Below are positions 1 to 64,000 of a DNA stretch of 64,000 bases, piece by piece. Position numbers and translations under genes: made by a program. The notes below the pieces were generated by a model. It did no database searches, had not been told where the DNA came from, and saw nothing but the letters and a program-made list of their open reading frames with translations. Source of the DNA: Lysobacteraceae bacterium SCN 69-320 (GTDB lineage: Bacteria > Pseudomonadota > Gammaproteobacteria > Xanthomonadales > Rhodanobacteraceae); the NCBI GenBank assembly GCA_001725155.1, contig MEFP01000030.1, positions 310,001 through 374,000 on the forward strand, written 5' to 3'. The first letter of the stretch is position 1. Each line of letters begins with the position of its first letter.

Positions 1-2
1 GC

Positions 3-530
3 GCGCTGCTGGTGCGCCTGCGCGAGCACGCCGACGCCTTCGAGCGCCAGGCGCGCGAGGACAGCCTGACCGGTCTGGCGAACCGGCGCTGGTTCGACGA
101 GCAACTCGCTGCCGCGTTCGCACAGGCCGTGGAGGCCGACCAGCCACTGAGCCTGGCCCTCGTCGACATCGACCATTTCAAGCGCATCAACGACCACTAT
201 TCGCACGCGGCCGGCGACGCTGCCCTGCGCGCCGTCGCCGACACGATGCGCCGCCAGCTGCGCGCACAGGATCTGATCGCGCGTTACGGCGGCGAGGAAT
301 TCGCGCTGCTGTTCCCGCAGACCACCTTGGCCCAGGCCCGCGCGCTCGCGGAGCGCCTGCGCCTGGCCGTGGAAGCCGTCGACTGTTCGAGCTTCGCCGC
401 CGGCCTGCAGATCACGGTCAGCATCGGCCTGGCCGAGCGCAGCGATCACACGCACCACGAGCGTCTGGTGTCGCAGGCCGACGCGCGGCTGTACGCGGCA
501 AAGAACGGCGGGCGCAACCGGGTGTGCTAG
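3..530 (+). CDS. Diguanylate cyclase, GGDEF domain (5' end outside window)
   Basis: The reading frame is open from the left edge, so this is the C-terminal part of a longer protein. It carries a full GGDEF domain, which makes cyclic di-GMP from two GTP. Visible motifs are the entry sequence DSLTGLANRRWF, the metal-binding DIDHFKRIND, and the active-site loop in the form GGEEF, which is normally active. The sequence before the domain (LREHADAFERQAREDS) is a helical linker, the usual coupling element to an upstream sensor that cannot be seen here. An RxxD inhibitory site was not evident before GGEEF. GGDEF identity is secure; the input domain is unknown. Confidence 0.95.
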   Translation, partial: ALLVRLREHADAFERQAREDSLTGLANRRWFDEQLAAAFAQAVEADQPLSLALVDIDHFKRINDHYSHAAGDAALRAVADTMRRQLRAQDLIARYGGEEFALLFPQTTLAQARALAERLRLAVEAVDCSSFAAGLQITVSIGLAERSDHTHHERLVSQADARLYAAKNGGRNRVC

Positions 531-641
531 CGGCGCGGAGGGCGCCGGGAATCGGGAATGAGGACGAGGTAGAAGTATCGAGAGTGTCGGCTCACTTCAA
601 GAAGGTCGGATCACTTCACCTGAGAGCCGCCGCACCGAAAA

Positions 642-687
642 CCCTCCCCTTCAAGGGGAGGGTATGGGTGGGGATGGGTTACCCGCG
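642..687. repeat. Palindromic intergenic repeat after the GGDEF gene
   Basis: A perfect dyad, CCCTCCCC-TTCAA-GGGGAGGG, is followed by a TATGGGTGGGGATGGGTT tail. Read on the minus strand the tail begins AACCCATCCCCACCCA, the same end sequence as the dispersed repeat copy at about 16067. It may also act as a transcript-end hairpin for the GGDEF gene, but it has no T-run. Confidence 0.6.
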
Positions 688-746
688 CGGTTGACGCAAG
701 CGCCAAAAAAAACCGGGCTGGCGTCAGACGGCTGCCGGCGCCGCGC

Positions 747-1496
747 CTACGCCACACGCAGCCCTGCCGCGCGCATCGCCTCGCCGACATAGGCGAACAG
801 CGCGGGATCGAGACCCTGTGCGGCCATCGCATCAGGCTGTGCCTGCCAGGCGTCGCCGAGCTTGCGCGCGACGGCCGCGTCGCCGCCGGTGAAGACCTGC
901 ACCAGCGCGTACCAGCGCCGCGCGAGATCCTGGACGTCGGGCGCCTGTGCCGGCGTGCCGGCCTCCAGCGCGGCGCGCACCTGCGCGATCAGTTCGGGCC
1001 AGAGTGCCTGCGCTTCGGCCATGCCGGCCGCGCCGAGCTGTTCGGCGCGGCGGCGGAAGTCCTCGCGTTCGTGCGCGGTCCAGTCCACTTTCAGTTGCGT
1101 GCTCATCGCTATCGTCTCCACCAGTTCGTCGAGGTCCAGGGTCGATGGCGAGACCACGCGCTGGGCGAGCGCGCGCAAGCTCTGCAAGGCCTGCGTGCGC
1201 TCGGCGCATTCGCGTTCCAAGGTCGCGATGCGTACCGCGAGCAGCTGCGCTGCCGCGGTCGCGTCGCGCGTCAGCAGCTGGCCGATCTCGGCCAGGCTGA
1301 AGCCGGCGCGCCGCAGCACGACGATGCGGCTCAGCGCCGCCAGCGAACCGGCGTCGTAGAGCCGGTAGCCGGCCGCCGAGTGCGCGGCCGGATGCAGCAG
1401 GCCGCGCTGCTCGTAGAGGCGCAGCGCCTTGGCGCTGACGCCGCTGCGACGCGCGAGATCGCCGATGCGCAGATAACGGGACGTGGGTTTGGCCAT
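747..1496 (-). CDS. MerR family regulator with TipAS-like C-terminal domain
   Basis: Residues about 8-80 form a MerR winged-helix domain (RIGDLARRSGVSAKALRLYE, followed by the second helix with GYRLYD). A coiled region joins it to a C-terminal helical domain of about 110 residues that resembles the TipAS antibiotic-binding fold (LARRWYALVQVFTGGD, then a short tail). MerR proteins of this type bend spaced promoters when a hydrophobic ligand binds. No metal-binding cysteines are present, so a metal sensor is unlikely. It starts 34 bp after the dipeptidase gene on the same strand and is probably co-transcribed with it. The ligand is unknown. Confidence 0.88.
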   Translation of the reverse strand: MAKPTSRYLRIGDLARRSGVSAKALRLYEQRGLLHPAAHSAAGYRLYDAGSLAALSRIVVLRRAGFSLAEIGQLLTRDATAAAQLLAVRIATLERECAERTQALQSLRALAQRVVSPSTLDLDELVETIAMSTQLKVDWTAHEREDFRRRAEQLGAAGMAEAQALWPELIAQVRAALEAGTPAQAPDVQDLARRWYALVQVFTGGDAAVARKLGDAWQAQPDAMAAQGLDPALFAYVGEAMRAAGLRVA

Positions 1497-1530
1497 CGGC
1501 GCGAGTCTCGGGTCTGCCCTTGGGGCAAGG

Positions 1531-2808
1531 TCAAGCGCCGTCGCCGCCTGCCGACGCGGCGGCTTCGACCGCGCCGTCGTCGGACCGCTGTGCCGCCGCC
1601 TCGGCCGCGCGCATCACGCGCAGGACGTTGCCGCTCCAGAGCTTCTGCAGATCGGCTTCGGAATAGCCCGCGGCGCGCAGCCGCGCAGTGACTTCGGGCA
1701 GCGCGGCGATGTCCTCCAGGCCGCGCAGTCCGCCGCCGCCGTCCCAGTCGCCGCCCATGCCGACGTGGTCGATGCCGGCGACCTCGATCAGATGCAGCAG
1801 GCCGTGCATGAACGCGTCGATGTCGCTGTCCCACAGCGGCTCTTTTGCGTCCAGCGCGCGTGTCGCCGCGGTCAGCCCGGCCTGCTGCGCCGGCGACAGC
1901 CCGGCGATGTGTTCGAGCTGGCCGAACAGCGCTTCGCGCTGCGCGCCGATGTTCATCGTCGTCAGGTATACCGTCGTCGCGCTGATCACCCCGCCGCGTT
2001 CGGCCAGGCGGCGGATACGTGCATCATCGAGATTGCGCGGATGGTTCCAGACTTCGCGCGAACCCGAATGCGACAGCAGCAGCGGCGTGCGCGACAGCTC
2101 CAGCATCTGGTCGAACGCCGCGTCGGAGGCGTGGCTCGCGTCGATGACGAGGCCGAGCCGGTTCATCTCGCGCACCCACTCGCGCCCGAGCGGGCTGAGT
2201 CCGTTCCAGCGCGGCTCGTCGGTGGCCGAGTCGGCGAACTGGTTCGTCTTGGTATGCACCGGGCCGGCCAGGCGCACGCCGCGGCGGCGGAACTCGGCCA
2301 GCAGGCGCAGGTCCTCGCCGAGCGGGTAGCTGTTCTCCATGCTCAGGAACGCGAAACGCTTGCCGGCGCGATCCAGGCGCAGCGCGTCATCGGCGCGCGT
2401 GGCCAGCGCGATGCGCGTCGGAAACTCGGCGATCGTCGCGGCGATGCGATCGGCGCGACCGCGGGCGAACGCAAGCGCATCGGCGTAGCCCTGCGGCGTC
2501 AGCGGGCCCGAAGCCGTGTAGATCACGAAGAATCCGCCGTCGAGCGCACCGTCGTCCATGCGGCCGAGATCGACCTGCACGAGATCGTCCGCATGGGCAT
2601 GCCTGTCGCCGAAGCTCCAGCCGGCACGGCCGAAATGCATGGGCGTGTCCAGATGCGTGTCCAGGGTCAGCAGGCGGCGGTGCAGGTCGGCGGCGCTGTC
2701 GCGCGTCGCTGCCGATGCTGAAGCGGCTGCGCCGTCGCGCCGCGGCGCGGGTACGGTGCACGCCGTCAGCGCGGCGAGAACGATCAGCAACGGCGGCAGT
2801 GCTTTCAT
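1531..2808 (-). CDS. Membrane dipeptidase, peptidase family M19, lipoprotein
   Basis: This is a zinc dipeptidase of the renal dipeptidase family, which cleaves dipeptides including some with D-residues. The chosen start (MKALPPLLIVLAALTAC) gives a lipoprotein signal peptide with lipobox LTAC, so the enzyme should sit on a periplasmic membrane face; a start 36 bp upstream would spoil the signal. Family motifs include LDTHLDTP (zinc HxD), SHSGSREVWNHPRNLDD (histidine ligands) and HVGMGGDWDG near the C-terminus. Length (425 aa) is normal for the family. It precedes the MerR gene in a likely two-gene unit. The physiological substrate is not shown by the sequence. Confidence 0.93.
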   Translation of the reverse strand: MKALPPLLIVLAALTACTVPAPRRDGAAASASAATRDSAADLHRRLLTLDTHLDTPMHFGRAGWSFGDRHAHADDLVQVDLGRMDDGALDGGFFVIYTASGPLTPQGYADALAFARGRADRIAATIAEFPTRIALATRADDALRLDRAGKRFAFLSMENSYPLGEDLRLLAEFRRRGVRLAGPVHTKTNQFADSATDEPRWNGLSPLGREWVREMNRLGLVIDASHASDAAFDQMLELSRTPLLLSHSGSREVWNHPRNLDDARIRRLAERGGVISATTVYLTTMNIGAQREALFGQLEHIAGLSPAQQAGLTAATRALDAKEPLWDSDIDAFMHGLLHLIEVAGIDHVGMGGDWDGGGGLRGLEDIAALPEVTARLRAAGYSEADLQKLWSGNVLRVMRAAEAAAQRSDDGAVEAAASAGGDGA

Positions 2809-2879
2809 GGCATGGGCTCGCGCAGCAGTGGAAGCCTGGAGCATAGCGCTGCGCGGTGTCGCCGCGGTGCAAGGCCATC

Positions 2880-3140
2880 CCCTTCAAGGGATCCTCGAAA
2901 AGCCGTCGTTCCGACGGTTTTTCGAGTCGGCGAGTCCGGCACGGGTCCGCGCTCGTCGGCGCTGGCCAGGCGCTTGCGCGCTCGATAGCGAGCGGCACGT
3001 CACCGTGCCGCGGGCACTTGGACGTTTGTCGAGGTGCCCTCAAGGGAGAGACAGGTCGTCGCTGAGCACCGCAGGTTCTGACGACCTTGAACGCCCGACG
3101 GGCCGGACGGGCACGGATGGGATGGGGTGGCGTGAGAACC
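2880..3140. repeat. Dispersed intergenic repeat, copy 1 (core plus arm)
   Basis: This non-coding block recurs at about 16067-16305 and 46500-46706. Its core (about 2890-3046) is bounded by CTCGAAAA and a TTGTCGAGG end and contains the dyad CCGTCG-TTC-CGACGG. The arm (about 3047-3135) contains the conserved stretch CCGCAGGTTCTGACGACC. Core and arm have the same relative orientation as copy 3 and the opposite one to copy 2. It fills most of the gap between the dipeptidase gene and the ClpB-like gene. Confidence 0.85.
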
Positions 3141-3263
3141 TGGCCCGCGCTGCGCTGTGAGCATGCAGTACGGGCTTTCCGACAGACGCTGGATTCACCG
3201 GCACGGACGCAACGGAAAGCCGGAAAAAAGCATCGGGAAGAGCCACGTCCCGGCAGGCGCACC

Positions 3264-6200
3264 TCACGGCTGCATCAGATCGAAATCTCCGCCCAGCACG
3301 CGATCGAGCCGTCCGCTGCGCCAGCCGCGCACGGCGTCGCGGACCAGTGGCGTGGGCTGTTCCTGGTAGCGCCGGCACAGGCGCGATTCGATGTCGGCGG
3401 CTGCCGTCGTGCCGGCGACGCCGTCGGCGGTCACGCGCACGTGCAGACGCTGGCGCTCGGCCGGATTTGCATCGCCGCGTTCGAACACGTGCAGGCCGCG
3501 TTCGTCGCGCAGCGACTGCCACGCACCGAAGCCGGCGACGGCCAGGCGCAGCCGCGCCTGATCGCGGTCGTGCTCCAGGGTACGCACGCGCATGCCGCGC
3601 ATTTCGGCCCAGTCCAGATACATTTGCGTCAGGCGTTCGAACCAGGCGCGCGTGGACGCATTGACGCGGTCGGGGCTCAGCAGTTCGAGCTGGGCGTCTT
3701 CGGGCTCGGCGGCGAGTACCGCATCGACGGCGAGTTCGATCAGATGCAGGCGCAGCGCGAGGCGGCGCACGACGTCGAGCACGCCGCGGCCGCCGCCGGT
3801 CAGGCGCTGCAGCAGCGAATCCGCGCCGCGCACGGCGTTCTCGATGCGATCCATGCGTTCCAGGGTGTCGAGCACGCGCTGGCGCCCGGCGCTGTTCCAG
3901 AAATCCGCCGCCTGCATGGCCGCGGCAGCCTGGTCCTTCAGCGCCTGCCAGCCGGCGCCGGCCACACGCTGTTCGCTCGCGGCCAGGGCTGCCTGCAGCG
4001 CCGCACGCGCGCTTGCATCGGCGGCCGGATCCAGCGCAAGCGCGCGCAGGTCGGCGCGTGCCGGCGAGATCGCCGCCACCGGCGGCGGCAGGCCGGCGTC
4101 GGGATCGACGAAGCGCACATGCAGGCCGTCGCCGGCGCCGGTCACGAACAGGAACTGGCCGCCGCTCGGCACACGGTTCTCGACGATGGTGCGCGACAGC
4201 GGCGCCAGCAGGTGCTGGTCGATCGCGCGGCGCAGCGGGCGGGCGCCGAGGTCGGGCGTGAAGCCGCGCTCGAGCAGGAAATCCACGGCCGAGGATTCCC
4301 ATTCGACCGCCCAGTCGCGCGCGCGGAAGCCGCGCCGCGACAGCACGAGGTCCAGTTCCTTGTGCAGGATGTCGCGCATGACGGTGCGCGACAGCGGCTG
4401 GAACACGACGATGCGGTCGAGGCGGTTGAGGAATTCGCGGCGGAACGTCGCGAACAGCGCGCGCTCGGCCTCGCCGCGCGCCGAGGCGTCGCTGGCCGCG
4501 ACGAAGCCCGGCCCTGCGCGCGTCACCGTCGAGCCGACGTTGCTGGTCAGGATGATCAGGCTGTGGCGGAAATCCGCGGTGTTGCCCTGACGGTCGGTCA
4601 GGCGGCCGTCGTCGAACAGTTGCAGGAACAGATCCCAGACGCGCGGATGCGATTTCTCGAACTCGTCCAGCAGGACGACCGCGAACGGCGTCTGGCGGAT
4701 GCGGCCGGTCAGCGAGGCGCTGCGCTCGCCGCTGCCTTCGTCGATCAGGCGCCAGTACGCGTCTTCGGACTGGTATTCGCTCATGTCAAAGCGCAGCAGC
4801 TTGTCGCGCGAGCCGAACAGGTATTCGGCCAGCGCCTTGGCCAGCTCCGTCTTGCCGGTACCGGTGGGACCGGCGAACAGGAACACGCCGAGCGGCCGCT
4901 GCGGATCGGTCAGACCAGCCTTGAGCATGCTGATGCGGTCGACCAGCGCATCGACCGCTTCGTCCTGGCCGATCACGCGGCGGGTGAAGAACTCGCGCAC
5001 CTGGGCCAGCGCCAGATGCGCGCCGCCGTCGAGGATGTCCAGCGGCAGGCCGGACTGCGCAGCCAGCGTCGCGAGCACCTGGGTGCGGCTCAGCGGCAGC
5101 GCCGGCGGATCGACCTGCGCGGCCGCACGCAAGGTCTCCTGCAGCAGGCGCAGGCTGCGGCCGGGTTCGGCACGCTCGGGGAACTGCTGCGCGGCCAGGC
5201 TCATGGCTTCGGCGATCAGTTCAGGCGCAGCGACCTCGACGCCGTGCCGCTCGCGCGCCTGCCGCACCCAGGTGTCGGCGAGTTCGCGGGTTGCGGCAGC
5301 GTCCAGCGCATCGACCGTCAGGCCGGCAGTCAGATGCTGGATGCGCGGACGCTGCGCGAGCACGCGGCTCCAGGCATCGCGCGAACTTTCACCGATCAGC
5401 TGGATCTCGCGCTTTTCCAGATGCGGCAGCAGCAGATCGAGTATGCCGGTCGGGTCGCTGGTCGTGCGGCCCTTCTCCAGCAGCTGATGCGCCTCGGGCA
5501 CGTACCAGATCGTGCGCGGCTCGCTGAGCGCGCGCACGAGCATCGCGACGCGGCCTTCCAGCTCGCCGATGTATTTCTGCCCGGCCAGGATCTGCGCCGG
5601 CGTCGCCTCGAACACGCGCCAGCCCTGGGCCGCGAGTTCGCGCAGGCACTGGCGGATCAGGGTCGTCTTGCCGCTGCCCTCGGGGCCGACCAGCACCGGG
5701 CTGGTGCGCGGCTCGCGCGTCAGCAGCGCGATCACCCGCTGGCGCGCCTGGGTGTCGGCCGGCGCGAGGATTTCGTCGGCGTCCGCATCCGGCCCGAGCA
5801 GGCGACCGATCTGCAGCAGCGCAGCCAGATCCTCGTTCGCACGCAGCAACTGGGCGACTTGAGACGCCAGCACCTCGCCGCGCAGATGGCCGCTGTTGCG
5901 CAGCCAGCCCTGCAGCGCGCGCAGGCGGTCGGGATCGGCGTCGGCGAGTTCGTCGCCGATGTCCGCAGTCGCCGGCAGCGCGTCGAAATAGCGCTGCAGC
6001 CCCGCGCGCGTGATCGGGTGGTCCACCCACCATTCGCTCATGCGCAGCAGCACGCCGGTCAAGGTCGCCGGATGCGGATGCGCGGCCAGATAGCCCAGCG
6101 CGTAGTGCAGGGTGAAATAGCCCATGCGATCGACCGTGCGCACGACGTCCAGCGGCACCACGTCACCGGCGCGGTGCAGCGCGACCAGCGCGGCGCTGCT

Positions 6201-6572
6201 CGGCGCGACGCCGCGCGACGGCACGGCTTCGAGCCGCTCGCGGGAGCTGAAATCGGCACCGGCCAGCAGCACGACGGCGGCCTGGAAATCCGGATTGGCC
6301 GCGAGTTCGTCCGGATGCTCGTACCCGTCGAGCTGCTCGCCAGCCCGGCGCAGCAGCGCATTCAGGCGCTCGCGCGGCGACAGCGGCGCGGCGGGTTCGG
6401 CGACGGCGGGCACGGGCTCCGGCGTTTGCACGGCAGCCGCGGCCGCCGGCGCCGCCACGGGCGGCGGCAATGCGGAAGGCGCCGGCGTGGAAGCCGCCGG
6501 GCGCGGCGCCGGACGCAGCAGCCAGGCCGCAAGGAAACCCAGAACGACGCCGATGACGAACCCTGCCAGCAT
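3264..6572 (-). CDS. Membrane-anchored ClpB-like AAA+ ATPase fused to a release-factor-2-like domain
   Basis: This 1102-aa protein starts at MLAGFVIGVVLGFLAAWLL, a single N-terminal membrane segment preceded by GGGAG; the reading frame extends upstream but without protein-like sequence. After an Ala/Pro linker and a helical region come two AAA+ modules. D1 has Walker A GPEGSGKTT (about 296-304) and pore loop GQKYIGELEGR, but its Walker B reads WYVPEAH where ClpB has FIDEIH. D2 is intact: GPTGTGKTE (568-576), LLDEFEKSH (634-642), TSNVGS, arginine finger FRREFLNRLDR, sensor 2 GARPLRRAI. Residues about 889-1102 align by eye with RF2 (DFWN...RVLDTLERM, MYLDWAEMRG, LRDERGLHVFER, RDAVRG...DFDLM) but skip the GGQ region. 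No ClpB N-domain or middle domain is evident. Probable role: a membrane-tethered unfoldase or remodeller; substrate unknown. Confidence 0.85.
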   Translation of the reverse strand: MLAGFVIGVVLGFLAAWLLRPAPRPAASTPAPSALPPPVAAPAAAAAVQTPEPVPAVAEPAAPLSPRERLNALLRRAGEQLDGYEHPDELAANPDFQAAVVLLAGADFSSRERLEAVPSRGVAPSSAALVALHRAGDVVPLDVVRTVDRMGYFTLHYALGYLAAHPHPATLTGVLLRMSEWWVDHPITRAGLQRYFDALPATADIGDELADADPDRLRALQGWLRNSGHLRGEVLASQVAQLLRANEDLAALLQIGRLLGPDADADEILAPADTQARQRVIALLTREPRTSPVLVGPEGSGKTTLIRQCLRELAAQGWRVFEATPAQILAGQKYIGELEGRVAMLVRALSEPRTIWYVPEAHQLLEKGRTTSDPTGILDLLLPHLEKREIQLIGESSRDAWSRVLAQRPRIQHLTAGLTVDALDAAATRELADTWVRQARERHGVEVAAPELIAEAMSLAAQQFPERAEPGRSLRLLQETLRAAAQVDPPALPLSRTQVLATLAAQSGLPLDILDGGAHLALAQVREFFTRRVIGQDEAVDALVDRISMLKAGLTDPQRPLGVFLFAGPTGTGKTELAKALAEYLFGSRDKLLRFDMSEYQSEDAYWRLIDEGSGERSASLTGRIRQTPFAVVLLDEFEKSHPRVWDLFLQLFDDGRLTDRQGNTADFRHSLIILTSNVGSTVTRAGPGFVAASDASARGEAERALFATFRREFLNRLDRIVVFQPLSRTVMRDILHKELDLVLSRRGFRARDWAVEWESSAVDFLLERGFTPDLGARPLRRAIDQHLLAPLSRTIVENRVPSGGQFLFVTGAGDGLHVRFVDPDAGLPPPVAAISPARADLRALALDPAADASARAALQAALAASEQRVAGAGWQALKDQAAAAMQAADFWNSAGRQRVLDTLERMDRIENAVRGADSLLQRLTGGGRGVLDVVRRLALRLHLIELAVDAVLAAEPEDAQLELLSPDRVNASTRAWFERLTQMYLDWAEMRGMRVRTLEHDRDQARLRLAVAGFGAWQSLRDERGLHVFERGDANPAERQRLHVRVTADGVAGTTAAADIESRLCRRYQEQPTPLVRDAVRGWRSGRLDRVLGGDFDLMQP

Positions 6573-7426
6573 GCCGACTCCCGAGAAAAAATCTGGATAC
6601 GCATCCGCCGCGGGACTTGCCCGCCCCGCGGCTCCTGCCCACAACGTCGCCGGACGCGGAACGCGAACGGACAGCGGCGAGCCAGCCCCTGGACCGCTCG
6701 CGCCGAAGCAGAGTTTCCCACAAGCACGCCACGGCGCCGACGCCGCGTCCGCGGCATCGACAGGCGCAAGCCCGCCGCACGACCGAAGGAACGCACCGGC
6801 CCGATACGACCGGGCACATGACCTGCTGCGATGCAACGCAGCGGACGCGGTGCTGCGGGTCTCTACGGTGGTCCCGCGACGCCGATGCAATCCAATCGGT
6901 ATGAAACGGCCGTCGGCAACGCTGCTGCACCGCAACCGCAACGGCATCGACCGGCCTCCGGCGTGCGTTTCTTTTGCAAATTATTCATAAGTGATCGTAT
7001 TCACATAAGAGAAAAGATTGCGGTTATGCGGTTGCCAGAAGCCCGGCCGCTGCGCTACATCGTCGATCCGGGAGAGGTACTCGGCAACGAGCCACGATGC
7101 AGCGGCCACGGCAGCAGCAGTCCCGGAACGACACGCGACGCGCCTGCTCACGTTCGATGACGCAGCCGTCGGTTCCGGATCCGCCACCGGCCTGCATCGA
7201 CGTGGACCAGGGGAGATCCACGGCGTTGCAGCGAGGGATACGCGCCCATCGGGTGCCGCAAGCCTGTGCAGTCCGCGCACGACCGCCAATCGGCCGCGAC
7301 GGACGGCTGCGGCTGCGCGCGAGCCCGTCGGCGCCGTCTCGCTGCGACCGCGTGGCCGCGCGCCAACGACACGGAGGTCGCCATGCCGCTTCGCGGCCAT
7401 TCGCAGATCCGGAGGGAGTGAACCGA
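6573..7426. other. 854-bp gap between divergent ClpB-like and metalloprotease genes
   Basis: No convincing gene was found on either strand; the open frames lack family motifs and start signals. A short AT-rich segment at about 6966-7016 stands out in the GC-rich background and is the likeliest promoter area for one or both flanking genes. Confidence 0.55.
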
Positions 7427-9565
7427 ATGAACGTATCCGTCAATACCGTCGCACCGCGCCAGGGCCGTCGCTTCTGGCAGGCCCTGTTGCCCGCCTGCCT
7501 GCTGTTCGCGCTGGCCGGCACCGCCGTCGCCGCCGAACCGTCGGCCGCGGTCAAACCCAGCGTCATGTCGCTGCAGGTGGACAACTACCGCGGCAAGGCC
7601 GAGGCCTTCGCCGCCGTCGACCTGTTCAGCGACCGCTCGACGCGCTCGGCCGCGGCCGACGCGGTGACCGGCCTCGCCGTCAGCAGCGGCACCCTGCTCG
7701 ATCTCGACCGCGACGCCGTCGCCGCCCTGCGCCGCGCGCGCCCAAGCAGCCTGACCCTGCGTCTGCCGACGCGCGAGCGCGGCACGGTCGAACTCGAACT
7801 GTTCGAGCACGACATCTTCGCGCCCGATTTCCAGATCACCGCCAGCGGCGGAGAGAACACGGCCAAGATCGACCGCGGCCTGCACTATCGCGGCATCGTC
7901 AAGGGCGACCCGGCCTCGTTCGCCGCGGTCAGCGTGTTCGGCAGCGAAGTCATCGGCACGTTCTCCACCGCGACCGACGGCAACTGGGTCGTCGCCAGGC
8001 TCGAAGGCGACAATCCGCGCAACCGCCACATCGTCTATGCCGAATCCGCGCTGCTGGACAAGAAGGGCGCACCGGGCTGCGCGATGGACTCGCAGGGCAA
8101 GGGTGAGAACTTCGCCAGGTTCTGGGACGAAACGCCGGCGGCCAGGCAGACGCATACCGGCGAATCGGCGATGTCGCCTGCCGGCGCCGGCACGCCGGGC
8201 ACCGACGCACTGCAGACGGTCAAGTGCGCGACCGAATGGCTGGAAGCCGAGTACGACGTCTACCAGAACCGCGGCAGCCTGCAGGCCGCGACCGACTACG
8301 TGACCGCGGTGTTCAACAACTCTTCGACCCTGTACGCGAACGACGGCATCTCGCTGAAGCTGCAGCAGGCCTACATCTGGACCACGAGCGATCCGTACAA
8401 CGGCTCGAATTCCACCGGCAACCTGTCGGCGTTCCAGAGCTACCGCGCGAACAGCTTCAGCGGCACGATCGCGCAGCTGCTGACGTTCCGTTCGCTCGGC
8501 GGCGGCGTGGCGGCGGGCTTCAGCGGCATCTGCAATGCCTCGCGTTCGGCCAGCATGTGCACCAGCGGCATACAGCCGGCCTACAACACCGTGCCGACGT
8601 ATTCGTGGACGGTCAGCGTCGTGACGCACGAGGCCGGCCACCTGCTCGGTTCGCGCCATACGCATGCCTGCGTCTGGAACGGCAACAACACGGCGATCGA
8701 CAGCTGCTCCGGCGCCACCGAAGGGGGCTGTCCGCTGCCGGGCAATCCGTCGGGCGGCGGCACCATCATGAGCTACTGCCATCTGACCAACGTCGGCATC
8801 AACTTCAACCGCGGCTTCGGCCCGCAGCCCTCGGCGACGATACGCAATCGCGTCGAGGCCGGCGGCTGCCTGGCCAACTGCGAGGGCGGCGGCGGTGGCG
8901 GCGGCGCGTTGACGCGCGGCACGCCGCTGGCCAATCAGTCCGCGGCCACCGGCAGCGCACTCGCCTATACGATGAGCGTGCCGGCCGGCGCGACCAACCT
9001 GAGCTTCACGACCTCCGGCGGCACCGGCGATGCGGATCTGTTCGTGCGCTTCGGCAGCGCGCCGACCGACACGGTCTACGACTGCAAGTCCGACGGCCCG
9101 TCCAACGCCGAGACCTGCACGATCGCTGCGCCGAGCGCCGGCACCTACCATGTGCGCGTCAAGGCCTACGCGGCGTATTCGGGCCTGAGCATCGTCGGCA
9201 ACTACACGACCGGAAGCAGCGGCGCGCAGACCTACAGCAACGGCACCGACTACGCGATCAACGACAACGCGACCGTGGAGAGCCCGGTCACCGTCTCGGG
9301 CCGCAGCGGCAATGCGCCGGCCAATACCCAGGTCGCGGTCAACATCGTGCACACCTACATCGGCGACCTGCGCATCGACCTCGTCGCGCCGGACGGCAGC
9401 ACCTACCTGCTGCACAACCGCGCCGGCGGCAGCGCCGACAATATCGCGCAGACCTATACGGTCAACCTGTCCAGCGAACCGCTGAACGGCATCTGGAAAC
9501 TGCGCGTCAACGACAACGGTCCGGGCGACGTCGGCAGGATCGACAGCTGGTCGGTCACGTTCTGA
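7427..9565 (+). CDS. Secreted M12B-like zinc metalloprotease with PPC and P/proprotein-convertase domains
   Basis: The start at 7427 follows GGAGGGAG and gives a signal peptide ending near AVAAEP. A propeptide-like region precedes a metzincin catalytic domain with zinc motif HEAGHLLGSRHTH at about residue 401, followed by several cysteines and GGTIMSYCH, whose methionine fits the Met-turn. A Gly-rich hinge leads to a PPC-type beta domain (about 500-600, with GGTGDADLFVRFG). The C-terminus is a P domain (VNIVHTYIGDLRIDLVAPDG to DSWSVTF), a module often removed or used for export and stability in secreted proteases of this order. Length is 712 aa. It probably acts outside the cell on protein substrates. 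No inhibitor gene is adjacent. Confidence 0.93.
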   Translation: MNVSVNTVAPRQGRRFWQALLPACLLFALAGTAVAAEPSAAVKPSVMSLQVDNYRGKAEAFAAVDLFSDRSTRSAAADAVTGLAVSSGTLLDLDRDAVAALRRARPSSLTLRLPTRERGTVELELFEHDIFAPDFQITASGGENTAKIDRGLHYRGIVKGDPASFAAVSVFGSEVIGTFSTATDGNWVVARLEGDNPRNRHIVYAESALLDKKGAPGCAMDSQGKGENFARFWDETPAARQTHTGESAMSPAGAGTPGTDALQTVKCATEWLEAEYDVYQNRGSLQAATDYVTAVFNNSSTLYANDGISLKLQQAYIWTTSDPYNGSNSTGNLSAFQSYRANSFSGTIAQLLTFRSLGGGVAAGFSGICNASRSASMCTSGIQPAYNTVPTYSWTVSVVTHEAGHLLGSRHTHACVWNGNNTAIDSCSGATEGGCPLPGNPSGGGTIMSYCHLTNVGINFNRGFGPQPSATIRNRVEAGGCLANCEGGGGGGGALTRGTPLANQSAATGSALAYTMSVPAGATNLSFTTSGGTGDADLFVRFGSAPTDTVYDCKSDGPSNAETCTIAAPSAGTYHVRVKAYAAYSGLSIVGNYTTGSSGAQTYSNGTDYAINDNATVESPVTVSGRSGNAPANTQVAVNIVHTYIGDLRIDLVAPDGSTYLLHNRAGGSADNIAQTYTVNLSSEPLNGIWKLRVNDNGPGDVGRIDSWSVTF

Positions 9566-10039
9566 TGCATGGCGACGCGGTTGCGGCGTGAACCGCAGCG
9601 GCAAACCGCGCCGGGCAGATCATCGCCCGGCGCGGATCCAGGCGGCCGGATCCCCGCCACCGGCTCCGCAAGCGAAGGATCCTGCCAACGGCGACTGGCC
9701 GGAGCCCGACGACGACCGCACAACCGTTTGCATCGAAGTCCGTGATGGCCGGTTCCATACTTTTCCGCTTCACCACAATGACAATCATGAACGGCACAGC
9801 GATGGGTCACGTCGCCCCGATTCGTCCTTGAACGTCGCAATCCATCTGTATAACCTGCAGCAAACGCACCAACCGTCGCCGCCCGGCGCCGGCGCAACCG
9901 GGGAAGGCCGCAACACAGCAAGCCATGACGGGCGCGGATGGCGCGCCCGGCAGCATGTGGACGGAATTCGTCCGCGACGGCAGTCTGCTGCCGCCTGCCG
10001 CCGCGCCATCACCGCCACCACAGCAGCGGGGTGAGTGCG
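9566..10039. other. 474-bp intergenic region before the GMC operon
   Basis: No supported gene. The strand-symmetric open frames here read as Arg/Ala-rich noise. It holds the candidate promoter listed at 9828-9854. Confidence 0.5.
9828..9854 (+). promoter_or_regulatory. Candidate sigma-70 promoter of the GMC operon
   Basis: TTGAAC and TATAAC boxes are separated by 15 bp, about 185 bp before the first gene of the operon. The spacing is two bases short of ideal, so this is a weak prediction. Confidence 0.3.
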
Positions 10040-11422
10040 ATGAAGCGCATGCGCAAAGGGGCGGTCATCAGCGGCGGCATCGCCGCGCTGGTGCTGGCGG
10101 CGAGCTGTTCGACGACATCGGTGAATCCCGGTCCCGTCGTGCCGCCGCCCATCGATCCGCCGGTCACGAACTGCAACATCACGCCGCCGACCACGGCCAT
10201 CACCCCGGCACTGCTGGCCAGTGGCCTGCCCTGCGACGCGACCATCGTCCCGCCGATCACCCTGGCCAATCTGCAGCACGGCTTCGACTACTACTCCTGG
10301 CTCACCTTTCTTTCGTTGAATGCACCCGCCGCCGGCGGCGTCATCGGCCAGGGCGCGCAGCCCGGCGGCGACGCGGCGACGCAGTGGGAACAGTGGAAAG
10401 AACTTTCCGATCTCATGAAGCCCGGCGGCGCCGCGCCGGGCGCCTGGGACGCGCCGCGCACGATCCCGGCCGCGTGTCTGGCGCTCGGTGCGAACAAGGG
10501 TTCGCGCGTGCTCAGCATGGTCGGCAAGACGCCGGACCTGCTCTCGGCCACGGTCGAGCCGTTCGATACCGGCCCGCTGATCGACCAGCACGGCCGCTAC
10601 GTGCGTTACGAGATTCTCGTGAACCGGCCGATGTTCGAATACATCGTGCAGAACGACCTGTACAGCAAGCAGGGCCAGAGCGCGTTCACGACCACAGTCG
10701 ACTTTCCGTCGGGCACCGTCGCCGGCGGCAGCAACGGCACGACAGGCGCGATCATGGTCAAGGCCGCCTGGATGGTGCTCGGCGACGGCGACGATGCGAC
10801 CGCGTTCCACACCACGCGGGCGTTCGTCTACACGGCGCCGCAGCAGAATCCGCGCATCGAGGAATCCTGCACGACGGCAACCCTGGGCCTGGTCGGCCTG
10901 CACGTCGCACACAAGACCGCCGGCGCGCCGCAATGGATCTGGTCGACCTTCGAGCACGCGGCGAACGCGCCCGAGCAGGCCGACATCGACAACGGCAAGC
11001 TGCGGCGGCGCTACAACTTCTATCGCGCGGGCTGCAGCGGCTGCGCGGCCAACGAACCGCCGCCGCGGCCGTGGAACCCGAACGTGCAGCCGTTCGCGAA
11101 CGGTTTCACCAGCCAGATCGTGCGCGTGACGCCGATCACCGCCGAGACGGGCGCACTGACGCGCGCGTTCACCGGGCTGCTCGCGAACACGGTCTGGCAG
11201 AACTATCTGCTGGTCAGCACGCAATGGCCGACCGATCCGCAGAGCAAGACCGATCCGAACGGCGTGCCCGCACCGATGTATCTCGCCAACAGCACGCTGG
11301 AAACCTATATCCAGGGCAGCGTGCCGCAGTCCTCTTCGAGCTGCATGAACTGCCACGGCAATGCCGCGGCGACGACAGGCCGCACCTCGGACTTCACCTT
11401 CATCCTCGAACGCGCGCAGTAG
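10040..11422 (+). CDS. Lipoprotein with a C-terminal c-type heme motif (GMC operon)
   Basis: The chosen start MKRMRKGAVISGG gives a lipoprotein signal with lipobox LAASC, placing this 460-aa protein in the periplasm or outer membrane. The body has no domain I recognise. Near the C-terminus is one CMNCHG motif (CxxCH), typical of covalent heme c, close after SSSS and only about 20 residues from the end; another cysteine pair, GCSGCAAN, lacks the histidine. It lies directly before a small dehydrogenase subunit and a GMC flavoprotein, so an electron-accepting role for that enzyme is the simplest reading. A single heme is fewer than in the three-heme subunit known for related sugar dehydrogenases. 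Confidence 0.8.
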   Translation: MKRMRKGAVISGGIAALVLAASCSTTSVNPGPVVPPPIDPPVTNCNITPPTTAITPALLASGLPCDATIVPPITLANLQHGFDYYSWLTFLSLNAPAAGGVIGQGAQPGGDAATQWEQWKELSDLMKPGGAAPGAWDAPRTIPAACLALGANKGSRVLSMVGKTPDLLSATVEPFDTGPLIDQHGRYVRYEILVNRPMFEYIVQNDLYSKQGQSAFTTTVDFPSGTVAGGSNGTTGAIMVKAAWMVLGDGDDATAFHTTRAFVYTAPQQNPRIEESCTTATLGLVGLHVAHKTAGAPQWIWSTFEHAANAPEQADIDNGKLRRRYNFYRAGCSGCAANEPPPRPWNPNVQPFANGFTSQIVRVTPITAETGALTRAFTGLLANTVWQNYLLVSTQWPTDPQSKTDPNGVPAPMYLANSTLETYIQGSVPQSSSSCMNCHGNAAATTGRTSDFTFILERAQ

Positions 11423-11446
11423 CGCCCCGACACGGCAGGCAAGCCA

Positions 11447-11944
11447 ATGGCCAGCGACAGCATGTCCCAGTTCGTCAACCTGTCGGCGCTCTTGACCGGC
11501 ATCAGCGCCGACAAGCTCGTGCCGCCGCTGTCGCCGTCGCCGGTGCCGCAGCTGATCTTCACGACGGCGCAGCAGCGCGGCGGCGCCACGTTCGTCACCT
11601 TGCTGGGTGTCTACGCGGACGCGGTCGCGCAAGGCAGGACCGACGCGCAGATCGCCGCGGCGGTGTTTTCGGACAACGGCGCCGACGTCTGCTATCTCGC
11701 GCGCAGCATCATGCTGGCCTGGTATCTCGGCAGCTGGTACGACCCCAAGGTGCTGCAGGCCTACAACAGCGCGACGCCGCCGCCCGGACCGCCGGCCTCG
11801 ACCGTGCTGTCGTCCGAGGCCTATACGCAGGGCTGGGCCTGGAACGTGGCGCAGGCGCACGCCATGGGCTACAGCAACTACACCTTCGGCTACTGGGGCA
11901 AGCCGCCGCCGGCCCTGAGCGATTTCACGGGAGCCGCGTCATGA
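11447..11944 (+). CDS. Small subunit, sorbitol dehydrogenase-like family (GMC partner)
   Basis: This 165-aa protein matches the general pattern of the small partner of membrane-bound FAD sorbitol/sugar dehydrogenases: FVNLSALLTGI near the start, then a helical body with ARSIMLAWYLGSWYD and a C-terminal WNVAQAHAMGYSNYTFGYWG. In known complexes this partner carries a Tat signal that brings the GMC subunit across the membrane. No twin-arginine signal is visible here, even in the extended upstream frame. It begins 24 bp after the lipoprotein gene and overlaps the GMC start by four bases (ATGA), so translation is probably coupled. Confidence 0.8.
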   Translation: MASDSMSQFVNLSALLTGISADKLVPPLSPSPVPQLIFTTAQQRGGATFVTLLGVYADAVAQGRTDAQIAAAVFSDNGADVCYLARSIMLAWYLGSWYDPKVLQAYNSATPPPGPPASTVLSSEAYTQGWAWNVAQAHAMGYSNYTFGYWGKPPPALSDFTGAAS

Positions 11945-13812
11945 GCAGCGCACCGACCGTCTATGACGCCGTCATCGTCGGCGCCGGCGCGTCCGGCTCC
12001 ATCATCGCCAAGCAGCTCGGCCTGGCCGGCAAGAAGGTGCTCGTGCTCGAGGCGGGCGCCGGCGTGCCGCCGAACATCAATGCGTTCATGCAGCGCTTCT
12101 ACACCTCGGTCGCCAAGACGCCCGAGTCGCCGTATACGCCCGATCTGTTCACGCCGCCGGGCAGCGGCGATCTGACCGATCCGTCGACCCTGGCCGCCGG
12201 CCGTCCGACCGTGCTGACCCTGCGCGCGGACAACTGGCAGGACCCGCACCAGGCCTATCTGATCCAGCAGGGCCCGAAGGCCTTCGCGAGCACCTACGAA
12301 CGCGTCGCCGGCGGCACGATGCGGCATTGGCTCGGTACGAGCCTGCGTTTCCTGCCGAGCGACTTCGAGATGCAGACGAAGTACCGGCAGGAAGTCGACT
12401 GGCCGCTGAGCTATGCGGACCTCGATCCCTGGTACGGCGCAGCCGAGTCCGAGATCGGCGTGTCGGCGAATGCGGCCGAGCAGTCGTTCCTCGGCATCAC
12501 GTTCCCGCCAGGCTACAGCTATCCGATGCAGGCGATTCCGCACAGCCTCGTCGACGACGCCGTCGACGCGGCGACCCGGGGCATGACCTGGGAGGGGCTG
12601 CCCGTGAACGTGACCGGCACGCCGGCCGGGCGCAATTCGCAGCCGTACCAGAACCGCCGCGTCTGCGCCGGCAACACCAATTGCATTCCGATCTGCCCGA
12701 TACAGGCGAAATACGATCCGAGCGTCAGCCTCAATGCGGCACTGGACACCGGCAATGTCACCTTGTGGCCGCAGACCGTCGCGAGCCACGTGCGCATCGC
12801 CGACGACGGCACGGTCAGCGGCATCGACTACCTGCAGTACCAGCAGGTCAGCGGGCCGGCCACGGGCGGCGGCACCGCCGTGGGCAAGATCTACGTGATC
12901 GCCGCGCACGCGATAGAAACGCCGCGTCTGCTGCTGATGTCGACCAACGACGGCCGCTACCCGCACGGCGTCGCCAACAGCAGCGGCCTCGTCGGGCAAA
13001 ACCTCATGGACCACCCGCTGTACCTGGCCTGGGCGCTCGCGCCGCAGCCGGTATGGCCGTACCGCGGCCCGCTTGCGACCGCCGGCATCGAAAGCCTGCG
13101 CGACGGCGACTTCCGCAGCGAACGCGCCGCGTTCCGCATCGAGATCGGCAACGAGGGCTGGAACTTCGCGATCGGCGATCCGGACACGACGACCGTGGAC
13201 TTCATCAACGGCATGAACGCGAGCGGCCTGAATCCGCCGCCGGCCGGCGGCGCACCGGCGGCGCTCTGGGGCAGCGCCCTGGTCGCCGCGCTGAACGACG
13301 GCCTGTCGCGCCAGTTCCGCCTCGGCTTCCTCGTCGAGCAGTCGCCCGAGAGCAGCAACTACGTCAGCCTGTCCGACGAGCTCGATCCGCTGGGCCTGCC
13401 GCGGCCGGCGATCCACTACGACCTGTCGGACTACACCAAGAAGGGCTTCGTCGCCGCCAAGCAGGTCGCCGACGCGATCTTCGCCCGGATGGGTGCAACC
13501 CAGTTCACCACGGTGCCGGCCGAAGGGCCGACGACGTTCGATTACGTCGTCGACGGCCAGCCCACCCGCTTCCGCTACTTCGGCGCCGGCCACATCGTCG
13601 GCACCTACCGCATGGGCAGCGAGAAGAACAATTCCGTGGTCGACGCCGACCAGCGCAGTTGGGACCACCCGAACCTGTTCCTCGTCGGCAGCGGTACCTT
13701 CCCGACCGTGACCACGGCCAATCCGACCCTGACGATCGCTGCGTTGAGCCTGAAAACCGCAAAGGCGATCGTGGAACAGCTGAACCAGCCGTCAGGCGGT
13801 GCGGACCGGTGA
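11941..13812 (+). CDS. GMC family FAD oxidoreductase, sugar/alcohol dehydrogenase-like
   Basis: This 623-aa flavoprotein opens with the FAD-binding Rossmann motif VIVGAGASGSIIAKQLG (about 10-26). A cysteine-rich segment, CAGNTNCIPICPIQAKYD (about residue 240), resembles the site that holds a 3Fe-4S cluster in bacterial FAD-glucose dehydrogenases. The C-terminal GMC signature is present: GAGHIVGTYRMG with the catalytic-type histidine, and TTANPTLTIAALSLKTA with the asparagine. Together with the two genes before it, it forms a dehydrogenase complex that should pass electrons to the heme lipoprotein and on to the respiratory chain. The substrate (sugar, polyol or alcohol) cannot be read from the sequence. 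Confidence 0.92.
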   Translation: MSSAPTVYDAVIVGAGASGSIIAKQLGLAGKKVLVLEAGAGVPPNINAFMQRFYTSVAKTPESPYTPDLFTPPGSGDLTDPSTLAAGRPTVLTLRADNWQDPHQAYLIQQGPKAFASTYERVAGGTMRHWLGTSLRFLPSDFEMQTKYRQEVDWPLSYADLDPWYGAAESEIGVSANAAEQSFLGITFPPGYSYPMQAIPHSLVDDAVDAATRGMTWEGLPVNVTGTPAGRNSQPYQNRRVCAGNTNCIPICPIQAKYDPSVSLNAALDTGNVTLWPQTVASHVRIADDGTVSGIDYLQYQQVSGPATGGGTAVGKIYVIAAHAIETPRLLLMSTNDGRYPHGVANSSGLVGQNLMDHPLYLAWALAPQPVWPYRGPLATAGIESLRDGDFRSERAAFRIEIGNEGWNFAIGDPDTTTVDFINGMNASGLNPPPAGGAPAALWGSALVAALNDGLSRQFRLGFLVEQSPESSNYVSLSDELDPLGLPRPAIHYDLSDYTKKGFVAAKQVADAIFARMGATQFTTVPAEGPTTFDYVVDGQPTRFRYFGAGHIVGTYRMGSEKNNSVVDADQRSWDHPNLFLVGSGTFPTVTTANPTLTIAALSLKTAKAIVEQLNQPSGGADR

Positions 13813-13879
13813 CTGCGCCACGGGCGTGCGATGCGGGTCTCGGCAACCCGACCGCCGCGATGACTGACCGTCGCCTCGC

Positions 13880-14254
13880 CTAGCGCAGCTTGCGCCGCCG
13901 ACGCGGCACGAGCACGTCGAGCATGGCCTTGGCCTGCTCGCGTTCGGCCGGCCGGAGGCGGCGCAGGCGCACGATCCAGTCGATTTCCTCGGGCGTATAG
14001 GCCTCGGGCATTTCGCGCGTGCCGCGCAGACCGCGGCCCCTGCGGTTCGCGCTGCGCTGGCCGGTGCAGACGTATTGCGCGTCGTAGCCCTGTCCGGCCA
14101 GCGCAATCAGCGCGTCGACCGGCATCGGAATCTCGGTTTCCCAGCGTCTTACGGTACGCGGACTGACGCCGGCGATCTCCGCTGCTCGCTCGCGGCTCAA
14201 TTCCAGCCGCAGTCGTTCTTCGCGCAACCGCGCATAAAACTCCGTGCCTGCCAT
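13880..14254 (-). CDS. Phage-repressor-like HTH regulator, paralog 1
   Basis: The start MAGTEFYARLREERLRL was preferred because the upstream extension is Arg/Gly-rich and lies over a conserved non-coding box. Residues about 5-60 form an XRE-type HTH (SRERAAEIAGVSPRTVRRWE), followed by ALAGQGYDAQYVCTGQRS, a phrase common in prophage-type repressors, and a C-terminal helix REQAKAMLDVL. It is clearly paralogous to the regulator at 16843-17289. It converges on the GMC operon with a short gap of about 67 bp. Targets are unknown; autoregulation through the box at 14301-14339 is plausible. Confidence 0.8.
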   Translation of the reverse strand: MAGTEFYARLREERLRLELSRERAAEIAGVSPRTVRRWETEIPMPVDALIALAGQGYDAQYVCTGQRSANRRGRGLRGTREMPEAYTPEEIDWIVRLRRLRPAEREQAKAMLDVLVPRRRRKLR

Positions 14255-14300
14255 ACCTCGCCTTCCGTTGCGTATGGACGATTCGCCTCGCCCGCCGCGA

Positions 14301-14339
14301 ATTTCACCTGCTGCAACGGTTTTTCGCAACGGAAAAATT
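14301..14339. promoter_or_regulatory. Conserved upstream box shared with 17548-17587, copy A
   Basis: It starts ATTTCACCTGCTGCAA, continues over a T-rich centre to CGCAACGGAAAAAT, and lies about 47-85 bp upstream of the regulator start at 14254. The same string, with a few changes and one inserted base, recurs near the paralogous regulator. The internal direct repeats GCAACGG...GCAACGG suggest a binding site. Confidence 0.5.
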
Positions 14340-14384
14340 TGAGTTCACAATCAGCAAACGGCGCGCAAGGGCCGTCTGTGCCAA

Positions 14385-14406
14385 CTGTTGTTGTTTATCA
14401 CAACAG
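14385..14406. promoter_or_regulatory. Inverted repeat, candidate operator
   Basis: CTGTTGT-N8-ACAACAG is a perfect 7-bp dyad in an AT-rich pocket about 130 bp upstream of the HTH regulator. Its size suits an HTH dimer; the binding protein is unknown. Confidence 0.4.
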
Positions 14407-15127
14407 TAACAAGCGAATTGGTGTGCGGTACCGGCCGATGGGCCCGGAAAGCCGGCATGCCGCCGGCCGTACTAACCGGCAATCCGGCGTAAGCCGGAAA
14501 ACCTTTCGCGCACCGGCGGCCGCCCTGGCTGCCAAACCCACCTCGGGCGCGACATCGCGACTGCGGGAATCCGCGGCGGGAAACGCCCGGGAGCGACCCT
14601 GGCGGCCATCCGGGAGCCGCGGCCCGGCGGCGGCAGCTTCGCCACACCGGGCCCGCCCCCGGAGGTCGCCCAGCGGGCCCCTCGCGCCCCCAGGCTGCCG
14701 GAAGACGCACACGCCGCGGACTGCGGCGCAGCGATGGCGCCGCCTGCGTCGGCTGCGGATGGCAGCGACGCGTCGCAGAAGATGCCGCTGTGCGCCGGGC
14801 CCGTCCCGACCGGAAGGCCGGCTCCGCGCCTCGATGCCACAGCATCCGCCCCGCGCCTTCACGCGCCGCCACGTTCACCGCGCCGCGCGTGCGGACACTG
14901 CCGCTTTCACCGCGCAACGCGCGCCGGCGCGGCGGCACTCGCCACCTGATCTCGCACGACGCCAGCACCCTGGCAAACGGCGGGATTGCCCTGCCGGCGC
15001 CGTGCCGAGCGGCCGCCGCCGCATGCACGGCACGGCAGATCCGATGGCTGCGGTCGGCGCACGACTCGGGCCGAGGAACCGCCGCGCCGGCCTGCCACAG
15101 GAACGCGGTTGCCGCAGCGAACGTGGC

Positions 15128-15508
15128 TCAGGACTTGACGCTACACAGCGGCTCGGATTTCCAGGCCGAGACGATGCGCTCGCGTGAGCCGTCGGTATGG
15201 ATCAGGTCCACCGAATACCAGTAGCTGCGCAGCGGTTCGACGGCAGTGTCGTGATACTCGTAGCGGTGGGTTTCGTCGGTCGTTCCGGCGGCGAGTATCG
15301 GCGTGGCGCTGATCCGGGATGCCGCCCCGGTTTCACTGTCGCTGCGGAATACCTCGAACGCAAAGCTGTCCTGCTCGCTGGCCGTCGTCCAGTGCAGGCG
15401 ATTGCTCAACGGCTTGCCGTCGGCCACCGGTTTGCAGTCCGCGGCAACCGCGACGACGCCGATCAGCAGCAGCGGGGACAGCAGGATGGCGAGGCGTCGT
15501 GTGCGCAT
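15128..15508 (-). CDS. Small exported protein with one FN3-like beta domain
   Basis: The start MRTRRLAILLSPLLLIGVVA gives a clear signal peptide ending near VAVAAD, so the mature protein of about 100 aa is exported. The mature part reads like a single fibronectin type III-like domain: LHWTTASEQDSFAFEVFRS (the common W-TASE-FEV strand pair) and YHDTAVEPLRSYWYSVDLI near the end. Two cysteines lie at the ends (ADCKP and EPLCS) and could pair. It stands alone in a gene-poor stretch between two HTH regulators. Function is not known; a binding or surface role is only inferred from the fold. Confidence 0.7.
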   Translation of the reverse strand: MRTRRLAILLSPLLLIGVVAVAADCKPVADGKPLSNRLHWTTASEQDSFAFEVFRSDSETGAASRISATPILAAGTTDETHRYEYHDTAVEPLRSYWYSVDLIHTDGSRERIVSAWKSEPLCSVKS

Positions 15509-16842
15509 GGGGAGACTCGAGTCTGGGCGAGCGGCATGATTTGCCGGAACCTGTTTTGGCCGCTTGCGGCCATCCGCGTCAAGGGGCCTTGCCGGCGGCG
15601 CGGCCGGCGCGTGGCGGCAATGCCGCGACCGTGATGCCATGGGCACCTCGGCAGCGGGATGAAGCCAACGGCGAAGACCCATCCGGCTGGTTTCGGGATA
15701 CCGGATTCGGGATGGCATAGACCCGGTGTGGAGACGCGGCGACAGGACCCGTCAGGCCATGCCTGCAGCCTCGCGACGACGACCGGACCTGGCAGCCGTC
15801 GGCGGTGTCGCCGGAATGCGGCACACATCGGCAGTGCATCCGCAACGCAATCGAGTTCGCCGTTCAGGCCCACCACGAAGCACCGCATCGTCGAGCTCCG
15901 TCCCCGGCCTCGGCAGCCAGACAACCAGCGCCGGCAGCGAGCAGCGACCGGCCGCGACTGTACCGGCAAACACCGATCGCTATTGTTGAGAAATTTCTAA
16001 ACAGTTCTTGTGGCCATTCGTTCGACCCGGTGCGGCGCCAGGCAGAAGCAGCTGCGAGCGACGGCGAAACCCATCCCCACCCAGGCCCGTCCGGCCCGCT
16101 GGGCGCTCAAGGCCGTCAGAACCTGCGGTTCCGAGCGACGACCGCTCTACGCTTGAGGGCCTCTCGAAAAACCATCGTTCCGACGGTTCATCGAGTCGAC
16201 GAATCCGGTGCAGTGCGGAGCCGTCTCCGCTGATCAGGCGCCTACGCTCGGTCGCGAGCGGCACGTTGCCGTGCCGCAGGCACCTCGACGTTTTTCGAGC
16301 TGCCGGGTTTTCCACGCGAGTCCTTGAGAACGGTACGAACTGCGGCAATAGCGCTTCCTGAAACGAAGCGCGCCAGTTCAACCCCGCTTCTTCAAGCGGA
16401 GCGCATTGCAGCGCTTCGCCGACTTACCGTCGTGCCGGTGGCGATTTCGCAAAGGCTCGGGCCGATTCCACTGCTGCGGCACCGGACCGGAATCGACACC
16501 GCCATCGGCCACCAGGGCGGTCGCTGTACCGCATCCTCCGCCGTGTCTTCGCCGGCCGCATCACACCAGGCGACGCCAGTCGCGCGATGCAGCGCCGTGA
16601 TGCGACTTCGTCTTGCACGCCTCCGGTACGAACAGGCCGATAGTTTCGCCGATCTGTCCGCCACTGCCGCGTACGCACGCGTCCCGCAGCGCGACGCAAG
16701 CCAGTCCGACACGCGCTCTCAGCGAACGGTTCAACGCAACGCCGCCACGCCGAATCAGGCGGAACCGCGGCCATCTGCAGCCACAAGTGTTTCACCCCGC
16801 GTACGACGGCTGCGCGCTCGAACCGTGCGTACAGCGCAAGAA
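15509..16842. other. 1.3-kb gene-free region holding repeat copy 2
   Basis: No supported gene on either strand. The only recognisable structure is the dispersed repeat copy at 16067-16305. An AT-rich pocket at about 15977-16010 (TTGAGAAATTTCTAAACAG) breaks the base composition. The rest reads as decayed or non-coding sequence. Confidence 0.5.
16067..16305. repeat. Dispersed intergenic repeat, copy 2 (core inverted relative to arm)
   Basis: The arm (16067-16158) matches the arm of copies 1 and 3, including CAGAACCTGCGGTT. The core (16159-16305) starts CTCGAAAAACCATCGTTC and ends CGACGTTTTTCGAGC. Read on the plus strand this core runs the same way as the core of copy 1, but the arm runs the opposite way and sits on the other side. 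The core has therefore flipped between the two CTCGAAAAAC-like ends. Confidence 0.85.
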
Positions 16843-17289
16843 TCAGGCACGAACTCGTCGTGTACGTACACGCGACTTCCCTGACGTCGTTGCCGCAGAT
16901 TCCGCGCGGCGCGCCGATTTCGCACCGCGCCTAGCCGGCGTGCACAGCGCGAGTACACTGAGCATGGCCCTGGCCTGCTCGCGCTGGCCCGTGCTCAATG
17001 CGCGATAGCTGCGCAGCAGCTCGACTTCGTCGCGCGTGTAGCCCGGCGCGACCTCATAGTCGACGCCGCGCTCGCGCACCTCGTGGATGTTCTTGCTGCG
17101 CACGCCGCTGGCGACATACTGCACGTCGTAGCCGATGGCGAGCAGCGGAATCATGGCGTCCAGCGGTATCGCCACTTGCGATTCCCAGCGCCGCACGGTC
17201 TTGACGTGCACGTTCGCCGCATCGGCGACTTCCTGCTGGGTCAGACCCAGCCGCGCACGCTCTTCCCGCAGTCGTCCAAAAAAGTCCAT
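16843..17289 (-). CDS. Phage-repressor-like HTH regulator, paralog 2
   Basis: The start MDFFGRLREERARL aligns with the start of the paralog at 13880-14254; the frame extends further upstream, but across a perfect operator-like dyad. The HTH (TQQEVADAANVHVKTVRRWE) is followed by LLAIGYDVQYVASGVRS and a helical tail REQARAMLSVL, the same layout as paralog 1. A basic C-terminal extension (RRGAKSARR to the end) is extra. The palindrome at 17339-17354, 50 bp upstream, is a good candidate for autoregulation. It is probably related to a prophage or mobile-element repressor, although no phage structural gene is nearby. Confidence 0.78.
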   Translation of the reverse strand: MDFFGRLREERARLGLTQQEVADAANVHVKTVRRWESQVAIPLDAMIPLLAIGYDVQYVASGVRSKNIHEVRERGVDYEVAPGYTRDEVELLRSYRALSTGQREQARAMLSVLALCTPARRGAKSARRAESAATTSGKSRVRTRRVRA

Positions 17290-17338
17290 GTATGCACCAC
17301 TTGACTGTGGATCATCGCTGACCCAAAATTTTTGCATA

Positions 17339-17354
17339 GGGACAATTTTGTCCC
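17339..17354. promoter_or_regulatory. Perfect dyad, candidate operator of HTH paralog 2
   Basis: GGGACAA-TT-TTGTCCC is a 7-bp inverted repeat with a two-base centre, 50 bp upstream of the regulator start. Position and symmetry fit a repressor dimer site. Confidence 0.5.
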
Positions 17355-17547
17355 GCACCGATTCCGCCATGCCGCCGTGTAGTTTCGTCACCGATTGCCC
17401 GATGCCGCCGACCACCGGCGCCGCCATGCATGAACCGCTGCCGTCCCCGTGCCGCCGCCCTGGCGCGCGGCCGCCCGGATTCGCGTGAAACCACGGCGAA
17501 CGCGAACCGCGCCGTCACTGCCAAAACAACAAAACTCGATCTGCTGC

Positions 17548-17587
17548 ATTTCACCTACTGCAAGCGCTTTGCGCAATAGGAAAAATC
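17548..17587. promoter_or_regulatory. Conserved upstream box shared with 14301-14339, copy B
   Basis: ATTTCACCTACTGCAA, an eight-base centre and CGCAATAGGAAAAAT follow copy A almost base for base, with one extra base. It lies between the divergent regulator genes at 17289 and 17858, about 260-270 bp from each start. Confidence 0.5.
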
Positions 17588-17857
17588 CGCCAGCCAGAAT
17601 CGGAAAATCCGCGCCTTTCAGCTCGCTGCCATCTGCTCCGTCGACGTTGCGGAATCCAAGTTCTGCGCCAAACGCAAACGTATGGTCGGCGACAGCCCAG
17701 CATCGGAACGTGGCGCGGCAATACCCAATGGACGCCACCGGCCTGCTGGCCGGCGTGCGGCCGCCACGCGCCTTCGAGGGATCGGAGGCATTGCATGCAG
17801 CGCCGGCGGCGGCCATCGCCGCAGCGCGCCCACACGGACGAGGGGCTCGCATTGCTC

Positions 17858-18160
17858 ATGAGTGACGAGAAGTACATCAACGCCGCCCAGCAGCGGGCGC
17901 TGCGCACCTTGTTGATGCTCGCCGAACACGATCTGGACGGATTGGCTCCCGGCGAAATCGCGCGCCACCTGAAGACCTTGCCGAGCAACACCACGCGCGA
18001 CCTGGCGAACTTGCGCCTGGCCGGCCTGGCCGAGTCGCTCGGCAACGGCCGCTGGCGCATTTCGCCACGCCTGGCCGAGCTCGCGATCGTGCTGCAGCGC
18101 AACCTCGAAAACGCACGACAGCGGCTGGAAGACACCCGTCGGCGCTACGCGCGCGATTAG
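17858..18160 (+). CDS. Small winged-helix DNA-binding protein (IclR/MarR-like fold)
   Basis: This 100-aa protein starts at MSDEKYINAAQQRALRTLL; the upstream extension is Arg-rich and was not used. It consists of one winged helix: LLMLAEHDLDGLAPGEIARHL, then NTTRDLANLRLAGLAESLG as the recognition helix and wing, with a C-terminal helix of basic and acidic residues (LENARQRLEDTRRRYARD). Similar stand-alone proteins occur in Mu-like prophages. It is transcribed away from HTH paralog 2. I cannot name its target. Confidence 0.72.
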   Translation: MSDEKYINAAQQRALRTLLMLAEHDLDGLAPGEIARHLKTLPSNTTRDLANLRLAGLAESLGNGRWRISPRLAELAIVLQRNLENARQRLEDTRRRYARD

Positions 18161-18365
18161 GAAAGCAGCGAACGCGCCGGAATGCGGCTTTGACAGCAGG
18201 ACTCCGCCAGCGCCGGGCGAATGGCGAGACGCGCGCGTCCGGCGGCCTGCAAGGAACGACAGCCAGGCGCACGCGTCGCCGCAGACCGGCGCTCGGAACG
18301 TCCCCGCGGTCACGTGCGGCCGCAGCATGCCGCGACTGGATCCGTCGCATTTGCCGGAGATCCGC

Positions 18366-18500
18366 ATGAACGCCGTCACGCTCGCGCTCGCTGCCCTGAC
18401 CCTGGCCCATGGGCTGATCGCGTGGTTGGCCGTGCGTCGGCTGCGGCTGCATCACGCGGCCGCGACGCGTCAGTCAGGCAGCGGTCCGGCAACGGACTGA
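18366..18500 (+). CDS. Possible 44-aa single-span membrane microprotein
   Basis: An ATG follows CCGGAGATCCGC and opens a 44-codon frame. The product starts MNAVTLALAALTLAHGLIAW, a hydrophobic segment, followed by a basic stretch VRRLRLHH and a short polar tail. The layout is that of a small inner-membrane protein with its positive charges inside. It lies 69 bp before the MoaD/ThiS-like gene. No family was recognised and chance coding cannot be excluded. Confidence 0.4.
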   Translation: MNAVTLALAALTLAHGLIAWLAVRRLRLHHAAATRQSGSGPATD

Positions 18501-18568
18501 ACCACGACAGCGCTGACGGCCGCGCCGTCGCGCGCTAGGCTTGGCGGGCCGGCCGCCGGAGTGCTGAC

Positions 18569-18853
18569 ATGCCTGTGATCGTGCTCGCTTCCGCACTTGC
18601 GCGCTGGCTGCCGGCCGGCAGCGCCGAGCCGCGCCTGCGCGTGGAAGGCACGACCTTGCGCGACGCACTGGAGGCCGCCTTCGCACAGCAGCCTGCGCTG
18701 CGCGGCTACGTGCTCGACGAACAGGGCGCGCTGCGCCATCACGTCGCCGTGTTCATCGGCGGCCAGGCCCTGCGCGACAAGACCGATCTCGCCGCGACGT
18801 CCGTCGCTGCCGACGCCGAAATCTATCTGCTGCAAGCGCTTTCCGGAGGCTGA
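18569..18853 (+). CDS. MoaD/ThiS-family ubiquitin-like protein
   Basis: This 94-aa beta-grasp protein ends in the sequence LQALSGG; the C-terminal Gly-Gly is the site that is adenylated and thiocarboxylated in MoaD and ThiS. The middle has VEGTTLRDALEAAF and HHVAVFIGGQALRD, normal for the family. It starts only three bases before the next gene, a BNR-repeat protein, and no molybdopterin or thiamin gene is nearby. It therefore probably serves a different sulfur-transfer or tagging role linked to that neighbour. The fold assignment is firm, the pathway is not. Confidence 0.85.
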   Translation: MPVIVLASALARWLPAGSAEPRLRVEGTTLRDALEAAFAQQPALRGYVLDEQGALRHHVAVFIGGQALRDKTDLAATSVAADAEIYLLQALSGG

Positions 18854-18856
18854 GCC

Positions 18857-19954
18857 ATGTCCGAACGACTGCTGCTGTCCACGCGCAAGGGACTGCTCTC
18901 GCTGCGTCGGAACGGCGATGACTGGCGCCTGGAACATCACGCCTTCGCCGGCGACAACGTGACGCTCGCGCTGGCCGATCCGCGCGAGGACCGCTGGTAT
19001 GCGGCGCTGAACCTCGGCCACTTCGGCGTCAAGCTGCAGCGCTCCGACGATCGCGGCGCAAGCTGGCAGGAAATCGCCGTGCCGGCGTATCCCGCCGGCG
19101 AAATGCTGAATACCGGCGACGGCAAGCCGCCGGTACCTGCCGCGCTCAAGCTGCTCTGGTCGCTGGAGCCCGGCGGCGCCGACGAACCGGGCCGGCTCTG
19201 GGCCGGCACGATTCCGGGCGGCCTGTTCCGTTCCGACGACGCGGGCGAATCCTGGCAGCTGGTCGAATCGCTGTGGCGGCTGCCGCAGCGTGCGCAGTGG
19301 TTCGGCGGCGGTTACGACCAGCCCGGCATCCATTCGATCTGCGTCGATCCGCGCGATTCGCGCCGGCTGCGCATTGCGATCTCCTGCGGCGGCGTCTGGC
19401 AGAGCGGCGACGGCGGCGACAGCTGGGCGCTCAGCGCCGACGGCATGTACGCCGCCTACATGCCGCCCGAACTGCGCGACGATCCGAACATCCAGGATCC
19501 GCACCGCATGGTGCAGTGCGCTGCCGCTCCCGACACCCTGTGGGTGCAGCACCACAACGGCGTGTTCGTCAGCCACGACGGCGCGCGCAGCTGGCACGAC
19601 GTCCCTGATGTGCCGCCGTCCGTGTTCGGCTTCGCCGTCGCGGTGCATCCGCAGGACCCGCAGACCGCGTGGTTCGTGCCGGCGATCAAGGACGAATGCC
19701 GCATCCCCGTCGATGCCCGGCTCGTCGTCGCGCGCACGCGCGACGGCGGCCGCAGTTTCGACAGCCTGCACGACGGACTGCCGACGCAGGCCTACGATCT
19801 GGTCTATCGCCACGGCCTTGCGGTCAGCCGCGACGGCGCACTGCTGGCAATGGCCTCGACGACCGGCGGCCTCTGGCTCAGCGACGACCAGGGCGACAGC
19901 TGGCGCAATCTGTCGCTGAATCTGCCGCCGGTCTACGCGGTCACGTTTGCCTGA
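18857..19954 (+). CDS. BNR/sialidase-like beta-propeller protein
   Basis: A 365-aa protein built from repeated Asp-box motifs: SDDRGASWQEI, SDDAGESWQLV, SGDGGDSWALS, SHDGARSWHDV, TRDGGRSFDSL and SDDQGDSWRNL. Such S-x-D-x-G-x-x-W boxes mark beta-propellers of the sialidase/VPS10 type. There is no signal peptide and no evident catalytic arginine triad, so it is probably a cytoplasmic propeller, not a secreted sialidase. A GGAGG site lies inside the end of the MoaD/ThiS gene, indicating co-translation. The pairing of these two families is also found elsewhere, but I know of no assigned function. Confidence 0.88.
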   Translation: MSERLLLSTRKGLLSLRRNGDDWRLEHHAFAGDNVTLALADPREDRWYAALNLGHFGVKLQRSDDRGASWQEIAVPAYPAGEMLNTGDGKPPVPAALKLLWSLEPGGADEPGRLWAGTIPGGLFRSDDAGESWQLVESLWRLPQRAQWFGGGYDQPGIHSICVDPRDSRRLRIAISCGGVWQSGDGGDSWALSADGMYAAYMPPELRDDPNIQDPHRMVQCAAAPDTLWVQHHNGVFVSHDGARSWHDVPDVPPSVFGFAVAVHPQDPQTAWFVPAIKDECRIPVDARLVVARTRDGGRSFDSLHDGLPTQAYDLVYRHGLAVSRDGALLAMASTTGGLWLSDDQGDSWRNLSLNLPPVYAVTFA

Positions 19955-20075
19955 AGCCGCTGCTGCGGTGCGGACGCAAGGACCGCGCCCGGGATCATCG
20001 CCGCGACAGCCGCATCGAGCGCAGACGCCGCGCCGGTGATCGTCGCCGCGCGGGGACGGCAGGAGAACGACGGAC

Positions 20076-20831
20076 TCAGCGCGGCGCCGACAGGCGGCTG
20101 CCGTCAGCGAACACGATCTCGGCCGGCTCCCACTCCAGCCGCAGGCTGTCGGCCGGCAACTCGGCAAATGCCCGCTCGTCGGGGTCGGCGCTGCGCATGG
20201 CGTTGCCGCAACGCAGTTCGGTGCTGGCGAAGGCTTCCAGCGCATCCTGTTCGAGCCAGCAATGCGTGCGCCGGCGGCCGTCCGCGTCGAACACGTCGAC
20301 GGCGCCCTTGGCCGACGCGATGTCGCGGCCCGACGCATTGCTCAGGCGATAGGTCACGACGAGCACCCGCGCGCCGTCGTCGGCCCGCTTGGCGCCGCCG
20401 GTGTCGGCAATGCCGAGCGCCTGATCGCGCGACAGCAGTTCGCGCCGCAGCAGGCGCAGTCCGAGGGCTTCGCGCAGCGGTTCCAGCAGGTGATCGCGTT
20501 CGGCCCGGCGCTGCGCGGTGACCGCATCGCGCTCGGCCTGCTCGCGCAGGAAACGCTTCTGCAGCTCGATCGCCTCGCCGAACGTGCGCGCCGTGAACGG
20601 AGAATCCGGATCGGCCATGGCCGGCGGCAGTACGTCGCCGTTGCTGCGCTTGAGGTAGCCGAGCACCAGCGCGCGTTCGTCATCGCCGAGACGATCGAGT
20701 TGCGGCTGCACCTCCGACAGATCGCGCACGTCCATCGGCAGCAAGGTGTCATAGGGTTTGCGCAGCGCGCCGTAGAGACCCAGCGCCGCCAGCACGGCCA
20801 CGACGATCAGGGCCCTGCTCGTGAAACTCAT
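20076..20831 (-). CDS. Uncharacterised membrane-anchored protein
   Basis: The ATG at 20831 has a GGAGG site at a good distance; a GTG two codons upstream does not. The product (251 aa) starts with one membrane helix (ALIVVAVLAALGLYGAL) and then continues as a periplasmic-type domain. A central charged helical stretch (LQKRFLREQAERDAVTAQRR) is followed by a beta-rich part with VLVVTYRLSNASGRDIASAKG and RTHCWLEQDAL, which looks like a small immunoglobulin-like module. I do not recognise the family. It lies just downstream of the BenE transporter on the same strand, with an 87-bp gap. Confidence 0.7.
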   Translation of the reverse strand: MSFTSRALIVVAVLAALGLYGALRKPYDTLLPMDVRDLSEVQPQLDRLGDDERALVLGYLKRSNGDVLPPAMADPDSPFTARTFGEAIELQKRFLREQAERDAVTAQRRAERDHLLEPLREALGLRLLRRELLSRDQALGIADTGGAKRADDGARVLVVTYRLSNASGRDIASAKGAVDVFDADGRRRTHCWLEQDALEAFASTELRCGNAMRSADPDERAFAELPADSLRLEWEPAEIVFADGSRLSAPR

Positions 20832-20918
20832 GTCCACCTCCGTCAGAACGATTGCGGCTGCGCCGTGGCAGCGGCGACGACGCCCAGGGTCGCACTGCAG
20901 CGATCATCGGCGACGGAC

Positions 20919-22133
20919 TCAGGGCTTCGCCGTCACCACCGGCCGCGCGCGCAGCAGGCGCGCGACGATGCCGGCGACGAGCCCCCAGAACGCCGACTTG
21001 ATGCCGAACAGGCTCAGGCCCGAAGCCGTCACGAGGAAGGTCAGCAGGGCCGACTCGCGCTCGCCTTCGTCGGCCAGGGCCGCCGCCAGGCCGTTGCCGA
21101 TGGTGCCGAGCAGCGCGAGCCCGGCGATGACCGCGATCAGCTCGTGCGGAAATGCCGCGAACACCGCCGCGACCGTCGCACCGAATACGCCGACGATGCA
21201 ATAGAACACGCCCGCCGCGACCGCCGCGACGTAGCGCCGCGAGGGATCCTCATGCGCCTCGCGCCCCATGCAGATCGCCGCGGTGATCGCGGCGAGGTTC
21301 AGCGCATAGGCGCCGAACGGCGCGAGCACCACGTTGACGGCGCCGGTCCAGCCGATGACCGGCGAGATCGGCAAGGCATAGCCCGATGCCCGCGCGACGG
21401 CGACACCCGGAACGTTCTGCGAGGCCATGGTCACGATAAACAGCGGAATCGCCACGCCGACGATCGCATCGACAGTGAATGCCGGCGTGACCCAGACCGG
21501 CCGCGCGACCTGCACGCTGACCGCGCTCCACGCCAGCAGGCCCTGCGTACCGGCGACGGCGATGCCGACCGCCAATGTCGCGACGACCGCGTAGCGCGGC
21601 CACCAGCGCCGCATCAGCAGGTAGGCGACGAGCATCGCGAGGGTCAGGCCGGTCTGCGTCTCCAGCGCGACGCAGGCGTCGAGACCGAAACGCAGCAGCA
21701 CGCCGGCGAGCATGCCCGAGGCGATGGACACCGGAATGCGATGGATCAGCCGCTCGAACGCGCCGCTGAAGCCGGCGAGCGTGATCAGCACCGCGGAAAC
21801 CACGAACGCACCGGTGGCCTGCTCGATCGTCAGCCCGGCCGCGCCGGCGGTCAGCATGGCCGCGCCCGGTGTCGACCAGGCAGTCACGACCGGGATGCGA
21901 TAGCGCAGCGACAGCGCGATGCAGGTCAGGCCCATGCCCAGGCCGAGTGCCCACATCCACGAGGCCAGCTGCGCCGGCGTCGCGCCGGCCGCCTGGCCGG
22001 CCTGGAACACGATGGCCGCCGAACTCGTGAAGCCGACGAGCACCGTGACCAGGCCGGCGACGACCGCCGGCACGGACAGATCGCGCCGCAGCGACGGCGC
22101 CGGCACAGCAGCGGGCAATTCGGTAACGGACAT
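20919..22133 (-). CDS. BenE family benzoate/H+ symporter-like transporter
   Basis: This 404-aa integral membrane protein has about twelve hydrophobic segments and the conserved features of the BenE family: the early stretch FTSSAAIVFQAGQAAGATPAQ, AWSTPGAAML in the substrate region, and NVPGVAVARASGY in the second half. The start at MSVTELPAAVP removes a non-protein-like extension. BenE proteins import benzoate with protons. No aromatic degradation genes are in the window, so the real substrate may differ. Gene identity is secure at family level. Confidence 0.9.
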   Translation of the reverse strand: MSVTELPAAVPAPSLRRDLSVPAVVAGLVTVLVGFTSSAAIVFQAGQAAGATPAQLASWMWALGLGMGLTCIALSLRYRIPVVTAWSTPGAAMLTAGAAGLTIEQATGAFVVSAVLITLAGFSGAFERLIHRIPVSIASGMLAGVLLRFGLDACVALETQTGLTLAMLVAYLLMRRWWPRYAVVATLAVGIAVAGTQGLLAWSAVSVQVARPVWVTPAFTVDAIVGVAIPLFIVTMASQNVPGVAVARASGYALPISPVIGWTGAVNVVLAPFGAYALNLAAITAAICMGREAHEDPSRRYVAAVAAGVFYCIVGVFGATVAAVFAAFPHELIAVIAGLALLGTIGNGLAAALADEGERESALLTFLVTASGLSLFGIKSAFWGLVAGIVARLLRARPVVTAKP

Positions 22134-22281
22134 GGCGGGACGACACTGGCGGACGAAACGGCGAGCGTAGGCGCTGCATCGGCGCCTGGGAAGCCCGGGC
22201 GGCAAGGGGGAGCCGGGAATGGGCCGTTGTGAATGGCAGCGATGCCGGAACCGTATCGGCGAGCCCGCCAACACAAAGGCA

Positions 22282-22310
22282 TTGACCTAAGTTTCAAGCG
22301 CGTGGATAGT
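22282..22310 (+). promoter_or_regulatory. Sigma-70-like promoter giving a near-leaderless arsR transcript
   Basis: TTGACC and GATAGT are separated by 17 bp. Transcription would start about seven bases later, at or next to the ATG at 22318, so the mRNA would have almost no leader. Only a weak AAGG lies before the start codon. Confidence 0.45.
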
Positions 22311-22317
22311 AAGGCGT

Positions 22318-22656
22318 ATGCCTAACCAATCCGCACAGCTCAATCAGGTATTCCAGGCGCTGGCCGACCCGACGCGGCGCGCCGTGCTCGAACGTCTCGG
22401 CCGCGGGCCGGCCACGACCAGCGAGCTGGCCCAGCCGTTCCGCATGGCCCTGCCTTCGTTCTCGCAGCATCTGGCCATGCTCGAGCACTGCGGCCTCGTG
22501 CAGTCGCGCAAGCAGGGCCGCATCCGCACCTATCGGCTCATGCCGCGCCGGCTGCGCACCGCCGAACAATGGATGAACCGGCAGCGTGCGCTGTGGGAAA
22601 AGCGCCTGGATCAGCTCGACAGCTATCTGCAGGAGATCAAGGACAGTGGCGAGTAG
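22318..22656 (+). CDS. ArsR family transcriptional regulator
   Basis: A 112-aa winged-helix protein with the ArsR layout: [20 protein letters not shown], then [22 protein letters not shown] as the recognition helix and [15 protein letters not shown] as the wing. It has no metal-binding ELCV-type cysteine motif; the only cysteine is in EHCGLV, so it is unlikely to be an arsenic sensor. Its pairing with the SRPBCC gene downstream is a frequent arrangement in which the regulator controls the partner. The promoter at 22282 would leave almost no leader. Confidence 0.9.
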
Positions 22657-22657
22657 C

Positions 22658-22739
22658 GCAGCACGGCGGAACGGCCGTGCCGGCGCGGCACGGCAGCACG
22701 GCGGAACGGCCGTGCCGGCGCGGCACGGCAGCACGGCAG
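22658..22739. repeat. 35-bp tandem repeat, about 2.3 units
   Basis: Two exact 35-bp units (22658-22692 and 22693-22727) start GCAGCACGGCGGAACGG and are followed by a partial third. Each contains the dyad CCGTGCC-GGCGC-GGCACGG. It lies right after the arsR stop codon, in the gap before the SRPBCC gene. Confidence 0.85.
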
Positions 22740-22963
22740 ACGGCCGCGCGATCGTCCGTCCGCCGGCCGTTGCGGCGCGGAAAGTCCGCGCGCACCGGTC
22801 CGATCCGCCGCGTTTCGTCCGCGCTGCCCGCACCATCCACACCGCTACCGGCATCGCCGCCCTGCGACAACCCAGGCCGACGACAGCACCGCGCCGCCCG
22901 CGCCGCACAGACCGCGGAAAACCGCCTCCGCGCGCCGAACCCGCCCCGCCAAAGGAGTCCGTC

Positions 22964-23473
22964 ATGAGCATCGCCATCCCCACTCTCGATCCCCGCCGCG
23001 ACCTCGTGCTCGAACGCGAGATCGACGTCCCGCGCCACTTGGTCTGGGCCGCCTGGACCGAACCCGAACGCCTCAAGCGCTGGTTCACGCCGGCGCCGTG
23101 GCAGACCGTGGCCTGCGAGGTCGACCTGCGCCCCGGCGGCCTGTTCCGCACCGTCATGCGCTCGCCCGAAGGCGTGGACCAGCCGCCGGCCCTGGGCTGC
23201 TATCTCGAAGTCGTGCCGCAGGAAAAGCTGGTCTGGACCACCTTGCTCGAACCCGGTTTCCGCCCGGCCTCGGCCATCGACGGCGACAACGGCTGCCATG
23301 GCCTGCAGTTCACCGCCATCATCGCACTGGAAGATCACGGCAAAGGCACGCGCTACCGCGCGATCGCGATGCACCCGGATGCGGCGTCGAGCCGGCGTCA
23401 CGAAGAACTCGGCTTCCACGAAGGCTGGGGCGCGACGCTGGACCAGCTCGTGGCGCTGTATCGCAATCCCTGA
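22964..23473 (+). CDS. SRPBCC/AHSA1-family protein
   Basis: The ATG follows AAAGGAGTCC. The 169-aa product is one SRPBCC lipocalin-like cavity domain of the AHSA1 type: [20 protein letters not shown], then [22 protein letters not shown] and the C-terminal helix ending [16 protein letters not shown]. Members bind hydrophobic ligands or assist proteins. Together with the ArsR gene 307 bp upstream it forms a common two-gene stress-type unit. The ligand is unknown. A large dyad that may end the transcript lies about 65 bp downstream. Confidence 0.9.
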
Positions 23474-23537
23474 GCGCGGCGGAGCCGGCACGAACCATCC
23501 GCCAACGCGGCCGTTCCGGCTGGCGCATGACATCGCC

Positions 23538-23569
23538 TTCATCCCTCTCCGGCCGCGGAGAGGGATGAA
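23538..23569. terminator. 32-bp perfect dyad after the SRPBCC gene
   Basis: TTCATCCCTCTCC-GGCCGC-GGAGAGGGATGAA has 13-bp arms. There is no T-run after it, so it may be an intergenic palindrome, not a classic intrinsic terminator. A further GTCCC...GGGAC pair follows at 23571-23593. Confidence 0.45.
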
Positions 23570-23631
23570 AGTCCCGCACCCAGCGGAAGGGACACGTCAC
23601 GCGGTATCCGCCGATTCGATGCGGCATTCCG

Positions 23632-23865
23632 TCAGCCGCCCCATTCGCACCAGTAGCGCAGTTGCAGCCCCGTGCCGCAGCCTGTGCGTTCCAGTGGCGG
23701 CCTGTCGCGACAGCGCAGACGGCATTCGACGCCGGCGCGCGGCGGCTTCCAGTAGATCGGCTGCCAGTCGGCACGCTCGCGAAAGACCTCCGAACCGGTA
23801 ACGGCCTCGCACTCCTGGCGCCAAGCGCACACATAGCCCCTGCCGCCACCCCGCGGCCGGCGCAA
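23632..23865 (-). CDS. Possible small cysteine-rich protein (TTG start)
   Basis: This frame encodes 77 aa if read from TTG. It has strong GC at third positions and a regular set of six cysteines in the second half (YVCAWRQECEAV, VECRLRCRD, TGCGTG, YWCEWGG), which looks like a disulfide-rich domain. The frame stays open upstream to about 23982 but without ATG or GTG, so the gene may start differently or be a remnant. No family is recognised. It could be a small secreted protein, but no signal peptide was seen. Confidence 0.3.
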   Translation of the reverse strand: MRRPRGGGRGYVCAWRQECEAVTGSEVFRERADWQPIYWKPPRAGVECRLRCRDRPPLERTGCGTGLQLRYWCEWGG

Positions 23866-24161
23866 TGCCGCGCCGTCCGCGAACGCGAGCTCTGCAGTCC
23901 CTGCACGCGCTGGCGAAGCGCCGGGCAGCCAGCGGAGACCGGCCTGCCTCGCCGCATCTCGTGCCCGCCAATCCTGCAGACATTAATTTTTATCCAATAG
24001 GTATTTTTCCCTTAGGAAAGCAAAGGTTTTTATCCCATTCAAACCAGCCTGCCGCCCTTACCCGCCGCCTATCATCGACACCGAGGCACCGGCCCGGGCA
24101 ACGACGCCGCGATGGCGCTCAGGCCTGTCGAGGTGCCCGCCTATCAACGGAGGGAAAGCAC
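23866..24161. other. Intergenic region with AT-rich promoter area for the amidohydrolase gene
   Basis: About 50 bases at 23984-24034 are AT-rich (AATTTTTATCCAATAGG) in an otherwise very GC-rich setting. This is the probable promoter region for the gene at 24162. No gene supported. Confidence 0.45.
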
Positions 24162-26171
24162 ATGCACAGGAATGGTTTGCAGCGCGAAGCGATGAAAGCC
24201 GTCGGCAGCATGGTCCTGACGATGCTGCTGACGCTCGGCACGGCCGGCGCCGAAGCGCCGGCGGCGGGCACGCCGCCCGACACGATCATCGTCGACACCA
24301 CCATCGTGACCATGGCCGAAGCGCCGGCGACGGCGCAGGCGCTGGCGATCACGGCCGGCAAGATCAGCGCGATCGGCACGACCCAGCAGATCCAGGCCCT
24401 GGCCGGACCGAACACGCAGGTCTACAAGCCGCCGCAGGGAGCGGCCGTGCTGCCGGGCTTCATCGACCCGCATTCGCACATGTCCGGCGTCGGCTTCTAC
24501 GGCGACACGGCGCACTGGCTCGACGTCTCGAGCACCAATCTGCTGTTCAAGCCCCTGCCGACCGACCCCGCGTGCAAGAACCGCGATGACCCGCAGACCT
24601 GCTTCATACCCGTGCGCAACCAGGACGACGTCGTCGCACGCCTGACCAAGGCCGTCAGTGCGGTCGATCCGGGCAGCGCGACGCCCTACGTGCTCGCGTT
24701 CAACTACGATCCGTCGCGGCTGGGCCGCGGCCAGGGCTGCAGCGGCCTCGGCTTCCAGTGCACCACGTTCGAGAACGGCCAGTCGCGCAGGCAGCTCGAC
24801 GCGATCTCGACCACGGTACCCATCCTGGTCGCGAGCGAATCCGGCCACATCGCCTATGCCAACACGCCGGCGCTGAAGCTGCTCAATGTCTGCGACACGC
24901 CGGAGGCGAGCAAGGACGGTTGCTACAAGCCGACCACCAACCGCGTCGTGGAGACCCAGCTGGCGGTCACCGGCCAGCTCGACGAAGACCTCGCGCTGTA
25001 CGCGATCGGCTACTTCCAGGCCAAGGTGCTCAAGGCCAATCCGGGACTCGGCGACACCTTGCTGCTCAACGCCGCGCAGCTCTACGCCCAGCATGGTTTC
25101 ACCCTGGCGCAGGAAGGCGCCGCGGCGCCGTCGCAGATGCTGATGTACGTCGCCGCGCTCGGCAGCCCGGCCAAGCGCGCTGCGTTCCCGGTCAGCGTTG
25201 CGCTGATCGCCTACGACGCGGCGAGCACGGATTTCAACAAGACCATCAACGCCGCCAAGGAAGTGCGCGAGGCGCTGAAACTCGAGAAGAACCCGCTGCT
25301 GCACGTGGCCGCGGTCAAGACCTTCGCCGACGGCTCGACCCAGGGCTACACGGCATTCATGAACCAGCCCTACCTGCAGCTGTTCGCCCCGTTCAACGAG
25401 CGCCGGATATTCCCGAACCAGCCGTACCTGGGCCTGCCCGACGTCAAGCAGCCGGAAATCGCCGCGCGCCTGAAAGCCGCACACGCCGCCGGGTTTCCGA
25501 TGCTGATCCACCAGAACGGCGATGCGGCCATTGCCGAATCGGTCGCCGCGCTGGCCACCTCCGCCCCGCCCCCGGGAACCCGCGACGTCGTCATCCATGC
25601 ACCGATGATCACCGCGGCGCAGCTCGCGGCGTTGAATCCGAAGCAGACCGCGATCAGCTTCCTGATGCCCAACGTCTACTACTACGGGCTGCCGGAATGC
25701 CAGCAGGTGCTCGGCCCGGCCAACAGCCTGAACATGTATCCGATCGCGAGTGCGGCCAAGGCCGGCCTGACCACGACCCTGCACACCGACACGCCGGTCA
25801 CGCCGCCGGCGCCGCTGTTCGCGATCTGGGTCGCCGCGACGCGCACGTCGCAGCAGCCGGCGTGGTATCCGAACGGTGACTCGAAGACCTGCCCCGTCAC
25901 GATGTCCTCGCCGGAAGGGCTTGGCCCGCAGGCCATCAGCATCCGCCAGGGCCTGCAGGCCTATACCGTCAACGCGGCCTGGCAGTACGGCCTGGAGAAA
26001 TCACACGGCACGCTCGAAGTCGGCAAGACCGCCGACATCGTGCTGCTGTCGTCCAACCCGCTGGACCTGGAGAAGGAACCCGACCGGCTGCGCCACGTGC
26101 AGATCGTCGGCACCTACAGCCAGGGGCGGCAGTTCCTGAATCCGGCACCGGCGCGGAACTGGCCGGAGTGA
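24162..26171 (+). CDS. Exported YtcJ-type amidohydrolase
   Basis: The ATG follows GGAGGGAAAG. The 669-aa product has a signal peptide (about 1-30, ending near GTAGAEAP) and then the amidohydrolase fold of the YtcJ/amidohydrolase-3 type. Metal-site motifs in order: GFIDPHSHMSG (HxH), AAVKTFADGSTQG (bridging lysine region), PMLIHQNGDAA and VVIHAPMI (histidines), LHTDTPVTPP (catalytic aspartate). The C-terminal beta-sandwich ends with KTADIVLLSSNPL. These enzymes hydrolyse amide bonds; the substrate is open. Export to the periplasm is unusual compared with cytosolic relatives. It appears to be a single-gene unit. Confidence 0.92.
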   Translation: MHRNGLQREAMKAVGSMVLTMLLTLGTAGAEAPAAGTPPDTIIVDTTIVTMAEAPATAQALAITAGKISAIGTTQQIQALAGPNTQVYKPPQGAAVLPGFIDPHSHMSGVGFYGDTAHWLDVSSTNLLFKPLPTDPACKNRDDPQTCFIPVRNQDDVVARLTKAVSAVDPGSATPYVLAFNYDPSRLGRGQGCSGLGFQCTTFENGQSRRQLDAISTTVPILVASESGHIAYANTPALKLLNVCDTPEASKDGCYKPTTNRVVETQLAVTGQLDEDLALYAIGYFQAKVLKANPGLGDTLLLNAAQLYAQHGFTLAQEGAAAPSQMLMYVAALGSPAKRAAFPVSVALIAYDAASTDFNKTINAAKEVREALKLEKNPLLHVAAVKTFADGSTQGYTAFMNQPYLQLFAPFNERRIFPNQPYLGLPDVKQPEIAARLKAAHAAGFPMLIHQNGDAAIAESVAALATSAPPPGTRDVVIHAPMITAAQLAALNPKQTAISFLMPNVYYYGLPECQQVLGPANSLNMYPIASAAKAGLTTTLHTDTPVTPPAPLFAIWVAATRTSQQPAWYPNGDSKTCPVTMSSPEGLGPQAISIRQGLQAYTVNAAWQYGLEKSHGTLEVGKTADIVLLSSNPLDLEKEPDRLRHVQIVGTYSQGRQFLNPAPARNWPE

Positions 26172-26273
26172 CGTGCTGGCAGCACTCGAAGCCCCGACGC
26201 TGAGATTTCGCGGGCACATCCCGAGCGCAGCAGGCCCGCCGCGTACCGACGTCGCAGCAGATCATCTCCTGCG

Positions 26274-28268
26274 TCACGGCCTCGGATAAGCCGCGAGTTC
26301 CGACAGCACGGCCGCATCGTTCGTCGACGCAGCAACCTTGTACAGCCGGCGACCGCGATCATCGCGGTCGCCGGCGAATTCGAAAGCCAGGACATCCTGG
26401 AGCGCGACAGTGACCGCGTATTTCCGCGACATCGCGTCGATCGCCTGCGCGCTGGCGACCACGAGGTGACCGGGCGTGGGCTTTTCGTCGAGTTCGCCGA
26501 ACGGCTGGAACCGGCCTTCGCTGTTCAGCGAACTGCGCCAGGCCTGGAACACGCGCTGCATCTGCGCCTCGCTCGCCATGAGGCCGCGATGACGTTCGCG
26601 CAGCGAAGACACTCCCAGCTGATAGCCGATCAGCGGAATCAGCACAACGCCGCCGAGCAGCAGGGCTGCAACGACGAACGACATGCTGAGCAGGCTCGCA
26701 GCCAGCATCACCGACAGCATCGCCGCCGCGATCAGCACCGTGAGCAGGCGCACCGGGCGCGCGAAACGCTGCCGCTTCTCGAAAGTCGCCACGAAGGCAT
26801 CGCGCCTGGCAGGCAATGCGCCGATCTCCACGGGCAGCTGCGACTGCTGTTGCGGCGGCTGCACGCCGGCACCGCCGTCGACAGCCTGCGAGACCACGGC
26901 CAGGAATCGCCAGAGTGCCGCGGTCACGACGACGTGCTGACGTCGTATGGACATGCTGCTCAGACGCCTCAACGCAACCGGATCGCACACCGCCTGCAAT
27001 TCCGGCAGCCCCGGCGTCGTGCCGCCGGTTTCCCTGGCGATCGTGGACTCGGCGTCGAAGGCCCGCTGCACGATGTCGCGCAGCGACTGCAGCCAGCGCT
27101 CCACGGCGGCCGCGGTGTCGTGGATGATGGGATCGAACACGAAATCGCGCCGGGCCTGCCGCCAAAGCGGGAAATAGCGCCTGATCGCATTGAGCAGTTC
27201 GCCGCGCGCCGCGTCGACGAAACCGGTCTGCAGCAGCAGACGCGCGTATTCGTAGCGCGCGCGGCCGTAGCCCGGCACGGTATCGCAGCCGCGCTTTGCC
27301 AGTGCCAGCCCCGGCTCGATCTCGCCGCGACCGATCAGCGCCTTGGCCTGCAGCAGCAGGCAGTCGGAAACGCGGTACTGCTGCTCGTCGCGCTCGAATA
27401 TCCGGCGCACGAGATCCAGTCGTTCCAGCGCTTCGCCGAGGTATTTGCGCTGGCCGGAAGCGACGTACAGACGTGCGAGCCGATAATTCGCCTCCACGTC
27501 CAGCGGCCGCAGCTCGACCGCATGACGCAGATGATCGCGGGCGATGCGCAGCGCGCCGAGCCGGATCGCCATGTCGGCCTCGCGGCACTGTTCACGCGCA
27601 GCCAGCTCGGCCGGCTGGGTCAGCGCGTCCGCGGCAGAACGCGGCGACGGCTGACGGGCGCTGGAACCATTGCCGTAGCGCTGCTCCAGCGATTCGATTT
27701 CTTCGTGCTCGGCGAGATCGTCCGCATCCACGCCCTCTTCGGGCCCGTCGTCGTCAACCGACTCGGGGCCGTTGCGCAGATCGCAGACGGCGTAGACCAG
27801 TTGCTGGAAGATCGCCGCCGCCTGCTCCTCGACACCTTCGCTGCCGTCGAAAAAACCCAGGGTATGGTTGGTCTCGACCTGACGTTGAAACGCCGCCAGG
27901 CGCGGATCGCCGGAGTAGGCGATGCGTCCCTGCGCATAGGACGGCCCTATGCCGAAGGCGAGCACGCGGATCTCGCCTTCGGTTTCCAACGCTGCCTCGT
28001 ATTCGAGATTGACGTAGGACTTGGCGTGCCCGTCGACCGCATCTCCGTAGTGCTCGCCGAGCAGCAGGATCACGAAACGCGCCCGGCGCAGCCGCGCGAG
28101 CGACTCGTTCAGCGGCGGCAGATGCGCAGCCGCGCCATCGTCGAGATCGACAGGCACCAGGCCCAGACGCCGGTCCTGCGCGGCGAGGCGATCGCGCAGG
28201 GCGCGACGCAGCGGCGCGAACTCGGCAAACCGCGAAGCCAGGAAAACAGCACGGTCATCCAATCGCAT
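26274..28268 (-). CDS. DUF4062-TPR protein with a C-terminal membrane hairpin
   Basis: The start MRLDDRAVFLASRFAEF was chosen because it begins the DUF4062 domain and has GGAG upstream; the open frame before it crosses a repeat and is not protein-like. Residues 1-100 match DUF4062 (AVFLASRFAEF, then ARFVILLLGEHYGD and SYVNLEYEAA), a TIR-like signalling module found in NLR-like immune proteins. Residues about 215-370 are TPR-like helices. Two hydrophobic helices at about 505-550 form a membrane hairpin, followed by a cytoplasmic tail. There is no NTPase domain, so it is a simple sensor-effector candidate. It is divergent from the secreted protein at 28521 across a 7-bp tandem repeat. Confidence 0.82.
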   Translation of the reverse strand: MRLDDRAVFLASRFAEFAPLRRALRDRLAAQDRRLGLVPVDLDDGAAAHLPPLNESLARLRRARFVILLLGEHYGDAVDGHAKSYVNLEYEAALETEGEIRVLAFGIGPSYAQGRIAYSGDPRLAAFQRQVETNHTLGFFDGSEGVEEQAAAIFQQLVYAVCDLRNGPESVDDDGPEEGVDADDLAEHEEIESLEQRYGNGSSARQPSPRSAADALTQPAELAAREQCREADMAIRLGALRIARDHLRHAVELRPLDVEANYRLARLYVASGQRKYLGEALERLDLVRRIFERDEQQYRVSDCLLLQAKALIGRGEIEPGLALAKRGCDTVPGYGRARYEYARLLLQTGFVDAARGELLNAIRRYFPLWRQARRDFVFDPIIHDTAAAVERWLQSLRDIVQRAFDAESTIARETGGTTPGLPELQAVCDPVALRRLSSMSIRRQHVVVTAALWRFLAVVSQAVDGGAGVQPPQQQSQLPVEIGALPARRDAFVATFEKRQRFARPVRLLTVLIAAAMLSVMLAASLLSMSFVVAALLLGGVVLIPLIGYQLGVSSLRERHRGLMASEAQMQRVFQAWRSSLNSEGRFQPFGELDEKPTPGHLVVASAQAIDAMSRKYAVTVALQDVLAFEFAGDRDDRGRRLYKVAASTNDAAVLSELAAYPRP

Positions 28269-28395
28269 GGGCAGCTCCGACAGATCAGTAGGTGTCTGCT
28301 GCCGCGTCGCCCCGGTTTCTCTCAGACGCGGGGCGCGGCGCGCGCTGCCGCCTGGACGAGATCCCGTCCAGGCATAGCGCCCCCGAACCAGCACC

Positions 28396-28447
28396 GGCGG
28401 GCGGCGGGCGGCGGGCGGCGGGCGGCGGGCGGCGGGCGGCGGGCGGC
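28396..28447. repeat. Heptanucleotide tandem repeat GGCGGGC, 7.4 units
   Basis: Seven exact GGCGGGC units and a partial one lie between two divergent genes, 128 bp from the DUF4062 start and 74 bp from the start at 28521. Slippage would change the spacing of promoter elements, a known route to phase-variable expression; this is not shown here. Confidence 0.95.
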
Positions 28448-28520
28448 CATTTTCCGACGCCATGATCTCTATAGGCCCTCCGCTACGTTTGTAGGTTCGA
28501 CCCCACCGGAGCGACCCGCC

Positions 28521-29339
28521 ATGAAGACCCGCCTGCTGTTCTCCGCCCTGCTGCTGGCCCTGAGCGCCGGCGCCGCCTGCGCCCAGGTGGCGCCGGCTCC
28601 CGACTACACCTATCGCGTCGACAGTGCCGGTTCGGCCGGCTGGCGCACGACGATCACGGCCTATCACGGCGCGTTCCACTACCGCGACCTGGTGTTGACG
28701 CCGCGCTACTGCACCGGCAATCCCGGCACGCCCGATTCGGCCGCGGCCGAGATGCGCGTCTACCAGCACGCCAGCGGGCCGTGGACGGCGGATTTCCGCG
28801 TGCCGATGAGCGGCGGCGGAGCGAACTGCGAACTGTTCATCGAATTCGACCTGAAAGACCACGACCGGCCGCCGATCTTCCATGAGGTCGATACGGAAAT
28901 GCCGGGCCAGGGCCAGAAGCCGCGCATGAAGGAAGTGCCCGACACCACCGACCTCGCGGCGGCCGACCCCGTGCTGATCGGCCCGGCGATACTGCAATGG
29001 GGCGACCAGGCCACGATTCCGGCCACGCAAGCCACGCGACGGCGCAACGGCCTGTGCTACTTCCCGTATCGCCATCTGACGCTGAATGCCGGTCCCGGCC
29101 ATGCCGAAGGCACGTCGACGAGCCTGCGCCGGAACGGCCCGACCGGCCCCCTGCTCGCCTATGACGACCTGCCGGCCCTGCAGCCGCTGTCGACGGCCGG
29201 CGCGAGCGGCGTCATCGCCCTGCCGCCCGGCAGCAGCGTCGTCGTGATCGAGGTCGATGCGCCGGACTATGTGCCCGAGACCAGCGAAACGAACAACCTG
29301 CGCCGGGTCCTGATCGACGTGCAGGGGAGCTGCGACTGA
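28521..29339 (+). CDS. Secreted protein with a CARDB-like C-terminal domain
   Basis: A 272-aa protein with a clear signal peptide (MKTRLLFSALLLALSAGAACA). The mature part is beta-rich. Its last 60 residues (GSSVVVIEVDAPDYVPETSE, then NNLRRVLIDV) have the E-N-N end seen in CARDB cell-adhesion-related domains. The middle has several cysteines (RYCTGNPG, NCELF, GLCYFPYRH) that could form disulfides. It stands alone on the plus strand, divergent from the DUF4062 gene. A surface or extracellular adhesion role is only suggested by the domain. Confidence 0.75.
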   Translation: MKTRLLFSALLLALSAGAACAQVAPAPDYTYRVDSAGSAGWRTTITAYHGAFHYRDLVLTPRYCTGNPGTPDSAAAEMRVYQHASGPWTADFRVPMSGGGANCELFIEFDLKDHDRPPIFHEVDTEMPGQGQKPRMKEVPDTTDLAAADPVLIGPAILQWGDQATIPATQATRRRNGLCYFPYRHLTLNAGPGHAEGTSTSLRRNGPTGPLLAYDDLPALQPLSTAGASGVIALPPGSSVVVIEVDAPDYVPETSETNNLRRVLIDVQGSCD

Positions 29340-29549
29340 GGCTGCAGCGAAAAGCCGCGCGGGGCCGCAACCGGGATGCGCGGCTGCCGCGCGGACCGCA
29401 CGCCGCAAACCGCCGGGTCGGCGCACCGTCCGTGACCCGGTCATGCGCCGACGCAGGCAACACGGCGCCGCGAAACCGTGCAGTGCCGCGCCGGCGCCGC
29501 ATCGGCATGCCTTCTCGTCCGAATCGCGGCCGGCGAGGAGCGCCGCCGC

Positions 29550-32318
29550 CTACCGACGCGAACGCGCGCGCACCGCGTCCAGCCGCGCCTGCACCTCGCG
29601 CGTGCGCTCGTCGTCGGCGCCGAACGCCGCCTGACGCAGCTGCAGCGCGCGCGCCAGCAGCGCGTCCGCTTCGGCCGCCTGGGCGGGACGGCGCAGGCTG
29701 CGCTCCAGCGCGAGCAGCACCGGCGCGAGCTGCGCGTCGTCGGCCGGCAGGCGCGCCGAATAGTTCTGCAGCGCATCGCGCAGAGTGCCCTGCGCCTCGT
29801 CGAGCCGCCCCTGCCGCGTCAGCACGCGGCCCAGGTGCAGCAGGTCGGTGCCGACGAGCTCGTGCGCATCACCGTATTGCTGGCGCTGCGCGGCAAGCGC
29901 TTCGCGGTACTGCGCTTCGGCTGCGGCGAACTGGCCGCGCGCCTCCAGCACGCTGCCGAGGTTGAACACCGCGGTCGAGCGCCAGGTATGGCCGGGCTCG
30001 TACAGGGCCAGCGCCTGGCGGTAGTAGTTCTCCGCGCTGTCGATGCGACCGGCGCCCTCGGCGACCCAGCCCAGATCGCTGAGGTTCATCGCAACGGTCG
30101 CGTGCCTTTCGCCGAGATGGCGGCGGCGTATGTCCAGCGCCTTGAGCAGCAGCGCTTCGGCCTCGTCGTTCCTGTCCTGGGCCTTCAGCGCGCGCGCGAG
30201 ATTGTTCATGACCGCCGCGGCGAACGGATGATCCTCGCCGCGCGTCTGTACCACGCCGGCCAGCGCCTCGCGGTAATGCGCTTCGGCATCGGCATAGCGG
30301 CCGAGGTTGCGCTCGACCGCGGCCAGGCTGGACAGATCCGTCGCGATGTGCGGATGACCGGCCGGCAGCAGCTCCCGATGCCGATCCAGAGCCTGGCGCA
30401 GCAGCGGCTCGGCATCGGCGTAGTCGCCGCGCGCGCGCAAGGTCATGCCGAGGCGGCCGAGGCTGTCGGCCACGTCGAGATTGCGCTCGCCGAACAGGCG
30501 CCGGCGCATCTCCAGCGCCTCCCGGAACAAGGTCTCGGCGCCGGCATAGTCCGCATGCTCGTAACGCACCTGGCCGCGGTCGCGCAGGGTCGTGGCTATC
30601 TCGGCGGTATCGCCGGCCTGGCCTTCGCGATACAGCGCTTCGGCCTGCAGCAGCAGTTGTTCCGCCTCATCGAAGCGATCCTGCGCGCCGCGCAGCGCAC
30701 CGAGCGCGCGCAGGGCCGCGGCACGCACGCCGGGCGCGAGCTCGGCATGCGCCAGCGCCAGATCGCGCGCACGCGTGAGCAGCAGCTGCGCCTGCTCGTA
30801 CTGGCCCAGCTGGTAATAGGTCGCACCAACCGTGGTCAGCAGTTCGATCTGCACTTCCGGCTGGCCGGCGAGTTCGGCCTCGATCGACGACCAGCCCGTG
30901 TCCAGCAACTCGCGCGCGGTCAGTTCCTTGCCGAGGCTGCGCGTCGGGTCCGCCCCCTCGAACAGGCGCAGGATCAGCGACTTCACGCGGTCGGCCTTGC
31001 GCGCTTCGGCCTGGGCGCGGTCGCGCTGCTGCGCGATCGCGCGCGCCTGCAGGCTCACGGTCAGCGCATAGGCCGCAGTCAGCAGGAAAATCGTCGACGC
31101 CGCAGCCACGGCCCAGGCATGCCGGCGCACGAAGCGCGCCGTGCGATAGCGCCAGGTCTCGGGCCGCGCGCTGACCGGCCGATGGTGCTGCCAGCGGCGC
31201 AGGTCGTCGATCAGATCGCGCACGCCGGCATAGCGCCGCGCCGGCTCCTTGCGCAGCGCCTTCATGACGATGAGATCCAGATCGCCGCGCAGGCGCCGTG
31301 CGAGCGCCGACGGCGGCAGCCCGCCGATGCGCGCGGCGCTCGGCGGCGGCGCAACCGCGGCCGCAGCACTCGGCAGCGGCGGATCATCGCGGCAGACCGC
31401 GCGCTCCAGCGAAGCCTGGGTCACGTCGGCGGGCTGCTGCGCATGCTGACCCGTGACGAGTTCGTACAGCAGCAGGCCGAGCTGGTAGATGTCCGACGGC
31501 ACGCCGGCAGAGCGGCCCAGCACCTGCTCGGGCGTGGCGTAGTCCGGCGTGAACAGCCGCGTCGCCGTGCGCTCGCCGCGCTCGTCCGCGCCGTCGGCAT
31601 CGAGCATCTTGCCGATGCCGAAATCCAGCAGCTTGACCTGGCCGTCGACGGTCACCGCGATGTTCGACGGCTTCAGGTCGCGATGCACGACGCGGCGCGC
31701 ATGCGCATGGTCGACCGCCTCGGCCACCTGCAGGAACAGCGCGAGCCGCGCATCGAGATCCAGCTGGCGCTCGTCGCACCACGCGTCGATGCGCAGGCCG
31801 TCGACATACTCCATGACGAGGTAAGGATCGCCGTCCGAGGTCTCGCCACCATCGAGCAGGTGCGCAATGCCCGCGTGGTTCAGGCTTGCGAGGATCTGCC
31901 GCTCCTGGGCGAAGCGAACGAGGAAATCCGGCGCCGCATAGTCGCCGCGGATCAGCTTGAGCGCCGCCTTCTGTGCAAACACGCCGCCTTCGCGCGCGAC
32001 CTCGAACACGCTGCCCATACCGCCGCGCCCGACCTGACGCAGCAGACGCCAGCTGCCGATGCGCCGGCCGCTGTGCGCATCGCTCGCTGCGGTCTGTTCG
32101 CTCAGCGCGGCGAGCAGTTCGTCGCGATCCGAGCGCGCCGTCTCGAGCAGGGCGAGCGGCCGCTCGGCAAGTTCGATCAGCGCGAGCAGTCGGGCATGAG
32201 TGTCGGCCTCGGCGTCGTGCAGCGCAGCCAGATAGCGCTCGCGTTCCTCGCCGTCCAGACGCAGGGCCTGCAGCAGCAGACCGTCGAGACGGGCGTCTTC
32301 GCCGCCGTAACCGCTCAT
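29550..32318 (-). CDS. Eukaryote-like Ser/Thr protein kinase with TPR array
   Basis: The start MSGYGGEDARLDGLLL was used; upstream sequence in the frame is not protein-like. The 922-aa product has an N-terminal helical segment, a complete kinase domain (glycine loop VGRGGMGSVFEV, catalytic VVHRDLKPSN, DFGIGK), one membrane helix (WAVAAASTIFLLTAAYALTV, about residue 400) and a C-terminal part of about 500 residues made of tetratricopeptide repeats (ALGALRGAQDRFDEAEQLLL and many similar units). The kinase is predicted to face the cytoplasm and the TPRs the periplasm. Similar kinases occur in many copies in Xanthomonadales. No substrate is visible. Confidence 0.93.
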   Translation of the reverse strand: MSGYGGEDARLDGLLLQALRLDGEERERYLAALHDAEADTHARLLALIELAERPLALLETARSDRDELLAALSEQTAASDAHSGRRIGSWRLLRQVGRGGMGSVFEVAREGGVFAQKAALKLIRGDYAAPDFLVRFAQERQILASLNHAGIAHLLDGGETSDGDPYLVMEYVDGLRIDAWCDERQLDLDARLALFLQVAEAVDHAHARRVVHRDLKPSNIAVTVDGQVKLLDFGIGKMLDADGADERGERTATRLFTPDYATPEQVLGRSAGVPSDIYQLGLLLYELVTGQHAQQPADVTQASLERAVCRDDPPLPSAAAAVAPPPSAARIGGLPPSALARRLRGDLDLIVMKALRKEPARRYAGVRDLIDDLRRWQHHRPVSARPETWRYRTARFVRRHAWAVAAASTIFLLTAAYALTVSLQARAIAQQRDRAQAEARKADRVKSLILRLFEGADPTRSLGKELTARELLDTGWSSIEAELAGQPEVQIELLTTVGATYYQLGQYEQAQLLLTRARDLALAHAELAPGVRAAALRALGALRGAQDRFDEAEQLLLQAEALYREGQAGDTAEIATTLRDRGQVRYEHADYAGAETLFREALEMRRRLFGERNLDVADSLGRLGMTLRARGDYADAEPLLRQALDRHRELLPAGHPHIATDLSSLAAVERNLGRYADAEAHYREALAGVVQTRGEDHPFAAAVMNNLARALKAQDRNDEAEALLLKALDIRRRHLGERHATVAMNLSDLGWVAEGAGRIDSAENYYRQALALYEPGHTWRSTAVFNLGSVLEARGQFAAAEAQYREALAAQRQQYGDAHELVGTDLLHLGRVLTRQGRLDEAQGTLRDALQNYSARLPADDAQLAPVLLALERSLRRPAQAAEADALLARALQLRQAAFGADDERTREVQARLDAVRARSRR

Positions 32319-32747
32319 GGCGCGCAAGCCCGGGCAGCGGCAGCCACGTGCCCGCACGCTTCGTCGAAACACCAATCGTGCGCGGCTGCGCCCATGCGAG
32401 CTCCCGGAGCGGATGCGGCGCGATTGTGGCCGGATCAGGCGGAGGCGGCAATTTGCGCTGCGTCGGAACCGGCGGCCTTCGGCGATACCGCGACACCAAG
32501 CGGCGAAGGGCGCGACGCCTGTCGGCCAGCCGCCCGCGGTCCACCGCAGAACCGGCGGCGGCGTAGTCGCCGCGACCACTCCGGCATCGCCGCCATCGGA
32601 TCGTGCCATCGGCGACCGTGCCGACCGATCACATCGGCCCGCGCGGCGCCGATCAGGGATGGATCCGGCAGCGGCGACGCGGAAACCGCGGACATGGACA
32701 GCGTCGTGATCCGTCCTGCCGTCATCCGCCCGGCGCGGGCGGGATCT
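32319..32747. other. 429-bp intergenic region
   Basis: No supported gene; the frames that cross it are Arg/Ala-rich in all directions. It separates two genes on the same strand and should contain the kinase promoter, but no clear boxes were identified. Confidence 0.45.
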
Positions 32748-33620
32748 TCAGCGAGTTCCTTTGCCCTTGTCGCGTTTCCTGGCCTGCCGAGAGGATGCGC
32801 TCGCGCGCCGTCGCCCAGCCCGATCCGTCGCTTTGCGCACCTCCTTCACGAGCCGGCGGGAAAGCCTCGACAGCGCGGCAATCACCCAGACACGAATGGC
32901 CATGTACCAGGTCACGAACACGGCGGCGGTCAGCAGCAGGAACAGATACGGCTGCCATCCCGGAAAATAGGTCAGCCCGGAATTCTGGTGGAAATGGAAA
33001 TTGTTGCCGGTCAGCGGACCGAATCCCGCCGTGAAATGTCCCCAGGGCTCGGTGATGATGGACACGCCGTTCTTGCAGGTCCTTTTCGGCCCGGCCGCCG
33101 ATCTGGCTGCCGACTTGCCGTCGCCGTCGCTGGCCGCGACCGGCGCCCGGGCCGGCACCGGCCATTCGATGTCCGCGCAGACGCTGCCGTGAACGAAACT
33201 GTTGAACGCATAGCCTTGAACGTAGGGTCCGAAACCGAATATCAGCGCGAAGAAGACCACGCGATACGCACGTCCGACCGGATCGGTATACGGAATCTCC
33301 CGATGGAACGGCACCGGAAACCGGTCCCACAGACTCGTCGCGATGCGCCGCTGCGTCCACTGCTTCATCAACCACATGAGTGCGAGGAACAGCAGCGCGC
33401 AGAACGGCGTTCCGAACAGCCCCGCGACCGGACCTTCGATCTTGCGGCTGGCCTTGATCAGCAGTTCGATGGAGAAACCCCAGCCTTGCCCGGCGCTGAG
33501 GAAATAGATGCAGAACGTGATGTAGATGAGCGCCACCGTCGTACACACCTTCGACAGCATCTCGTCGCTCATGTGGCCGTTGGCTTTGGGGCTCGGGCCG
33601 GCGGGTGCCGGGCCGCTCAC
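32748..33620 (-). CDS. Uncharacterised four-helix membrane protein
   Basis: A 290-aa protein with hydrophobic helices at about 25-45 (TTVALIYITFCIYFL), 68-86 (LFGTPFCALLFLALMWLM), 120-135 and 230-255 (YLFLLLTAAVFVTWYMAI). The loop between helices three and four is long and contains His-rich FHFHQNSGLTYF. The C-terminus is very basic (KATDRAGRRRASAS to the end) and probably cytoplasmic. It overlaps the upstream exported-protein gene by four bases, so the two are translationally coupled. I do not recognise a family. Confidence 0.7.
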   Translation of the reverse strand: MSGPAPAGPSPKANGHMSDEMLSKVCTTVALIYITFCIYFLSAGQGWGFSIELLIKASRKIEGPVAGLFGTPFCALLFLALMWLMKQWTQRRIATSLWDRFPVPFHREIPYTDPVGRAYRVVFFALIFGFGPYVQGYAFNSFVHGSVCADIEWPVPARAPVAASDGDGKSAARSAAGPKRTCKNGVSIITEPWGHFTAGFGPLTGNNFHFHQNSGLTYFPGWQPYLFLLLTAAVFVTWYMAIRVWVIAALSRLSRRLVKEVRKATDRAGRRRASASSRQARKRDKGKGTR

Positions 33621-34288
33621 ATCGCCTCCTCTGCCGGCTTCATGCGGAGCGTCGCCACGAACCGCCAGTCCGCATTTCCGCCGAGCAGCGCAACATCGGA
33701 CACTTCGATGCCATCCGTGAACGCACGCAGTGGCGCCGGCACGGACTCGCGCAGGTCATAGCCCGGCATCGCGCGAGCCACCGCCGTCTCGACGGCGCGG
33801 CGAATGTCCGTTCTCAGATACCTTCCGATTTCTCCGCTGAGCTTCACGGCGGTGACCGAAAACGCGATGCGCGTGCGATCCGTTACCGACGGCACGAGCG
33901 TGGCGTCCAGATGGCTGTGATCGCTGACTGCCTTGTTTCTGTGGCCCCCGATGCAGTAGTTGAGCTTCCATGGCAGCTCGATGCGTGCGCGGGTGCCTTC
34001 CCGCACAGCGGAGAGCGCGACCGCCGAGATCGAGGATTCCAGACTGCAACGATCCTGCGGAAGCTGGAGCGCCTGCTGCAGCAGCGAGGGCAGACGATTC
34101 GCTATCGGCGACAGGCCGATCGTGACGCGAACGCCGAATGCGCCGCCGGGCTCGGATAGCGGCTCTGCCTGGAGAGGCAAGTCGTAGGACTGCCCCTCGA
34201 TGAGGACTGCAAGCGTGGAATCCGCCGCCTGCGCGACCGCCGATACGACGGCCGCGCATCCGAGGAGAAAGCTCAACAGGTGCTTCAT
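33617..34288 (-). CDS. Uncharacterised exported protein coupled to the membrane protein
   Basis: The start MKHLLSFLLGCAAVVSAVAQ gives a signal peptide ending near AQAAD. The mature 200-aa protein is beta-rich with amphipathic helices (LLQQALQLPQ, TDIRRAVETAVARA) and two cysteines (DRCSLES, NYCIGG). Its stop codon overlaps the start of the membrane protein gene. The pairing suggests the two work together in the envelope, but neither belongs to a family I can name. Confidence 0.68.
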   Translation of the reverse strand: MKHLLSFLLGCAAVVSAVAQAADSTLAVLIEGQSYDLPLQAEPLSEPGGAFGVRVTIGLSPIANRLPSLLQQALQLPQDRCSLESSISAVALSAVREGTRARIELPWKLNYCIGGHRNKAVSDHSHLDATLVPSVTDRTRIAFSVTAVKLSGEIGRYLRTDIRRAVETAVARAMPGYDLRESVPAPLRAFTDGIEVSDVALLGGNADWRFVATLRMKPAEEAM

Positions 34289-34344
34289 TGCTCGGCCTCC
34301 GTTGCCCACCTCGCGACCAGGTCTCCGGCACCCGCGCGTGCCGG

Positions 34345-35205
34345 CTATTTGCAGATATTGTTCAGCAGCTTCGCGGCGCGCTCCGGTTCGTATTTCCGCA
34401 TCCAGCCCTTCCAGACCAGCCAGGACTCCTGTGCCGCCATCACCTCGGCCGGGGTCGGCGCGGGGACGGGCTCGCCCTTGATCCCGGTGTATCGCAGCCC
34501 GAAGAAACCGATGGGCGCCGCTTCCGACGACGCAGCGAGCGAATCCGCGACGCTGCGCAGATTCTTCGAGTCGTCGTCGACCATGACCACGGAGCGGTAG
34601 GCCGTGCTTGCCTTGTCCAGCAATGCCTTCAAGGCCGGCCCCTTCGGGGTTCCGCCCGTCATGAAGATGCCGTTGCGATAGGTCATGGGGGAGTGTTTGC
34701 CCGGCAGTTCCGACACGTTCTCCAGGCCGGCCAGCGGCGCACCGAGGTGATAGCCCGCGACCGCGAGTTCCCGTTCGGTTCCGGGGCGCTGGTCGCCGCC
34801 CCGCGACGTGACGATGGCGCGGTCTGCGGCCAACGCGTTGATGATGTCCGCGGCGTCCCGCTGCACCGCTTCCAGCCGAAGGACTTCGCTGTTCCACTGC
34901 AGTACCGGAAACAGGCAGGGCACCCGGTACTTGCCGCCCTCGCCCTGCGCATCCTGCCAGCGGTACCAGCGGTCGCTGCCGTAGAACGCCCTTCCGTCGT
35001 CGATCCGCGGCGTGGACAGCAAGGTGTCGTCGATGTCGAGCACGAGCAGCACCGGCCGCGGCGCCTCGTCGATGACCGTCGTCACCTCGCGCAGGTCGGC
35101 AATGGCCGGAAGAAACGGGGCGTCCGCCGACGCCGTGGGCTTCACCGCGGTATGACAGGCCGTCAGCGCCAGCGTCAGCAGAACCAGGCAAGCACGCGTC
35201 AACAT
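34345..35205 (-). CDS. DUF2608-type HAD phosphatase-like lipoprotein
   Basis: The start at 35205 (MLTRACLVLLTLALTAC) is best placed for the GGAG that lies within the upstream ATG codons, and gives a lipoprotein signal. The mature protein has the HAD nucleophile motif LVLDIDDTLLSTP (motif I) and, later, KGPALKAL (motif III lysine) and VVMVDDDSKNL (motif IV). The order and the long cap region with WYRWQDAQGEGG match DUF2608, a family of exported phosphatase-like proteins. It could remove phosphate from an envelope or nutrient substrate. It lies 56 bp upstream of the exported-protein gene and may be in one transcript with it. Confidence 0.82.
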   Translation of the reverse strand: MLTRACLVLLTLALTACHTAVKPTASADAPFLPAIADLREVTTVIDEAPRPVLLVLDIDDTLLSTPRIDDGRAFYGSDRWYRWQDAQGEGGKYRVPCLFPVLQWNSEVLRLEAVQRDAADIINALAADRAIVTSRGGDQRPGTERELAVAGYHLGAPLAGLENVSELPGKHSPMTYRNGIFMTGGTPKGPALKALLDKASTAYRSVVMVDDDSKNLRSVADSLAASSEAAPIGFFGLRYTGIKGEPVPAPTPAEVMAAQESWLVWKGWMRKYEPERAAKLLNNICK

Positions 35206-35347
35206 GAGCATCTCCATGGGTCAGGAAACACGAGGGATACAACGCTGCCGAAGACAGTTCGTGCCGCGAGCGGGCGGCGCCTCCCACGTCCCCGGCAGCT
35301 CCACCGCCACGGACGCTGCCGGCCTCCTTGCCGAGGTTCGTCCGCAG

Positions 35348-38300
35348 CTACTGTGGCTCCAGCGTGATCTGCAACCGGGCAAGTTCCTCCATCGAAAACT
35401 CCTCCGCCAGCCTGTTGAGGTAGTGGAGCAGGTCGTCCTGGCGCGGCTGGCCGAAAGCCAGGCGATAGACGGCGAGACTGCGCTTGAGCCATTCCAGGCG
35501 CTCGTGTTCGCGGCTGAACGGCAGCATCGGTACGCGCCGCTCCACGCATACGCGCCCCTCGCAGATCCAGTACGGCACCAGATCACTGCGGTTGGAAGTT
35601 TCGGCGCGCGCGGCCGCGAACATCGCCGACCAGGGGTCGTCCGGGAGTTCTGCCAGTCGCCGCAGAGCGGCGCCTTGCCGCTCCACCAGGTTCAGTCGGA
35701 TCGCATGCCCCTTGAACCGGTGCACCCGACCTTCGCGTTGCTCCAGATCCACCGGGTTGCCGGGAAGGTTCCAGTGATAGATGCGATAGCAGTAGGGATG
35801 AAAATCCAGCCCCTCCTGGCCGACTGAAGTCGACGCGAGCACGAAGGGCCGGAACGGCGAATTGAATGCGTCGCGGACCGCACCGATGCGCTCGACCCCG
35901 TTCTCCTCATCCTTGTAGTCGCCGAGACGCATAGCGAAACGGCCGCGCAGGTGGAATTTTTCGAAACGAATCCCGCCCTGCCCGGCGACCGGCTCGTCCA
36001 CCTCGATCTGGGCCGGCCGGATCGACAATGCCCTGACCATCGCCGCGGCGATGCCGCGGACACGCTCGGCAGCGCTCCTGGAACCCAGCCCCTCCGCGTC
36101 GATCAGATAGTGGGCGTATTCGTCCAGCATCGCCTGGACATGGTGGACGGCACAGAACGACAGCACCGCTCTCCAGTAGCTGTCCTCGGACTCGCTGCGC
36201 AGCAACGCCACCGACTCATGCTGGTTGAACAAGGTGCGGAACGCCCAGGCGATCTCCGCGGCCCCCTGCAGCAGATCGGCGTCGTCCCAGGCAAGTTCCG
36301 GCGCCATGCGGTGCAGCGCGCGCAGTGCGCAGACTGCCGGGCTGCCCAGTGCGGCCTCAGCGAGCAGCGGCAGCACCCCGTCCGGCAGAGCGCCGAAGCC
36401 GGCACCGTCGGCGGCCGTCGCCAGAGCGGCGACGTGGTCGGCGAAGCCCGACTCATCCGCAAGCGCGCGCAGACCAGCGGTCGAAGCGAGCCACGGCGGG
36501 ACTGCGGAAAAACCCGCGCAATCCAGGATGACGGGAGCTGCCCACTCCCACGCCGCATCCGTCGAGGCGCCGGCGGAAATTCCTGCCGACAGACCGTCGG
36601 TCAGCGGCCGCAACTGCCGACGGACCGCCGCGAGCAGATCCTGCAGCGACGGCCTGGTTTCGGCGCGCGCGAATTCAGCGAAAGGGTCCACCCGCGACGC
36701 CAGCGTCGGCGATGGATAGAGCAGCAGCATGGAGCGCAGTCCGGACAGCCGCTCATGCTCCTTGGAGAACTTCAGCGGCCGCGGTCTGTTGCTGTCGAAA
36801 TAGCGCACCGCCCCGTCACTGCGATATCCGGCGGCGACTGCACGACGCTCGGCCTCGTACGACAGCAGCGCGGCAATGGAGTCCGGCACGACGGACCAGG
36901 ACGAAAAGACCAGCGCCTTGGTCAACGGTGGTTCGGTGCCGTCGTCGCCGTAGTAGCGCAGCGCCGGCGGCAGCCAGAGGTGCTGGTCGAGATTCTGCCC
37001 GAACATGTCTTGCGCCAGCGCCCGCATCCGGCCGTTGGCCATCTCGACCGCTTCGTAGCGGTCGATGGCCTCGCGATCCAGCAGGATGCTGCGCGCCTGA
37101 TTCAATGCCTCGACGAGCGCGGGACTCGGCTCGCGCGCAGCCTCGCGCAATTGGCGCTTCAAGGCATAGTCGTGCATGAAGTTCAGCAGATACGGCGCGG
37201 ACTTCCAGTATTCGACGATGTCCGGCGCATCGACGAGTCGGGCGATACGGCTCAGCACGGCCGCCTGGGCGAGGTCTGCAGGCTCGATACCGATTCGCAT
37301 CGGCACTTCCCTGACCATTGAATCGCGAGCGGCGGTGTTGTTCACGCGCTCGGTACGGGCCATGACCCGCCGCAGGCGCCGCTCCACCTGGCCGCGCATG
37401 TCCCGCGCGTCGGCGTAGCTGCCCGGCAGTGCGTGCAGGAAGCGGCGGAAGTTCCGCATTTCATCTTCCAGCGTCCGGGCAACCGCGGCGCCGCGGTCAC
37501 CGCCGTAGAGAAACGCGATCGTGTCGAGGAAGTCGCGGTGATGATGGCCGTCCTCCTCGGCGTCACCGTGCAGGCTGAGCATCTTGTACGGCGTGGCCGA
37601 AAGCAGCAGGGTGCGAGCGGCCTGGCCGTCACCCGCGTAATCGAATAGCTCCCGCGCGAGCAGGGCGGCGGCATCGGACCCGTGCAGCAGATCGCGAAAA
37701 CGCTGGAACTCGTCGAGCACGATGAGATCCGGCTGCAATGCATGCACGCAGGCGCGCGACAGCTTGGCGCGCAGCCGAGCCACGACGACGTTGCGGATCT
37801 CCTGGTGCTCTTGCGGCCAGTTGTCGCGCCGGTAGCCGAACATCTCCAAGGCGCGCGGCAGATCCTGACTCAACGCCTCATCCTGCCGGATCAGACCCAG
37901 GAAGCTCTCCACGATTGCCGGCTCTACCCCGGCGAGCGAAATCGCGTTGATCGCAGCCGCCCAACTCTCGCAGCCGGCGTGCACCTGCAGCAAGTTGCGG
38001 CGCCGCGCCGGACTCGGCTCGACGGCTTCCAACAGGTGGTAGAGGAACGCGCGTTCATCGACAATGCCGGTCGCCGAACGCAGGTCGAACGACGTGCGCG
38101 GAGTCAGGCTGATGAAATTGACCTTGTTGCCGGCCAGTGACGTATCGCCGCGCAGGTGCAGCGGCACCAGAGTCATGCGCGTCGGCAGCGTCAGCTCCTT
38201 GCGGCCGAGCACATTCAGCCGGTTGAGGTTCTGCGCGGCGATCGCCTGGTTGGAACAGATGTAGACGATGTCGATGCGCGGCGTGGTATCCCACAGGTGC

Positions 38301-38491
38301 TCGATGGTTCTGGCGATGACGCCGCGGGCGACCATGGTCTTGCCCAGCCCGACCTCGTCTGCCACGAGGAATTGCCGCGTCACGTCGTCACCGCCGAACA
38401 GACGGCCAAACACGTAGTCCACGGTGCGGCGCTGGAATGTCTTCAGCGACGCGAGCGCGCGACCCGAATCGAAGCGCTCAGATTCCGTCAT
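35348..38491 (-). CDS. SNF2-like helicase of a DUF6361/PLD/helicase defence operon
   Basis: A 1047-aa superfamily 2 protein. The ATPase half has ADEVGLGKTMVA (about 44-55), VLDEFQRF (about 258-265) and LLLSATPYKM (about 295-304). The second half has LVFSSWSV, then ASTSVGQEGLDFHPYC and EQREGRVHRFKGHAI, which are motifs V and VI. A long insertion separates the two lobes. There is no nuclease or methylase domain in this chain. Its start overlaps the end of the PLD-like gene by 14 bp. With that gene and the DUF6361 gene it forms a compact three-gene set; the make-up matches what I recall of the Azaca anti-phage system (helicase ZacC), which I cannot check here. Confidence 0.88.
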   Translation of the reverse strand: MTESERFDSGRALASLKTFQRRTVDYVFGRLFGGDDVTRQFLVADEVGLGKTMVARGVIARTIEHLWDTTPRIDIVYICSNQAIAAQNLNRLNVLGRKELTLPTRMTLVPLHLRGDTSLAGNKVNFISLTPRTSFDLRSATGIVDERAFLYHLLEAVEPSPARRRNLLQVHAGCESWAAAINAISLAGVEPAIVESFLGLIRQDEALSQDLPRALEMFGYRRDNWPQEHQEIRNVVVARLRAKLSRACVHALQPDLIVLDEFQRFRDLLHGSDAAALLARELFDYAGDGQAARTLLLSATPYKMLSLHGDAEEDGHHHRDFLDTIAFLYGGDRGAAVARTLEDEMRNFRRFLHALPGSYADARDMRGQVERRLRRVMARTERVNNTAARDSMVREVPMRIGIEPADLAQAAVLSRIARLVDAPDIVEYWKSAPYLLNFMHDYALKRQLREAAREPSPALVEALNQARSILLDREAIDRYEAVEMANGRMRALAQDMFGQNLDQHLWLPPALRYYGDDGTEPPLTKALVFSSWSVVPDSIAALLSYEAERRAVAAGYRSDGAVRYFDSNRPRPLKFSKEHERLSGLRSMLLLYPSPTLASRVDPFAEFARAETRPSLQDLLAAVRRQLRPLTDGLSAGISAGASTDAAWEWAAPVILDCAGFSAVPPWLASTAGLRALADESGFADHVAALATAADGAGFGALPDGVLPLLAEAALGSPAVCALRALHRMAPELAWDDADLLQGAAEIAWAFRTLFNQHESVALLRSESEDSYWRAVLSFCAVHHVQAMLDEYAHYLIDAEGLGSRSAAERVRGIAAAMVRALSIRPAQIEVDEPVAGQGGIRFEKFHLRGRFAMRLGDYKDEENGVERIGAVRDAFNSPFRPFVLASTSVGQEGLDFHPYCYRIYHWNLPGNPVDLEQREGRVHRFKGHAIRLNLVERQGAALRRLAELPDDPWSAMFAAARAETSNRSDLVPYWICEGRVCVERRVPMLPFSREHERLEWLKRSLAVYRLAFGQPRQDDLLHYLNRLAEEFSMEELARLQITLEPQ

Positions 38492-40346
38492 GACCGGGCT
38501 CCTGTATGCCGCGCGCCGCGCGGAATGCTCGCCACAGCTCGCGGAATCCATCCGGCACCGGGTCGGATCCGTCGTCGAAGCCGGCATCCAGCCGTGCGAG
38601 CAGGTTGTCGATAGCGTCGAGCGCGCGCGCGTCGCCGCGGCAGAAGGCCCGTACCAGTTCCTCGAGCATGGGCATGTCGTCGCCCGCAACGCCGCACCCG
38701 CCGGAGCCGTCGAAGCCGCCACCGAGGGATGCCCCACCCGCGCGCACGAGGGACAGCTCGCCCGTATCGGCCAGCAGTAGTCGTAAATAGGCGAAGAAGG
38801 CGCGGCGATTCTCGATCACGCTGCACAATACGGCGCTGTCACGCTCGGGCGGCAGCCCGTCGACCGGCAGCTTGCAGCTGAACAACAGGGACTGGCCGCT
38901 CGTCGCGTCGACGAGACGAAAGCCGACGAACGCCGTAATTTCCGCGCAACCGACTGAGGCCAGCGCGGCCGGCTGCCCCAGGGCGAGACTCGCGGTCAAG
39001 GACGTCGCATGCGTGGCGGCGACGGTAATGGGCCAGGCTTCGAGCTCGGCTTCATGGGCCAGGCTCAGCGACGCCGGCGGTACGAGCACCGTCCGCCATC
39101 GCGCCGCCGCGGTTTCGCCGGCAACGCGCTCGCAGCGCAGGCGCAGGCCCGCCTTGCATACGGCGCGATGCATTTCGCGCAGACGCTGTTCTCCCTCGCG
39201 CCTGCCCGCCTCCGTCGGCGCGACCTCGCCCGGCACATAGCGTCGCACGAGACGCCCGAACCCTTCGGGCCCGAGGTTCTTCGCGACACCGCCGACCTGC
39301 GAACGCTTGCCGGTCAGTGTCGCGAACACCTCGACGTTGCAGTTCTTCAGTGCGGCGCAGGTCGCGTTGCCTGACCCCACGGTGACCGCCGTATCCCAGC
39401 CCCGTTCGCTGACATAGATTTTTGCGTGCAGCCCCTCCAGGGCTTCGTGCGTTTCCGCGGAGCCGTCGCCGGAAGTCCCCATGTCGTCGAGCACCGAGAC
39501 GTGCTCGAACAGGTTCAGCGTTTCGGTGCCGATGGCCGCAAGCTGGTCGCTTCGCCCGATCAGCCAGGCCTTCTCGCCGTACGGCAACTCCGACAGCTCG
39601 CGCAGCGCCTGCTCGTCACAGAACGGCGAGATAATGCCGAGCTTTGCCGCCTCGGCAGGCCGCCATTGCCGGCCGCCGAGCCCGTTCACGGCGAACGTCA
39701 CGCTGTCGAACCCCGGCGGCAGCTCCCAGCGTGTCCGGCGAACCTGATCGGCAATCGAGCGTACCCAGGCATCCTGTTCGGCACTGATCGGCGATAGCGC
39801 CAGGCCAGGCAACCGCGAAATCAGCTCGGCCAGCGGCCGGTTGTCGGCGACAGGCCGCTCCGTGACGTCGCCGTCCAGGCTAAGGGCAATGTCCCAGGAC
39901 CGGTCGGCCGTGAGGTTGCGCGACAGCACCAGCAGTCGCAGCCGCTCCCCTGCGCCCGACTCGGAAGGCTTGAAGCGGAGCAACCAGAGCTTGGGATGGA
40001 AAGCCCCGCCGTTTGGCGCCAGGACTTCGACGATGCTGCTTTCCAACAATGAGATCAGCCGCGATTGCGCCGCCGGCCGTGCGTGGATCCTGCCGGCGTC
40101 GGCGAATACGAGCAGTTTTTTCGCGACACGCTGTGCGCCTTCGAGCAAGGCGAGCGGCTGATCGAGCAGCGCGCTGCGATCTTCCGCCGCATGCAACGTA
40201 AGGCTGACCGGCACGGCCAGTGCCGTCTCGAAATCCATCGAATAGGTGGTCGCGATGCCCGCATCGAAGAGATAGCCCGTCGGCGGCTGAAGATGCTGCG
40301 AATACAGCATCCGATTTTCCGGATGCAGCAGGGGATCAGCGAGCAT
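38478..40346 (-). CDS. Phospholipase D-like nuclease of the defence operon
   Basis: A 622-aa protein with two HKD-like sites. The first is AFHPKLWLLRF (H117, K119) with LVLSRNLT; the second is GLHAKIYVSERGW (H307, K309) with VGSGNAT. Two such sites normally join into one phosphodiesterase active site. In defence systems these domains cut nucleic acid; a lipase role is less likely here because there is no signal peptide. The C-terminal 280 residues are beta-rich and match no domain I know. The gene overlaps its neighbours on both sides (11 bp with the DUF6361 gene, 14 bp with the helicase gene). Confidence 0.85.
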   Translation of the reverse strand: MLADPLLHPENRMLYSQHLQPPTGYLFDAGIATTYSMDFETALAVPVSLTLHAAEDRSALLDQPLALLEGAQRVAKKLLVFADAGRIHARPAAQSRLISLLESSIVEVLAPNGGAFHPKLWLLRFKPSESGAGERLRLLVLSRNLTADRSWDIALSLDGDVTERPVADNRPLAELISRLPGLALSPISAEQDAWVRSIADQVRRTRWELPPGFDSVTFAVNGLGGRQWRPAEAAKLGIISPFCDEQALRELSELPYGEKAWLIGRSDQLAAIGTETLNLFEHVSVLDDMGTSGDGSAETHEALEGLHAKIYVSERGWDTAVTVGSGNATCAALKNCNVEVFATLTGKRSQVGGVAKNLGPEGFGRLVRRYVPGEVAPTEAGRREGEQRLREMHRAVCKAGLRLRCERVAGETAAARWRTVLVPPASLSLAHEAELEAWPITVAATHATSLTASLALGQPAALASVGCAEITAFVGFRLVDATSGQSLLFSCKLPVDGLPPERDSAVLCSVIENRRAFFAYLRLLLADTGELSLVRAGGASLGGGFDGSGGCGVAGDDMPMLEELVRAFCRGDARALDAIDNLLARLDAGFDDGSDPVPDGFRELWRAFRAARGIQEPGHDGI

Positions 40347-41502
40347 TGGCCAGATCCTGAAGATGGGATTGAGCCCGATACCAGCGGTATGACAGCGGCT
40401 GCGTGCCCGAAGCGCCGTTCCAGGCGCTCAGTCGCGCACTGTTGACGAACCGCGACTGATTTCCTTTCATCTGGCGCTCGCGGCCTTCGACAAGCTGCCG
40501 GGCATCGCTGTCGCCGGCGACCCTGCCCGGATCAGCCTCCACTGCCTGCTTCCAGGCGAGCACAAATTTACGCAGCGGGGGCCGGGCCGCCACGCCGGCT
40601 TGCGCCATCTGGGCGAAGAGCTCCTCCGGCTGCCAGGCGCGCACCGCCGCCGAATCCAGTCCATCCGCCCATTCGGCGAGATCCTGAAGGTAGGCATCCG
40701 TGAGGACCGAATCCTGTCTGCGCTCGCTCAGCAGCAGGTTGTAGACCAACGCGGCACCGTGCATGACATCGGAGAACTGCTGCGCGTGCCGCACTAACGC
40801 CTGGTGTCGCGCGGTGAACGCATCGAACGAGGGATGCATCCAGATGGCATCGGCCATGCCGGCATCGCCGTTGCGGGCCAGCCAGGTCAACAGGCAGTCG
40901 GGATGGGTCGCGACGAGGCGGTCGATGATGAACTGGGCTTCCTCGGCGGTGAGCCGGAACGAGCACTCGTCGAGATATCCCGGCGGCGGGGCCGGTAGCG
41001 CGGCGTGCCAGAACGACACCGGCGAACTGTCTTCCCGCTGCTGTCCGCCGCGGCGTTCGCGAAGGAAGGCCAACGATTCGAAATAGCTTTCCAAGGCCCC
41101 CTCGAACTGGCGAATACCCCAGTGCGCGAGACCTGGCCAGTAGATCGAGCTTGGCAGGCGCTGCAGGCCGTCGCCGACCGTGGCACCGATGACACCCGCC
41201 TGCTCCTGCCCTTTGCACAACGCGGCGATCAGGCGCAATTCCAGGCGACGTCCGTCCTCCTTGAGCTGCTGCGACGTGCCGCTCCTGGATTCGAGCGAGC
41301 GCAGTATCCACGGTACGAACAGCATGTAGCGCAGACGGGTCTGGATGGTACTGGTGCCTGGGAAGAGCTGGTCCGAGATGAAGTCGCGCACGCTGCCCAT
41401 GCCGAGTTCATCGCGCGTTTCCTGCTCCTGAAACAAAGCGATGAGCTGCTGCATGCGCGAGCGCTCCGCTTCGTCGAAATCCAACCAAGCCAATGCTGAC
41501 AT
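40336..41502 (-). CDS. DUF6361 protein, first gene of the defence operon
   Basis: A 388-aa protein preceded by GGGAGG. The N-terminus has the DUF6361 signature: LAWLDFDEAERSRMQQLIALF and then GSVRDFISDQLFPGTSTIQT with RLRYMLFVPWI. The rest is helical, with no metal or catalytic motif that I can see. The family is usually found next to phospholipase D-like and helicase genes, as here. A sensing or scaffold role is inference. It is the first gene of the operon; the promoter should lie in the 466-bp gap upstream. Confidence 0.85.
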   Translation of the reverse strand: MSALAWLDFDEAERSRMQQLIALFQEQETRDELGMGSVRDFISDQLFPGTSTIQTRLRYMLFVPWILRSLESRSGTSQQLKEDGRRLELRLIAALCKGQEQAGVIGATVGDGLQRLPSSIYWPGLAHWGIRQFEGALESYFESLAFLRERRGGQQREDSSPVSFWHAALPAPPPGYLDECSFRLTAEEAQFIIDRLVATHPDCLLTWLARNGDAGMADAIWMHPSFDAFTARHQALVRHAQQFSDVMHGAALVYNLLLSERRQDSVLTDAYLQDLAEWADGLDSAAVRAWQPEELFAQMAQAGVAARPPLRKFVLAWKQAVEADPGRVAGDSDARQLVEGRERQMKGNQSRFVNSARLSAWNGASGTQPLSYRWYRAQSHLQDLANAR

Positions 41503-41968
41503 CAGCGCCTCCCGACGACAGGCTGACAGGAAAGATCTGGGCGACGGGTCGACGAGGCGCCCGAGCTGCGCACCCGACCGCCGGGCATTTCAGGGGCCGA
41601 AACCGGACGGACGCATTGACCGCCCCCTGGATGGCGACGGCGAATCAGCCGGGCAAGCTGACCTGCCATCGTCGTCCGACCTGCCATGACTGCCGGCTGC
41701 GGCGCGCTTCTCTCAGGCGACGTTCGAAAATACGCCCGTGTGGACATTCGCGGTGCGTCCGACTCATCCGCCGGCGCCCCCGCACGCCCCGGAAGACATC
41801 CGATCATGGGTTTTCAGCAGCGCCACTGGCCAGACCAAGGCGCCGACGTGCTCATGGGTTGTCTCGCAGCGCTGCCGTGCGAACCTGACTGTGCAGACGT
41901 CGAACTCGTCGGTGATGCATGCAGTCAGCCAGCCGCCCGACGAAACGAACGCCCCGCACCGGCGGTCG
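41503..41968. other. 466-bp intergenic region upstream of the defence operon
   Basis: No supported gene. It lies between the start of the DUF6361 gene and the end of the DUF2058 gene and should hold the operon promoter; no clear promoter boxes were recognised. Confidence 0.45.
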
Positions 41969-42523
41969 TCACCAGATCAAGTCGTCGGGCACCTTGAACT
42001 GGGCGTAGTACGCATCGTCTTCGGAGGTCGCGGCGACGGGCTCGGCGTTCGCGTTCTGGCCATGATCGAGGACGATCATGCCGGCGTCGCGTTCCCGCAC
42101 CTTGTCGGCGGCCACGCGCGGCAACAGCTCGAAGCGGTCGTCCAGACGCACGATCACCAGAGCGCCGCTGGAAAGTTTCCTGCGCAGGTCGTCGTTGACC
42201 AGCACGGTGCGGAAGGTGCCGTCGACGCTGAAACGGTATTCGCCCTGACCCGAACACGGCACTTTCCGGTCCTGGATGATCTGTCGCGCCTGCGCGCGAA
42301 GCTCGGCGATGCGCGCCTGCGCCTTGCTCTCGGCGGCGAGCGCGCGATCGCGCTCGACCTTCTCGGCGCGTGACCGCTCCGCTTCCAGCTGGATTTCGCT
42401 CGGCGCGGACGGCGCCTTGGAATGCCGCGCCTTGTTCTGCTCGCGCGTCACTTCGGCCAGTTTGGATTTCTTGACCAGACCCGCCTTGAGCAGTTGCTCC
42501 TGCAGAGGATTCGCCTTCGCCAT
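41969..42523 (-). CDS. DUF2058 family protein (YaiL-like)
   Basis: A 184-aa protein starting MAKANPLQEQLLKAGLVKKS, the typical start of the DUF2058 family, followed by a charged helical part (EAERSRAEKVERDRALAAES) and a compact C-terminal domain with DRFELLPRVAADKVRERD. The family is described as nucleoid or polynucleotide-associated and is widespread in gammaproteobacteria. Its exact role is not known. It is divergent from the YgjP-like gene with about 70 bp between them, which must hold both promoters. Confidence 0.9.
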   Translation of the reverse strand: MAKANPLQEQLLKAGLVKKSKLAEVTREQNKARHSKAPSAPSEIQLEAERSRAEKVERDRALAAESKAQARIAELRAQARQIIQDRKVPCSGQGEYRFSVDGTFRTVLVNDDLRRKLSSGALVIVRLDDRFELLPRVAADKVRERDAGMIVLDHGQNANAEPVAATSEDDAYYAQFKVPDDLIW

Positions 42524-42594
42524 GTCGCCGTTTCGCGTCGAGGATTTCCGGCCCATGATACCCGCCGCCTCCACCACCCGCTCGCCCGCCGACC

Positions 42595-43098
42595 GTGAAC
42601 GCCCTGAAATACCTCGCCGGCTATCCGCCGCCTCTGCTGGCGCGGGTGCAGGACCTGATCGCGCACGATCGGCTCGGCGGCATGCTGGCCGACAAGTACG
42701 GCCAACCCCACGGCGTGCGCAACGACGGCCAGCTGTACGACTACGTACAGGCCCTCAAGGACCAGCATCTGAGGAAGTCCGCGCCCCTGGGCAAGGTGAT
42801 CTACGACGCCAGGCTTCAGGTGATGAAGCACGCGCTGGGCACTCATACGACCATTTCGCGCGTGCAGGGCAGCAGGCTGAAGGCCAGCCGCGAAATCCGC
42901 ATCGCCAGCGTCTTCCGCGACGCGCCCGCCGCATTTCTGCGAATGATCGTGGTGCATGAACTGGCGCACCTGAAAGAAGCCGACCACAACAAGTCGTTCT
43001 ACCAGCTATGCACGCACATCGAGCCCGACTACCACCAGCTGGAATTCGACCTGCGGCTCTATCTGACGCATCTGGAGCTGGAACAACGAGGCGGCTAG
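42595..43098 (+). CDS. YgjP-like metallohydrolase (DUF45)
   Basis: A 167-aa protein with the zinc motif HELAHLKEADHNKSFY: HExxH with a third histidine six residues on, as in the YgjP/DUF45 family of small M48-like metalloproteins. The N-terminal half is helical and basic (YVQALKDQHLRKSAPLGKV). The start is GTG. Members are conserved in bacteria but their substrate is unknown. It is convergent with the tRNA gene that follows. Confidence 0.9.
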   Translation: MNALKYLAGYPPPLLARVQDLIAHDRLGGMLADKYGQPHGVRNDGQLYDYVQALKDQHLRKSAPLGKVIYDARLQVMKHALGTHTTISRVQGSRLKASREIRIASVFRDAPAAFLRMIVVHELAHLKEADHNKSFYQLCTHIEPDYHQLEFDLRLYLTHLELEQRGG

Positions 43099-43177
43099 CG
43101 CACCGGGCGAGCCGCGGCCGGCTGCCGCCTGCGGCCACTCGGTGTCGGCGCAAGCCAACGGCGCAATCGACAGGAGA

Positions 43178-43253
43178 TGGTGGGCCCACACGGATTCGAA
43201 CCGTGAACCAAAGGATTATGAGTCCTCTGCTCTAACCGTTGAGCTATAGGCCC
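43178..43253 (-). tRNA. tRNA with CAU anticodon, probably tRNA-Ile2
   Basis: A 76-nt cloverleaf including the encoded CCA can be folded. It has a 7-bp acceptor stem starting GGGCCTA, D arm AGCTCAACGGTTAGAGC, anticodon loop CTCATAA and T arm with GGTTCGAATCC. A CAU anticodon means initiator Met, elongator Met or Ile2. Acceptor positions 4 and 5 are both C, which fits the determinants for lysidine modification of tRNA-Ile2; an initiator would lack the first pair. The choice between Ile2 and elongator Met is likely but not certain. Confidence 0.9.
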
Positions 43254-44150
43254 TGAGTGCGGCATATCGGCGCGGATACTTACCTGCCTGCCTTGCCGGC
43301 ACGGCGAAGGAGTTGCGCCGGCGGCGGAGTGTCGTGCGAGCGGAGCTCGGGCGGACGGCACTCTGCCGGACGCGGGATTGTAGCGGACTGGCCCTGTACT
43401 GGGCAGCCGGGGCCGGAATCGGCGGTGGGGAAGGCTCGCGGCAGAGTCGACCGCCTCGCGGCTGCGGGCCGGCCTGGGCGGGACGGCCGCGAATGCGGCG
43501 GCGCAGGCACCGGCGGGTTGCGGTCGCGAGGCCCGTCTCTTCAGCACGGAACAGGCCGCCGCGATTTACCTCCGCGACAGCGGCCGCACACCCCGCTCGC
43601 CATTTCGCGATACAGCAGCCCGAGACGACGACGGTACGGAACGCCGGGACGCTGCCGGCGAAGCGACGTGACAGATCCCGACCTCGTGCGAGCGACGACG
43701 AAGGACTGGCCGAAGCCTGCAACCACGAACCAACCCGACCATCGGTCCGAGGGCCGATGCCCTGGCGTCGTGAGGCGGCACCGACGAAAGCGCGCAGCGC
43801 CGTGTGACGCCGATTCATTCGATCGTTGCCGGAGCAGTGATCCATCAACCTCGGGTGATTTCCGCAAGGTCGCGTACTGACGCGCTGCAACACTTCGCCT
43901 GCATGCGTGACGGTCGTCGTCGAATGCAGTCTGCACGCCGATTGCCGCTGCGGCGAAGCTGCAATCACGCTGCAGTTGCGGCGTGGCTGCCACTGCGTTT
44001 CCTGCGCGTGATTTGCCACGCAATCGCAGCGAACCTAAACATTTCTTCATGCTCCTGCATCAATGCTCCGGACTATCGTCACATGCGTTGTGACGCAAAT
44101 TGCGGCCACCATGAGCGATGCACGCAGCCAGGACAAACGGGGAGCAGCAA
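43254..44150. other. About 0.9 kb gene-free region after the tRNA
   Basis: No convincing gene was seen; all frames are Arg/Pro-rich. The right end becomes less GC-rich (about 44030-44095) and contains GTCAC-N7-GTGAC at 44078-44094, which could control the small gene at 44151. No integrase or direct repeat of the tRNA end was found. Confidence 0.45.
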
Positions 44151-44549
44151 GTGCAGCGATGGCACGGACGCACCGGTGACGCAACGGCCGGCGACGCAGC
44201 ACTGCGCCGCTATCGCGTGTGTCTGCACGCCACGCCGCTGGACGAGCACGACGCTGCCGCGGTGCAGGTGCGACTCGGCGCGCCGGACTGGGCGCTGGAG
44301 CGCGTCACGGCCATCGTCGTTTACGGCTTCTGGCCCGGCGACGGCCAGCTCTGGACACCGGATCCGCGCGCGCGTATTTCCGCGCTCGATACGTCGCCGG
44401 CTTCGCGCGACGGAATGCCGCCGCCGCGTCTCCTTGCGGTCGAGACGACATTGACGCACGACGCGCTGACAAAGCGGCTGCAACAGGCCTTTGCGCGCGA
44501 ACGTCTGGTCGGGATCGAGGTCGACGGCGCGTTCGATACGCGGTCCTGA
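44151..44549 (+). CDS. Hypothetical cytoplasmic protein, 132 aa
   Basis: The GTG at 44151 follows GGGGAGCAGCAA and is preferred over an ATG 33 bp upstream. The product has a regular alternation of beta-like and helical segments (RYRVCLHATPLDEHD, RVTAIVVYGFWPGDG, THDALTKRLQQAFARERL). No signal peptide or membrane helix is seen. I do not recognise the family; the codon pattern and ribosome site support a real gene. Confidence 0.55.
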   Translation: MQRWHGRTGDATAGDAALRRYRVCLHATPLDEHDAAAVQVRLGAPDWALERVTAIVVYGFWPGDGQLWTPDPRARISALDTSPASRDGMPPPRLLAVETTLTHDALTKRLQQAFARERLVGIEVDGAFDTRS

Positions 44550-44690
44550 GTATCGGGCGCTGCATGCCGCCGGCGATGCCGCATCCGATGTACGCGATAC
44601 CGTCGAAGCGGGTCTGCAGCCAACCGCTGACCTCGACGGCAGGTCATGACGCCCCGCGCGCCGCAGTCCGGCGCGCGTCCTGCACGATAG

Positions 44691-45608
44691 TCACTCGCCT
44701 TCCGCATGGCCCGGCTCGGCGCCCGTCGCGCCGCCGAGTCGCTGCGCGAGCGCATAGGCGTCGAACGGCGCGCGTACCTTGACGTCGTTGTCGAAGAAAC
44801 AGAAGACGTCACGCGGTCGTCTGGCTACCCGCGTGCGCGTGATGCGGCGAGCATCGGCCGGCTGCACGCCGCGGCGCTAGGCGCGGATGCGGCGAGCCCA
44901 GACATCCAGCGCAGCGGCGCCGTAGCCGCTCGCATACAGCTCGCGGTCACCGTGCAGGCGCAGGTAGACGAAATCTGCAGTGACTTCCTCGATCATTGGC
45001 CAGCGTCCGGCGGTGTCGGCAACGACGAGCGCCACCTGGTGTTCGCGCAGCTGTTCGATGAACGCGGCTTCGCAGAAGCTCGGATGGCGGATCTCGACCG
45101 CATGGCGCAGCGGCGCTTCGTGCAGACGCGGCAGCGCCGTGCGACCGCGCAGCCGGTCCGTGTCGCGGCGCCGCGCCAGGGTCAGCGCCTGCGCCGTCGT
45201 CTGCGGCAGCAGGGTGAGGAAGTCGGTGAAGCGCTGCGCGTCATAGCGCAGGCTCGGCGGAAACTGCCAGAGTATCGGCCCGAGGCGCTCGCCGAGCGCA
45301 AGCAGGCCCGAAGCGAAAAAGTTGGCCAGCGGCGTTTCAATGTCGCGCAGGCGGCGCACGTGGGTGATGTAGCGCGGCGCCTTGACCGCAAAGACGAAGC
45401 CATCCGGCGTCTGCTGCCGCCAGTCGCGAAAACTCTGCGGCCGCTGCAGGCTGTAGAACGTGCCGTTGATCTCGATCGCTGTGAATGTGCGCGCGGCGTA
45501 ACAGAGCTCGCGCCGCTGGGCCAGTCCGCGCGGATAGAATACGCCGCGCCACGGCGCGTAGCGCCAGCCCGAAATGCCGATGAATGTGCGGCCGCTGCGT
45601 GGCTTCAT
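44691..45608 (-). pseudogene. DUF72 family protein interrupted by one in-frame TAG
   Basis: The first 243 codons encode most of a DUF72 TIM-barrel protein (FIGISGWRYAPWRGVFYPRG at the start, FTAIEINGTFYSLQ, HAVEIRHPSF, FVYLRLHGDRELY). The frame then meets TAG at 44877-44879. Reading on in the same frame for 62 codons gives the missing family C-terminus, including PRDVFCFFDNDVKVRAPFDA and ALAQRL, ending at TGA 44691. The stop replaces a position that is usually Trp (ARRIRA-W), so a single TGG to TAG change is the simplest cause. Without the tail the barrel would lack its last elements. Readthrough or a sequencing error cannot be excluded. Confidence 0.8.
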
Positions 45609-45738
45609 GGCGATGCTGCTGCACGAGCCGTGCCGGCGCAGGGCAATACTTGAGCACGACATGGGAAACCGCGACCTTGTGCGCCGCGGCCGGTCGCCGC
45701 AGGTCGGCGTCGACCGGGAGATCAGGGGGAATCGAAGG

Positions 45739-46467
45739 ATGGCTCTGTCACGCTGGAGCTGGGCGGCGTTCAACGCGCTGCAGCTCGTATTCACGCTGCT
45801 GTGGACGGCCGGCTGGATCACGCTCGCGCTGCTCGTGCTGCTGGTCACGCGCCGTCGGCATCTGCCGCTGCGCATGGCGGCGCGCTGCTGGGCGCCGGGG
45901 CTGCTGCGCGGCTCGGGCGCGCGACTGGTCGTGCGCGGCCTCGATCGCGTCGACTGGAGCCGGCCGCACGTGCTGGTCGCGAATCACCAGTCGATGATCG
46001 ACATCTGCGCGCTGTTCCGCGCCGTGCCGGTGCCGCTGCAGTTCCTGCTCAAGCAGGAGCTGTCCAGGGTGCCCTTCGTCGGCGCCTATGCGCGCGCGAT
46101 GGGCATGATCTTCGTCGAGCGCAGCAGCGCGCGCGAGGCGACGCGGCGCATGCGGTCAGCCGCAGAGCTCGTGAAGGCCGGCGCCACGCTGTGCGTGTTT
46201 CCCGAAGGCACGCGCAGCCGCGACGGCGAGGTGCTCCCGTTCAAGAGCGGCGCATTCCAGGTCGCGCTCGATGCGGGCGCCGACGTGGTGCCGGTCGCGA
46301 TCGAAGGCTCGGGCAAGGTGCTGAGCCTGTCCGGTATGTTCCGGGTGCGGCCCGGCACGATCACGCTGACCTTCGGCACGCCGCTGCACAGCGCGCAGGC
46401 CGACCGCCAGGCGCTCGCGCAGCAGGCGCGCGACAGTGTGATTGCGCTCAAGCGTGAGGCGGCTTGA
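45739..46467 (+). CDS. plsC: 1-acyl-glycerol-3-phosphate acyltransferase (PlsC family)
   Basis: A 242-aa enzyme of phospholipid synthesis that acylates lysophosphatidate at the inner membrane. It has an N-terminal membrane helix (LQLVFTLLWTAGWITLALLV), the catalytic NHQSMID (HX4D), FVERSS and the FPEGTRSRDG motif, then VPVAIEGSG; these are the four PlsC blocks in order. The length is normal. It is transcribed towards rpoD, and repeat copy 3 and the bidirectional terminator lie between them. The symbol reflects the family; other lysophospholipid acyltransferases share these motifs. Confidence 0.92.
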   Translation: MALSRWSWAAFNALQLVFTLLWTAGWITLALLVLLVTRRRHLPLRMAARCWAPGLLRGSGARLVVRGLDRVDWSRPHVLVANHQSMIDICALFRAVPVPLQFLLKQELSRVPFVGAYARAMGMIFVERSSAREATRRMRSAAELVKAGATLCVFPEGTRSRDGEVLPFKSGAFQVALDAGADVVPVAIEGSGKVLSLSGMFRVRPGTITLTFGTPLHSAQADRQALAQQARDSVIALKREAA

Positions 46468-46499
46468 AGCGGGGCTGGCGCCAGCGACGTGCGGAGAAG

Positions 46500-46706
46500 C
46501 GAAACCCCTCCCACCCTTACCCTCCGGCCCGTTGGGCTCCCGGAGTCGCCAGAACCTGCGGTTCTGAGCGGCGACCCGCCCGCCCTTTGAGGGCGCCTCG
46601 AAAAACGCCGAGGTGTCCGCGGCACGGCAACATGCCACTCGCGATCGAGCGCGCAAGCGCTTGATCAGCGCAGACGAGTCCGCACCTGCGCCGGACTCGC
46701 CGGCTT
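46500..46706. repeat. Dispersed intergenic repeat, copy 3 (lacks end hairpin)
   Basis: The arm (46500-46592) has CAGAACCTGCGGTTCTGAGC. The core (46593-46706) starts CCTCGAAAAACGCCGAGG and runs as in copy 1 read from the minus strand up to CCGGACTCGCCGGCTTG, where it stops short of the terminal CCGTCG...CGACGG hairpin. Confidence 0.8.
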
Positions 46707-46763
46707 GAACGGGAGGTTTTTGCGCTTTTGCTTCTGCGATTCCCGATCACCGATTACCGACAG

Positions 46764-46791
46764 AAAAAAGCCCGCGCAAGCGGGCTTTTTT
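46764..46791. terminator. Rho-independent terminator between plsC and rpoD
   Basis: AAAAAAGCCCGC-GCAA-GCGGGCTTTTTT: a GC-rich stem with GCAA loop and T-runs on both strands, so it can end transcripts from either side. It starts eight bases after the rpoD stop codon (minus strand). Confidence 0.93.
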
Positions 46792-46798
46792 CGTCAAC

Positions 46799-48667
<1,869 letters not shown>

Positions 48668-48769
48668 GGGGGCTCGGCTGGGGGCAAGACTTGGGATTAT
48701 AGGTAGCCTGTCAAGGGCGCCCCGGACGGGGACCTGGCCAGGCATAGCGTGTTCTGGCGGGACGGCAGC

Positions 48770-49210
48770 TCAACGGACCTCGAGGCGGAACGTGACCGGA
48801 CCATCGTTCACCAGATGGACCTGCATATGGGCACCGAAACGCCCGGTTTCCACTCCCGGATGGGCGCCGCGCGCCAGTTCGACCAGGCGGTTGAACCAGC
48901 GTTCGGCTTCGGCCGGGGCCGCCGCCGTCGTGAAGCTCGGCCGCATGCCCGAATCCGTGTCGGCCGCCAGGGTGAACTGCGACACCAGCAGCAGGCCACC
49001 GCCGGTGTCGGCGAGCGACCGGTTCATGCGGCCGGCGGCGTCGCCGAACACGCGGTAGCCGAGCAGGCGCTGCAGCATCCGCGCGGTCTGCGCCTCGCCG
49101 TCGCCGGGCTGCACCGCAACCAGCGCGAGCAGCCCCGCACCGATGGCGCCGACCGTCGCACCGTCCACATCCACGCGCGCGGTGCTGACCCGCTGGATCA
49201 GGGCGATCAT
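48770..49210 (-). CDS. dtd: D-aminoacyl-tRNA deacylase
   Basis: A 146-aa enzyme that frees D-amino acids (and glycine from mischarged tRNA-Ala) by hydrolysis. Both signature motifs are present: [14 protein letters not shown] (SQFTL) and [14 protein letters not shown] (NxGPVT), and the start [13 protein letters not shown] is the usual one. It starts 84 bp from the divergent acyltransferase gene. Length and motifs leave no doubt about the family. Confidence 0.97.
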
Positions 49211-49293
49211 CGGCTTCCTCGGGTTTCGGGGGGACGCGATGGTGCTCAAGCATGGCCAGCGGGTCAATCCGGCCGTTACCATTCGCGGTTCGC

Positions 49294-50193
49294 ATGCGCC
49301 TGCCTCTCGCCATCCTGTATTTCCTGCTCCGCCTGGTCGGACGCCTGCCGCTGCGCGTCCTGCACGCACTCGGGGCGCTGCTCGGGGGCCTGTTCTGGTG
49401 GTCGGGCAGCCAGCTGCGCCACCACACCGAAGTGAACTTCCGGTTAATACATACGCAATTCGGGGAAAAGGAACGTCAGCGGACGGCCAAGCGAACGCTG
49501 CGGGAGACCGGCAAGTCGTTCACCGAGATCGCCAGGATCTGGGGCGGCGGCGCGGAACGGGCGCTGGCGCTGGTGCGCGAGGTCGACGGCGAGGACTTGT
49601 TCAATGCCGCGCTCGCTTCGGGCCGTGGCCTGATCATCGCCGCGCCGCACCTGGGCTGCTGGGAGCTGCTGAATTTCTGGCTGTGCAGCCGCACCGCCCT
49701 GGCCATCGTCTATCGCCCGCCGCGCAATCCGGCGCTGGAGCCGCTGCTGCTCAGGGCGCGCGGCGCGCTGAACCCGGAACAGATCCGCGCCGAGGGCGCC
49801 GGCGTGCGCGCGCTGTACAAGCGCCTGCAGGCCGGCGGAGTCGTCGGCATCCTGCCGGATCAGCAGCCCAAGCAGGGCGAAGGCGAGTTCGCGCCGTTCT
49901 TCGGCGTGCCGGCCCTGACCATGGTGCTGGTATCGCGCCTGGCCCAGCGCACTGGCGCAACCGTGCTGTTCGCGTTCGCCGAGCGCCTGCCCCGGGGCCG
50001 CGGCTTTCGCGTGCGCTTCCGCGCCGCGCCGCCGGACATCGCCTCGGAAGACCTGCCGCGCGCGGTTGCGGCGCTGAACCGCGGCGTCGAGGACTGCGTC
50101 AATCTGGCCTTCGACCAGTATCAGTGGCATTACAAGCGCTTCCAGTACCGGCCGGACCCGAACGAGCCGAATCCGTACTGGCGGCCACGCTGA
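49294..50193 (+). CDS. Lipid A/lysophospholipid acyltransferase, LpxL/HtrB family
   Basis: A 299-aa enzyme starting [20 protein letters not shown], a membrane helix as in LpxL. The active site is AAPHLGCWE (HX4E), followed by IVYRPPRNP, then [13 protein letters not shown] and AFAERLPRG, in the family order. It adds a secondary acyl chain to lipid A or a related lipid at the inner membrane. The end ([15 protein letters not shown]) is the usual W-x-Y-KRF signature. Which acyl chain it adds cannot be read from sequence. Confidence 0.93.
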
Positions 50194-50290
50194 ACGGCGC
50201 AGCGGTTGCGGTTATTGTTCGGCCCGTCTGCCCGGCCGCGTTTTCCGCCGGCTGCCGCCCCGCTCCTGTCGACTGCCACGATCGCCGCCC

Positions 50291-51403
50291 ATGTCCAGCA
50301 TCGAAACCGCCGCCTCGCGCCTGCGCGACCTGGTCCATTCCGCCACCGCGGGCCTGGTCGGCCGCGAGCAGATCGCCGAGCTCATCGTCCTGGCCGCCGT
50401 CGCACGGGAGCACGTACTGATCATCGGTCCGCCCGGCACGGCCAAGAGCGCCGTCGTGCGGCGCGTGGCCCGCGCCGTCGGCGGGCGCTATTTCGAATAT
50501 CTGCTCGGCCGCTTCACAGAGCCCAGCGAATTGTTCGGCGCAGTCGACCTGCGCAAGCTGCGCGAGGGCACGGTGGAGACCGACGTCACCGGCATGCTGC
50601 CCGAGGCCGAGATCGCCTTCCTGGATGAGGTCTTCCTGGGCTCCACCGCGATCCTCAACACCCTGCTCGGCATCCTCAACGAGCGCCGCTTCCGCCGCGG
50701 CCACACCCAGCAGAACTGTCCGCTGCGGGTCTGCGTCGGCGCGGCCAATGCGCTGCCCGAGGACGAATCCCTGGCCGCGTTCGCCGACCGCTTCCTGCTG
50801 CACGCCTTCGTCGATCCGGTACCCGATCACCAGCTCGAGGCCCTGCTTGCCGGCGGCTGGCAGTCCGAGCGCGAGGAGTCGCCGCACTGCGCCGACCTCG
50901 GCGACGTGGACCGGCTCAGCCGCGAGGTGCTACAGGTACGCCTGGACGGCGTGCGCGGATTGCTGGCCGACGCCGTGCGGCGCCTGCGCGCGGCCGGGCT
51001 GGGCCTGTCGGACCGGCGCATCGTCAAGGCCCAGCGCCTGATCGCCGCCGCGGCGGTGCTGGCCGGGCGCGATGCGGCCCAGGCCGCCGACCTGTGGCCG
51101 CTGTTCTACGTGCTGCCCACGCGCGAAGCCCAGACCAGCGCCCAGGACGTGCTGCGCGACAGCCTCGCCGCCGCGGCCAATCCGACCTTGCGCGCGGCGG
51201 TCGAAGCCGCGGCAATGCAGCCGCCCTCGCGCACGGCGCGCCTGATCGACGCGGCGCGGCAATGCCTGGCCGGGGAAGCCGACGCCCCCCGCCTCGAAGC
51301 GGTGCTGCGCGAAATCGACGCGAATTTCACCGCCGACACCTTGCCCGCAGCGCTGGCCGGCCTGCGCCGGGAACTGAGCGCCCGCGTCGGCGCCAGCCTG
51401 TGA
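50291..51403 (+). CDS. MoxR-type AAA+ ATPase of a MoxR-vWA-beta-propeller system
   Basis: A 370-aa MoxR/RavA-like ATPase: IIGPPGTAKSAVVRR (Walker A, about 40-54), LLGRFTEPSELFG, AFLDEVFLGSTAILNTLL (Walker B), GAANALPEDESL (sensor 1) and AFADRFLLHAFVDP (arginine finger). The C-terminal lid is helical. MoxR ATPases work with vWA proteins to insert cofactors or remodel complexes. Here the stop codon overlaps the GTG start of the next gene by two bases, beginning a four-gene unit. In comparative work such sets (MoxR, vWA, beta-propeller) were proposed to be conflict or regulatory systems. Confidence 0.93.
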   Translation: MSSIETAASRLRDLVHSATAGLVGREQIAELIVLAAVAREHVLIIGPPGTAKSAVVRRVARAVGGRYFEYLLGRFTEPSELFGAVDLRKLREGTVETDVTGMLPEAEIAFLDEVFLGSTAILNTLLGILNERRFRRGHTQQNCPLRVCVGAANALPEDESLAAFADRFLLHAFVDPVPDHQLEALLAGGWQSEREESPHCADLGDVDRLSREVLQVRLDGVRGLLADAVRRLRAAGLGLSDRRIVKAQRLIAAAAVLAGRDAAQAADLWPLFYVLPTREAQTSAQDVLRDSLAAAANPTLRAAVEAAAMQPPSRTARLIDAARQCLAGEADAPRLEAVLREIDANFTADTLPAALAGLRRELSARVGASL

Positions 51404-51810
51404 ACTGGGACTGGCAGGCCGAGTCCGAGCCGCCGCCGCCCTGCGGCGTGCTCGGTCTCGGCGCCGCCGCGCGCCGGCTCTGGCAGCGGACCCAGGTCGC
51501 GGACAAGGCCGGCACGGTCTGGCGCATCGCCGCGCACGCCGACCTGCTGCTGATCGCCGGCGAGGCCGACACCCTGCCCTGGTGCGAAGGCGCGCTGTAC
51601 GTCGCGCCGCGGACCGAGGCTGCCGAGCTCTGGCTGCCGACCACGCAGCGGCCGACGGCGCCGCTGGACCTGCTGCTGCGCGCGGTGCAGCGCCGCCACG
51701 GCGCGCGCAGCTATCTGCTGCTGCGCGAGCCGGCGCAACTCGTCGCGCTGGACCGGCTGCAGCCGGCCACGCCCGACAGCTTTGCCGCGATTGCGGCAAG
51801 GTGGAACTGA
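51400..51810 (+). CDS. Small partner protein of the MoxR system (bpX-type)
   Basis: The GTG start overlaps the end of the MoxR gene. The 136-aa product opens with NWDWQAESEPPPPCGVLGLGA and has a short beta-rich stretch (ADLLLIAGEADTLPWCEGA, ALYVAPRTEAAELWLPT) and a helix with LDLLLRAVQRRHG. Small, poorly conserved proteins of this sort sit second in MoxR-vWA-beta-propeller systems and have been given bpX names; I cannot say which type this is. No enzyme motif is visible. Overlap with both neighbours makes a shared complex likely. Confidence 0.75.
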   Translation: MNWDWQAESEPPPPCGVLGLGAAARRLWQRTQVADKAGTVWRIAAHADLLLIAGEADTLPWCEGALYVAPRTEAAELWLPTTQRPTAPLDLLLRAVQRRHGARSYLLLREPAQLVALDRLQPATPDSFAAIAARWN

Positions 51811-51814
51811 TCCG

Positions 51815-53611
51815 ATGGAACTGCCGCTGCCGTTGCAGCCCTGGCGCCGCTACCTGAGCTGGTTCGACGCCGGCCTGGCCGAAGCGCTCGGCGATCTGCT
51901 GCGCCGCCTGCAGCCGCTGCTCGGCCCGGCCGAGACGCGCCACGGCCTCGGCGAGCTGGAGCCCGACGGCATCGACGACCTGCGCCGGCGCGGCGGCTAT
52001 GCCCGGCTGCTGCTCAGCGAATGGGCCCTGGCCGACGTCGAGCCCGACGAATTCCTGCGCCGCGCGGCCAGCAACGAGCATCTGTTCCTGGCGCCGCGCC
52101 TCGTGCGCAGCCGCAGCGACCTGACCGTGGTCGCGCTGTTCGACGCCGGCCCCGGCCAGCTCGGTGCGCCGCGGCTGGTACACCTCGCACTGGCCATCGC
52201 GCTGGCGCAGCGCGCCGAGCAACTGGGCGCTCGCCTGCTCTGGGGCTGTCTGCAGCAATCCGAGGCGCTGGTGCCGCTGCAGCAGGCCGAGCACCTGCAG
52301 CAGCTGCTGAACGCACGCAGCCTGCAGCAGCCGGACACACGCTCGCTGGCGCACTGGCAGGCGCAGATCGCGGCCCTGCCGACCGCACCGGCGGAATGCT
52401 GGCTGATCGGTCCCGAGGACGCCGCGCCGCTGCCGGCGACCCATCGCGCACAGCTGCAGCGCAGCCTCGACGGCGGCGTGAACCTCGTGCTGCGCAGCCG
52501 CCGCCAGCGCCGCGAAGCGCTGCTGCCGCCGCTGCCGCCGGCCGTCGCGACGCACCTGCTCGGCGGCCGCTTCGTGCGCCGCGCGGGCAGTCGCAAGCTC
52601 GTGCACGGCAAGCCGGCACACCGCGTCAGCCTCAAGCAGGCGCCGGTGCTCGACCGCCACGGCGGCAGCGTGATGCTGCCGCTGCTCGACAGCAAGACCC
52701 TGCTCTGCCTGCGCGGAATGCGCGGGCTGCAGGAGCGGCCCGGCCGCATCAACACCGCGCTGATGAGCTGGCGCCGCGGCGCCGAGCTGCTCGCGACCTG
52801 CTTCATCGGCGCTTCGCATGTGGCTGGCGTGGTGCTGCAGGGCCAGCGCCTGCACGCCTGGAACCTCAAGGGCTTCGATCCCTGCCAGCCGTCGTCGGTG
52901 CGCGAGTTCAACCTCGCGCCGGGCCAGGGCAGCTGGCTGCGCTGCGTGTTGCTGCGGCAGGCCCACGGCGACCGCCTGCTGCTGCTCGACCATGCCGGAA
53001 ACCTGTTCGACTGGAGAAGCCGCCGCCTGCGCGAGCGCACGCTGCCGGAGCTGCCGACGCACGCACTGGCCGTGCATGATGCGGGCCCGGATTGCGCCGT
53101 GATCGCCACGGCCACCCTCAACACGCTGCAGCTGCAACGCCTGGCTGCGGACGGCAGTCTGAGCGTGCTGGTCCACATGCCGAACGCCGGAACGCCGCGG
53201 CTGGCCTTCCTGGCCGGCACGCTGGCCGGCGCCGTCTGGAACGGCGCCTGCGCCTGGCGGCGCGAAGGCAGCGACGGCACGGCGCAACGGTGGAATCTGC
53301 TGCATCGCCTCGGCGAGGCGCCCGCGCACGGCAGCCTTGTGAGCCTGCCGCCCGGCGTGCGCGTGCTCGGTCTGGCCGCAGATCCGCAATCCGAACAGGG
53401 CTACGCGCTGCTCGGGCTGGCCACCGATCGCCGCAGCCTGCATCTGTACGCCGCGCAGTCGCGCGAGATCCACCGCGCCGCGACAGCCATCGCCCAGGTC
53501 GGCATCAGCGAGGACGGAACGCGCGTCGCGATGCTCAATCAGGAACGCCGACTGCAGGTGCTCGACATTGCCGGCGGCGAGATCGTGACGGAATTCGGAG
53601 GCGGCGCATGA
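51815..53611 (+). CDS. Fused vWA-like and beta-propeller protein of the MoxR system
   Basis: A 598-aa protein starting MELPLPLQPWRRYLSWFDAG. Residues about 60-240 have the vWA Rossmann pattern (LTVVALFDAGPGQLGAPRLV), but the metal site that is normally DxSxS reads DAGPG, so divalent metal binding is probably lost. From about residue 260 the protein is a run of beta-propeller-like blades (AGVVLQGQRLHAWNLKGFD, RLLLLDHAGNLFDWRSR and more). The join of vWA and propeller in one chain is typical for these ternary systems. It overlaps the next gene by four bases (ATGA). Confidence 0.8.
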   Translation: MELPLPLQPWRRYLSWFDAGLAEALGDLLRRLQPLLGPAETRHGLGELEPDGIDDLRRRGGYARLLLSEWALADVEPDEFLRRAASNEHLFLAPRLVRSRSDLTVVALFDAGPGQLGAPRLVHLALAIALAQRAEQLGARLLWGCLQQSEALVPLQQAEHLQQLLNARSLQQPDTRSLAHWQAQIAALPTAPAECWLIGPEDAAPLPATHRAQLQRSLDGGVNLVLRSRRQRREALLPPLPPAVATHLLGGRFVRRAGSRKLVHGKPAHRVSLKQAPVLDRHGGSVMLPLLDSKTLLCLRGMRGLQERPGRINTALMSWRRGAELLATCFIGASHVAGVVLQGQRLHAWNLKGFDPCQPSSVREFNLAPGQGSWLRCVLLRQAHGDRLLLLDHAGNLFDWRSRRLRERTLPELPTHALAVHDAGPDCAVIATATLNTLQLQRLAADGSLSVLVHMPNAGTPRLAFLAGTLAGAVWNGACAWRREGSDGTAQRWNLLHRLGEAPAHGSLVSLPPGVRVLGLAADPQSEQGYALLGLATDRRSLHLYAAQSREIHRAATAIAQVGISEDGTRVAMLNQERRLQVLDIAGGEIVTEFGGGA

Positions 53612-56244
53612 GCGCGCCGGTACGCGAGCCGCTATGGCAGGGACGCCAGCCTGTCGCGGCGCTATGGTTCGACGCCGCCCTGCGCCCGGCGCTCGCGCGC
53701 GAACAGGCGCTGCTGCAGGCCTGGCGTCCGGGCGCACAGGCGCTGCGTTTCGCCGCCGGCGATCTGCTCTGCCTTGCCGCCGCGGAATGGATGGACTGCA
53801 GCGAAAGCCAGGGCCTGCCGCTGTGCCGGGTCGACGGCACGCTGCTCAGCGGACCGCTGCGCGCGGACGAGCGTGCCGCGCTGGCCGGCGCCGAACTCGG
53901 CCTGATCGTCGGAGCGCAGCTGCATCCGCTGCGCCTGGCCGACGGCGAGCCGCTGGATCTGTCGGTGCATCTGTCGCTGGACGGCTATGCGCTGCACGAG
54001 ACGCTCGATCTCGCGCCGCCGCGCCGCCCTGCGCCGCCGGCGCTGGAAGGCAAGAGCGTGCGCGAACTGCTCGGCGACCGGATTCCGCCGCGCAGCGACG
54101 CGTCGCGCGAGTTCGTGCGGCGACTGGCCCGTCCCGGCAACGGGCCGGCGGGCCACGGTCCCGGCGGCGTACCGCGCGGACTGCTGCGCCGGCTGGGCGA
54201 CTGGCTGCAGCGCGTCGGCGACGCGCCGGCACGCGGGGCGGTCGGCCCGCGCAGCGCGCCACCGGCGCCGCAGGCCTGGCGCAGCTGGCTGACCCGCCTG
54301 GCCCTGCTGACCCGCGGCGCCGATCTGATCGGCTGGCGCCAGGGCGTCTATCTGCAGCGTCTGCTGCGCCAGTTCGAGAACGACGATCTCGACGAGGCAT
54401 TGCGCAACGCGCTGCCGCTGGACGGCCGCGACGAATCGCTGGGCCAGGCCTTCGGCACACCGGGACGACGCGCCGACCTGGGCCTGAGCACGCGGCTGGG
54501 TCCAAGCATGAGCATCCATCTGCCCGACGCGATCAGCGGCCACCTGCGCCAGATCTATCGGCGCACGTTCGAGCGCCTGGATCGCGCCGGCCGCATCGAC
54601 GAGGCGCTGTTCGTGCTGGCCGAGCTGCTGAATGCGCGCCAGGAAGCACTCGACTATCTGCTGCGCCACGGCCGCGCGGCGCAGGCGGCCGAACTCGCGC
54701 TGAGCTGGGAAATGCCGTCGGAAAGCATCGTGCGGCTGATGCTGCTGGCCGGCGACACGGAGCGCGCGATCCAGGTCGCGCGCCGCGACGATGCCTATGC
54801 CGCGGCAGTGCGCCTGCTCGACGGCGACCGGCCCGAACTCGCCGCGCTGCTGCGCCGCGAATGGGGCCGCAGCCTGGTCGCGCGTGGCGAATGGCTGGCC
54901 GCGGTGGACGCGGTCTGGCCGCTGCCCGACATGCATGACGACGCGACGCGCTGGCTCTGCGCCGCCGAAGCCGCCGGCGCGGAATTCGGCGCTCGCGCGC
55001 TGGTGCAGCGCGCCAGCGTGCTGCCCGAGTCGCTGCCGCAGCAGCTGCCGCGCCTGCTGGCTCTGGCCGATCCGGCCGGCGACGCCGGCGAACGCAGCGC
55101 GCTGGCGGAGGCGCTGCTCGCCGCGCCGCGCACGCCGGCGCTGGCTCAGCTGGCGGGCCTGCTGTTGCCGGCCCTGGCGGCAGATCGCGCCCAGGGACGC
55201 AACGCGCTCGGCGCCCGGCAGCTGGATCAGTTGCGCCGCCAGGCCGGCGACGCCTGCCTCAACGCCGATCTGCCGCCGTGGACGCTGCCGGCGCCGCGCG
55301 AGGACCAGCCGATCTGGAACTGCACACAACCGCTGCGCCTGGCCGCGCCGCTGGCCGGCCTGCATGCGGTGCATGACATCGCGCCGCTGGGACCGCGGCG
55401 CTGGCTGGCCGCGTTCGGCGAAACCGGCGTCGCTGAAATCTCTGCGGCCGGCCATCTGGGCCGGCGCTACGCCGTGCCGGCCGACACACTCGTCATCGCC
55501 GCCAACGGTCGCGTCGCGCTGGCCCTGGCCCGGCGCGAGCGGTTGACCCGGGTCAGCCGCATCGACCTCGTCACGCACCGCATCAGCGATCTCGGCACCC
55601 TGCCGCTGCAGTTTCACAGCCCCGAATTCGACGGCCAGCGCTGGAGCGTGGTCAGCGACGGCCGCATCCGGCAGCTCGACACCGGCAACGGTGGTCTGGA
55701 CGTGCTCTGGCAGGTCGCCGACCTGCCCGGACCGATCCTGCAGGCCGACTACCGCGGCTACGCCGAAACCTACCTGCTCGCGCTGCCGCCCGGCGGCGAA
55801 ATCTGGCGCTACCGCAGCGCGCAACGCCGGCTGGCCGCGCGTGAAGCGGTCGCGCTGGACGGCGACAAGCCGATACTGCTGCTGCCCCAGCACCTGCATC
55901 AGCCCGACATCGAACGCCTCGCCGACGGCAGCCTGCAGCTGGCCTGCGTGCTCGGCGGGACTCGCCACTGTCTGACGCTGGATCTGCACGACTTTCCGCC
56001 GGCGACGCGCTGCCAGCTGCGCGCCGTCGATGACGGCGTGCTCGCGCAGATTCAGGCCGACGATCGCAGCCGCTTCTTCCTGTTCCAGCTCGGCCGCGGC
56101 CGCTGCGTGCTGCAGCTGGACTGGCCGTCCGCGGCGGTGAGCGCACGCTGGCGCGGCCGCGCGCTGATCTTCGCCGACGCCCGCGGCCGCGTGCTCCAGC
56201 TGGATCTGCACGACCAGCAGGTACAGAGCTTCGCCCTGACCTGA
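53608..56244 (+). CDS. Large helical and beta-propeller protein of the MoxR system (bpX6-like start)
   Basis: An 878-aa protein. Its first 120 residues (QPVAALWFDAALRPALAREQ with QALRFAAGDLLCLA) resemble the N-terminal module called bpX6 in these systems. A long helical middle (about 300-560) looks like a solenoid (IDEALFVLAELLNARQEAL, LLRHGRAAQAAELALSWE). The last 300 residues are propeller blades (RRWLAAFGETGVAEISAAG, GGEIWRYRSAQRRLAAR, RALIFADARGRVLQLDL). There is no membrane helix or signal, so the complex is cytoplasmic. The scaffold would present substrates to the MoxR ATPase; this is inference from fold and operon only. Confidence 0.8.
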   Translation: MSAPVREPLWQGRQPVAALWFDAALRPALAREQALLQAWRPGAQALRFAAGDLLCLAAAEWMDCSESQGLPLCRVDGTLLSGPLRADERAALAGAELGLIVGAQLHPLRLADGEPLDLSVHLSLDGYALHETLDLAPPRRPAPPALEGKSVRELLGDRIPPRSDASREFVRRLARPGNGPAGHGPGGVPRGLLRRLGDWLQRVGDAPARGAVGPRSAPPAPQAWRSWLTRLALLTRGADLIGWRQGVYLQRLLRQFENDDLDEALRNALPLDGRDESLGQAFGTPGRRADLGLSTRLGPSMSIHLPDAISGHLRQIYRRTFERLDRAGRIDEALFVLAELLNARQEALDYLLRHGRAAQAAELALSWEMPSESIVRLMLLAGDTERAIQVARRDDAYAAAVRLLDGDRPELAALLRREWGRSLVARGEWLAAVDAVWPLPDMHDDATRWLCAAEAAGAEFGARALVQRASVLPESLPQQLPRLLALADPAGDAGERSALAEALLAAPRTPALAQLAGLLLPALAADRAQGRNALGARQLDQLRRQAGDACLNADLPPWTLPAPREDQPIWNCTQPLRLAAPLAGLHAVHDIAPLGPRRWLAAFGETGVAEISAAGHLGRRYAVPADTLVIAANGRVALALARRERLTRVSRIDLVTHRISDLGTLPLQFHSPEFDGQRWSVVSDGRIRQLDTGNGGLDVLWQVADLPGPILQADYRGYAETYLLALPPGGEIWRYRSAQRRLAAREAVALDGDKPILLLPQHLHQPDIERLADGSLQLACVLGGTRHCLTLDLHDFPPATRCQLRAVDDGVLAQIQADDRSRFFLFQLGRGRCVLQLDWPSAAVSARWRGRALIFADARGRVLQLDLHDQQVQSFALT

Positions 56245-56341
56245 GCCCCCCTGAACGCGGGGTACGGAACCGCGTCACAGATTTCTACCATTCCCGACCA
56301 GACGACGGCCCGCAGACGGCGCCGCGTACCGGGGGAATCCG

Positions 56342-56812
56342 ATGGTCCTGCAACCTGCACTGCCGCTGGGGCGGCGGGCACGCTTCGCATCGCGCCGATT
56401 CTGGCGCGGCCTGGCCGCGGCGTTCGCCCTCGGCGCGCTGGTCCTGGCCGGCTACGCGCTGCTGGCGCCGCGCGCCGGCAATGACGCCGCGCCCGCCGAA
56501 GCGACCATCGGCGCGACCACGCGCTTCGACTACGTCGCCGTATTCCCGCCGGGCACGACCGCAGCCCAGGTCGAGAGCTGGCGCCAGCATGTGCTGCGTG
56601 TGCACGACAGCGGCTGCTTCCGCGGCAATCCCTGCATCGCGCGCAGCCTGCGCGGCGCCGAACTCGGCGCGGCACGCCAGTTCGCGATCGGTTTCGACCT
56701 CATGCGCGATGCGCCGCCGCAGGAACACGCCGCCGTACTCGCGGCGGCCCAGCAAAGCCTGCCCGGCGTGCGCCTGGCTGCCGGCAGCAGCCTGCAGCAG
56801 GCCGTCGAATGA
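56342..56812 (+). CDS. Hypothetical single-span membrane protein
   Basis: A 156-aa protein with GGGGGAATCC before the ATG. A basic N-terminus (GRRARFASRRFWR) precedes one membrane helix (GLAAAFALGALVLAGYALLA) and a periplasmic-type domain with two cysteines (SGCFRGNPC). The rest is mixed. It lies 97 bp after the MoxR system and 48 bp before the sorting-tail protein; it may belong to either. No family was recognised. Confidence 0.6.
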   Translation: MVLQPALPLGRRARFASRRFWRGLAAAFALGALVLAGYALLAPRAGNDAAPAEATIGATTRFDYVAVFPPGTTAAQVESWRQHVLRVHDSGCFRGNPCIARSLRGAELGAARQFAIGFDLMRDAPPQEHAAVLAAAQQSLPGVRLAAGSSLQQAVE

Positions 56813-56859
56813 ATTCCGTCCGCGCCGCCCCGGCGGCCCTACCGCAACCTGGAGTTTCC

Positions 56860-57678
56860 ATGCGCCACCGTATACGCCTGATCGCCGCTGTTTCCATGCT
56901 GGCCTGCGCCGGCTCCAGCCACGCCATCTTCACCAACGGTGGATTCGAGCAGAACAGCCTGGCCGGCTGGACCATCGGTGGCGGCTACAACCCGGGCCTC
57001 AACGGCACGCCGCCGTTCACCGGCGCCAGCGTGCAGATCACGCCGGGGGCTGCCGGTCCGGCCAGCGTCGTCGGCGCCGGTGCCGATCCGCGCGCGCCGG
57101 GCATCAGCCTGCCGCGCGTCGGCCAGTACACGGCAAAGATCAACGACGAAGCCACCGGCTCGCGCCTGACCACCTTGAGCCAGACCGACACCGTCACCGC
57201 GGCCGACGTGGATCCGGCCGACAGCCTGCCGCACCTGCGCTTCTCGTTCGCGCCGGTGCTCGACGACCCGGCCCATCAGCCGAACGAGCAGCCTTACTTC
57301 TACGTCGTCGTGCGCAATGTCGCCGACAACAGCGTGCTGTTCGAACAATTCGCCTACTCCGGCCAGCCCGGCGTGACCTTCCAGCAGGGCACGGGCAGCT
57401 GGAAGTACCTGCCGTTCCAGAACGTCGACGCGGTGCTGCCGGCCAGCGCGATCGGCCAGCAGGTCGAACTGACCGTGATCGGCGCCGACTGCTCGCTGAG
57501 CGGCCATGCCGGCTATGTCTACGTCGACGGCTTCGGCTCGGCCCAGGTCGGCGGCGGCGGCGGCGGACCGCAGCAGCAGGCACGCGTGCCGGTCCCGGCA
57601 CTGGATCGTCTGGGCATGCTGCTGATGGCTGCGCTGCTCGCTGCGACCGGCCTGCTCGCCTGGCGTCGCGGCGGCTGA
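56860..57678 (+). CDS. Exported protein with an IPTL-CTERM-like sorting tail
   Basis: The ATG follows GGAGTTTCC. The 272-aa product has an N-terminal signal peptide ending near SSHAIF, a beta-rich carbohydrate-binding-like body (NGGFEQNSLAGWTIGGGYN, typical start of a C-terminal-type lectin or CBM fold, with YVYVDGFG near the end) and then a Gly-rich hinge. The tail reads VPVPALDRLGMLLMAALLAA and ends with WRRGG: a short Pro motif, a membrane helix and a basic end, as in IPTL/PEP-CTERM proteins sorted by exosortase-like enzymes. No exosortase lies in the window. Confidence 0.82.
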   Translation: MRHRIRLIAAVSMLACAGSSHAIFTNGGFEQNSLAGWTIGGGYNPGLNGTPPFTGASVQITPGAAGPASVVGAGADPRAPGISLPRVGQYTAKINDEATGSRLTTLSQTDTVTAADVDPADSLPHLRFSFAPVLDDPAHQPNEQPYFYVVVRNVADNSVLFEQFAYSGQPGVTFQQGTGSWKYLPFQNVDAVLPASAIGQQVELTVIGADCSLSGHAGYVYVDGFGSAQVGGGGGGPQQQARVPVPALDRLGMLLMAALLAATGLLAWRRGG

Positions 57679-57823
57679 CCGGCGGAGCAGCCCCCTCGCG
57701 GCGAAATCCCGCCCTCCGTCAGCTGCGCTGCAGTCTGCGGAGGGCAATGCGGGATAAGCGGCCCGGCGCGACCGCACAGGTCATCAGCGATCCGCCGCGC
57801 GATGCAGCGCGGCATCCGGAAAT

Positions 57824-58474
57824 TCAGTTCGTTCCCACGAGACCGCGCCGGGTCGCTTCCAGCGCGGCCTCGGCACGCGAGCTCACGCTGAGCTTGCGAT
57901 AGATGGCCTTCAGATAGCCGGCTACCGTATGCCGCGACAGGTCGAGCATGCCGGCGACTTCGGCCACGGTCAGCCCCTTGGCGACCAGCCGCAGCACGTC
58001 GGTCTCGCGTGCCGTAAGCGTTTCGTCGGCCGCGATGGCCGGCGCCGGTTCGGGCTGGAAATGGCGCAGCAGCCGCCGTGCGACCGACGGCGACAGCGGC
58101 GGCTGCCCCGCGGCGATGCCGCGCAGCATGTCGGCCAGCGCCTCGGGAGTCTGGTCCTTGAGCACATAGCCGTCGGCGCCGGCGCGCAGCGCCGGAAACA
58201 GATGCGCGTCGTCGTCGAACACGGTCGCGACGATGCACAGCACCGGGCCGGGCTGCGCGCGCAGCGCTTCGATCAGGCGCACGCCGCTGCCGTCGGGCAG
58301 TCCCAGGTCGATCAGGGCCAGCGGCGGCGGCGGCGTGATGTAAGTGAACGCCTCGGCCAGAGTCGCGGCCTGATCCACGGCAATGCCCGGAAACGCGAGC
58401 GCCAGCGCGCGCGTCAGCCAGTCGCGGCTTCCGGCAAGGTCATCCACGACCAGGGCGCGATCCAATTCCTTCAT
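57824..58474 (-). CDS. Response regulator, REC-LuxR type (NarL family)
   Basis: A 216-aa regulator. The receiver domain has DD near the start (ALVVDDLAGSRDWL), the phosphorylation site IDLGLPDGSG, the switch residue region IVATVFDDDAH and GADGYVLKD with the conserved lysine. A LuxR-type HTH follows (TARETDVLRLVAKGLTVAEV with ARKLSVSSRAEAAL at its end). It starts four bases after the histidine kinase gene, its probable cognate sensor. Targets are unknown. Confidence 0.93.
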   Translation of the reverse strand: MKELDRALVVDDLAGSRDWLTRALALAFPGIAVDQAATLAEAFTYITPPPPLALIDLGLPDGSGVRLIEALRAQPGPVLCIVATVFDDDAHLFPALRAGADGYVLKDQTPEALADMLRGIAAGQPPLSPSVARRLLRHFQPEPAPAIAADETLTARETDVLRLVAKGLTVAEVAGMLDLSRHTVAGYLKAIYRKLSVSSRAEAALEATRRGLVGTN

Positions 58475-58478
58475 GTCC

Positions 58479-59189
58479 CTATCCTGCCGCGACCGGCAGC
58501 GGAAATGCCAGCACCACCTTGGTGCCGCCGGCCGTGCCGGCCGTCCAGCGTATGTCGCCGGCGAGTTCCTGCGCGCGCTGGCGCATGCCGCGCGTGCCGC
58601 TGCCGTCGGCCAGCGCGAGGTGGCCGTCGTCGGTCAGCTCCAGCAGCAGATCGCCGCCGCGGCAGGCCACGCGCACGCGCAGCGACGCAGCCTGTGCATG
58701 GCGGATCGTGTTGCTGATCGCCTCGCGCACGATGCGGTGCAGATGCAGCGACTGTTCGCTGCGCAGCGGCGGGTCCGGCAGGCCGTCGGCCTCGTCCCAG
58801 CGCAGTTCGATGCGCGCCGCGGCGAGGCGCTGGCGCGCTTCGTTGCGAATGTCGGCGAGCACGTCGAGCAAGGTGCCCGGCGTGCCGCGCGAACGGCTGA
58901 CGGTGTCGCGCAGATCCTGCAGCACGGCACGGGCCTGATCGGCCTGCTGCGGCGTCGTCGCCGTGTGGATCAGGCTCAGCAGCTTGGCGCCCAGATCGTC
59001 GTGCAGATCGTGATAGATGCGTTCGCGCTCCTGCGCGGCAGCCTGTTCGCCGATCTCGCGTTCGCGCTCGCGCCGTTCGCGCTCCAGCGCGGCCAGGGTC
59101 TGCGCATGCGCGCGCCGCTCGCGCCGCCAGCTCGCCGCGAGAAACAGCAGCACGACGCCGGACCCCGCCAGCCACAGCGCGCCGGTCAC
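58479..59189 (-). CDS. Short sensor histidine kinase, HisKA_3 type
   Basis: The GTG start overlaps the upstream Ser/Thr kinase stop by four bases (GTGA). The 236-aa product has one N-terminal membrane helix (LWLAGSGVVLLFLAASW), a coiled coil, the dimerisation and phosphoacceptor segment ERIYHDLHDDLGAKLL (histidine in HDLHDDL), and an ATPase domain with HRIVREAISNTIRHAQA and GSGTRGMRQRAQEL. There is almost no periplasmic sensor, so it probably senses the membrane, or takes its input from the adjacent TPR kinase. It pairs with the response regulator next to it. Confidence 0.92.
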   Translation of the reverse strand: MTGALWLAGSGVVLLFLAASWRRERRAHAQTLAALERERREREREIGEQAAAQERERIYHDLHDDLGAKLLSLIHTATTPQQADQARAVLQDLRDTVSRSRGTPGTLLDVLADIRNEARQRLAAARIELRWDEADGLPDPPLRSEQSLHLHRIVREAISNTIRHAQAASLRVRVACRGGDLLLELTDDGHLALADGSGTRGMRQRAQELAGDIRWTAGTAGGTKVVLAFPLPVAAG

Positions 59190-61615
59190 GGCGTCACCGG
59201 CGCAAGCAGCGCCGCCGCGCCGTCGGCGTCGCCGAAATGGCGCAGCACCGTGGCCAGGCGCGCCGCCGCGGTGCGCGTGCGCTCGTGGCCGGGACCGAAT
59301 TTCGCCGCGAGGTCGCGATGCGCGCCTTCGAGCACGCGCCGCGCCTCGTCCCAGCGGCCGAGCTGGACCAGGCATTCGCCACGGTTGCTCGCGAACACCG
59401 CGAAATACGGATGGCCGGCCGGCAGGTTCGCGCGCATCCAGGTATCCAGCGCGTCGAACTCGACCAGCGCGGCCGCCGCGCGCTTCTGCTTGAGCAACAG
59501 CATCGCGAGGTTGTTGCGCGGCCCTATGGCCTCGGCATTGGCCGGACCGCCGTCGCGGCTCTGGGCGGCGACGACGCGGCGCAGCTCGGCTTCGGCTTCG
59601 TCCAGGCGGCCCTGGTCTTCGAGCGCATACGCCAGCACGTTGCGCGCGAGCAGGTTGTTCGGCGTGGCGTCCTCGCCGCGCAGGCGGCGCGTTTCGAGCA
59701 CGTCGCGGATCAGCGCGACGCCCTGTTCGGATTCGCCGCGGCGCACGAGGAACGAGGCCAGCGCCTGCTGCGCGTTCAAGGTCTCCGGATGCGCCGCACC
59801 GAGCACGCGCGTGCGCACGGCGATGACCTCGCGGAATTCGGCGCCGGCGGCCGCATCGTCGTTCTTGAGCTCATACAGCGCACCGAGCAGGCTGCGCACT
59901 TTCAGGGTCTGCGGATGGTCGGGCCCTGTCGTGGCCAGATGCACCGCGAGGGTCGCGCGCGCCAGTTCGATGGCCTCGTCGTAGCGGCCGGCCAGGCGCA
60001 GGGCCGAGCCGAGAACCTGGCTTACCGCGAGGCTCAGCGCGTGGCTGTCGCCGAGCTCGCGCCGCGCGTCGCGCAGCAGCGGCCGCAGCAGCGATTCGGC
60101 CGCCTCGGACTTGCCCTGGGCGAGCAGGCCTTCGGCCTGGGCCAGCCGTGCGTCGATGCGGATCGCCGCTTCCGCCGCCGCTTCGGTGCGCGCGAGCAGC
60201 GGCCCGAGCAGCGCGTCGGCAGCGGCGTATTTCTGCTGCGCGTAGAGTGCGCGCGCCTGGCCGACCAGCAGGGCGTCGCGCAGCGGCTGCGGCGCGCCCG
60301 CGTCGAGCGATGCATAGGCCTGGGCGAACAGCGCCTCGGCGCGCACGGCTTCGCCGAGCTTGAGCAGGCTCGTCGCGAGAGTCAGGTTCACGCGCGCGGC
60401 AGCCAGCGGCGCGAGGCCGGCCTGGCCCAGTTCGGCCTGCGCGGCGTCGAGCACGCTGCGCACGGTCAGGTCGCCGCCCTGGCTGCGGTCGGGATCGGCC
60501 GAGACCAGCATGCGTTCGAGGAAGCCGCTGACCGCGCCGGCTTCGGCCGCGCGCACTTCGGCTTCGCGCCGCGCCGCGGCCTCGGACCAGGCCAGGCGCA
60601 GCGACACGACGCTCGCGACGATCAGCGCGAGCACGGCCAATGCCGCTGCCGCGCTGGCCAGCCGGTGCCGGCGTACGAAGCGCGCGACGAGATAACCCAG
60701 GGTCGGCGGACGCGCGTCGACGGGCCGGTGCTCGCGCACGCGCTGCAGATCGGCGGCGAATTCGGCGGCCGAGCTGTAGCGCCGCTCGGGTTCCTGTGCC
60801 AGCGCCTTCATGACCACGGTTTCCAGATCGCCGCGCGCGGCCGGCGCGAGGCGTCCGAGCGCTTCGGGACGCTGGTGCCGGACGATGTCGATGGCTTCGA
60901 ACAGGGTCGACGTCGACAGCTGCGGATGCGGCAGGCGGCCGGCGATCAGTTCGTAGGCGATGCAGCCCAGTGCATAGACGTCGCTGCGCGCATCGACCTG
61001 CGCGCTGTTGCCCGACAGCTGCTCCGGACTCATGTACGGCACGGTGCCGAGCACCTGGCCGAACTGGGTCACCTCGCGCGACAGGCCGTCGGCCAGCCGC
61101 GCGATGCCGAAATCCAGCACCTTGGGCTGGCCGGCCGCATCGACAAGGATGTTGCCGGGCTTGAGATCGCGGTGGATCACGCCGCGGCCGTGGGCGTAGT
61201 GCACGGCGCGGCAGATCTCGATCAGCAGCTGCAGCCGCGCATCCAGCGACAGCACCTGCTGCTGCGCATGCGCGAGCAGATCGCTGCCGCGCACGTATTC
61301 CAGCGCGAGCCACGGCGGCGAGGTGCTTTCCGCGGCCGAGTCGCTGGCGGCGTAGAGCCGCGCGATGCCCGGATGTTCGAGCTGCGCCAGCAGCTCCACT
61401 TCGCGACGGAAGCGTGTCAGGGCCGAGCGACCGAGCGCATGCATGACCTTCAGCGCGACCTCGCGCGGCGGCTGGCTCTCCTGCGCGCGATACACCCGGC
61501 CCATCGCGCCTTCGCCGAGCAGGCCGAGTATGCGATACGGCCCTATCTGCGCCGGCAGCGCTTCGTCGGCCGCGGCGGTGGTGTCGGCTATCGTTGCCTG
61601 TTCGTCCTCGCGCAC
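59186..61615 (-). CDS. Eukaryote-like Ser/Thr protein kinase with TPR array
   Basis: An 809-aa protein with GTG start. The kinase domain is complete: LLGEGAMGRVYRAQ, VALKVM, GVIHRDLKPGN, LDFGIARL and GTVPYMSPEQLSG. One membrane helix follows (ASAAAALAVLALIVASVVSL, about residue 320), then about 400 residues of tetratricopeptide repeats. The kinase faces the cytoplasm and the TPRs the periplasm. It lies 28 bp after the NtrX-like gene and overlaps the histidine kinase gene, so phosphorylation and two-component signalling are probably linked. Confidence 0.93.
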   Translation of the reverse strand: MREDEQATIADTTAAADEALPAQIGPYRILGLLGEGAMGRVYRAQESQPPREVALKVMHALGRSALTRFRREVELLAQLEHPGIARLYAASDSAAESTSPPWLALEYVRGSDLLAHAQQQVLSLDARLQLLIEICRAVHYAHGRGVIHRDLKPGNILVDAAGQPKVLDFGIARLADGLSREVTQFGQVLGTVPYMSPEQLSGNSAQVDARSDVYALGCIAYELIAGRLPHPQLSTSTLFEAIDIVRHQRPEALGRLAPAARGDLETVVMKALAQEPERRYSSAAEFAADLQRVREHRPVDARPPTLGYLVARFVRRHRLASAAAALAVLALIVASVVSLRLAWSEAAARREAEVRAAEAGAVSGFLERMLVSADPDRSQGGDLTVRSVLDAAQAELGQAGLAPLAAARVNLTLATSLLKLGEAVRAEALFAQAYASLDAGAPQPLRDALLVGQARALYAQQKYAAADALLGPLLARTEAAAEAAIRIDARLAQAEGLLAQGKSEAAESLLRPLLRDARRELGDSHALSLAVSQVLGSALRLAGRYDEAIELARATLAVHLATTGPDHPQTLKVRSLLGALYELKNDDAAAGAEFREVIAVRTRVLGAAHPETLNAQQALASFLVRRGESEQGVALIRDVLETRRLRGEDATPNNLLARNVLAYALEDQGRLDEAEAELRRVVAAQSRDGGPANAEAIGPRNNLAMLLLKQKRAAAALVEFDALDTWMRANLPAGHPYFAVFASNRGECLVQLGRWDEARRVLEGAHRDLAAKFGPGHERTRTAAARLATVLRHFGDADGAAALLAPVTP

Positions 61616-61643
61616 GCTCTCCCCCTGCCCCCGCAGCGACGCG

Positions 61644-63026
61644 CTAATCCTCGCGCGAACTGGCCTTCACATCGACACCCAGATCGCGCAGCTTGCGATA
61701 CAGGTGCGTGCGTTCCATGCCGACGAGCTTGGCGAGCTTGCCCACGCTGCCGCCGGTTTCCTGCAGCTGGCGCAGCAGATAGACGCGCTCGAACTGCTCG
61801 CGCGCCTCGCGCAGGGACAGACCGTAGTCGATGTCGAACCCGTCGCTGCGCGCGGTGCGCGGCGGCGGCGTGCTGCCGCTGAGCGCCTGCTCGACCTCGG
61901 TCAGCTCGACTTCGGGCGCCGCGCCGAGGATCAGCAGGCGCTGCACGAGGTTGCGCAGCTCGCGCAGGTTGCCCGGCCAGGTGTAGTTGCGCAGACGGTT
62001 CTGCACCGCGACCGGGAAGATGCGGTACGGCAGCTTGTCGCGGTTGGAGAAAAAGTCCGCGTAGTACTGCAGCAGCTCCGGCACGTCCTCGACGCGCTCG
62101 CGCAGTGCCGGCACGGCCAGCGGCACGACCTTGAGCTGATAGTAGAGCTCCTCGCGGAAGCGTCCGGCGGCGACGAGGGCGTCGAGATCCTGCGCCGTCG
62201 CGGCGATCACGCGCAGGTCCAGCACGACCGGTTCGCGGCCGCCGCAGCGGATCAGCGCGCGGCGCTCCAGGGTCGAGGACAGGCGCAGCTGCAGCTCGGG
62301 ATCGAGTTCGGCGACTTCGTCCAGATACAAGGTGCCGCCGTTGGCCTGTTCGAGCAGGCCCAGCTGCACGGTTCCACCGTCCTCGGCGCCGAACAGGGTC
62401 TGCGCGGCGTGGTCGCGCGCGATCGAACCCGGCGCGACCGTGACGAACGGGCCGCTGCGCCGTGCGCTTTTCTCGTGCAGCCAGCGCGCCAGCGACTCCT
62501 TGCCGCTGCCGGCCTCGCCGCTGAGCAGCAGCCAGGTATCGTGGCCGGCAATGCGTTCGAGCTGGCCGCGCAGCGCCTGCATCACGCGCGAGGAGCCGAC
62601 CGGCTCCAGCGGCACCGGCACCTGACGCTTGAGACCTTCGTTCTCGCGCCGCAGCCGGCTCGCTTCGAGCGCGCGCTCCACGGTCAGCAGCAGCTTGGCC
62701 AGGGACAGCGGCTTCTCGACGAAGTCGTAGGCGCCCAGGCGCGTCGCCTCGACGGCGGTCTCCACCGTGCCGTGTCCCGAAATCATGATGACCGGACAGC
62801 CGAGTCCGCCGCGTTCGGACCATTCGCGCAGCAGGCTGATGCCGTCGGTGTCGGGCATCCAGATGTCGAGCAGGATCGCGTCGGGACGGATCTGGCGGCG
62901 CAGCTCGCGCGCGGCCGCGGCGTTCTCGGCGACGCTGACCTGGTAGCCCTCGTCCTGCAGGATCTCCTGCACGAGACTGCGGATATCGGGTTCGTCGTCG
63001 ACGACGAGGATGTGTCCGGAAGCCAT
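61644..63026 (-). CDS. NtrX-like response regulator lacking the GAFTGA loop
   Basis: A 460-aa protein starting MASGHILVVDDEPDIRSLV. The receiver domain has the phospho-site LLDIWMPDTDG and DFVEKPLS. The central AAA domain has Walker A LSGEAGSGKES and Walker B TLYLDEVAEL, but the stretch after TLFGAEDG reads GTVQLGLLEQ where sigma-54 activators have GAFTGA, so contact with sigma-54 is probably lost. A Fis-type HTH closes the chain (SVGKLAKLVGMERTHLYRKL). It is the first gene of a four-gene signalling unit and has no NtrY sensor beside it in this window. Confidence 0.9.
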   Translation of the reverse strand: MASGHILVVDDEPDIRSLVQEILQDEGYQVSVAENAAAARELRRQIRPDAILLDIWMPDTDGISLLREWSERGGLGCPVIMISGHGTVETAVEATRLGAYDFVEKPLSLAKLLLTVERALEASRLRRENEGLKRQVPVPLEPVGSSRVMQALRGQLERIAGHDTWLLLSGEAGSGKESLARWLHEKSARRSGPFVTVAPGSIARDHAAQTLFGAEDGGTVQLGLLEQANGGTLYLDEVAELDPELQLRLSSTLERRALIRCGGREPVVLDLRVIAATAQDLDALVAAGRFREELYYQLKVVPLAVPALRERVEDVPELLQYYADFFSNRDKLPYRIFPVAVQNRLRNYTWPGNLRELRNLVQRLLILGAAPEVELTEVEQALSGSTPPPRTARSDGFDIDYGLSLREAREQFERVYLLRQLQETGGSVGKLAKLVGMERTHLYRKLRDLGVDVKASSRED

Positions 63027-63250
63027 GCCCGCCCCTGTGGCGAAAAAACGACGGTGCAGCATAACGCCTTCGCCCCCGCCGTTGCCATGCGCCCGCGGCC
63101 GCGATCGGCATGCGGCTGCGCAGCATTGACGCCGTCGATCGAAACCATCACATCGGTTGATTGGTATACAAGCGCGCGCCGTACCATGCTCGCCAGGCCG
63201 CTTCGCCGCGGCGTCAGGGGACATCGCTCAGTCCAATCCTGGGAGGCTTC
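63027..63250. promoter_or_regulatory. Divergent promoter region
   Basis: This 224-bp gap separates the NtrX-like gene from the cytochrome gene. An AT-leaning spot at about 63145-63170 (CATCGGTTGATTGGTATAC) contains TTGATT and TATACA-like boxes and may serve the plus-strand gene, which has GGGAGG before its start. Confidence 0.35.
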
Positions 63251-64000
63251 ATGAACAGGTCCATGCAATTTCCCGCGCTGGCCAGTCTGGCGCTGCTGTG
63301 CACGCTCGGCGCCGCCGATGCGGCAGAACCGGCCAGACCCACGAGCTACACGAACGTCGTCGAGGAAGACTTCGGCACCGTCATGGCGCGCATGAAAGGC
63401 CAGAAGGCACACATCGAACAACGCCAGGCCGCGCTGCTCAAGGAACGTTACGACCTCGCCGACCGGCCCGCGGCCGGCGTGACCATGTCGCGCGGCAAGG
63501 CCGTGCAGGACGGCGTGCGCGTGAAGCTCAGGAGCGGCCAGAGCTGGGAGGCGCTCGCCGCCATGACGCCCGAGGAAATCAAGGCTCGGGACCTCTGGCC
63601 GGCCGGCTTCTATCCGCTGCCGCATCCGAACCATGCCGAAGGCGGCATGGTGTTTCCGAAATTCCAGATCGACGAAGTCAACCAGCAGGCGCGCCGCGAC
63701 CTCACGCGCTTCGATCTGGACTTCGACCTGCCCGATCATCTGCTGCCGGAATTTCCGGCGCCGATCTACCTGACCACGCGGCCGGATCTCGGCGACGTGT
63801 CGAAGGGCAGGCTCGTCACGTCCGACAACTACTACGAGCTGTTCAACGGCGTGCTCAATCCCAAGCAGCTCGAGGGACTGCGCCTGCTCGTCGTGCCGTT
63901 CCCGCAGCAGCAGTTCAACCTGACCGCGGACCGGCGCTCGGAACGACCCAGCCTCGGCGTAGCCTGCTTCGACTGCCACGCGAACGGCCACACCAATGCG
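63251..64000 (+). CDS. Exported c-type cytochrome family protein (3' end outside window)
   Basis: The ATG follows TGGGAGGCTTC. The first 25 residues (MNRSMQFPALASLALLCTLG then ADAAEP) are a signal peptide. The visible 250 residues are soluble and include FPKFQIDEVNQQARRDL and FDLPDHLLPEFPAPIYL. Near the right edge is VACFDCHANGH, a CxxCH heme c site, with more sequence to come. Proteins of this kind are often labelled cytochrome B6 but are periplasmic multi-domain c-type cytochromes. The full heme count cannot be seen. Confidence 0.88.
   Translation, partial: MNRSMQFPALASLALLCTLGAADAAEPARPTSYTNVVEEDFGTVMARMKGQKAHIEQRQAALLKERYDLADRPAAGVTMSRGKAVQDGVRVKLRSGQSWEALAAMTPEEIKARDLWPAGFYPLPHPNHAEGGMVFPKFQIDEVNQQARRDLTRFDLDFDLPDHLLPEFPAPIYLTTRPDLGDVSKGRLVTSDNYYELFNGVLNPKQLEGLRLLVVPFPQQQFNLTADRRSERPSLGVACFDCHANGHTNA

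What the first reader, a model, noticed from the sequence alone, without database searches (positions are those of the whole stretch)
3264..6572. ClpB-like disaggregase fused to a GGQ-less release factor 2 domain, anchored in the membrane
Seen: an N-terminal membrane helix, two AAA+ modules, and a C-terminal 214-residue segment that follows RF2 by eye in order (DFWN, MYLDWAEMRG, GLHVFER, the final DAVRG...FDLM), with the catalytic GGQ domain missing. D1 has a degenerate Walker B. Known: class 1 release factors bind the ribosome, and ClpB unfolds proteins. Inference: the domain may tether the ATPase to ribosomes, or be an exapted protein-binding fold; this would be a new link between translation and protein quality control.
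Basis: partly seen in the sequence, partly recalled or inferred. Interest (0 to 1): 0.75.

Follow-up and report, generated by a model that had tools for sequence, protein, structure and literature searches.

The report
Membrane ATPase carrying decommissioned release factor
Some bacteria related to Tahibacter make a membrane-anchored, probably ring-forming ATPase whose tail is a translation release factor that has lost both its stop-codon-reading and its peptide-cutting parts, which suggests that an old ribosome protein was reused as a docking arm for a protein-remodelling machine.

Summary

"ClpB-like disaggregase" does not hold: no M domain, no listed Clp N-domain, D2 pore-loop GYVG in 0 of 22, D1 Walker B aspartate lost in 22 of 22. 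D2 keeps its ATPase motifs.

Most likely this is a membrane-tethered Hsp100-type machine, powered by D2, with exapted RF2 domains as docking modules. The stop-codon-loop region is the tail's least conserved part and a C-terminal RRY..P..LVRD..RGWR.GR patch the most conserved, which favours a new interface over ordinary A-site docking. Ribosome tethering is neither shown nor excluded. My searches found no description in print.

The parts
3264..6572 (-). whole gene, 1102 aa plus stop: membrane-anchored Hsp100-type AAA+ with C-terminal RF2 remnant
   Evidence: orthologues
6513..6572 (-). N-terminal membrane helix (residues 1-20), followed by a basic residue, so the rest is predicted to be cytoplasmic
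   Evidence: hydropathy; topology inferred from the positive-inside rule
6378..6512 (-). Pro/Ala-rich low-confidence linker (residues 21-65)
   Evidence: pLDDT <50 at 21-60
5793..6377 (-). all-helical N-domain (residues 66-260), no match among the Pfam families listed; found only in carriers of the fusion in the sample searched
5073..5765 (-). AAA+ D1 (about 270-500): Walker A kept, Walker B Asp lost, pore loop GQ[KSR][YFH][IV]G kept
5487..5513 (-). degenerate D1 Walker B, TIWYVPEAH (354-362)
4155..5015 (-). AAA+ D2 (about 520-806): Walker A GPTGTGKT, Walker B LLDEFEK, sensor 2 GARPLRRA intact
4707..4757 (-). D2 pore-loop region (606-622), where the GYVG of the resident ClpB and ClpA is missing
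   Evidence: GYVG 0 of 22
4023..4100 (-). variable linker (825-850) between D2 and the RF module
3708..4022 (-). RF2 domain 1 (851-955), helical, with the FW motif
3267..3707 (-). RF2 superdomain 2/4 (956-1102), PCRF match 975-1032, domain 3 (GGQ) missing between about 1050 and 1063
3276..3386 (-). domain 4 C-terminal patch (1063-1099), the best conserved part of the tail
   Evidence: 18 of 37 invariant; signature in 21 of 21

Best explanation
A membrane-anchored, two-module Hsp100-class AAA+ machine whose C-terminal module is an exapted RF2: domain 1 plus superdomain 2/4, without the peptidyl-hydrolase domain and without the stop-codon loops. Shown here: the architecture, its conservation, RF2 homology and predicted fold, the absence of GGQ/SPF/GGTE at their sites, the loss of the D1 Walker B Asp, the loss of the D2 GYVG loop, and the intact D2 ATPase motifs. 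Inferred: it forms a hexameric ring as its relatives do; six N-terminal helices hold the ring with its N-domain side at the inner membrane; D1 binds ATP without hydrolysing it and grips the client with its retained pore loops; D2 hydrolyses ATP and drives remodelling; six RF2 modules hang from the D2 face into the cytoplasm on flexible linkers and serve as docking arms for a partner, chiefly through the conserved domain 4 patch RRY..P..LVRD..RGWR.GR. It does not release peptides or read stop codons. The partner is unknown; a non-ribosomal protein or RNA is favoured over the ribosome.
For: RF2 homology and fold. Same order of parts in the homologues read in full. The N-domain was found in 5 of 131 order genomes, all of them carriers of the fusion, as expected if the protein is inherited as one unit. 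Purifying selection on the tail in the four Tahibacter-group pairs, pN/pS 0.26-0.47. Absent decoding loops and low conservation there against the conserved domain 4 patch. An ordinary RF2, a second PCRF protein that I take for RF1, and RF3 are also in the genome, so this is a paralogue and not a replacement. Precedent that an SPF- and GGQ-less RF2 can be reused: PrfB3 (PMC5897788, passages).
Against: No partner, client, oligomeric state or activity was tested. No conserved operon partner was seen that would name the process. The domain 4 patch lies in a part that also takes part in ribosome-bound RF2 (recalled), so its conservation could be a kept ribosome contact. Net charge of the tail is near zero in the three members counted (36/36, 35/36, 39/41), which argues for neither RNA nor ribosome. 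Outside the genus the selection measure is less clear: RF domain 1 pN/pS 0.73 in L050-L053, and 1.07 and 0.81 for the two tail parts between the window and L050. The full-length model is only moderate (pLDDT 76.9, pTM 0.41), so tail placement is inferred by analogy.
Confidence: 0.55

Rival explanations
1. Ribosome tether: the RF2 remnant still enters or abuts the factor site (A site, L11/GTPase centre) or binds RF3, so that the membrane machine is recruited to ribosomes, for example stalled ones on membrane-protein mRNAs, to pull nascent chains or dismantle complexes.
For: RF2 domain 1 and superdomain 2/4 are both kept. The linker joins at the RF domain 1 end, which lies outward on the ribosome (recalled). 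RF3 is present. The domain 4 strand and helix motif is kept.
Against: SPF and GGTE are lost at their sites, the loop region is the least conserved part (2 of 31 invariant), the tail is near neutral, and no translation gene was seen as a conserved neighbour. Over the whole tail the model fits free RF2 (4.7 A) better than the ribosome-bound RF2 rows that align over the whole tail (7.8-9.9 A), though relative domain placement in the model is itself uncertain.
Confidence: 0.3
2. Structural or regulatory cap: the RF2 fold only packs against the D2 ring or its neighbours, stabilising the assembly or gating its exit, and binds no outside partner.
For: C-terminal position next to D2; many invariant tail residues are core-type (my reading).
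Against: A variable, low-confidence linker separates the tail from D2 (pLDDT <50 at 826-838), unexpected for a packed cap.
Confidence: 0.12
3. Chance resemblance, or a decaying appendage without function.
For: The single sequence finds nothing in the PDB by phmmer, the Pfam score is just above cut-off, and the resident RF2 is not among the matches that the first tail profile reports for its own genome.
Confidence: 0.03

Closest known systems
Bacterial class 1 release factor RF2 (PrfB)
   Same: Homologous domain 1 and superdomain 2/4 in the same order, 21-25% mean identity to the 11 RF2s aligned, with shared core residues (FW or VW, MYxxW, G..A...L..E.G.H, R.Y)
   Different: No domain 3 or GGQ, no SPF, no GGTE loop; fused behind an AAA+ machine and a membrane helix
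Arabidopsis PrfB3
   Same: An RF2 relative that lost both SPF and GGQ and was recruited to another job (petB 3' UTR binding; PMC5897788, passages)
   Different: A chloroplast RNA protector; the passages seen mention no AAA+ part; whether its domain 3 is deleted or only mutated was not checked
ClpB/Hsp104 disaggregases
   Same: Two AAA+ modules with ClpB-type D2 small domain; NCBIfam ClpB is the best family (314.9 bits against a cut-off of 1232.1)
   Different: No M domain, no listed Clp N-domain, D1 Walker B Asp lost, D2 GYVG missing, membrane anchor, RF2 tail
ClpA/ClpC unfoldases
   Same: Two AAA+ modules without the long M domain (as in the resident ClpA); the best PDB matches of the whole model are ClpC; a G-[PMVA]-[GA]-F loop sits where the resident ClpA has IGFVA
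   Different: D2 pore loop lost, D1 Walker B lost, tail and anchor; the loop is mostly Pro-Gly-Phe, not the [ILV]-G-[FL] ClpP motif (motif recalled)

Membership tests
Class 1 release factors | PCRF / domain 1 + superdomain 2/4 fold | tested here: met
Class 1 release factors | GGQ peptidyl-hydrolase domain 3 | tested here: not met
   GGQ in 0 of 21 tails; domain absent in alignment and model
Class 1 release factors | stop-codon motif SPF (RF2) and GGTE loop (roles recalled) | tested here: not met
   SPF 0 of 21 tails; a GGTE string in 1 of 21, in the SPF-loop region and not at the RF2 GGTE site; sites replaced
Class 1 release factors | ribosome binding | not testable with these tools
   needs co-sedimentation or crosslinking
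ClpB/Hsp104 disaggregase | two AAA+ modules with D2-small domain | tested here: met
ClpB/Hsp104 disaggregase | coiled-coil M domain in D1 | tested here: not met
   the long insertion of the resident ClpB is absent from the 7 members aligned with it
ClpB/Hsp104 disaggregase | Clp N-terminal domain | tested here: inconclusive
   not among the 25 best Pfam families listed; a helical domain of unlisted family stands there
ClpB/Hsp104 disaggregase | D2 pore loop GYVG | tested here: not met
   0 of 22; both resident ClpB and ClpA have it
ClpB/Hsp104 disaggregase | equivalog score | tested here: not met
   314.9 against cut-off 1232.1
ClpA/ClpC partner of ClpP | IGF/IGL-type ClpP loop | tested here: inconclusive
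   G-[PMVA]-[GA]-F at the aligned site in 22 of 22; binding untested
ClpA/ClpC partner of ClpP | ClpP association | not testable with these tools
   needs pull-down

The most novel reading that the evidence does not exclude
A membrane-tethered Hsp100 ring uses a disarmed RF2 to dock on ribosomes or on the termination/rescue machinery at the inner membrane, and pulls on or dismantles stalled translation complexes or their nascent chains: a dedicated bacterial membrane-side ribosome quality-control motor.
Probability: 0.25. Interest if true: 0.88.

Novelty: new variant of a known kind. Interest (0 to 1): 0.62.

Why it matters
It joins two protein kinds that my searches did not find joined in print: a release factor and an Hsp100-type machine. 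The release factor lacks the motifs of both of its defining activities, and the fusion is kept in four family-level groups of one bacterial order. If the tail still meets the ribosome, it links translation to membrane protein quality control in a new way. If it does not, it is a bacterial case of RF2 exaptation beside plant PrfB3. Either way a tail deletion makes the question testable.

Tried and rejected
Chance resemblance: rejected. RF1 rather than RF2 ancestry: disfavoured; best RF2 chain 1.8e-12, best RF1 chain 3.7e-6; a profile-profile run against 8 RF2s of the order gave E 3.1e-9 over only 72 columns. The parallel "RF1" run (9.1e-8) is not used: its set of two held one mislabelled RF2.

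Operon context: sought, none seen. Of 60 neighbour clusters listed I read sequences of 19; the large clusters C0, C1 and C3 I set aside by position as shadow or mixed frames without reading them. A MutS-like gene lies upstream on the same strand in 13 of 22 neighbourhoods (gap 50-109 nt in 7, 349 and 544 nt in 2, about 2 kb in 3, 3.5 kb in 1). Pfam confirmed MutS for one of the 13; the rest rest on clustering. In the other 9 it was not seen; three of these (L016, L017, L048) hold under 1.5 kb upstream. I take it as synteny, not function.

Donor and date of the RF2: not resolved. In a tree with 11 RF2s and 23 tails the two groups are split by a branch of 2.36 substitutions per site. 30 ORFs were dropped there because my cutting pattern failed on them.

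Defence system: the 7 PADLOC matches lie within AAA+ parts. Plasmids: no match. Phages: one weak record, E 3e-3, 29% of the query, not followed.

Outside the order: class (369 genomes) and phylum (398 genomes) samples at E <= 1e-15 gave only the own genome and G019, a genome of the same family. A class search with the full-length profile scored only two candidates per genome and is a weak negative. The single-sequence family search did not report G019 and G210, carriers of the same family that the profile found, so undercounts.

Literature: searches (318 papers, 20 listed; 28, 20 listed; 1; 0; 2; 0; 7; 9, 8 listed): titles and abstract starts only. Burroughs and Aravind review PMC6514570: abstract and passages for six terms ('clp' 0, 'pcrf' 0). 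No such fusion seen; most subscription papers are not held. PrfB3: search 47 and passages of PMC5897788.

A Pfam query on window 12036-13809 was in a wrong frame and says nothing.

Full report
The gene. The minus strand of 3264-6572 encodes an uninterrupted 1102-residue protein. The plus strand of the same stretch is also open in one frame, which I take for a GC-rich shadow frame. The nearest named species are Tahibacter aquaticus and T. harae (77% and 75% identity), which the genome search places in the same genus as the window (contigs of equal length). The order name Lysobacterales comes from record titles. The genome also has ClpB and ClpA-type proteins, an ordinary RF2 with SPF and GGQ, a second full PCRF protein that I take for RF1, RF3 and a 203-residue GGQ-bearing protein that looks like PrfH (name by eye). 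The fusion is therefore an extra protein.

Anatomy. The first 19 residues are hydrophobic (KD 2.47) and a basic residue follows. A hydrophobic N-terminus is present in 21 of 21 homologues with a complete N-terminus, weakest in L017 (1.05) and L049 (1.50); in L017, L048 and L062 an RF domain 1 helix scores higher. A Pro/Ala-rich linker and an all-helical domain (66-260) follow; the domain has no match among the Pfam families listed. Then come AAA+ D1, AAA+ D2 with a ClpB-type small domain, a variable linker and the tail. The 50 best PDB matches listed for the full-length model (pLDDT 76.9, pTM 0.41) are ClpC, ClpA and ClpB entries.

The motor. Aligned with the resident ClpB and ClpA, D1 keeps Walker A (22 of 22) and the pore loop GQ[KSR][YFH][IV]G. 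The Walker B aspartate is lost in 22 of 22 (Pro in 21, His in 1). The long M domain of ClpB is absent. D2 keeps Walker A, Walker B LLDEFEK (22 of 22) and sensor 2, and is the best conserved part in the four Tahibacter-group pairs (92-95% identity, pN/pS 0.08-0.15). But the GYVG pore loop of both resident ClpB and ClpA is missing (0 of 22). A loop G-[PMVA]-[GA]-F sits where the resident ClpA has IGF (22 of 22); whether it binds ClpP is open. So this is an Hsp100-class protein, but by the features tested not a ClpB disaggregase.

What the tail has lost and kept. GGQ: 0 of 21 tails. SPF: 0 of 21. GGTE: one string in 1 of 21, in the SPF-loop region and not at the RF2 GGTE site. Invariant positions over 21 rows: loop region and deletion junction (1032-1062) 2 of 31; domain 1 from residue 884, 9 of 72; domain 2 core 14 of 76; domain 4 C-terminus 18 of 37. 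Some rows are close relatives, so these are not 21 independent tests. The signature RRY-x3-P-x2-LVRD-x2-RGWR-x-GR is in 21 of 21 tails. The tail is near neutral in the three members counted (36/36, 35/36, 39/41 K+R/D+E). I read this as loss of decoding and release, with a new or strengthened interface on the domain 4 C-terminus.

Distribution. With the first, 8-row tail profile 22 of 398 genomes of the order match at E < 1e-50 (weakest 1.3e-53); 355 of 398 have some match at E <= 0.001, and the further matches that are listed (3.7e-10 and weaker) lie in frames mostly of release-factor length; the 7 such loci labelled RF2 (L041-L047) carry SPF and GGQ. The resident RF2 of the window's own genome was not reported there. 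Two further genomes of the genus come from the family search (6 of 233), which did not report two same-family carriers that the profile found. So 24 genomes are known here, in four family-level groups. The whole architecture was read in 23 (two of them cut by contig ends); in G227 only the tail was seen, at a contig edge. Class (369) and phylum (398) samples gave no carrier outside the order at E <= 1e-15. The N-domain was found in 5 of 131 order genomes, all carriers. The picture is one unit inherited patchily within one order.

Selection. pN/pS of the tail parts is 0.26-0.47 in the four Tahibacter-group pairs, 0.26-0.40 in L054-L056 and L057-L060, 0.73 (domain 1) and 0.36 (domains 2/4) in L050-L053, and 1.07 and 0.81 between the window and L050; D1 and D2 also rise to 0.88 and 0.60 in that last pair, so I take it as saturation and composition bias (8 pairs).

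Neighbourhood. No partner conserved across families was seen (with the limits told under Tried and rejected). In the window the gene is flanked by an M19 dipeptidase (same strand, downstream) and a divergent reprolysin-type metallopeptidase. In 13 of 22 neighbourhoods a MutS-type gene lies upstream on the same strand, in 7 within 50-109 nt. Several upstream regions show a TAnACT-like element (by eye).

Mechanism. Shown: architecture, RF2 fold, losses, conservation. Inferred: a hexameric ring tethered to the inner membrane by six helices; D1 holds ATP and client; D2 provides the work; RF2 modules on flexible linkers dock a partner. I put docking to something other than the ribosomal A site at 0.55, ribosome or RF3 docking at 0.30, a structural cap at 0.12 and no function at 0.03. 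Precedent for the first: plant PrfB3, an RF2 relative that lost SPF and GGQ and protects petB transcripts (PMC5897788, passages).

Novelty. Searches of the open library (listings only) and a term search inside the release-factor evolution review PMC6514570 show no release factor-Clp fusion. Both parts are known kinds; the combination, the disarmed state and the anchoring are new as far as I could check. I file it as a new variant of a known kind.

Noticed in passing
window 4707-4757 (-), residues 606-622, and orthologues: The D2 pore loop GYVG is missing although D2 is the best conserved AAA+ module and the only one with intact Walker motifs; how such a ring would move a client is unclear.
   Followed up: partly
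window 4491-4523 (-), residues 684-694: A G-[PMVA]-[GA]-F loop sits where the resident ClpA has its IGF loop; a possible relic or variant of ClpP binding.
   Followed up: partly
L050-L063: A MutS-type gene lies upstream of the fusion gene on the same strand in 13 of 22 neighbourhoods, in 7 within 50-109 nt.
   Followed up: partly
window 9938-11944 (+): Two adjacent frames (494 and 165 aa) without a Pfam match at 1e-5; the first holds a CxxCH heme-type motif (CMNCH) near its end. One gene split by a frameshift, or two genes.
   Followed up: no
L111 (G000 contig 5, 80300-83300): The genome also encodes a 203-aa GGQ-bearing protein that looks like PrfH.
   Followed up: partly
window 43178-43253 (-): The only tRNA found in the window, tRNA-Met (cat).
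   Followed up: no
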